Shown: in pieces, positions 1-20,215 of the stretch | How positions within the stretch are numbered: position 1 is the stretch's first letter | How the letters are laid out: each line of letters opens with the position of its first letter | Virus record (IMG/VR): IMGVR_UViG_3300028384_000087 | Location: 1-20,215 of that record | From: a virus | Strand: one strand, 5' to 3' | Length of the DNA stretch: 20,215 nucleotides | Position numbers and translations under genes: made by a program | Notes under the pieces: generated by a model | What the model was told of the DNA's origin: nothing | Databases searched by the model: none | The model's input: only the letters and a program-made list of their open reading frames with translations

Positions 1-243
1 GAAACTTGGCTGCTTCCTGGTCATGGAATAGAGCGCCATGCGATATCGGTAGTCAGAGTTGCCAGGCAAATAATGACCAACGTAATGTATGATTTTAGCC
101 TTAAACGCCTTCAGATAGCCGTTTCAACCCAAAACGATACCGCTTACAGATACGCAAAAAGTCTGTATTTTGAAGAAGAGGCTATAATGAAGAACTATGG
201 CCCTGAAGGTGCGGATTACAGATTAATGGTGAGGTTATCATAA
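1..243 (+). CDS. GNAT-like acyltransferase, C-terminal part (5' end outside window)
   Basis: The frame is open from base 1 to the TAA at 241-243 and gives about 80 residues with no start in the window. The stretch RLQIAVSTQND, then AYRYAKSLYF, EEEAIMKNYG and the ending DYRLMVRLS follow the C-terminal pattern of GNAT N-acyltransferases: a beta strand with an acetyl-CoA-side helix, then an LGF-x-EG-like turn and the final strand. Podoviruses often carry such a protein close to the portal, and T7 gp13 sits among the virion genes. Its target is unknown; acylation of a virion or host protein is possible. The stop overlaps the next ATG by one base (TAATG), so it is translationally coupled to the following small gene. 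The family call is moderate because the CoA-binding motif lies upstream of the window. Confidence 0.7.
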   Translation, partial: ETWLLPGHGIERHAISVVRVARQIMTNVMYDFSLKRLQIAVSTQNDTAYRYAKSLYFEEEAIMKNYGPEGADYRLMVRLS

Positions 244-476
244 TGGGTGGTATTTTTAGTAAACCTAAGACTCCGAAGCCAGACCCTTCGATTGCAGAGG
301 CGCAAAAGAAGCAAGAGGCTCGCTTACAACAACAAGAAACAACTGAAAAGATGAAAATCTCTTCTAGGGCAAGAGCTCGTAGAAGTGGTGGTCTACGGTT
401 GCTTATGTCATCAGGAGTACCGCAGCAGCAACAGCAAACTGGCGGGTCCTCTACTAAACTAGGTGGCGGCCAATGA
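243..476 (+). CDS. Small conserved phage protein, basic and Gln-rich
   Basis: This is a 77-residue protein. It starts MGGIFSKPKTPKPDPS, continues with a charged, probably helical Gln/Glu/Lys/Arg segment (residues 18-47, including RARARRSGG), and ends in a low-complexity PQQQQQTGG...LGGGQ tail. Proteins with this build (an MGG start, a helical Q/E-rich middle, then an R-R-G segment) are common just upstream of portal genes in podoviruses. Their function is not established, and no enzyme motif or membrane segment is visible. The start overlaps the upstream stop (TAATG at 241-245), and the TGA overlaps the next ATG (ATGA at 473-476), so it belongs to a tightly coupled operon. Confidence 0.75.
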   Translation: MGGIFSKPKTPKPDPSIAEAQKKQEARLQQQETTEKMKISSRARARRSGGLRLLMSSGVPQQQQQTGGSSTKLGGGQ

Positions 477-619
477 CCAAGATTAAAGAAGATGCCCGCG
501 TTCATCGCCGGGCAGTAGCGCAACCGGCGCCAGAGCCGGCAGTCGAGGCGAAACCAAAGGCTACGCGGAGCAAAGATAGTGACGCTAAAAAGGCACCAAA
601 ATCCAAAGGGCGGTCTTAA
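473..619 (+). CDS. Tiny Lys/Ala/Pro-rich protein, unknown function
   Basis: A 48-residue ORF begins with ATG at 473, overlapping the preceding TGA as ATGA, and ends at TAA 617-619. The product, from MTKIKEDARVHRRAVAQPAP to KAPKSKGRS, is highly basic and looks disordered. It overlaps the following gene by about 40 bp in another frame. The placement (coupled start, no gap, same strand) supports translation, and short basic proteins are frequent in this position in phages. I recognise no family. It could be a nucleic-acid-binding or head-assembly accessory protein, but nothing in the sequence proves this. Confidence 0.5.
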   Translation: MTKIKEDARVHRRAVAQPAPEPAVEAKPKATRSKDSDAKKAPKSKGRS

Positions 620-857
620 CGCAGCCGGGAGAAAACACTTCGGGGTGAAGGCGCCGGTGAAATCCGGTGATAATCCCAGACGCGCTTCCTTTCTCGCGCG
701 TATGGCGGGCGTCTCAGGCCCTGAGCGTGATAGTAAGGGGCGCCCAACCCGGCTATTGTTATCGCTTCGGGCCTGGGGCGCTTCTTCTAAAGCTGATGCT
801 AGGTCTAAGGCTGCGGCTATAAGCAAACGGAATGAGGCGAAAACGCAAAATGCCTAA
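579..857 (+). CDS. DUF6321-like small phage protein
   Basis: A 92-residue protein starts at GTG 579, with GGAG at 567-570 as a plausible ribosome binding site. Residues 8-29 (NPKGGLNAAGRKHFGVKAPVK), then RRASFLARMAGVSGP, KGRPTRLLLSLRAWG and a C-terminal SKADARSKAAAISKR stretch match a widespread phage family. The family shows the order KGGLNxxGRKHxG, a basic spacer, SFxARMxGxxGP, KGxPTR and ALxxW. As I recall, this corresponds to DUF6321, whose function is unknown. It is basic and has no signal peptide or membrane segment. The end overlaps the portal start region. The GTG start is chosen because the family begins just upstream of KGGLN. Confidence 0.75.
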   Translation: MTLKRHQNPKGGLNAAGRKHFGVKAPVKSGDNPRRASFLARMAGVSGPERDSKGRPTRLLLSLRAWGASSKADARSKAAAISKRNEAKTQNA

Positions 858-2412
858 ATTAAATGTACCAAATATCATGGAACGTGAGGCCAAAGCCCAG
901 GCTAGAAAAGATGAGTGGCGTTCTATTTACGAAGATTGTTATGAGTTTGCATTACCGCAGCGCAACCTTTACAGCGGTTACTACGAAGGCAAGGTGGCTG
1001 GCAAAGGCAAGATGGCTAGGGTGTTTGATAGTACAGCTATCCATGCTACGCAGCGGTTTGCTAATCGTCTCCAGGCGGGGCTGTTTCCTCCTTACAAACA
1101 ATGGTGCCGCCTGGAACCTGGCTCAGCAATACCAGAAGATGATAAAGAAACGGCACAAGAGCTGTTTGATGAATATAACAAACGTATGTTTGATACGCTA
1201 CGACAGACAAATTTTGACTTGGCGATGGGCGAGTTTTTGCTAGAGCTGGCTGTAGGTACAGCTGTAATGATGATCACGCCAGGGGATGAGTCAACGCCTG
1301 TTCGCTTTACGCCTATCCCACAGTATCTGGTCGCTTTGGAAGAAGGGCCTTATGGCACTGTTGATAATGTTTATCGTAAACAGCGCATGAAGGCAGAGGC
1401 TATATTGCGAGAGTTCCCAGACGCAAGGTTATCTGTGGAGCTGCAAGAGGCTATCGACAGGGCGCCGGACAAAGAGTTGGATTTGTTCGATTGTGTTTTG
1501 TTTGACCAAGAAACAGGGCGTTATCATTATCACGTTATTTGGCCTTCTAAAAAGCAAGAAATTGTTTATAGAGAAATGCGCAGCAGCCCGTTTATTGTTG
1601 CCAGATACAGCAAGATTGCCGGCGAAATATACGGCCGAGGCCCGCTAGTAACGGCTATTAGCGATATCAAAACACTTAACAAGACCCTAGAGCTGGTATT
1701 GAAAAATGCCAGCCTGGCGATTGCCGGCGTTTATACAGCTGCAGATGATGGGGTTCTTAACCCGCAGAATATTAAGATACAGCCTGGCGCTGTTATCTCT
1801 GTTGCTAGAAACGGCGGGCCGCAGGGCGCGTCACTAACGCCGCTGCCGAAAGCCGGTGACTTTAACACCAGCCAGATTATCATCAATGATTTGCGGATGA
1901 ACATCAAAAAGATATTGATGGATGATACGCTGCCGCCGGACAACATGAGCGCCCGGTCTGCTACGGAAATTGCAGAACGCACCCGCGAGCTGGCTACTAA
2001 CCTGGGCAGTGCTTTCGGCAGATTGATACAGGAAACCCTGGTGCCGATTGTTAGCCGCACCATGTTTGTTATGGATCAACAGGGGTTGATTGACCTGCCG
2101 CTAAAGGTGAACGGTGTCCAGGTTAAGGTAACGCCGGTATCTCCCCTGGCACAAGCACAGAAGCTGCAAGAGATTAACGATGTGGTCCAGTATATGCAGA
2201 TTGCCAATCAGATGGGGCCGCAAGGCCAGGTAACGGTATCTGTCCCGCGTGTGCTTGAGTTTATTGCTGAGCGCTTGGGCATTGAGCAGACGCTGCTTAA
2301 TAACCCAGAAGAACAGCAAATGATGATGCAGCAGATGCAGCAGATGATGATGGCCCAACAGGCGCCGCCGGAAGCAGAGCCGGCGCCCGGAACTGAGGAA
2401 CAAATGGTATGA
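850..2412 (+). CDS. Portal (head-tail connector) protein, T7 gp8 family
   Basis: This is the dodecameric ring at the head vertex through which DNA enters and leaves. It is about 520 residues long, close to T7 gp8 (536). Recognisable family features are the N-terminal EWRSIYEDCYEFALPQRN, FDSTAIHATQRFANRLQAGL, the segment around FPPYKQWCRLEPG, and the C-terminal half with YGRGPLVTAISDIKTLN and the ARSATEIAERTRE helix. The C-terminus is a Met/Gln-rich low-complexity tail with Pro and Ala. An in-frame ATG also exists at 832. I prefer 850 (MPKLNV...) because no ribosome binding site lies before 832, whereas GAGG sits at 834-837, and because the family N-terminus begins near MxKLN. The TGA at 2410-2412 overlaps the next ATG. 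Confidence 0.93.
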   Translation: MPKLNVPNIMEREAKAQARKDEWRSIYEDCYEFALPQRNLYSGYYEGKVAGKGKMARVFDSTAIHATQRFANRLQAGLFPPYKQWCRLEPGSAIPEDDKETAQELFDEYNKRMFDTLRQTNFDLAMGEFLLELAVGTAVMMITPGDESTPVRFTPIPQYLVALEEGPYGTVDNVYRKQRMKAEAILREFPDARLSVELQEAIDRAPDKELDLFDCVLFDQETGRYHYHVIWPSKKQEIVYREMRSSPFIVARYSKIAGEIYGRGPLVTAISDIKTLNKTLELVLKNASLAIAGVYTAADDGVLNPQNIKIQPGAVISVARNGGPQGASLTPLPKAGDFNTSQIIINDLRMNIKKILMDDTLPPDNMSARSATEIAERTRELATNLGSAFGRLIQETLVPIVSRTMFVMDQQGLIDLPLKVNGVQVKVTPVSPLAQAQKLQEINDVVQYMQIANQMGPQGQVTVSVPRVLEFIAERLGIEQTLLNNPEEQQMMMQQMQQMMMAQQAPPEAEPAPGTEEQMV

Positions 2413-2663
2413 TGGAAGAAGGTTGGGACGGCCTATCCCCGGTTGATATAGAACAGCCGAAGGCAGAAGATTTAGATATTGTTTATGCAAAGGCTTTTAA
2501 GACAGCTGAAGGCCAGAAGGTGCTAAGTCACCTTAGAGGCATTACTATCGAGCAGCCAACTTGGGTGCCCGGTGAAGATGCCAGTTTTGGCTATGCTAGA
2601 GAGGGCATGGCAGAGCTGGTTCGTATGATTGAAAAACGCATCAGGAGGAGCGAGAATGGATAA
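2409..2663 (+). CDS. Bbp19-like small phage protein
   Basis: An 84-residue acidic protein starts at ATG 2409, overlapping the portal stop; a second ATG follows immediately at 2412. The central pattern YAKAFKTAEGQKVLSHLRG, then a short variable segment, a Gly/Tyr-containing turn and EGMAELVRMIEKRI is typical of the Bbp19-like family. That family is a small protein regularly encoded between portal and scaffold or capsid genes in podoviruses. Its role is unknown; the genomic position suggests head assembly. The 3' end overlaps the scaffold start region and contains the scaffold ribosome binding site. Confidence 0.75.
   Translation: MMEEGWDGLSPVDIEQPKAEDLDIVYAKAFKTAEGQKVLSHLRGITIEQPTWVPGEDASFGYAREGMAELVRMIEKRIRRSENG
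2643..2648 (+). promoter_or_regulatory. Ribosome binding site that sets the scaffold start
   Basis: A full AGGAGG lies seven bases before the ATG at 2656. It favours that start over the upstream in-frame ATG at 2629, which has no such site and would add nine residues. Confidence 0.8.
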
Positions 2664-3432
2664 TCAAGAAGCACAAGTTGCAGAACAGACGCAAGCGGAT
2701 GCACCGCTAATTAACCCGCAATCAGAGCCGGCAGCCGAAGCGCAGCAAGAGCAGCCGATGCCACTATTCGAAGAACAGCAAGCTGCTACAGATATTGATG
2801 ATGATGATGGCCCGATAGAACGGCCTGATTATTACCCGTCTAAATTTTGGGATGAGGATGGCCCGGATGTTGAGAAACTTGCAAAGAGCTATGCGGAACT
2901 GGAGAAGCAGTTTAAATCTGGGAAGCATAAAGCTCCAGATGGTGATTATGATGTGGCGTCTCTTGTTGATAAAGGTTTGGACCCGGAAGATGAAACAATG
3001 GGCATCTTCTCTGAATGGGCTAAAGAAAATGGCGTCAGCCAAGCTGCGTTTGAAGAGCTGGCTGGGAAAGTCCTAGACGTAAGCAAAGTTGAGGGCGAGC
3101 TTTTCGAAGCAGACCGCCAAGCAGAAATGAGCAAGCTAGGCGAGCGAGCACAAGAGAAAATACAGATGACCGAGCGGTTATTGATGAAAGCGCCTCTTAC
3201 AAATGAAGAGCGCAATGCTCTAGCTGTTGGCTTGGATAACGCAGATAGCATCAATGCTTTTCTTAAATATCACCAGGCGCTAACTAATGAAGGCATCCCG
3301 GTACAGGCAGCACCGTCAGCTCCGTCTATGACGCGAGAGGACCTGGAGTCAGCGATTGCAGACCCTCGTTGGCAGTCTGAACCAGCATGGCGGCAAAAGA
3401 TTGAGAAGCAGTGGATGGAGGCTAATTCCTAG
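2656..3432 (+). CDS. Capsid assembly scaffolding protein (T7 gp9-like)
   Basis: This is a 258-residue, strongly acidic protein. The first 60 residues are Glu/Gln/Ala-rich and disordered-looking, with a D-I-D-D-D-D-G cluster. They are followed by RPDYYPSKFWDEDGPDVEKLAKSYAELEKQF, the conserved P-x-KFWD...LAKSYxELEK motif of podoviral scaffolds, then DYDV and a helical middle. The C-terminus (REDLESAIADPRW...WRQKIEKQWMEA) is a short amphipathic helix of the kind that contacts the coat protein. It directs procapsid assembly and is lost on maturation. Its place between portal and capsid agrees with this role. The start at 2656 is supported by the AGGAGG site. Confidence 0.88.
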   Translation: MDNQEAQVAEQTQADAPLINPQSEPAAEAQQEQPMPLFEEQQAATDIDDDDGPIERPDYYPSKFWDEDGPDVEKLAKSYAELEKQFKSGKHKAPDGDYDVASLVDKGLDPEDETMGIFSEWAKENGVSQAAFEELAGKVLDVSKVEGELFEADRQAEMSKLGERAQEKIQMTERLLMKAPLTNEERNALAVGLDNADSINAFLKYHQALTNEGIPVQAAPSAPSMTREDLESAIADPRWQSEPAWRQKIEKQWMEANS

Positions 3433-3438
3433 ATATAG

Positions 3439-3467
3439 TTGCCAAAGCTGTTAAAAAGGTGTAAATA
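3439..3467 (+). promoter_or_regulatory. Possible sigma70-like promoter before the capsid gene
   Basis: TTGCCA (3439-3444) and TAAATA (3462-3467) are separated by exactly 17 bases, in the largest spacer of the window, directly upstream of the most highly expressed gene. The -35 box is good (5 of 6) but the -10 box is weak (3 of 6). T7 also has a strong promoter before its capsid gene. The call rests on position and spacing and may be chance. Confidence 0.25.
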
Positions 3468-3591
3468 TGGTATTGAAGGCTAACCGCTCCGGCCCTTCTA
3501 TGGGATGAACTCTCTGGCCGGCATGACCAATTTCATGCAAGCGACTGCCCGTAAGGATAACAGTTTGCGAAATAGTAGTAACTCTAATTAG
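3467..3591 (+). other. Two tiny overlapping ORFs, possibly one frameshifted 41-aa gene
   Basis: ORF 3467-3508 reads MVLKANRSGPSMG and stops. ORF 3505-3591 starts in the overlapping ATGA and reads MNSLAGMTNFMQ, then ATARKDNSLRNSSNSN. AAGGTG at 3456-3461 could serve the first. One additional G in the GGG run at 3502-3504 would join them into a single 41-residue protein passing smoothly through PSMG-MNSLAG. The stop overlaps the capsid ribosome binding site. I recognise no family. It is either a tiny head-gene accessory, a coupled leader for the capsid gene, a decayed gene or a sequencing error. Confidence 0.3.
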
Positions 3592-3603
3592 GAGGTTCTA
3601 GCT

Positions 3604-4257
3604 ATGGCGCAGAACGTAACCACAGCGTTTGTTACCCTTTTCGAAAGTGAGGTTAAGCAAGCGTATCAGTCTGAATCAGTGTTGCGCGGTACAATGCGTA
3701 CTCGTACAGGTGTTCAGGGAAATACTGTAAAGTTTCCAAAAATCGGTAAGGGTGTAGCAACACCTCGGATTAACCAAACTGACGTTACCCCATTAAATGT
3801 GACCTATTCGCAGGTGACCGCGAATATGTCAGATTTTATAGCTGCAGAATATTCTGACATCTTCCATCAAAGTCACATCAATTTTGACGAAAGACGGGAG
3901 CTAGTCGAAGTCGTGTCAAAAGCGATTGCCAGACGTATGGACCAGATTTGTATTGACGCGCTCAATGCAGCATCTTCTCCATCAACTGTTGCGACAGGTA
4001 TTGGTGGTGCAACCTCAAACATGAACATCGAGAAGCTGCGTGCAGCAGCAAAGGCGATGAATGAAAAGAATGTGCCAGCAGACGGCCGTTACTTGCTCAT
4101 GCACGCTTCTCAGCTCGATGCTCTATTGGGTGAAACAGAGAAAAGTGAAGTAAACTATATCCCAGAAAAAACGAGCTTCCTTGTTTCATCAATGTTCTCA
4201 GCTGGTGCTGTTGCCATTGACGATGAGGGTATCGTTAAAATTAGCTGTACTGAATAA
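3604..4257 (+). CDS. Major capsid protein, apparently with an internal deletion
   Basis: This is the coat protein that forms the icosahedral shell. At 217 residues it is short for the family (usually about 290-345). The N-terminal 179 residues fit podoviral coat proteins: MAQNVTTAFVTLFESEV, GNTVKFPKIG, the strand region with PLNVTYSQVTANMSDF, DERRELVEVVSKAIARRMDQ, and the DGRYLLMHASQLDALLGETE segment. The last 37 residues (EVNYIPEKTSFLVSSMFSAG, then AVAIDDEGIVKISCTE) are the normal family C-terminus. As I know this family, some 75-100 residues should lie between LLGETE and the NYxPEKTS strand; here they are joined in frame at residues 179-182 (about 4135-4150). AGGAGG-type SD at 3590-3595 supports the start. 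Confidence 0.85.
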   Translation: MAQNVTTAFVTLFESEVKQAYQSESVLRGTMRTRTGVQGNTVKFPKIGKGVATPRINQTDVTPLNVTYSQVTANMSDFIAAEYSDIFHQSHINFDERRELVEVVSKAIARRMDQICIDALNAASSPSTVATGIGGATSNMNIEKLRAAAKAMNEKNVPADGRYLLMHASQLDALLGETEKSEVNYIPEKTSFLVSSMFSAGAVAIDDEGIVKISCTE

Positions 4258-4269
4258 GGAGATTTGTAA

Positions 4270-4509
4270 ATGGCTTATGATTCAGCTGGTTTAGCGACCA
4301 TCGCAGCATCAAAGAGCGGCAATGCACCTAACGTGTATAGCTATAAGACTGCAGCAGACAACAAGGCTGCTGTGGCTGGCTCTGGCTACTTCGATAGCGT
4401 AGAATCTCTTATCAACACAGGCGATTTCATTATGAATTTCGCTAGTGATGGTGGGCAGCTTCTTGTCGCTACCAATACAGCGGGCGTTATTACAACCGCT
4501 GCTATTTAA
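4270..4509 (+). CDS. Small head-associated protein downstream of capsid
   Basis: A 79-residue protein has AAGGAG (4256-4261) before its ATG. It begins MAYDSAGLATIAASKSGNAP, followed by NVYSYKTAADNKAAV, SGYFDSVESLINTGDFI and a beta-rich end with LLVATNTAGVITTAAI. The signature Y-x-YKTAD, then GYF...LxxGDxI and NxxGV(I/V)T is a common small protein immediately after the coat gene in podoviruses. It is unstudied as far as I know, and its place suggests a capsid decoration or stabilising role. The gene follows the capsid by 12 bases and precedes the hairpin, so it would share the capsid transcript. Confidence 0.75.
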   Translation: MAYDSAGLATIAASKSGNAPNVYSYKTAADNKAAVAGSGYFDSVESLINTGDFIMNFASDGGQLLVATNTAGVITTAAI

Positions 4510-4518
4510 CTTCCCTGA

Positions 4519-4543
4519 TGGGGGCTGTCCCAAGCAGCCCCCA
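4519..4543 (+). terminator. Strong hairpin after the capsid block (T-phi position)
   Basis: TGGGGGCTG (4519-4527) pairs perfectly with CAGCCCCCA (4535-4543), giving a 9-bp, mostly GC stem with a 7-base loop. It lies between the capsid genes and tail tubular protein A, exactly where T7 has terminator T-phi. The following bases contain no run of T, so it is not a textbook intrinsic terminator. It may give partial termination by a phage polymerase, or act as an RNA-processing or 3'-end stabilising structure that sets high capsid and lower tail expression. Confidence 0.6.
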
Positions 4544-4563
4544 CAAACTTAAAGGAGAGCGGG

Positions 4564-5178
4564 ATGGCTGCTGGTGATACCGATTTATCTATTTGCTCAG
4601 ATGCTTTGATATTGCTGGGGGCTGCCCCGCTCTCTTCTTTTACAGAAGGCACAGATGCCGCCCAGGCTTGTGATAGACTTTATCCAGACTTGCGTGACAG
4701 CTTGCTTTCCAGATATCCATTTAGCTGGAGCTACATTAAGGTGCAGCTCGGCCGACTATCTAATACACCGATCAACGAATTTAAATACGCCTATGGTCTG
4801 CCTGGTAATATGTTATCAGGCGTCCAGGCTGTTTTTGAAACAAGCTCTACCAATCAACAGCCAATAAACGATGGTTGGGAAATTTATGGTCAAGAGTTTT
4901 ACACAAACTTGGAATCTGTTTATATTGACTACCAGGAAAGTGTAGATGAAAGCAAAATGCCGCATTACTTTGTGCAGCTGCTGCGTACTGCTTTGGCATC
5001 GGAATTGGCCATTACAATCACTGACCAATCAACTAAAGCAGATTATTTCCGTACATTAGCATTTGGCACGCCGGGCGAAAATGGCCGGGGCGGTCTGTTC
5101 CGTGAAGCAGTCAACATTGATTCACGCGGCCGGCTGCCACAGATTATTGAAGATTATGCACTGATAGCGGTGAGATAA
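4564..5178 (+). CDS. Tail tubular protein A (gatekeeper), T7 gp11-like
   Basis: This 204-residue protein (T7 gp11 has 196) forms the ring that adapts the portal to the tail nozzle. The opening DLSICSDALILLGAAPLSSF, then AAQACDRLYPDLRDSLLSRYP and FSWSYIKVQL, is the classic N-terminal signature of the family. YGLPGNML and the C-terminal helix pair around ALASELAITITDQ also fit. AAAGGAG lies just upstream at 4551-4557. The TAA overlaps the start of tubular protein B (TAATG), so the two nozzle partners are translated together. No irregularity is seen. Confidence 0.92.
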   Translation: MAAGDTDLSICSDALILLGAAPLSSFTEGTDAAQACDRLYPDLRDSLLSRYPFSWSYIKVQLGRLSNTPINEFKYAYGLPGNMLSGVQAVFETSSTNQQPINDGWEIYGQEFYTNLESVYIDYQESVDESKMPHYFVQLLRTALASELAITITDQSTKADYFRTLAFGTPGENGRGGLFREAVNIDSRGRLPQIIEDYALIAVR

Positions 5179-7139
5179 TGGCTCGGATTGTCCAGTTTCA
5201 AACGAACTTTAGTGTTGGCGAGCTAGACCCTTTACTGCGTTCTCGCACAGATTTAAACCAATATAAAAACGCATTAGAGACAGCTGAGAACGTAACCATC
5301 CAGCCCCAGGGCGGCGCACGCCGGCGAGCTGGCCTGGAGTTTATCCATGACTTTGGTGGCAGCTTTACATCATTTAAGCTAATACCTTTTGAGTACAGCG
5401 TGGATGATAGCTATCTTTTGGTCGTAGTAACTGGCCGCATTTATGTATTTAAGAACGGTACACTGCAGACAAACATCAACAACAGCGGCAATGACTACAT
5501 AGCGGTAGCTGCAATTACAGCAGCGATGATTGACGAGCTTAACTTTACACAAGCAGTAGACACGTTAATTTTGCTTCACAAAGATTTAGAGCCGCAAAGA
5601 ATTGTACGCAACAGCGACACCAGCTGGACAGTAGGCGCCCTGCCTATTTCTAATATACCTAAGTACGCTTACTCAATAACAACTACAGTCGGCAGCTCTT
5701 ATACCATCACAGCAAAGCATAGCGGTTCTGATGCAAACATATTTACCGCCGCTGCCTCTACTTATATCGGTCAATATATAAATGTTGAACCTTTCGGCCG
5801 GTTGCGGATTGTTCGCAAGGTAACTGCAGCAAAGCTAGAGGTTTACTGCGAGGTGCCGTTGTTTGACACTAGCAACATTGATGATGCTGATTGGGAATAT
5901 GAAGAAGGCTATGAGGACGTTTGGAGCTCTTCAAGAGGATGGCCCCGTTCAGCAGCGTTCCATGAAAGCCGCCTTTACTTCGGCGGCAGCGGTTCCAGGC
6001 CTAATACTATTTGGGGAAGCAAGGTAATTGATTTCTTCAATTTCGATATTGGCACTGCGCTTGATGATGAAAGCGTTGAAGCGACCATTAACACTAACCA
6101 GCTTAATGTCATAGTAAACCTAAACCCTGGCCAAGATTTACAGATATTTACCACAGGCGGTGAGTTTATTGTTGCCCAGGGGGCCAATGAGCCGATCACG
6201 CCTTCTAACTTTCTTGTGAAACCGCAAAGCCGCTTGGGCAGCCGGCCAGGCGTTCCTGTTGAGGATTTAGCCGGCGCAACAATTATCGTGCAGCGTCAGG
6301 GAAAATCTCTTATTAGCTTCCAATTTACAGACACAACTGCCAGCTATGGTGCGCAGCCGCTATCTGTTTTAAGCAGCCACTTGCTCAATGACCCGGTAGA
6401 CCTTTCTATACGCCGGGCAACATCAACAGACGAAACGGACAGGTTGTTTCTGGTCAACGCCGGTGATGGCAGCATGGCAGTTTATTCTATTCTGCAAGCT
6501 CAGAACGTCATAGCGCCTAGCAGATTTACCACAGACGGTGAATTTATAGCTGTAGCTAACGAGCTTTCCGACACTTACGCAATCGTTAAAAGAACAATAA
6601 ACAGCGCTACGGTGTACTACCTGGAGAAGTTTAACGAAAGTTTGACGCTAGATAGTGCTAAATCGGGCGCTGCGGCCTCCTCAGTCACTATGGACCACCT
6701 GGAAGGGGAAACAGTAGAGATTGTAAGAGACGGCGTTCTGGAGCCTTCTCAGACGGTTCCGGCATCTCCGCATACGATTACATTTGGCACAGCTGCTACA
6801 AGCAGCTTCCAAGTTGGCCTTAATTACGATATCACAATCAAGACAATGCCAGCTGAGCCGGCGCTGCCCCAGGGCACTGTCCAGGGCGTAAACAAAAGAA
6901 TTGTCCAGGTAGATGCTATTGTGCATGAGACGCAGAACATGACCATTAACGGCAAGCCGGTTGCTTTTAGGCAGTTTGGTTCCAGTGTCTTAGGGCAGCC
7001 GGTCCAAGAGTTTACAGGCACAAAAACCGTTCATGGGTTGCTAGGTTTTAGCAACACTGGTCAAATAACTATTAGTCAAAGTGTTCCGTTAAAAATGACG
7101 GTGCTAGGCATCGAATACAGAATGAGTGTAGGAAACTAA
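5178..7139 (+). CDS. Tail tubular protein B (nozzle), T7 gp12-like
   Basis: This 653-residue protein builds the tube below the gatekeeper and holds the fibres. Family features are the N-terminal FQTNFSVGELDPLLRSRTDL with ALETAENVTIQPQGGARRRAG, the strand FKLIPFEYSVDDSYLLVV, and the central block near residues 253-285 (RGWPRSAAFHESRLYFGG, then IWGSKVIDFFNFD). QNVIAPSRFTTDGEF follows in the C-terminal half. The protein is beta-rich throughout with no membrane segment. Its length is near that of other marine podoviral nozzles and shorter than T7 gp12 (794). The gene is coupled to tubular A by a one-base overlap, and the gp14-like gene starts one base after its stop. Confidence 0.92.
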   Translation: MARIVQFQTNFSVGELDPLLRSRTDLNQYKNALETAENVTIQPQGGARRRAGLEFIHDFGGSFTSFKLIPFEYSVDDSYLLVVVTGRIYVFKNGTLQTNINNSGNDYIAVAAITAAMIDELNFTQAVDTLILLHKDLEPQRIVRNSDTSWTVGALPISNIPKYAYSITTTVGSSYTITAKHSGSDANIFTAAASTYIGQYINVEPFGRLRIVRKVTAAKLEVYCEVPLFDTSNIDDADWEYEEGYEDVWSSSRGWPRSAAFHESRLYFGGSGSRPNTIWGSKVIDFFNFDIGTALDDESVEATINTNQLNVIVNLNPGQDLQIFTTGGEFIVAQGANEPITPSNFLVKPQSRLGSRPGVPVEDLAGATIIVQRQGKSLISFQFTDTTASYGAQPLSVLSSHLLNDPVDLSIRRATSTDETDRLFLVNAGDGSMAVYSILQAQNVIAPSRFTTDGEFIAVANELSDTYAIVKRTINSATVYYLEKFNESLTLDSAKSGAAASSVTMDHLEGETVEIVRDGVLEPSQTVPASPHTITFGTAATSSFQVGLNYDITIKTMPAEPALPQGTVQGVNKRIVQVDAIVHETQNMTINGKPVAFRQFGSSVLGQPVQEFTGTKTVHGLLGFSNTGQITISQSVPLKMTVLGIEYRMSVGN

Positions 7140-7140
7140 A

Positions 7141-7581
7141 ATGGCACAAATGGCAATGGCGGGTTTTTCCGCATTTATGCAAATTAGGGCAGGGCAAGCG
7201 CAAAAAGCGATGTATAACGCGAAAGGCGCTGAAGCCATTATACAGGGCCGCGCGAAAGCCATAGAGGCAAAGCAAAAGGGCGTAGCAGTATTGCAGCGTC
7301 TAAACGAAACACTTGCCACTACAACTGCCAGGGCAACTACAGGCGGTGGCGTAGTAAGCACACTAGCGCTTGACAATTATGCTATGAAAGAAGGCACTGG
7401 CGAATATTATACCACAAAAGACAACGCTAATATAGCTGTTGGCCAAGCTCAATTCCAAGCACAGATTTATAAAACTGCCGGCAAGCAAGCGATGTTAAAT
7501 GCTTATGCAAGCGCAGCCGGCACATTAGGACAAGGACACGCTAATCAAATGCAAGCTGGTGGATATCCTTCATTCGGATGA
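7141..7581 (+). CDS. Internal virion protein, T7 gp14-like
   Basis: This small (146 aa) Ala/Gln/Gly-rich helical protein begins MAQMAMAGFSAFMQIRAGQA. The order after the nozzle gene and before two or three large internal proteins is that of T7 gp14, gp15 and gp16. T7 gp14 is ejected first and enters the outer membrane. Visible features are an N-terminal weakly hydrophobic helix, a long amphipathic helix with several K/R-rich turns, and the segment TTTARATTGGGVVS-x-A-x-DNYAMKE typical of these proteins. It is shorter than T7 gp14 (196). The assignment rests on position and style more than on a strong motif. Confidence 0.75.
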   Translation: MAQMAMAGFSAFMQIRAGQAQKAMYNAKGAEAIIQGRAKAIEAKQKGVAVLQRLNETLATTTARATTGGGVVSTLALDNYAMKEGTGEYYTTKDNANIAVGQAQFQAQIYKTAGKQAMLNAYASAAGTLGQGHANQMQAGGYPSFG

Positions 7582-7594
7582 GGTTTAAAGTATA

Positions 7595-8482
7595 ATGGCA
7601 CGCAGACCTAGATATCAAAAAGTAGGCGTTGGATTAGACGCACCAGCCCGCACAGATTTTGCCGGGCTTCGGGAGACTGCACGCGCTGCACAAAACATTT
7701 CGGCTCAAATAGACCGCATGAGCCAGTTTGTTTATAAAGAGCAAGCCAGGGCAGCTGAGCAACGCGGGCAGCAGATGGTAGCAGATATCGGTGCGCAGCC
7801 TACTTTGCAAAAGATATCAGCTGCCGGCGGCCCATCAAACATTGAACAACGCGCTGCTTATTCAACAGCAAATCGCATTGCTGCAGCTGAAATAGAAACA
7901 CAAGCGCAGCTTGATATTGATAAAATTATAGCAGATGCGGAGGTAAACGAGCTCCCATTTAGCCAAGTGCAAGCGCAACTTAAAGATATTACCGATGGCT
8001 ACCCGGCAGCGCTATCTGATTTAGACGCGCAAACAGCTGGCATTTTGCGCCAACAGCTGCAAAGGACTTCTCAAAAAGCTGAAACTTCTTACAGCATTTT
8101 TTATAACAAGGTGCAGATTAAAGCAGCCCAGGGGCGGGCGCTGCAGGGCATAGATGTACGCAGACGCAATGTTTATAAAACAGCAGCCGGCCAAGTTTAT
8201 GATGAATTTGGCGATGTAGACGTTTCTGCTAGGGATGCTTTGGTTGATATGGAGCTGCAAAGTCTTGGTCAATATATGCGTGATTTGCAGTTTGATGAAG
8301 ATGATATCAGTAAAATTTTGATAGAAACAAAAAACCAAAGTTTCACAGAAAGCACATTGTTCGATTTTAGACAATTAAATTCACTTGATGAAAAGCGTGC
8401 TTTTATTGAAGAGCAAAGAGAAAGGCTGCCAGGCATTATTGGCGAAGAAGATGCCAGGACTTTAATGAACAGGGCAAACTAA
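7595..8482 (+). CDS. Internal virion protein (T7 gp15-like), 5' part before a frameshift
   Basis: The N-terminal part gives 295 codons, of which about 292 look native. The start MARRPRYQKVGVGLDAPART and the long helical, Gln/Ala-rich regions (ARAAEQRGQQMVADIGAQP, ADAEVNELPFSQVQAQLKDI) are typical of ejected internal proteins that form the periplasmic tube in T7 (gp15, 747 aa). The frame ends in an artificial tail after DARTLMN at 8470. The natural continuation (GKLNDQQLAALDAKV) lies in the -1 frame and runs on to 9753. With one additional base the joined protein would be 719 aa, near the gp15 length. GATGAGG upstream (7577-7583) may be the ribosome binding site. Confidence 0.8.
   Translation: MARRPRYQKVGVGLDAPARTDFAGLRETARAAQNISAQIDRMSQFVYKEQARAAEQRGQQMVADIGAQPTLQKISAAGGPSNIEQRAAYSTANRIAAAEIETQAQLDIDKIIADAEVNELPFSQVQAQLKDITDGYPAALSDLDAQTAGILRQQLQRTSQKAETSYSIFYNKVQIKAAQGRALQGIDVRRRNVYKTAAGQVYDEFGDVDVSARDALVDMELQSLGQYMRDLQFDEDDISKILIETKNQSFTESTLFDFRQLNSLDEKRAFIEEQRERLPGIIGEEDARTLMNRAN
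8468..8482 (+). other. Apparent -1 frameshift site inside the gp15-like gene
   Basis: In the first frame the codons read tta atg aac agg gca aac taa. The other frame is open upstream from 8410 and carries the obvious continuation. One extra G in GGG at 8472-8474 gives ...LMNRGKLNDQQLAALDAKV without interruption. No X-XXY-YYZ slippery heptamer is aligned with the zero frame here, so an indel or sequencing error is more likely than programmed slippage. Confidence 0.75.
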
Positions 8483-8574
8483 ATGATCAACAACTTGCAG
8501 CGCTGGATGCTAAAGTTGGCGGTTTAGGCGAATATGGCGCAGAGGCAACAGAAGATTTATCCAAGCTCAAGCGC

Positions 8575-9753
8575 ATGAGCATGGCGATGCAAGGTTTCCG
8601 GCAAATGCCGCCGACACAGCTACAGGATACAATTAACACCATGCGCACCGGCATTGCGGGCATGGGTGGTGATGGTGTCGATACATTGGAAGAGGTAGAG
8701 CTGCTAGAGCAAGCCGAAACATTGCTTTCAAATATGAACACACAAATTGCTAAAGACCCTCTGTCGCACGCTATAAAGTTAGATATTGTTTCTATGCAGC
8801 CGCTGGATATGTCTTTGCTTGGCTCACAAGACGAAGGTTTGCAGATGCAAGCTAAAGAGCAAGCAAATGCCAGGATTGGTGCGGGTTTACAGGCAGCGTC
8901 TCATTTTGGTACAGAGCCTACGTTTTTGACAGATGAAGAGGCGAAGGCGATAACTAATGTGATGGACAATGGCAATGTAGGGGAGCAAATGGCACTGCTT
9001 ACTGGCCTTTACACCATATTTGGCGAACAGCACGTTTCAGACGTTTTCGCGCAAATTAGCCAAAAGTCTCCAGAGGTAGGGCATATTGCTGGTTTGATTA
9101 TGACCGGCAACCATCAAACAGCTGCAGACGCGCTGGCTGGTATGGATATTTTGCAGCAAGGATATAAGCCGCCAGAATTTACGCCTACTAACACTGACAC
9201 AGTTTACAATGAACAACTTGCGGATGCTTTTGCATTTATGCCAGACTCTATGATTGCCGGCAAAGAGATAGCCAAAGCATTATATGCTAAGCGAGCGCAA
9301 CGAGCCGGGCTAGACCAGTTTGATGAAGCCTTGTGGAACAAAAGTATAAGTGACGCTTTTGGGCAAAGCATGGGTATGGGCGGTGTTCAAGACGTTTTTG
9401 GCAACAAGCTGCTTATGCCTTCTGATGTAGGTGCAGAACAAATAGAAACAGCATTTAACAACATGACGCCAGATGATTTATACAGAGCATCTGGAGTGAA
9501 ATTAGGCGATGAGCTTTTTAAGTTTATTTTTAAACCGGCAGAAGAGGGAATAATATTTGACTCAGATGCAGAGTTTAACAGCGATGATTTTAGGATAGTG
9601 GCTACCGGCAAGGATACATATGTTATTATGATGGGTGAACCTGGCAACACATCATCGCGGATGGTTGAAGGCGCTTATGAAGATGAAATGGGTGGCGCAG
9701 AAGGTAGCAGACGCCTAGAGATTAACATCAAAAAATTGTTGAAGATGCAATGA
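8575..9753 (+). CDS. Internal virion protein (T7 gp15-like), 3' part after the frameshift
   Basis: From its first ATG this frame gives 392 residues, but the same frame is coding from about 8471 (GKLNDQQLAALDAKVGGLGE). The ATG at 8575 has no ribosome binding site and no in-frame ATG, GTG or TTG precedes it in the native part, so it is not an independent gene. The product is helical, with repeated Ala/Gln/Met-rich stretches, and ends ...RRLEINIKKLLKMQ. Segments such as GSQDEGLQMQAKEQANARIG and EEAKAITNVMDNGNVGEQMA match the style of large podoviral internal proteins. Its TGA overlaps the start of the 1097-aa gene (ATGA), so the pair is translated in series. Confidence 0.75.
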   Translation: MSMAMQGFRQMPPTQLQDTINTMRTGIAGMGGDGVDTLEEVELLEQAETLLSNMNTQIAKDPLSHAIKLDIVSMQPLDMSLLGSQDEGLQMQAKEQANARIGAGLQAASHFGTEPTFLTDEEAKAITNVMDNGNVGEQMALLTGLYTIFGEQHVSDVFAQISQKSPEVGHIAGLIMTGNHQTAADALAGMDILQQGYKPPEFTPTNTDTVYNEQLADAFAFMPDSMIAGKEIAKALYAKRAQRAGLDQFDEALWNKSISDAFGQSMGMGGVQDVFGNKLLMPSDVGAEQIETAFNNMTPDDLYRASGVKLGDELFKFIFKPAEEGIIFDSDAEFNSDDFRIVATGKDTYVIMMGEPGNTSSRMVEGAYEDEMGGAEGSRRLEINIKKLLKMQ

Positions 9754-12700
9754 GCTTTGTATTTAAAAAAGCATCAGAGTTTGATTTAGCCCAATATCGA
9801 GGCGTTGATAAGCCAGACCCAGGATTTGTGGAAAGTTTTAGGGCTGCCAAAAAAGCTGCTGAGTTGAACGATACATCTGTTAGCGAAGCAAACGCATTAG
9901 AAGAAGTGTGGGCGCCTATTATCGAAGAGATGAACAACAGAGGCTCTGGGCAAACTTTTTACAATCCGGCCACTTCCTACAGAACAGCTATATTTGACGA
10001 GAACATACAAGAAGCTAATTATTCGAAAGCTATTGGCAGTATATTTCAAGAAATAGAAACAAACGATGAGTTTGCAGATTTGCGTGGCAAGTTCGATAGA
10101 GATACATTATTTGAGCAAGCTGCACAATTAGCCCGCGATAGCCGTCAAGATTATTTAAACACAGTACAAAACATATCAACCACATCATCTACAATCGGGC
10201 AATTCGCCGGCGGCGCTGTTGGCGTAATAGATGATCCTGTACTTGTTGGTTCAATGTTATTTGGTGGCGCAAAAGGTTTGTGGCAAATGGCTTTCCAAGA
10301 GGCAGCGTTAGGCGCCGGTTCTGAGGCTATTATACAAACTAAAGTAAAGGAATGGTATGCCAGCACTGGCCAAGAGTACACGGATGAGCAATTTTGGAAC
10401 GCTGTAAAGTTTGGTGCAGCTGCCGGTTTTGCGACACCATTTGCTTTTAGAGGTGCTGGAGAAGTTATCAACGTAGGCGGCAAAGCCGTTAACTTGACCG
10501 TAGACCAGCTAAAGTCTGGGGTAGCTGCGCTGCGCTCAGCTGGCGTTAAATCAACTTCAGAAGGCCGGCTGTTGGAACAGCTGGCAGATGATGTGCAAGC
10601 TGTTGATGAAATAAACCCGCTTGCGTCAGATGTTGAGATGCGAGCACAAGCAGAGCATCAGTCGCGCGTACAGGACGCTACAGCGGCTGTAGAGCGCAAC
10701 CAGGCGCCTACTATACCAGATGTTCCTAAAGTGCCTCCCAGGGCCGCAGAATCGGCTTATGAGGCAGATAACCTAGATGGTACTATTTACCGCTTTGACC
10801 CGGATGAGCTGCAAGTAGATGCAGAGCTTTTTCAGTTTAAGTCCGGCGGTGATGAGTTTGGTGTAACTGAGCGGTTGCAAGGCATCAAAACTTGGGATGC
10901 AGTAAAAGCCGGCCAGGTAACTGTATTTGAAAAAGCTGACGGTTCTCGCTTTATTGCAGATGGCCACCAGCGTATGGGGTTGGCCAAGCGCATCAAAGCA
11001 CAAGACCCGAGCCAGGATGTGCGCTTATATGGGCACATATTACGCGAAGTAGATGGGTATACTGAAGCTGATGCAAGAGTTATTGCAGCTGTTAAAAATA
11101 TTGCTGAAGGTACAGGAACAGCATTAGACGCAGCTAAAATACTCAAGGATGCACCAGAGCGAATTGGGGAACTCCCCCCCAAGTCTCGCTTGGTGCAGCA
11201 AGCAAATGGCCTGGTAATGCTGTCAAACAAGGCATTTGGCGCAATTATCAACAATGTTGTGCCGGCTAACTATGGGGCTATAGTAGGGCGGTTAATACCT
11301 GATGATGAGGGTATGCAAGACGCAGCTATAGCTGTTTTAAACAAAACGCAACCAGCAAATGAGTTTCAAGCAGAAAGTATTGTGCGGCAAGTTATGGACG
11401 CCGGCGCTGAAACTAGGACACAAGAAAGCTTGTTCGGCGAAGAAATAATAACAGAAAGCTATTTTGCAGAACGTGCAAAAGTATTAGACCAGGCAGTTAA
11501 GCAACTAAGCAAAGACAAAGCTGCGTTTGCAAGCCTAGTACGCAATCAACAGCGCTTGGAAGCAGAAGGCAATCAGCTAGCCCAGGCGGCAAACCAAAGG
11601 AGAGCAGAAAATGACTCCCAAGCAATCGGGCTCCTCCAGGCCCTTGCCAACAGAAAAGGGGCGCTCTCAGACGCCCTCACAGCCGCAGCCAAACAAGCCA
11701 GAGAAGCGGGCAGCTACGGACGCGCTACTGACGGATTCATCGAAGCTGTCAGACGAGCAATTCAAGAAGGCGATTTCGATAGGCTCGCGGCTGGCGATGC
11801 TGGACGCATTGTCAATGATACAGCGCAAGGCAGCCCTCGCCCGGCAGAACCAGAACCAGACGTAAGCCTGTTCGATGATCCAAAAGGCCAGGCAACGCGC
11901 GAACAAGCTGACCAATTAGAAAATGACATTAACTCTGAGATTGCTGCAGAAACAGAACAAAACATATTTGTTAGAGACGAAGGCAACCCAGAGGCTTTTA
12001 TCTCGTATGAGCTTCAGCTGAAGAAAGCGCAAGGCTTTAAGTCATTAGAAGATTTGATGCAGCGCGGCGCTAAAAACCATGAAATGCTTACAAAAGCAAT
12101 AGCAGAAGCAGCGGAAACAGTAGGCGCAAAACCTAAAGCAGCGCCATTAAAAGGCGCAGCGCGGGTGCAAGAAAAGGTGCAAGATAAATACGCTGGCGAT
12201 TTGAATAGAATAGTAGACGTTGCTAGAGGCGGTATTGATGCGCCTACTCCAGCAAGCGCTAATGATTTTGTAAATGCTTTAGCGCGCAAATTTAAGGTGT
12301 TGGATGAAGGTTGGACAGTTACGCCTGAAGGTTACTTTGACAGAAAACTGTCAGTAGTGATGCCTGATGGGCAGCTGGCAGAGGTTCAAATTTGGGCTCC
12401 GGGGCTGTTAGAGGCAAAAGAAGTCCGAGGCGGCCATAAGCTGTACGAAAAATACAGAAGCAAAGAAACACCAGAGGCCGAAAGACAAAAAGCTCTGGAA
12501 GATATGAAAGCTCTATATGGCAGTGTGGCAGATGATCTGCCAGTAGAATGGCGCGAAATTATAGGCGGTCAAAAGGAATCAGGCATTGTGCCGCCTAACC
12601 GGGCAACTAAAGAAGAGATGAGCTCTATAGAAACCTCTGGAGAGCCTTCATCATTAAGGACTTCTTTAGACGATATTGGCCTCCAGGAGCCATCAGCCCC

Positions 12701-13043
12701 TAAAGATATCATTGACCCATCATCGCCTTCTATGGCGGGGATGGACTTGTCTACTAAGAAAAATCTCATTCAAGCCTCCAAAACAAATATAGATATCGCT
12801 ACAGAAGAAGTCAAGCCGCCAGCGGGATTGATGGCTTTACTGCCTGAAGATGCGCGAGCTGAGCTGTCCAAGATGTTTGATGAAGTAGACGCATACAGAA
12901 CAGAAGAGGGTAGGATACCTATAGGCAGTGAGCTTGATGAAAATGGCAATGCGATTGCTGTTACTATGACCAGGCAAGAAATGTTAGATGAATTTGAGCA
13001 AGACAGAAAAATGTTAGATAGATTAAGGGATTGCGTCAAATGA
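9750..13043 (+). CDS. Large ejected virion protein with ParB/DdrB-like and RelA/SpoT-like domains
   Basis: This 1097-residue protein sits in the T7 gp16 position and probably enters the cell with the DNA. Residues 1-140 are helical. Residues ~147-190 and ~215-240 are Gly/Ala-rich and hydrophobic and may insert in membrane. Residues ~348-475 resemble the ParB/DdrB-like domain: a strand with YRFDPDELQVD, then FIADGHQRMGLAKR (401-414). Residues ~808-905 resemble a RelA/SpoT-type nucleotidyltransferase: KYAGDLNRIVDVARGG (D823), PEGYFDRKL (861-867), AEVQIW (E878) and GHKLYEKYR (H896). The two enzyme-like domains joined by disordered linkers recall phage polyvalent proteins. Substrates are unknown. 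No lytic transglycosylase motif is seen. Part of residues 620-705 overlaps another ORF. Confidence 0.8.
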   Translation: MSFVFKKASEFDLAQYRGVDKPDPGFVESFRAAKKAAELNDTSVSEANALEEVWAPIIEEMNNRGSGQTFYNPATSYRTAIFDENIQEANYSKAIGSIFQEIETNDEFADLRGKFDRDTLFEQAAQLARDSRQDYLNTVQNISTTSSTIGQFAGGAVGVIDDPVLVGSMLFGGAKGLWQMAFQEAALGAGSEAIIQTKVKEWYASTGQEYTDEQFWNAVKFGAAAGFATPFAFRGAGEVINVGGKAVNLTVDQLKSGVAALRSAGVKSTSEGRLLEQLADDVQAVDEINPLASDVEMRAQAEHQSRVQDATAAVERNQAPTIPDVPKVPPRAAESAYEADNLDGTIYRFDPDELQVDAELFQFKSGGDEFGVTERLQGIKTWDAVKAGQVTVFEKADGSRFIADGHQRMGLAKRIKAQDPSQDVRLYGHILREVDGYTEADARVIAAVKNIAEGTGTALDAAKILKDAPERIGELPPKSRLVQQANGLVMLSNKAFGAIINNVVPANYGAIVGRLIPDDEGMQDAAIAVLNKTQPANEFQAESIVRQVMDAGAETRTQESLFGEEIITESYFAERAKVLDQAVKQLSKDKAAFASLVRNQQRLEAEGNQLAQAANQRRAENDSQAIGLLQALANRKGALSDALTAAAKQAREAGSYGRATDGFIEAVRRAIQEGDFDRLAAGDAGRIVNDTAQGSPRPAEPEPDVSLFDDPKGQATREQADQLENDINSEIAAETEQNIFVRDEGNPEAFISYELQLKKAQGFKSLEDLMQRGAKNHEMLTKAIAEAAETVGAKPKAAPLKGAARVQEKVQDKYAGDLNRIVDVARGGIDAPTPASANDFVNALARKFKVLDEGWTVTPEGYFDRKLSVVMPDGQLAEVQIWAPGLLEAKEVRGGHKLYEKYRSKETPEAERQKALEDMKALYGSVADDLPVEWREIIGGQKESGIVPPNRATKEEMSSIETSGEPSSLRTSLDDIGLQEPSAPKDIIDPSSPSMAGMDLSTKKNLIQASKTNIDIATEEVKPPAGLMALLPEDARAELSKMFDEVDAYRTEEGRIPIGSELDENGNAIAVTMTRQEMLDEFEQDRKMLDRLRDCVK
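11596..11602 (+). promoter_or_regulatory. Ribosome binding site for an embedded ORF
   Basis: AAAGGAG lies eight bases before the ATG at 11611, inside the 1097-aa gene. It is as strong as those of the capsid-side and fibre genes and serves no start in the main frame, so its presence here needs an explanation. Confidence 0.5.
11611..11865 (+). CDS. Candidate overlapping gene inside the 1097-aa gene, unknown function
   Basis: This is an 84-residue ORF in the +1 frame relative to the host gene. The product has a Pro/Ser/Lys-rich disordered first half (MTPKQSGSSRPLPTEKGRSQ onward) and a helical second half (SDEQFKKAISIGSRLAMLDA, then LSMIQRKAALARQNQNQT). It is basic, with no signal peptide or lipobox, so it is not an Rz1-type spanin. 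Support comes from the perfect SD at 11596-11602 and from a GC-rich island that coincides with the ORF: a hand count gives about 58% GC over 11641-11880, against about 40% in 11461-11520 and 11941-12000. Against it, minus-strand frames are also open in this GC-rich stretch, so openness alone proves little. I recognise no family. Confidence 0.45.
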   Translation: MTPKQSGSSRPLPTEKGRSQTPSQPQPNKPEKRAATDALLTDSSKLSDEQFKKAISIGSRLAMLDALSMIQRKAALARQNQNQT

Positions 13044-15463
13044 GCTTAGAGCAATGTATTATTAACGCCAGACAAGAAGGCACCCTAACAGACAGCCAGG
13101 CTAACGAAGCTGGAGATTTGTTCGCGCAGCTCGAAGCAGAATACGCCACCAGGATGTCACCAGGGCAAGCAGCTGCACAAGCCGGCCAGGATACTTTCGA
13201 TGCGCTGCAATTCCAGGTTATACAGCGCAAAAGAAAAAAGCTGCTGGCCTATCAAAACTGGAAGCAGATAACCCGGCAGCTGAATGAATATAAAAATTTC
13301 AAAGGCGAAGCAGACCCGGTTGCAGCTGCGATAGCGCACTTTGTTCCTGATGAACGCGCTAAATATTCAAACCTGGAAGCTAGAACACAAGCAGTAAAGA
13401 ACGCGGCAACCCGGCAGCTGTATGATGTTTTAGGTACTTTCCGTAAAAATTTAATAGGCGGCACGCGGAAAAAGGCGAAACTGAAAGATATGGTGCGTGA
13501 AGTATTTGGAGAAGATACTGGCAATGCGCACGCTAAAGAGATGGCGGCTGCCTGGTCAAAGGCGTCTGAGTATTTGCGTCAGCGGTTCAACGCTGCCGGT
13601 GGCGCGGTTGCAAAGCGCAAAGATTGGGGACTGCCGCAATTTCACGACACACTTGCTGTGCGCAAGGTAAGCTACCAAGAATGGCGCGATTTCATTGCGC
13701 CAAAGCTGAACAGGCAAAAGATGATAGATGAACAAACTGGCGCAGCTTTTACAGAAGCCCGGTTAGAGCTGGCCTTGCGTGATGTATATGAAACAATACG
13801 CACAGATGGCATGGTTAAATTAAAGCCAGGCGGTGTGGGCCGGGGCAAATCTGTAAGCAGCCGACACACTGATCATAGATTTCTGGTATTTAATTCTGCT
13901 GATGAGTGGATGAGTTACCAGCAGCGTTTCGGCAATCCAGATGCTTTTGACACAATGATGGGCCATATCTCTACTATGAGCCGCGATATCGCAATGCTCG
14001 AAATACTAGGGCCGAACCCGCAAGCAACTATGAACTTTATGAAACAAACTATAGCCAAGCGTGCTGCCGGCGATGTTAAGATGGAAGATAAAGCACGCAA
14101 AGCAGCTAAATCTATTGATGATTTGTATGGTGTTTTATCGGGGCGCAACAATAACCCTATTGACTCATTTTGGGGCAATACATTTGCCGGTCTTAGACAG
14201 CTGTTGCAGTCAGCTCAGCTAGGCGCTGCGTCTATAGCAGCTATTACAGATGTAAACTTTCAGCGCATTGCTCGCGCATCAGCCGGGCTGCCGCAAACAA
14301 AAGTGGTTTCTGACTATCTCAAGCAAATGAACCCGCTAAGTACAGAAGAAAAAGGGCGCTTAGCCATTCGGCTTGGCCTTATTGCAGAAGGTTGGATGAG
14401 TATTGCTGCAGGGCAGCAAAGGTACGTTGGCGATATATCCGGGCCAGAGATAACTCGCCGGATAGCAGACTTTACCATGAAAGCATCGTTCCTTTCCCCA
14501 ATGACCAATGCCGGGCGCTGGTCATTCGGCATGGAGTTTTACGGCACACTGGCCGATAATGTCGGAAAAACATTCGATGAGCTAGATGATGCGCTGCGCA
14601 ACACAATGGAAAAATATGGCATTGGTTCTGATGGTTGGGATATCATGCGTTCTACAGAGCCGTATGATTGGGAAGGTGCAAAGTTTCTGCGTCCAGAAGA
14701 TGTAGAGTTTCGTGGTGACATTAGCCCGCGCCTGGCCAGAGACTTGTCCACAAAAATGATGGAGATGATTGATACTGAAATGCAGTATGCGGTGCCTTCC
14801 ACAACCACTAAAGGCAGAACAGCATTAGTAGGCGAAAGCCGCCCAGGGACTGTTGCCGGGGAGCTGACGCGCTCGTTTGCTATGTATAAAGGTTTTGGTG
14901 TTAGCCTGGTAAACTTTCACTTTGCGGATTTGCTAATAAGTACAACTGTCATGGGTGCGCTTGCACTGCAGCTTAAAGAAATGAGCAAGGGGCGCGACCC
15001 TCGCCCTATGACAGATACGGAGTTTTGGTTGGCTGCTTTTCTGCAAGGTGGCGGGCTAGGCATTTATGGTGATTTCTTGTTTTCGGATGTTAATAGATTT
15101 GATAGAGGTTTAGCAGAAACGATTGCCGGGCCTGTTGTTGGCTTTGCTAACGATGCAAAAAACCTTACGATTGGCAATTTAATTGAAGCAGCAAACGGCG
15201 AAGATACAAACATAGCATCAGAGATGATAAACTTTGCTGGCCGCTATACACCAGGTTCATCATTGTGGTATATGAGGCTGGGGCTAGAGCGCCTGGTTCT
15301 TGACCAGATGAGAATGGCCACAGACAAAAAGGCTAGGCAGAAGTTTAGAAAGCTCGAAGGGCGATATCGCAGAGACACTGGGCAGAAATATTGGTGGCGC
15401 CCAGGACGGCGCGAGCCTAGTAGAGCACCAAATATTGAGAACATTCTAGCGGAGAGACAATAA
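13040..15463 (+). CDS. Second large internal/ejected virion protein (gp16 C-terminal-type)
   Basis: This 807-residue protein starts at ATG 13040, overlapping the previous TGA (ATGA), with AAGGGA at 13025-13030. An upstream in-frame TTG at 13031 is less likely. The N-terminal 150 residues are helical and basic (QRKRKKLLAYQNWKQITRQL). Residues ~619-648 contain a hydrophobic helix (LLISTTVMGALALQ), followed by FWLAAFLQGGGLGIYGDFLF and LAETIAGPVVGFANDAKNL. The end carries GRYTPGSSLWYMRLGLERLV, then YRRDTGQKYWWRPG. This C-terminal module is widespread at the end of giant phage internal proteins and of polyvalent proteins; it probably interacts with membrane. The coupled overlap suggests that this gene and the 1097-aa gene are a split version of one ejection protein. 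Confidence 0.82.
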   Translation: MSLEQCIINARQEGTLTDSQANEAGDLFAQLEAEYATRMSPGQAAAQAGQDTFDALQFQVIQRKRKKLLAYQNWKQITRQLNEYKNFKGEADPVAAAIAHFVPDERAKYSNLEARTQAVKNAATRQLYDVLGTFRKNLIGGTRKKAKLKDMVREVFGEDTGNAHAKEMAAAWSKASEYLRQRFNAAGGAVAKRKDWGLPQFHDTLAVRKVSYQEWRDFIAPKLNRQKMIDEQTGAAFTEARLELALRDVYETIRTDGMVKLKPGGVGRGKSVSSRHTDHRFLVFNSADEWMSYQQRFGNPDAFDTMMGHISTMSRDIAMLEILGPNPQATMNFMKQTIAKRAAGDVKMEDKARKAAKSIDDLYGVLSGRNNNPIDSFWGNTFAGLRQLLQSAQLGAASIAAITDVNFQRIARASAGLPQTKVVSDYLKQMNPLSTEEKGRLAIRLGLIAEGWMSIAAGQQRYVGDISGPEITRRIADFTMKASFLSPMTNAGRWSFGMEFYGTLADNVGKTFDELDDALRNTMEKYGIGSDGWDIMRSTEPYDWEGAKFLRPEDVEFRGDISPRLARDLSTKMMEMIDTEMQYAVPSTTTKGRTALVGESRPGTVAGELTRSFAMYKGFGVSLVNFHFADLLISTTVMGALALQLKEMSKGRDPRPMTDTEFWLAAFLQGGGLGIYGDFLFSDVNRFDRGLAETIAGPVVGFANDAKNLTIGNLIEAANGEDTNIASEMINFAGRYTPGSSLWYMRLGLERLVLDQMRMATDKKARQKFRKLEGRYRRDTGQKYWWRPGRREPSRAPNIENILAERQ

Positions 15464-15466
15464 ATG

Positions 15467-15475
15467 TGGTATATT
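15467..15475 (+). promoter_or_regulatory. Weak extended -10-like element before the fibre gene
   Basis: TGG followed by TATATT (15470-15475) resembles an extended -10 box (TGn-TATAAT) in the 35-base gap before the tail-fibre gene. No -35 box exists at normal spacing. It may be chance in an AT-rich gap. Confidence 0.15.
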
Positions 15476-15498
15476 CACACCCATAAAGGAGATATTTA

Positions 15499-16884
15499 AT
15501 GGCCGATATCCCTATTAACGCGATAGACAGACGCATCCAGTTTACCGGGAATACTGGTACAGGGCCGTTTGCATTTACTTTTAACATCCTGGCAGACAGC
15601 GATATCGTAGTGTATAAAAACGATACGCTGCTTACGCTTACTACAGATTATACCATTTCGACTAGCGCGGATGGCACCGGCAGCGTAACGCTTACTGGCA
15701 GCGGTAATGGTACGGCGCTTGTCTCGTCTGATTTCTTAACGATTGTCGGCGGGCGCCAGCTTGCCAGGACAACTGATTTTGTTACTGCCGGCGATTTGTT
15801 GGCCAGCTCATTGAACGAGCAGCTGGATAGTAACGTGATCATGGTTCAGCAGCTGGATGAAAAGATTGAACGTACTTTGCGTATCGACCAATCTGATGTT
15901 ACAGCTGATATGGTGCTGCCTAAAAAAGATAACCGGGCTAACAAAACCCTGGGATTTGATGCCAATGGTTTGCCGGCGGTTGGTGAAGAGATTGGCGATT
16001 ATAAAGGTAATTGGGCAGCGAGCACGACCTATGCCATCCGTGACCTGGTAAAAGATACCAGCACAAACAACATTTTCCGGGCTAATACTGCGCATACGTC
16101 TAGCGGTTCTCAGCCTCTTACAACTAATACCGATAGCGCAAAGTGGGATTTGATTGTAGATGCGGCATCTGCGACTACATCTGCTAATGCGGCTGCGGCA
16201 AGTGCTACAGCAGCCGCCAATAGTGCCACACAGGCTACTACAAATGGTGCGGCTCAAGTTGCTTTGGCTACAACACAAGCCACAAATTCCGCAACATCAG
16301 CCACAGCATCGGCATCATCAGCCACAGATGCTCAGGCAAGTGAAGATGAGGCAGAGGCTTGGGCTATTAAAACAAATGGTGAGGCTGTCACTGGACAAGG
16401 CTATTCATCTAAAGCATGGGCTACTGGCGGTACAGGCGTTAGTGACACCGCTGGTTCTGGAGCGTCTAAAGAGTGGGCTGTTGAGCAGTCTGGAACTGTA
16501 GATGGTACTGAGTATTCTGCAAAAGAGTATGCCATTGGATCACAAGCTGGTAATTCAAGTGGCTCTGCAAAACAGTGGGCTTTAGGTGGCGGTGCATCAT
16601 ACGCAACAAACACTACGGTTGATGGCTCAAACTACTCAGCAAGGTATTGGGCAGAGCAGGCGGCTGCAAGTGCAGATTCCGTAGATGACATTTACCTTGG
16701 CGCAAAGTCATCAGCCCCAACACTAGATAATGACGGCAACGCACTGCAAACTGGTGCGCTTTATTTTAATAATAGTTCTGATGAATTGTATGTTTGGAAC
16801 GGCACAAGCTGGCAAGTTACAGCAGTAACCGCTTCCGGTTTTGCCACGGCTGGCTTTTCGATAGCCATGAGTATTGCGTTATAA
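15499..16884 (+). CDS. Tail fibre protein with T7-gp17-type N-terminus
   Basis: This is a 461-residue fibre. Residues 1-150 are the virion-attachment domain of T7-like fibres: FTGNTGTGPFAFTFNILADS, TTDYTIS, then FLTIVGGRQLARTTDFVTAG and EQLDSNVIMVQQLDEKIERT. Residues ~165-200 (GNWAASTTYAIRDLV...FRANTAHTSSG) resemble a small carbohydrate-binding module. Residues ~215-285 are an Ala/Ser/Thr heptad-like shaft. Residues ~288-385 hold W-A...Y-S-A-K repeats. The end (DDIYLGAKSSAPTLDNDGNA, then GALYFNNSSDELYVWNGTSW) is a module found near the tips of many marine phage fibres. It trimerises and binds host surface glycans or another tip protein. AAAGGAG at 15485-15491 supports the start. Confidence 0.88.
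   Translation: MADIPINAIDRRIQFTGNTGTGPFAFTFNILADSDIVVYKNDTLLTLTTDYTISTSADGTGSVTLTGSGNGTALVSSDFLTIVGGRQLARTTDFVTAGDLLASSLNEQLDSNVIMVQQLDEKIERTLRIDQSDVTADMVLPKKDNRANKTLGFDANGLPAVGEEIGDYKGNWAASTTYAIRDLVKDTSTNNIFRANTAHTSSGSQPLTTNTDSAKWDLIVDAASATTSANAAAASATAAANSATQATTNGAAQVALATTQATNSATSATASASSATDAQASEDEAEAWAIKTNGEAVTGQGYSSKAWATGGTGVSDTAGSGASKEWAVEQSGTVDGTEYSAKEYAIGSQAGNSSGSAKQWALGGGASYATNTTVDGSNYSARYWAEQAAASADSVDDIYLGAKSSAPTLDNDGNALQTGALYFNNSSDELYVWNGTSWQVTAVTASGFATAGFSIAMSIAL
16350..16660 (+). repeat. Protein-level W-A / Y-S-(A/S)-K repeats in the fibre
   Basis: Tryptophans at residues 288, 326 and 360 begin units that reach YSSK (302), YSAK (339) and YSAR (379), with spacings of 38 and 34 residues; further Trp residues lie at 307 and 384. 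The DNA copies have diverged, so this is an old protein repeat, not a recent tandem duplication. Such units usually form a beta-structured trimeric shaft. Confidence 0.6.
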
Positions 16885-16895
16885 AGGAGTAAATC

Positions 16896-17231
16896 ATGGC
16901 GCAGAATTTTAGACGTTACACATTAAATGCAGTAGGTACTGCGGCGGCAGATATACCAGATGGTGCAAACTTTGACAGCTTTGACACGCTGGTTGGTATT
17001 CACTGCACTAACATTACCACTAATGCGGTGAATGTTGATGTGTACATTAACGATGGCACTAACAATATTTATTTAGTGAAAGGTGCGCCTATAGCGGCTG
17101 GTGGTGCGTTACAGATAATGGATGGCGGTGCGAAGATTGTAGTTCAATCAGGTGACAGGCTTTATGTGCAGTCAGATACAGCATCATCCGTTGATGTATG
17201 GGTATCGGCTGTTGATGCAATTAGTACATAG
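16896..17231 (+). CDS. Small beta-rich fibre-associated protein
   Basis: A 111-residue protein has AAAGGAG 5-11 bases after the fibre stop start region (16884-16890) and ATG at 16896. It begins MAQNFRRYTLNAVGTAAADI, followed by DTLVGIHCTNITTNAVNVDV, INDGTNNIYLVKGAPIAAGG and the end VVQSGDRLYVQSDTASSVDV with a final strand. The succession of alternating beta strands and the G-D-x-(L/I)-x-V-x-S-D motif is typical of a small jelly-roll-like phage protein found next to fibres in marine phages. It has no membrane segment. It probably decorates or caps the tail or fibre; no experimental role is known to me. Confidence 0.7.
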   Translation: MAQNFRRYTLNAVGTAAADIPDGANFDSFDTLVGIHCTNITTNAVNVDVYINDGTNNIYLVKGAPIAAGGALQIMDGGAKIVVQSGDRLYVQSDTASSVDVWVSAVDAIST

Positions 17232-17238
17232 GTGAAGC

Positions 17239-17961
17239 ATGGGATATGTAGGCAATCAAACATCTAACAGCTACTCCTCTATGGATAAGCAGACCATCAC
17301 TGGTAATGGTGGTGCAAGCTATACGCTAACCCACGCTGTAGCCAACGTAAACGAGATTGAAGTATTCGTTAATAACGTCCGTCAAGAGCCTTCAGTAGCT
17401 TACACGGTAGCTGGTACTGCTTTGACCATGACAGGCGGTGCTGTTACTACTGACAAGGTTGCTAATAATGCTATTACAGCCGCTAAGATGTTTTCTTCGT
17501 TTACAAATGGTATTATTGAATTAGACCAGTTTAGACTTACTGCTAACTTTACAACAAACAATGCTACTATTACTGGTTTTGAAAGAACTGATGATGCGAC
17601 TTTTTCAAAACTTGGAACAGGAATGAGCGAAAGCTCTGGTGTGTTTACTTTTCCAAGTACGGGTCTTTGGGTTGTGATTGGAGTTATGGATTTAGCATCT
17701 ACCTCAGGAGATACCGTAGGATATGAGGCATATGCAAGTAGCGATTCTGGTTCAAATTATGACAGGATTAGTGTTGCTTATAGTGGGCATGGAAGTGGTA
17801 ACGGAAGCACTGTGGTTTTTAATGTTATTAATGTAACTAACGCTTCTAACTTTAGGTTTAAAACACATACAATCTCATTGAATAGTGGCTCTAGGGTTTC
17901 TGGTGACACAGACACTAATTACAGTAGCCTTTCGTTTATACGCATAGCGAACGCACAATAG
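17239..17961 (+). CDS. Fibre-tip protein: N-terminal adaptor plus C1q-like head
   Basis: This 240-residue protein begins with an adaptor module (MGYVGNQTSNSYSSMDKQTI, ASYTLTHAVANVNEIEVFVN, NVRQEPSVAYTVAGTALTMT) common in marine phage fibres. It continues with KVANNAITAAKM and then a C1q/TNF-like jelly roll from about residue 95: GVFTFPSTGLWVVIGVMDLA, YEAYASSDSG, STVVFNVINVTNASNFRFKT, ending YSSLSFIRIANAQ. The final (S/T)xFxxI-A strand is characteristic. The adaptor appears shortened after LTMTG, where the strand usually seen in this module is missing. A weak AGGTGAAG (17230-17237) precedes the ATG. It is probably a receptor-binding or chaperone-like trimeric tip. Confidence 0.72.
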   Translation: MGYVGNQTSNSYSSMDKQTITGNGGASYTLTHAVANVNEIEVFVNNVRQEPSVAYTVAGTALTMTGGAVTTDKVANNAITAAKMFSSFTNGIIELDQFRLTANFTTNNATITGFERTDDATFSKLGTGMSESSGVFTFPSTGLWVVIGVMDLASTSGDTVGYEAYASSDSGSNYDRISVAYSGHGSGNGSTVVFNVINVTNASNFRFKTHTISLNSGSRVSGDTDTNYSSLSFIRIANAQ

Positions 17962-17971
17962 GGAGACTGAC

Positions 17972-19057
17972 ATGGCATTATCTAAAATACTACCAGCCTC
18001 CCAAGAGCAATATGCAGGGGCTAGAAATCTTATCATCAATGGTGCGATGCAAGTGGCACAGAGGGGTACGAGTAGCACAGGAATAACTAGCAGTGGTTAC
18101 AAAACTGTAGACAGATTTAAAACAAACATCTCAAGTCTTGGAACATATGCCCAAAGTCAATCAACATCTGCTCCAAACGGGTTTGCTTTTTCTTTAAAAA
18201 TGGATTGCACAACTGCGGATGCTTCCCCTTCTTCTGGTGACTACTTAAACGTAGCTACTATTTTTGAAGGTCAAAATCTGCAACACCTTAAAAAAGGAAC
18301 GTCAGATGCTTTACAGATGACCCTTTCTTTCTGGGTAAAATCAGCAAAAACAGGAACGTATATTGTTGAGTTTAATGATACAGACAATTCACGTTCAACA
18401 TCACAATCCTATACAATTTCATCTGCAAATACTTGGGAAAACAAAACCATAACTGTACCTGCTGATACTACAGGCACTTTAACAAATGACGAAAACTCAT
18501 CTTTAGAGGTTATCTTTTGGCTGGCGGCTGGGTCAAACTTAACCAGCGGAACGCTGGCAACCGTTTGGGAAAGCAGAACAAATGCTAATCGTGCGGTAGG
18601 CCAAGTTAATTTATCTGACAGCACCAGCAATGATTGGTACATCACAGGCGTACAGCTTGAGGTAGGCGATACAGCCACATCGTTTGAGCATCGTAGCTAT
18701 GGGGATGAGTTGGCTAGGTGTCAGAGGTATTACTGGCGAATTGTTGACGGCAATACACAAAGTATAGGAACAGGCACTTACTACAGTTCAACGGCTCTTG
18801 GTGTAATGCTTCATTACCCAGTAACCATGAGAGCCTCGCCAAGTAAAGTAGTAGGTGGTGGCACAAATTATTTTAGGTCTTGGAGAAATGGCGGCTCTGA
18901 TGATTTTAATGGTTTTACTAACTTTTATAATGTAGGCAAAACTGCGGGATATTTACAGGGCGAAAGTGCAGATGGTGTATCAGGAACTTCTGGTCAATCA
19001 GCACTTGTTGTGACGAATAACGCAAGTGCCTATGTTGATTTAGATGCGGAGTTGTAA
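17972..19057 (+). CDS. Marine-phage tail/fibre protein with carbohydrate-binding-like domain
   Basis: A 361-residue protein has GGGAG (17961-17965) upstream. It starts MALSKILPASQEQYAGARNL, followed by IINGAMQVAQRGTS and GYKTVDRFK, a motif set (NLIINGxMxVxQRGTS...G-Y-x-xDR(F/W)) abundant in marine phage tail proteins. Residues ~50-240 form a carbohydrate-binding-like jelly roll (LSFWVKSAKTGTYIVEF, SYTISSANTWENKTITVPAD), closing with WYITGVQLEVGDTATSFEHR and ELARCQRYYWR. The C-terminal ~110 residues are variable and Gly/Ser-rich and probably form the exposed tip. It likely binds glycans at the host surface. Confidence 0.75.
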   Translation: MALSKILPASQEQYAGARNLIINGAMQVAQRGTSSTGITSSGYKTVDRFKTNISSLGTYAQSQSTSAPNGFAFSLKMDCTTADASPSSGDYLNVATIFEGQNLQHLKKGTSDALQMTLSFWVKSAKTGTYIVEFNDTDNSRSTSQSYTISSANTWENKTITVPADTTGTLTNDENSSLEVIFWLAAGSNLTSGTLATVWESRTNANRAVGQVNLSDSTSNDWYITGVQLEVGDTATSFEHRSYGDELARCQRYYWRIVDGNTQSIGTGTYYSSTALGVMLHYPVTMRASPSKVVGGGTNYFRSWRNGGSDDFNGFTNFYNVGKTAGYLQGESADGVSGTSGQSALVVTNNASAYVDLDAEL

Positions 19058-19059
19058 AA

Positions 19060-19239
19060 ATGGATAACATGACAATTACAAACGCACAGTATTATAACTA
19101 CCCTGATGGAACACAGGCTGGCGTAAATGCCACCATTGACGGCACAGAGATGTCAGTACCCCTAGACACAGCCAACCGCCACTATGCTGCTATCCTAGAA
19201 TGGGTAGCTGACGGCAACACAATACAGGATGCAGACTAA
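19060..19239 (+). CDS. Small fibre-cassette protein, conserved in marine phages
   Basis: A 59-residue ORF starts two bases after the previous stop, with GGAG at 19048-19051. It reads MDNMTITNAQYYNYPDGTQA, then GVNATIDGTEMSVPLDTANR and HYAAILEWVADGNTIQDAD. The pattern of a short strand, I-D-G-x-x-x-(S/F)-VP-x-D-x-x-N-R-x-Y and W-x-x-x-G-N-x-I-x-x-A-D is recurrent in small proteins beside phage fibre genes and probably marks an assembly or adaptor peptide. It is acidic, with no signal peptide. The stop overlaps the next ATG (TAATG). Confidence 0.7.
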   Translation: MDNMTITNAQYYNYPDGTQAGVNATIDGTEMSVPLDTANRHYAAILEWVADGNTIQDAD

Positions 19240-19499
19240 TGCCTTATATTGGGGTCGCTCCCTCAAGCGGATTATTTAAGAAGCTAGATGCAATCACTGT
19301 GGTCAATGCACAAGCGGCATACACCATGCAGTACAACAGCAGTAACTTCAAACCCGCTACTGCTGAACAGCTTATTGTATCTGTGAACGGTGTTATCCAA
19401 GCACCTAACGATGCTTACACAGTGTCTGGCTCAACAATCACATTCAGCGAGAACTTGGTTACTGGTGATGTGATTGACGTATTGCTAAAGATGCAATGA
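19239..19499 (+). CDS. Small beta-domain fibre-cassette protein
   Basis: An 86-residue protein starts in a TAATG overlap. MPYIGVAPSSGLFKKLDAIT resembles the start of fibre adaptor modules (M-x-YIG), and QLIVSVNGVIQAPNDAYTVS, then GSTITFSENLVTGDVIDVLL forms the beta module also present near the start of the 240-aa fibre-tip protein (EVFVNNVRQEPSVAYTV). Here the module is complete and stands alone, including the last strand. It is probably a connector or cap of the fibre complex. The TGA overlaps the next short ORF (ATGA). Confidence 0.7.
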   Translation: MPYIGVAPSSGLFKKLDAITVVNAQAAYTMQYNSSNFKPATAEQLIVSVNGVIQAPNDAYTVSGSTITFSENLVTGDVIDVLLKMQ

Positions 19500-19624
19500 T
19501 TAGAGTGAACGACAACGAACTTACCAATGACGTAACCATTGCGGCAGATGAACGTGCGATGGTTGCTGGTGATTTCAAGGTGTCAGCTACTCTTACAGTG
19601 AACGGAGTGTTGACCATTGTCTAA
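19496..19624 (+). CDS. Very small fibre-cassette protein
   Basis: A 42-residue ORF starts in ATGA overlap with the preceding gene: MIRVNDNELTNDVTIAADER, AMVAGDFKVS and the end ATLTVNGVLTIV. The A-(M/L)-x-x-G-x-F-x-V-x-x-x-LTVNGxLTIV ending is a small beta motif seen at the ends of marine phage fibre proteins; here it is encoded separately. It is too short to fold alone, so it probably adds a strand to a neighbour. Its 3' end holds the ribosome binding site and the TTG start of the next gene. Confidence 0.6.
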   Translation: MIRVNDNELTNDVTIAADERAMVAGDFKVSATLTVNGVLTIV

Positions 19625-20165
19625 ATTATATGTGAACGAAGTCCATAGTAAGACAGGCTCTACTAAGGCACTTGAGATTGATAGTAATGGTATTGTAACA
19701 CAAGGTTCTCCTGTAGGATTTAGTGCAATTCTTAATGCCTCTTTGTCTATTACTGCTAACAACAGTAGGTTTACTGGCTGGGATATAACAACACAGATGT
19801 ATGGTGGTTTTAATACAGACGGTGCTGGTGGGACTATGCTGAACTTAACTACAGGCATAGCACAAGTTCCTGTTACTGGTTATTACAGCATCGTTTTTAA
19901 CACAAGAATAGATGGTTTTTCAGGCAGTTATCATTATGTGGATGTAATTAAAACAGATTCTTCTGGCACTTACAGTAGCCTTAATGCAACTTTAATATCT
20001 AGAAGTTTAGAAAGTTCTACTGCGTCAGACTACACAGAGTTACAAGCACAGTCTGTAGTTTATTTACAAGCCAATGATTATATTGCCGCTTATTGGAGTA
20101 ACAGTGGCGATAATAATGTTACTGCGGCTAGAGAAACTTACTTTTCAATGTTTAAAGTAGGATAA
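19617..20165 (+). CDS. C1q-like fibre-tip protein, TTG start
   Basis: This 182-residue protein reads MSKLYVNEVHSKTGSTKALE at its start, a standard N-terminus of marine phage tip proteins, so the TTG at 19617 (GGAG at 19604-19607) is accepted although no ATG exists there. From residue ~38 it has a C1q-like jelly roll: FSAILNASLSITANNSRFTG, GGFNTDG, LTTGIAQVPVTGYYSIVFNT, DYTELQAQSVVYLQANDYIA and the final ETYFSMFKVG. This fold forms trimeric heads that bind receptors. It is the second C1q-like head in the cassette and is not closely similar in sequence to the one at 17239-17961. It overlaps the preceding gene by eight bases. Confidence 0.75.
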   Translation: MSKLYVNEVHSKTGSTKALEIDSNGIVTQGSPVGFSAILNASLSITANNSRFTGWDITTQMYGGFNTDGAGGTMLNLTTGIAQVPVTGYYSIVFNTRIDGFSGSYHYVDVIKTDSSGTYSSLNATLISRSLESSTASDYTELQAQSVVYLQANDYIAAYWSNSGDNNVTAARETYFSMFKVG

Positions 20166-20177
20166 AGGAGAAAAACA

Positions 20178-20215
20178 ATGGCATCAATAATTGGCGTTGA
20201 AACGCTCCAACATAC
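20178..20215 (+). CDS. Further fibre-cassette protein, N-terminus only (cut by window end)
   Basis: AAAGGAG at 20164-20170 precedes ATG 20178, and twelve codons are visible: MASIIGVETLQH. This opening is common in small marine phage tip proteins and parallels the MSKLYVNEVHSK type. It shows that the fibre cassette continues beyond the window. Confidence 0.6.
   Translation, partial: MASIIGVETLQH

What the first reader, a model, noticed from the sequence alone, without database searches (positions are those of the whole stretch)
9750..13043. Ejected virion protein carrying ParB/DdrB-like and RelA/SpoT-like domains
Seen: residues 401-414 (FIADGHQRMGLAKR) have a ParB-type core, and residues 808-905 keep the order expected of a RelA/SpoT-fold nucleotidyltransferase: Y-x-GD, D823, GY (861-862), E878-V-Q and GHKLYE. 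Known: polyvalent phage proteins combine such enzyme domains and are delivered with DNA. Inference: this protein sits in the T7 gp16 slot, so the phage may inject an alarmone-like synthetase or RNA/nucleotide-modifying enzyme and a nuclease or NTPase at the first moment of infection. That would be a pre-replicative host take-over or anti-defence device built into the DNA conduit.
Basis: partly seen in the sequence, partly recalled or inferred. Interest (0 to 1): 0.8.

Follow-up and report, generated by a model that had tools for sequence, protein, structure and literature searches.

The report
Swappable enzyme slot in ejection protein
A short-tailed marine-type phage carries, in a protein predicted to be fired into the host with its DNA, an alarmone-making enzyme of the kind used as bacterial toxins, and close relatives swap it at the same spot for a cell-wall-poisoning kinase or for nothing.

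Summary
The 1097-aa protein (9750-13043) has a RelA/SpoT-fold synthetase at residues 743-938. AlphaFold gives pLDDT 94; the nearest structure is the (p)ppApp-synthetase toxin Tas1/Apk1 (Z 15.9; profile E 1e-24). D823 and E878 are invariant wherever aligned among 79 relatives. Residues 340-552 have a ParB/Noc-like fold (nucleotide-binding plus helix-turn-helix), but no detectable link to the DdrB-ParB family.

The 'T7 gp16 slot' is really the epsilon15 gp16 / phiVC8 p18 slot: the N-terminal third is homologous to phiVC8 p18.

The main new result is that the synthetase sits in an exchangeable internal cassette. Relatives up to 97% identical in the ParB core carry at the same site a zeta-toxin kinase, and others carry nothing (core-scan sample: synthetase 21, zeta 12, empty 13; at least 14 changes on the core tree). 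One pair differs by a clean 846-bp in-frame insertion. A C-terminal tail with a near-terminal Cys is kept in 87 of 88 proteins. No immunity gene was seen.

Most likely this is an ejected protein delivering a host-poisoning enzyme at time zero. Injection, product and purpose are inferred. RelA/SpoT, ParB and zeta domains in phage polyvalent proteins are known; the swappable slot appears new.

The parts
9750..13043 (+). 1097-aa multidomain protein P0001: predicted ejection protein in the epsilon15 gp16 / phiVC8 p18 slot
   Evidence: Intact ORF; neighbours and synteny
9750..10766 (+). N-terminal ejection-protein part (residues 1-339), Gly/Ala-rich amphipathic stretches
   Evidence: Profile of 42 homologues matches phiVC8 p18: hhalign prob 97%, E 3.4e-11; hmmsearch E 1.9e-11 at Z=1e6
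10767..11405 (+). ParB/Noc-like module: nucleotide-binding fold with DGHQR motif (about residues 343-444) plus HTH (about 438-552)
   Evidence: AF2 pLDDT 82; Foldseek Noc/ParB/Spo0J E 4.8e-5; VIA Z 8.8-8.1; D404-R408 motif invariant in 52 homologues
11406..11819 (+). beta-hairpin and helical region completing the conserved core (residues 553-690)
   Evidence: AF2 secondary structure; conserved in 52 homologues
11871..11927 (+). 5' anchor of the cassette slot (FDDPKGQATREQADQLEND, residues 708-726)
   Evidence: Retained beside Rel, zeta and empty slots in close relatives
11923..12914 (+). Exchangeable cassette (992 bp); replaced by an unrelated 1127-bp zeta-kinase cassette in L002
   Evidence: blastn junctions 11922|12915 with 92% and 89% identical flanks
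11976..12563 (+). RelA/SpoT-fold (Tas1/Apk1-type) nucleotide pyrophosphokinase domain, residues 743-938; K801, K809, D823, R826, Y862, E878, Q880
12876..13040 (+). Conserved C-terminal tail with near-terminal Cys (C1095), kept whatever the cargo
   Evidence: Cys in last 4 residues in 87 of 88 proteins; tail alignment
7595..9753 (+). Epsilon15-gp15-like (phrog_992) structural gene upstream; split by a 100-bp deletion/frameshift in this contig
13031..15463 (+). Epsilon15-gp17/phiV10p20-like virion structural protein (phrog_684) downstream, overlapping P0001's end: no room for an immunity gene
7141..7581 (+). internal virion protein (phrog_418, weak)
   Evidence: E 1.1e-4

Best explanation
P0001 is an ejection (internal virion) protein of an epsilon15-like podovirus. 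Its N-terminal part and C-terminal Cys tail are the ejection/packaging frame. A ParB/Noc-like module with nucleotide-binding and HTH parts probably holds phage or host DNA. Between core and tail lies a cargo slot, here holding a Tas1/Apk1-type pyrophosphokinase. On infection a few copies would enter the host with the DNA and transfer pyrophosphate from ATP to a nucleotide, most likely making (p)ppApp and/or (p)ppGpp. That would slow host transcription, translation and replication, and drain ATP, before any phage gene is expressed. Relatives use the same slot for a zeta-type kinase, which would block peptidoglycan precursors, or leave it empty; so the slot behaves like a polymorphic-toxin cargo bay that must stay internal to keep the C-terminal tail. 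Shown: domains, catalytic residues, cassette exchange, synteny. Inferred: packaging, injection, product, effect.
For: Rel fold. Catalytic residues invariant in 79 relatives and matching those listed for SaEAS/Apk1 (D121, R124/R330, E182/E382, Q184). Purifying selection, dN/dS 0.07-0.26. ParB/Noc fold. Ejection slot: N-terminal homology to phiVC8 p18 and shared gene order. Other carriers of the same Rel domain include proteins matching 'internal virion protein' PHROGs and ddrB-ParB/phage lysozyme Pfams. Cassette exchange: zeta Pfam PF06414 at 67 bits, cut-off 22.3, in the same slot; 992 vs 1127 bp swap; clean 846-bp in-frame insertion L048 vs L051; at least 14 state changes on the core tree, window sister to a zeta carrier with support 100/96; tail Cys kept in 87/88. 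Copy number and rate: P22 injects about 12 copies each of gp7 and gp16 (PMC8402733 abstract); Apk1-type kcat about 1e5 per min (PMC12691689), so a dozen copies could turn over about 1e6 ATP per minute (inference).
Against: No virion proteomics or activity for any member. The ATP-site Asn of Apk1/SaEAS (N370/N169) is Lys in this family (GYxDxK, K866), and Q880 is lost in 7 of 68 core-bearing proteins, so substrate or chemistry could differ. A potent ATP-draining toxin at time zero could hurt the phage too. Many relatives do without any cargo, so it is not essential to ejection.
Confidence: 0.62

Rival explanations
1. The Rel domain is a tRNA 3'-CCA pyrophosphokinase (as in FaRel2 or CapRel) rather than an alarmone synthetase, and shuts off host translation by blocking tRNA charging.
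For: Same fold; CapRel aligns at Z 12.3 and FaRel/FaRel2 complexes (8PU1, 8PU3) at about Z 7.5.
Against: Sequence profile finds Tas1 (E 1e-24) and SaEAS, while no CapRel/FaRel sequence appeared up to E 10; structure ranks Tas1, SaEAS and SAS enzymes above CapRel.
Confidence: 0.13
2. The cassette acts against rival phages, host defence or superinfection (for example by altering nucleotide signals) rather than as a general host-poisoning toxin.
For: Patchy, rapidly exchanged cargo is typical of arms races; Iyer et al. 2017 suggest interference with host nucleotide signals as one role.
Against: Zeta kinase as the alternative cargo has no obvious role in nucleotide signalling; no specific defence target is known.
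Confidence: 0.15
3. The cargo domains are catalytically dead structural or DNA-condensing add-ons in the capsid.
For: Empty-slot relatives show that the frame works without them; fold alone shows no function.
Against: All catalytic residues invariant and strong purifying selection; two unrelated enzyme families, both known toxins, alternate in the slot.
Confidence: 0.06
4. The protein is a virion or late protein that is not ejected; its enzymes act late in the producing cell or stay in the capsid.
For: No direct evidence of ejection; the ParB module could serve packaging.
Against: Slot homologous to phiVC8 p18 and syntenic with epsilon15 gp16 in the ejection-gene block; an active toxin made late without immunity gene would hit the phage's own factory unless held inactive.
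Confidence: 0.12

Closest known systems
Phage polyvalent proteins with RelA/SpoT, DdrB-ParB or zeta-like domains (Iyer et al. 2017, PMC5512222)
   Same: Large phage proteins in the virion-gene block joining unrelated enzyme domains, including RelA/SpoT and ParB; zeta-like kinases reported in conjugative elements and MuF proteins
   Different: No metallopeptidase found; ParB core not detectably DdrB-type; carrier is a podovirus ejection protein; Rel, zeta and nothing alternate at one fixed internal site. [quoted passage not shown]
MuF polymorphic toxin Apk2 (PMC12226406)
   Same: Phage head-associated protein with a (p)ppApp synthetase domain of the same superfamily; variable toxin part on a constant frame
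   Different: Apk2 has a MuF N-terminus, the toxin at the C-terminus, temperate prophages and adjacent immunity genes (iapK, aph1); here cargo is internal, the next gene overlaps and no HD_4 hydrolase was found
Tas1/Apk1 (6OX6) and exported alarmone synthetases SaEAS/VpEAS/AaEAS (PMC12691689)
   Same: Closest fold and sequence profile; D, R, E, Q active-site residues
   Different: Delivered by T6SS, Sec or T7SS; GYSGVN motif in Tas1 is GYxDxK here; the five export domains listed there do not include ParB/podovirus ejection proteins
phiVC8 p18 / epsilon15 gp16 / phiV10 p19
   Same: Same gene position; N-terminal homology shown for phiVC8 p18; all end with a near-terminal Cys
   Different: 390, 634 and 600 aa; no detectable ParB core and no Rel/zeta cargo identified; homology to epsilon15 gp16 not significant
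Zeta/PezT toxins (PF06414)
   Same: Alternative cargo in the same slot, Walker A and other zeta motifs, far above the Pfam cut-off
   Different: Not in the window itself; epsilon antitoxin not looked for in detail

Membership tests
RelA/SpoT-fold nucleotide pyrophosphokinase superfamily | Synthetase fold | tested here: met
   AF2 pLDDT 94.4; Foldseek top hits all SAS/Rel; VIA Z 15.9
RelA/SpoT-fold nucleotide pyrophosphokinase superfamily | Catalytic Asp and Glu, G-loop lysines, GY and ExQ motifs | tested here: met
   K801 and K809 79/79; D823, R826, E878 in all 78 with a residue there; Y862 in all 77; Q880 in 71 of 78
Pfam RelA_SpoT PF04607 | Gathering score | tested here: not met
   Window domain no hit; 4 of 26 homologues hit at best E 0.0014; superfamily membership rests on profile and fold evidence instead
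Tas1/Apk1-type exported or toxic alarmone synthetases | Closest homology to Apk1/SaEAS rather than housekeeping RelA | tested here: met
   E 1.1e-24 Tas1, 5e-5 SaEAS, 0.13 RelA
Tas1/Apk1-type exported or toxic alarmone synthetases | All five ATP-site residues listed for SaEAS/Apk1 (R, E, Q, N, K) | tested here: inconclusive
   R826, E878, Q880 match; N370 position is K866; K353 position ambiguous
Tas1/Apk1-type exported or toxic alarmone synthetases | (p)ppApp or (p)ppGpp synthesis | not testable with these tools
   needs enzyme assay
ParB/Noc superfamily | Nucleotide-binding fold plus HTH | tested here: met
   Foldseek E 4.8e-5, only ParB-family chains at top; VIA Z 8.8-8.1 with large rmsd for the two-domain span
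DdrB-ParB (PF18763) | Pfam/profile similarity to DdrB-type ParB nuclease | tested here: not met
   No hit for the window core and none among the 25 families listed for 52 members; hhalign prob under 1% against two PF18763 domains
Podovirus ejection protein (epsilon15 gp16/phiVC8 p18 class) | Position between gp15-like and gp17-like genes and N-terminal homology | tested here: met
Podovirus ejection protein (epsilon15 gp16/phiVC8 p18 class) | Present in virion and ejected | not testable with these tools
   no proteomics for any homologue found
Polymorphic toxin | Constant frame with exchangeable toxin part | tested here: met
   Rel, zeta, empty at one site; 14 changes on tree
Polymorphic toxin | Toxin at the C-terminus with cognate immunity gene | tested here: not met
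   Cargo is internal, tail conserved; next gene overlaps; no HD_4 hydrolase in 14 records, which may be fragments

The most novel reading that the evidence does not exclude
Podoviruses have a dedicated cargo bay inside an ejection protein, between a ParB/Noc-like DNA module and a mandatory C-terminal tail, into which unrelated host-poisoning enzymes (a GYxDxK subfamily of alarmone synthetase, or a zeta-type kinase) are exchanged cleanly in frame, so that a phage without immunity genes delivers a polymorphic toxin with its DNA.
Probability: 0.55. Interest if true: 0.75.

Novelty: new variant of a known kind. Interest (0 to 1): 0.62.

Why it matters
It would show that DNA-ejection proteins of short-tailed phages are delivery vehicles with an exchangeable payload, linking podovirus ejectosomes to polymorphic toxins. 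It makes the question 'what do ejected proteins do in the cytoplasm besides forming the conduit?' directly testable, because natural filled/empty/alternative-cargo pairs differ at one site in otherwise nearly identical phages. It also adds a large environmental group to the Apk1-like alarmone synthetases, with a delivery route not on the published list.

Tried and rejected
Pfam on the whole protein found nothing meaningful, and NCBIfam and PADLOC gave nothing for P0001. Phages in the GenBank collection carry the core in only 21 records and no close Rel domain except a weak hit in Bordetella phage PHB04, so IMG/VR contigs were used. Genome contigs gave only two MAG hits: one carries the same core protein and is probably a misbinned phage contig; the other lacks the core, so no host is assigned. 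'T7 gp16 homologue' rejected in favour of epsilon15/phiVC8 synteny. Homology of the C-terminal tail to the epsilon15 gp16 tail looks suggestive by eye (terminal Cys) but is not significant. DdrB-ParB membership rejected. A FaRel/CapRel-like identity is less likely than Tas1-like. A regex for the 5' anchor was met in only 41 of 88 proteins, so the anchor sequence varies beyond close relatives. Junction microhomology at L048/L051: none. The first tree run left the window out by a scripting slip and was repeated.

Full report
WHAT WAS CLAIMED AND WHETHER IT IS THERE. The ORF is intact, 1097 aa, and the motifs are at the stated residues. Pfam finds nothing meaningful, so the claim needed profile and fold tests.

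REL DOMAIN. phmmer of the window segment against PDB sequences hit Tas1 (6OX6) at E 8.7e-5. A profile from 26 homologous segments raised this to 1.1e-24, with SaSAS/SaEAS (8VX3) at 5e-5 and RelA at 0.13. The AlphaFold2 model of residues 743-938 has mean pLDDT 94.4. Foldseek's 48 matches at E up to 0.001 are alarmone synthetases and Rel enzymes. VIA-align gives Tas1 Z 15.9 (rmsd 3.0, 164 aligned), SaEAS 14.9, RelP 14.6, CapRel 12.3 and FaRel about 7.5. In 79 distinct relatives K801 and K809 are always present; D823, R826, D864 and E878 are present in every sequence that has a residue there; Y862, K866 and Y899 are near-invariant; Q880 is present in 71. The SaEAS paper lists D121 (mutated to inactivate), R124/R330, E182/E382 and Q184 as active-site residues of SaEAS/Apk1 (PMC12691689); by my reading of the alignments D823, R826, E878 and Q880 occupy these places, with the same D-to-R and E-to-Q spacing. 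The Asn of that list (N370 in Apk1) is Lys here (GYxDxK), a family signature of unknown meaning. dN/dS in the domain is 0.07-0.26.

PARB MODULE. The conserved core (340-690, 52 homologues) folds with pLDDT 82. Foldseek returns Noc, ParB and Spo0J first (E 4.8e-5). VIA gives Z 8.8-8.1 over the nucleotide-binding part and the helix-turn-helix, with large rmsd when both are spanned. The DGHQR motif is invariant. The Pfam DdrB-ParB family is not hit by the window core and does not appear among the families listed for its homologues, and hhalign against two genuine PF18763 domains gives probability under 1%. So it is ParB/Noc-like, not demonstrably DdrB; whether it cuts DNA, clamps it or hydrolyses a nucleotide is open.

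WHERE IT SITS. The block is portal, (scaffold), capsid, tail tube A and B, small internal virion protein, gp15-like, P0001, phrog_684 protein, fibres. The downstream neighbour matches virion structural proteins of phiV10, epsilon15, VP5 and phiVC8 across 80% or more of its length, and the upstream one matches phiVC8 p17. The gene between them in phiVC8 (p18, 390 aa), epsilon15 (gp16) and phiV10 (p19) occupies P0001's place. A profile of the first 340 residues matches phiVC8 p18 (hhalign prob 97%, E 3.4e-11; hmmsearch 1.9e-11), while the ParB core is not detectable there. Thus the protein looks like a phiVC8-p18-type ejection protein enlarged by a ParB module and a cargo. Ejection proteins of this position are packaged with the DNA in podoviruses (PMC8954989); for this family packaging is inferred.

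THE EXCHANGEABLE SLOT. Relatives come from one protein scan, one core scan and two Rel-domain scans of IMG/VR. Aligning the first ones showed that L002, 96% identical in the core, has an unrelated P-loop domain where P0001 has Rel. Pfam calls it Zeta_toxin at 67 bits, cut-off 22.3. Others have only a short tail. In the core-scan sample the counts are Rel 21, zeta 12, empty 13; numbers including the Rel scans are biased towards Rel. On a tree of 82 cores the states need at least 14 changes, zeta alone 5 and empty 8, and the window's sister is the zeta carrier L002 with support 100/96. At DNA level window and L002 are 92% and 89% identical up to sharp breaks, 992 bp against 1127 bp. L048 and L051 are 92-93% identical over the structural block except for a clean 846-bp in-frame Rel cassette, without microhomology at the junction; gain and loss cannot be told apart. 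The C-terminal tail ending in a Cys within four residues of the end is kept in 87 of 88 proteins of all three states. Three large proteins have Rel before the core instead, and further Rel domains sit on proteins with ddrB-ParB, phage lysozyme or 'internal virion protein' matches.

MECHANISM. Most likely the cargo is delivered with the DNA and poisons or reprograms the host at once. Two unrelated enzyme families that both serve elsewhere as antibacterial toxins alternate in one slot of an ejection protein, with active sites intact. Low copy number need not matter: P22 injects about 12 copies each of two of its ejection proteins (PMC8402733 abstract) and Apk1-type enzymes turn over about 100,000 per minute (PMC12691689), i.e. 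about a million ATP per minute per infected cell, by my estimate of the order of a small cell's ATP pool. No immunity gene can lie directly downstream because the next gene overlaps, and no HD_4 hydrolase was found in 14 records, which may be fragments. The acceptor nucleotide cannot be predicted: this superfamily includes (p)ppApp, (p)ppGpp and tRNA enzymes.

KNOWN VERSUS NEW. Iyer et al. 2017 (PMC5512222) described phage polyvalent proteins with RelA/SpoT and DdrB-ParB domains, and zeta-like kinases in conjugative elements and MuF proteins, and proposed alarmone-mediated host shut-off. Apk2 MuF toxins are experimentally shown (p)ppApp synthetases of temperate phages (PMC12226406). A 2025 survey of Apk1 homologues lists five export-associated domains, none a podovirus ejection protein. 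New here, as far as the searched open-access literature shows: this carrier, the internal cassette with natural filled/empty/alternative pairs, the GYxDxK subfamily, and its breadth in environmental phages.

LIMITS. All evidence is computational. The window is a 20-kb metagenomic contig with two apparent internal deletions in neighbouring genes; P0001 itself is intact and agrees with its relatives. Host is unknown. The active-site distance was not measured directly.

Noticed in passing
window 4139/4140 and 8472/8473: Relative to both L001 and L002 the contig lacks about 179 bp inside the major capsid gene (217 instead of 277 aa) and 100 bp inside the gp15-like gene (frameshift splitting it into 7595-8482 and 8575-9753). 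Misassembly or a defective genome.
   Followed up: partly
L002:10861-11317 versus window 10610-10664: A second in-frame length-variable site lies between the N-terminal part and the ParB core (about 400 bp extra in L002; a similar extension in L014).
   Followed up: no
L047, L053, L057, L035, L077, L079, L112 (between core and Rel): An extra segment of roughly 100-180 aa precedes the Rel domain; in L047 it holds LDGNSTYAIASEAG, resembling a second small ParB-like motif.
   Followed up: no
L118:6021-14726, L133:5898-10298, L144:6006-13448: In these large proteins (up to about 2900 aa, L118 with an 'internal virion protein' PHROG match) the Rel domain precedes the ParB core, i.e. domain order is shuffled.
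   Followed up: partly
L136:5754-9470, L147:5310-8990, L138:6489-8534, L145:6630-8534: The same Rel domain occurs on proteins without this core: with Pfam ddrB-ParB and phage lysozyme (L136, L147) or a cysteine-dioxygenase-like domain (L138, L145).
   Followed up: partly
window 17239-17961 and 19239-19499: Both ORFs match the start of the same tail-fibre family (phrog_18673), the first one weakly, suggesting fragmented or duplicated fibre-tip genes.
   Followed up: no
window residue K866 (12345-12347): The phage Rel family has an essentially invariant GYxDxK motif where Tas1 has GYSGVN; this could mark a new substrate specificity.
   Followed up: partly

What the first reader, a model, noticed from the sequence alone, without database searches (positions are those of the whole stretch)
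11596..11865. Candidate overlapping gene with its own ribosome binding site
A perfect AAAGGAG eight bases before an ATG opens an 84-codon frame inside the large ejected-protein gene. GC content rises to about 58% over 11641-11880, against about 40% in flanking lines, and the main-frame codon use shifts (ctc, gcc and ggg become frequent) exactly over this ORF. This is what dual coding constraint, or an inserted segment, would produce. The protein is basic: Pro-rich, then helical.
Basis: seen in the sequence. Interest (0 to 1): 0.7.

Follow-up and report, generated by a model that had tools for sequence, protein, structure and literature searches.

The report
Hidden gene nested in phage gene
A small protein of about 84 amino acids is written in a second reading frame inside a large gene of T7-like, mostly marine phages; relatives show that evolution has preserved both proteins at once, so this is very probably a real gene that annotation has missed, although what the protein does is still unknown.

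Summary
The ORF at 11611-11865 (+1 frame of the 1097-codon gene 9750-13043) has AAAGGAG 8 nt before its ATG. An ORF-blind search with the upstream domain of the large gene recovered 80 viral loci; all 78 not cut off by a contig end carry the ORF at the same place. Synonymous codon identity of the main frame is about 0.40 upstream, 0.54-0.78 inside the ORF and 0.40-0.46 downstream. In the ORF core, variation moves from main codon position 3 to position 1, the ORF's wobble position. In one clade the start has moved about 90 nt downstream, and the constraint begins there too. Homologues without the ORF show no such constraint, and a longer alternative ORF in the portal gene is broken in 10 of 11 relatives. 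RNA structure, insertion, frameshifting and chance are disfavoured. The product has a disordered basic N-terminus and one conserved C-terminal helix, with no convincing match in Pfam, PHROGs, PDB or cultured phages. Translation is inferred, not shown. Function is unknown; my best guess is a late small partner of the internal virion protein that hosts it (about 0.35).

The parts
11596..11602 (+). Shine-Dalgarno sequence AAAGGAG of the nested gene, 8 nt before the ATG
   Evidence: Read directly. Duplex energy with anti-SD -8.7 kcal/mol vs mean -2.3 for synonymous recodings of the main frame, P=0.03 for this sequence. SD-like in most relatives.
11611..11865 (+). Nested overlapping gene, 84 codons + TAA, +1 relative to the host gene
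   Evidence: Present with start and similar length across the group A/C clade. Synonymous constraint in the host frame.
11611..11700 (+). N-terminal part of the product (aa 1-30): disordered, basic, Ser/Gln/Pro/Lys/Arg-rich; overlaps a conserved helical part of the host protein
   Evidence: AlphaFold2 pLDDT about 50; host-frame identity 0.71 vs ORF-frame 0.54; host model helical here.
11752..11859 (+). C-terminal helix of the product (aa 48-83), motif LSDxQxxxAIxxGxxLAMLDALSMxxRK; overlaps a predicted disordered linker of the host protein
   Evidence: AlphaFold2 pLDDT 94-98 over aa 51-80; ORF-frame identity 0.59 vs host-frame 0.49; synonymous codon identity up to 0.86; host model pLDDT about 44 over residues 161-180.
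9750..13043 (+). Host gene, 1097 codons: virion-module protein (probable internal virion/ejection protein), conserved domain about aa 345-620
   Evidence: sits between tail-tube B/internal virion genes and a virion structural gene.
10875..11585 (+). Upstream domain of the host gene used as the ORF-independent search query
   Evidence: Alignment A2; 419 relatives in viral contigs, best 80 kept.

Best explanation
Bases 11611-11865 are a genuine protein-coding gene nested in the +1 frame of a T7-like phage virion gene. It is made by independent ribosome initiation at its own Shine-Dalgarno and start codon on the host gene's mRNA. It probably arose by overprinting, since the host domain is found in relatives without it. 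Both frames are under purifying selection: the N-terminal half is held mainly by the host protein and the C-terminal helix mainly by the nested protein. SHOWN (computationally): conservation of frame, start and stop region; frame-specific synonymous constraint; a constraint boundary that follows a relocated start; absence in outgroup clades. INFERRED: that it is translated. CONJECTURED (about 0.35, not covered by the confidence below): the product, a basic disordered tail plus one conserved helix, is a late small virion or assembly partner of the host internal virion protein. Every copy found is nested in that gene.
For: (1) ORF-independent sampling: loci found only with the upstream domain have the +1 ORF in all 78 not cut off by a contig end. 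(2) Synonymous codon identity 0.42 upstream, 0.70 in the ORF (0.79 in the C half), 0.45 downstream, 34 sequences; ORF-independent subset of 27: 0.36-0.41, then 0.54-0.76, then 0.40-0.46 downstream. (3) Differences at host codon positions 1/2/3 shift from .31/.21/.61 upstream to .40/.29/.27 in the ORF core, i.e. to the ORF's own third position; in the C part ORF-frame identity exceeds host-frame identity.59 vs .49. (4) In L211/L227/L218 the N-half frame is closed and a short ORF starts at ATG +115/118, with AAGGAG before it in L211 and L227; synonymous identity is 0.28-0.39 before that start and 0.60-0.77 after it. In L262-L264 the usual ATG is lost and an upstream ATG preceded by AAGGAG is present. 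(5) Homologues without the ORF show no rise (0.36-0.43 at the site vs 0.47-0.59 upstream). (6) Synonymous recoding expects 3.2 stops per sequence. (7) Anti-SD pairing -6.4 observed vs -2.8 kcal/mol recoded, mean of 45. (8) The 126-codon alternative ORF in the portal gene has stops in 10 of 11 relatives.
Against: There is no translation evidence (no Ribo-seq or proteomics). No cultured phage carries a recognisable copy by tblastn with four members at E<=1. The SD is weak in some lineages (L018/L019 -3.2, L331 -0.6 kcal/mol), and for many single sequences it is not significantly stronger than recoded versions (median P 0.09). L218 has only AAAAAGGG (-4.4). The functional guess rests only on genomic linkage and gross features; nesting alone would link any function to the host gene.
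Confidence: 0.93

Rival explanations
1. The constraint comes from a nucleotide-level element (RNA structure, packaging or regulatory signal), and the open +1 frame is a side effect.
For: Reduced synonymous variability alone cannot distinguish protein from nucleotide constraint.
Against: RNA folding no better than shuffles (z=0.08); no Rfam match; variation specifically permitted at the ORF's wobble position; constraint boundary follows the relocated start codon.
Confidence: 0.02
2. The +1 segment is made by programmed frameshifting from the host gene, as a C-terminal alternative tail, rather than by internal initiation.
For: Same mRNA and +1 frame; the frame is open for some codons upstream of the ATG in several members.
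Against: A start codon is kept at the same column in most of group A, and lineages that lose it have another start, usually SD-preceded; the constraint begins at the SD/start; the short-form lineage closes the frame just upstream of its new ATG. Slippery sites were not searched for.
Confidence: 0.03
3. Chance open frame or an inserted GC-rich segment with unusual codon use.
For: The GC and codon shift is real.
Against: The host frame is homologous across the stretch in all relatives; zero stops in 34 divergent sequences vs 3.2 expected each; another long ORF in this window behaves as chance predicts.
Confidence: 0.01
4. Functional rival: the product is a host-directed or nucleic-acid-binding late protein rather than a virion/assembly partner.
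For: Median pI 10.6, basic disordered N-terminus, no Cys, small size.
Against: The basic composition may partly be a by-product of the overlap with a conserved host helix; the short-form lineage drops much of the N-terminus and keeps the helix; location among late virion genes.
Confidence: 0.3
5. Functional rival: the product is a lysis protein, as phage Rz1 nested in Rz is.
For: Nested +1 architecture like Rz1 in Rz (general knowledge).
Against: No Cys in any of 41 members, so no lipobox; best 19-residue mean hydropathy 1.13, so no obvious transmembrane segment; host gene lies in the virion module.
Confidence: 0.02

Closest known systems
Phage lambda Rz1 nested in Rz (from general knowledge)
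   Same: Short gene entirely inside a longer same-strand gene in the +1 frame, own start, small product
   Different: Rz1 is an outer-membrane lipoprotein of the lysis cassette; this product has no Cys or membrane segment and sits in the virion module
phiX174 gene E inside gene D (from general knowledge)
   Same: Overprinted gene with its own ribosome binding site inside a virion-assembly gene
   Different: E is a membrane lysis protein of an ssDNA phage; this product has no predicted membrane segment
T7 small virion proteins gp6.7 and gp7.3 (from general knowledge)
   Same: Small late proteins of T7-like phages; an analogy for the proposed role only
   Different: Not nested; no sequence relation found (PHROGs scan of 41 members gave nothing)
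Methylophilales phage MEP301, closest cultured phage by portal protein (61.6%)
   Same: Same gene order and homologous portal, capsid and tail-tube genes
   Different: Different ejection genes: no detectable homologue of the host gene and no nested ORF, so the nested gene goes with its host gene

Membership tests
Conserved nested overlapping gene (general class) | Frame conserved beyond expectation in divergent relatives | tested here: met
Conserved nested overlapping gene (general class) | Excess synonymous constraint in the host frame confined to the overlap | tested here: met
Conserved nested overlapping gene (general class) | Amino-acid-level selection in the second frame (variation at its wobble position) | tested here: met
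Conserved nested overlapping gene (general class) | Own initiation signals | tested here: met
   Start codon conserved and SD-like sequence in most lineages; weak in some
Conserved nested overlapping gene (general class) | Translation demonstrated | not testable with these tools
   No Ribo-seq or proteomics available
Rz1-type spanin | Lipobox cysteine | tested here: not met
   0 Cys in 41 members
Rz1-type spanin | Nested in an Rz-like i-spanin gene | tested here: not met
   Host gene is a large virion-module protein of 1097 codons
Holin or membrane lysis protein (E-like) | Transmembrane segment | tested here: not met
   Best 19-aa mean hydropathy at most 1.13
Any described protein family | Profile match | tested here: not met
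   PHROGs none; PDB profile none; Pfam only isolated weak matches in one or two of 41 members

The most novel reading that the evidence does not exclude
The nested gene is older than the T7-like clade in which it is universal. It already existed in the ancestor shared with a clade of Rhodobacterales-type phages (L181, L182, L206, L221), where dual coding is also visible, and its start site has been moved at least twice while the C-terminal helix stayed fixed. It would be an ancient overprinted small protein that co-evolves with a phage internal virion protein.
Probability: 0.5. Interest if true: 0.72.

Novelty: new member of a known kind. Interest (0 to 1): 0.62.

Why it matters
Fully nested same-strand genes are easily missed by standard gene callers, which disfavour overlapping frames. 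This family is kept throughout a clade of 54 distinct host-gene sequences in IMG/VR (124 loci matched one ORF-profile search), yet no model in Pfam or PHROGs describes it. It gives a clean natural experiment on overprinting: lineages with and without the gene, and with relocated starts, where the synonymous constraint follows the start codon. It adds a candidate small protein to the virion module of uncultured, mostly marine phages.

Tried and rejected
RNA structure as cause of the constraint: z=0.08, no Rfam match. Inserted segment: host frame homologous throughout. Lysis/spanin: no Cys, no transmembrane segment. Known family: PHROGs, PDB and the phages collection negative; Pfam matches sporadic and to unrelated domains. 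Standalone copies of the ORF: none; all 80 kept loci of an ORF-profile search are nested in +1. Lineage clue from a T7-type RNA polymerase: no hit in 11 records, but the control genomes did not ring either, so nothing follows. Ruegeria phage 45A6 as a cultured carrier: its +1 frame is open with an ATG but shows no clear synonymous constraint with its two nearest relatives, so it is not claimed. Papers on pelagiphage overlapping genes: none found. A fold search of the model was not run because a single helix would match almost anything.

Full report
OBSERVATION. The window is a 20.2 kb virus record holding the structural module of a T7-like podovirus: portal, scaffold, capsid, tail tubes, internal virion genes and tail fibres. 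The closest cultured phage by portal is Methylophilales phage MEP301 (61.6%). The ORF, SD and spacing are exactly as reported. GC and codon shifts are real, though the flanks are 43-48% GC rather than 40%, and GGG enrichment is weak.

RELATIVES. A search with the ORF product found 7 relatives in IMG/VR and a profile found 67. In all of them the ORF is open and lies in the +1 frame of a long open host gene; the start is in the same alignment column or the next one, and the length is usually 82-84 codons. Because that sampling selects for the ORF, I repeated it with only the host domain upstream of the ORF. Of 419 relatives the best 80 were kept; two run into a contig end at the site, and the other 78 all carry the ORF, some with variant motifs such as LAMQEAISML or LATLDAASMV.

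SELECTION. Over 34 sequences sharing 57% nucleotide identity on average, the fraction of conserved host residues encoded by the identical codon is 0.42 upstream, 0.70 within the ORF, up to 0.86 near its C-terminus, and 0.45 downstream. Host codon position 3, normally the most variable, becomes the least variable in the ORF core, and position 1, the ORF's third position, the most variable. The two frames share the burden: host-frame identity 0.71 vs 0.54 for the ORF frame in the N part, 0.49 vs 0.59 in the C part. AlphaFold2 models agree: the host protein is helical where the ORF product is mostly disordered, and disordered where the ORF product has its confident helix (the host model has only moderate confidence).

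NATURAL EXPERIMENTS. A tree of 86 distinct host domains places all 48 group A sequences (ORF score above 60) and six of eight group C sequences (score 30-60) in one clade of 54 (support 88/91). Inside it, L211, L227 and L218 have lost the open N half and start at a new ATG about 90 nt downstream; there the host synonymous constraint is absent before the new start (0.28-0.39) and present after it (0.60-0.77), though from only three sequences. L262-L264 lost the usual ATG and have an upstream ATG preceded by AAGGAG. Outgroup homologues (Rhizobiales prophages and others) have no ORF and no rise in constraint. In a neighbouring clade of Rhodobacterales-type phages, L181/L182/L206/L221 show dual coding (0.82-0.88 vs 0.53), while the L080 and L184 subgroups do not show it clearly. 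As a control within the same window, the 126-codon +1 ORF in the portal gene is interrupted in 10 of 11 relatives.

WHAT IT IS. I conclude that this is a nested, overprinted gene translated by internal initiation. The SD-like sequence is stronger than expected from host coding on average (-6.4 vs -2.8 kcal/mol) but not in every member. Alternatives based on RNA structure, insertion, chance or frameshifting are disfavoured for the reasons given under the rivals.

FUNCTION. Nothing in Pfam, PHROGs, PDB or the cultured phage collection identifies it. It is not a spanin or holin by sequence. Every copy found is nested in this virion gene, and MEP301, which shares the head and tail genes but not this host gene, lacks it. 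The most economical guess is a small late partner of the host internal virion protein, at roughly 0.35; a nucleic-acid or host target is nearly as likely.

LIMITS. Everything is comparative; no expression data exist here. The groups A, B, C and N were defined by ORF score, with B and N members picked by hand. Differences in synonymous identity were not given formal P values, and related sequences are not independent. The paper searches covered open-access texts only, so an earlier description elsewhere cannot be excluded.

Noticed in passing
window 863-1243 (+): A 126-codon +1 ORF inside the portal gene; its translation matches 11 relatives but 10 of them have stops, so it is probably spurious.
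   Followed up: yes
window 16160-16501 (+): A 113-codon alternative-frame ORF inside the tail fibre gene; no match in 11 related records, which is uninformative because fibres vary.
   Followed up: partly
window 481-720: A second GC-rich patch (0.59) spanning the stretch before and the start of the ORF at 579-857 (best PHROG match 4689, unknown function).
   Followed up: no
window 2629-3432 (+): The scaffold gene is listed from a TTG, but AGGAG-spaced ATG matches at 2643 and 2646 suggest that the true start is downstream.
   Followed up: no
L181, L182, L206, L221: Rhodobacterales-type phage contigs with a shorter nested +1 ORF (56-61 codons from ATG or GTG) that also shows dual-coding constraint.
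   Followed up: partly
L164 (PANU01000051.1): A contig binned as a Flavobacteriaceae MAG carries the host gene and the nested ORF; it may be a phage contig mis-binned to that genome.
   Followed up: no
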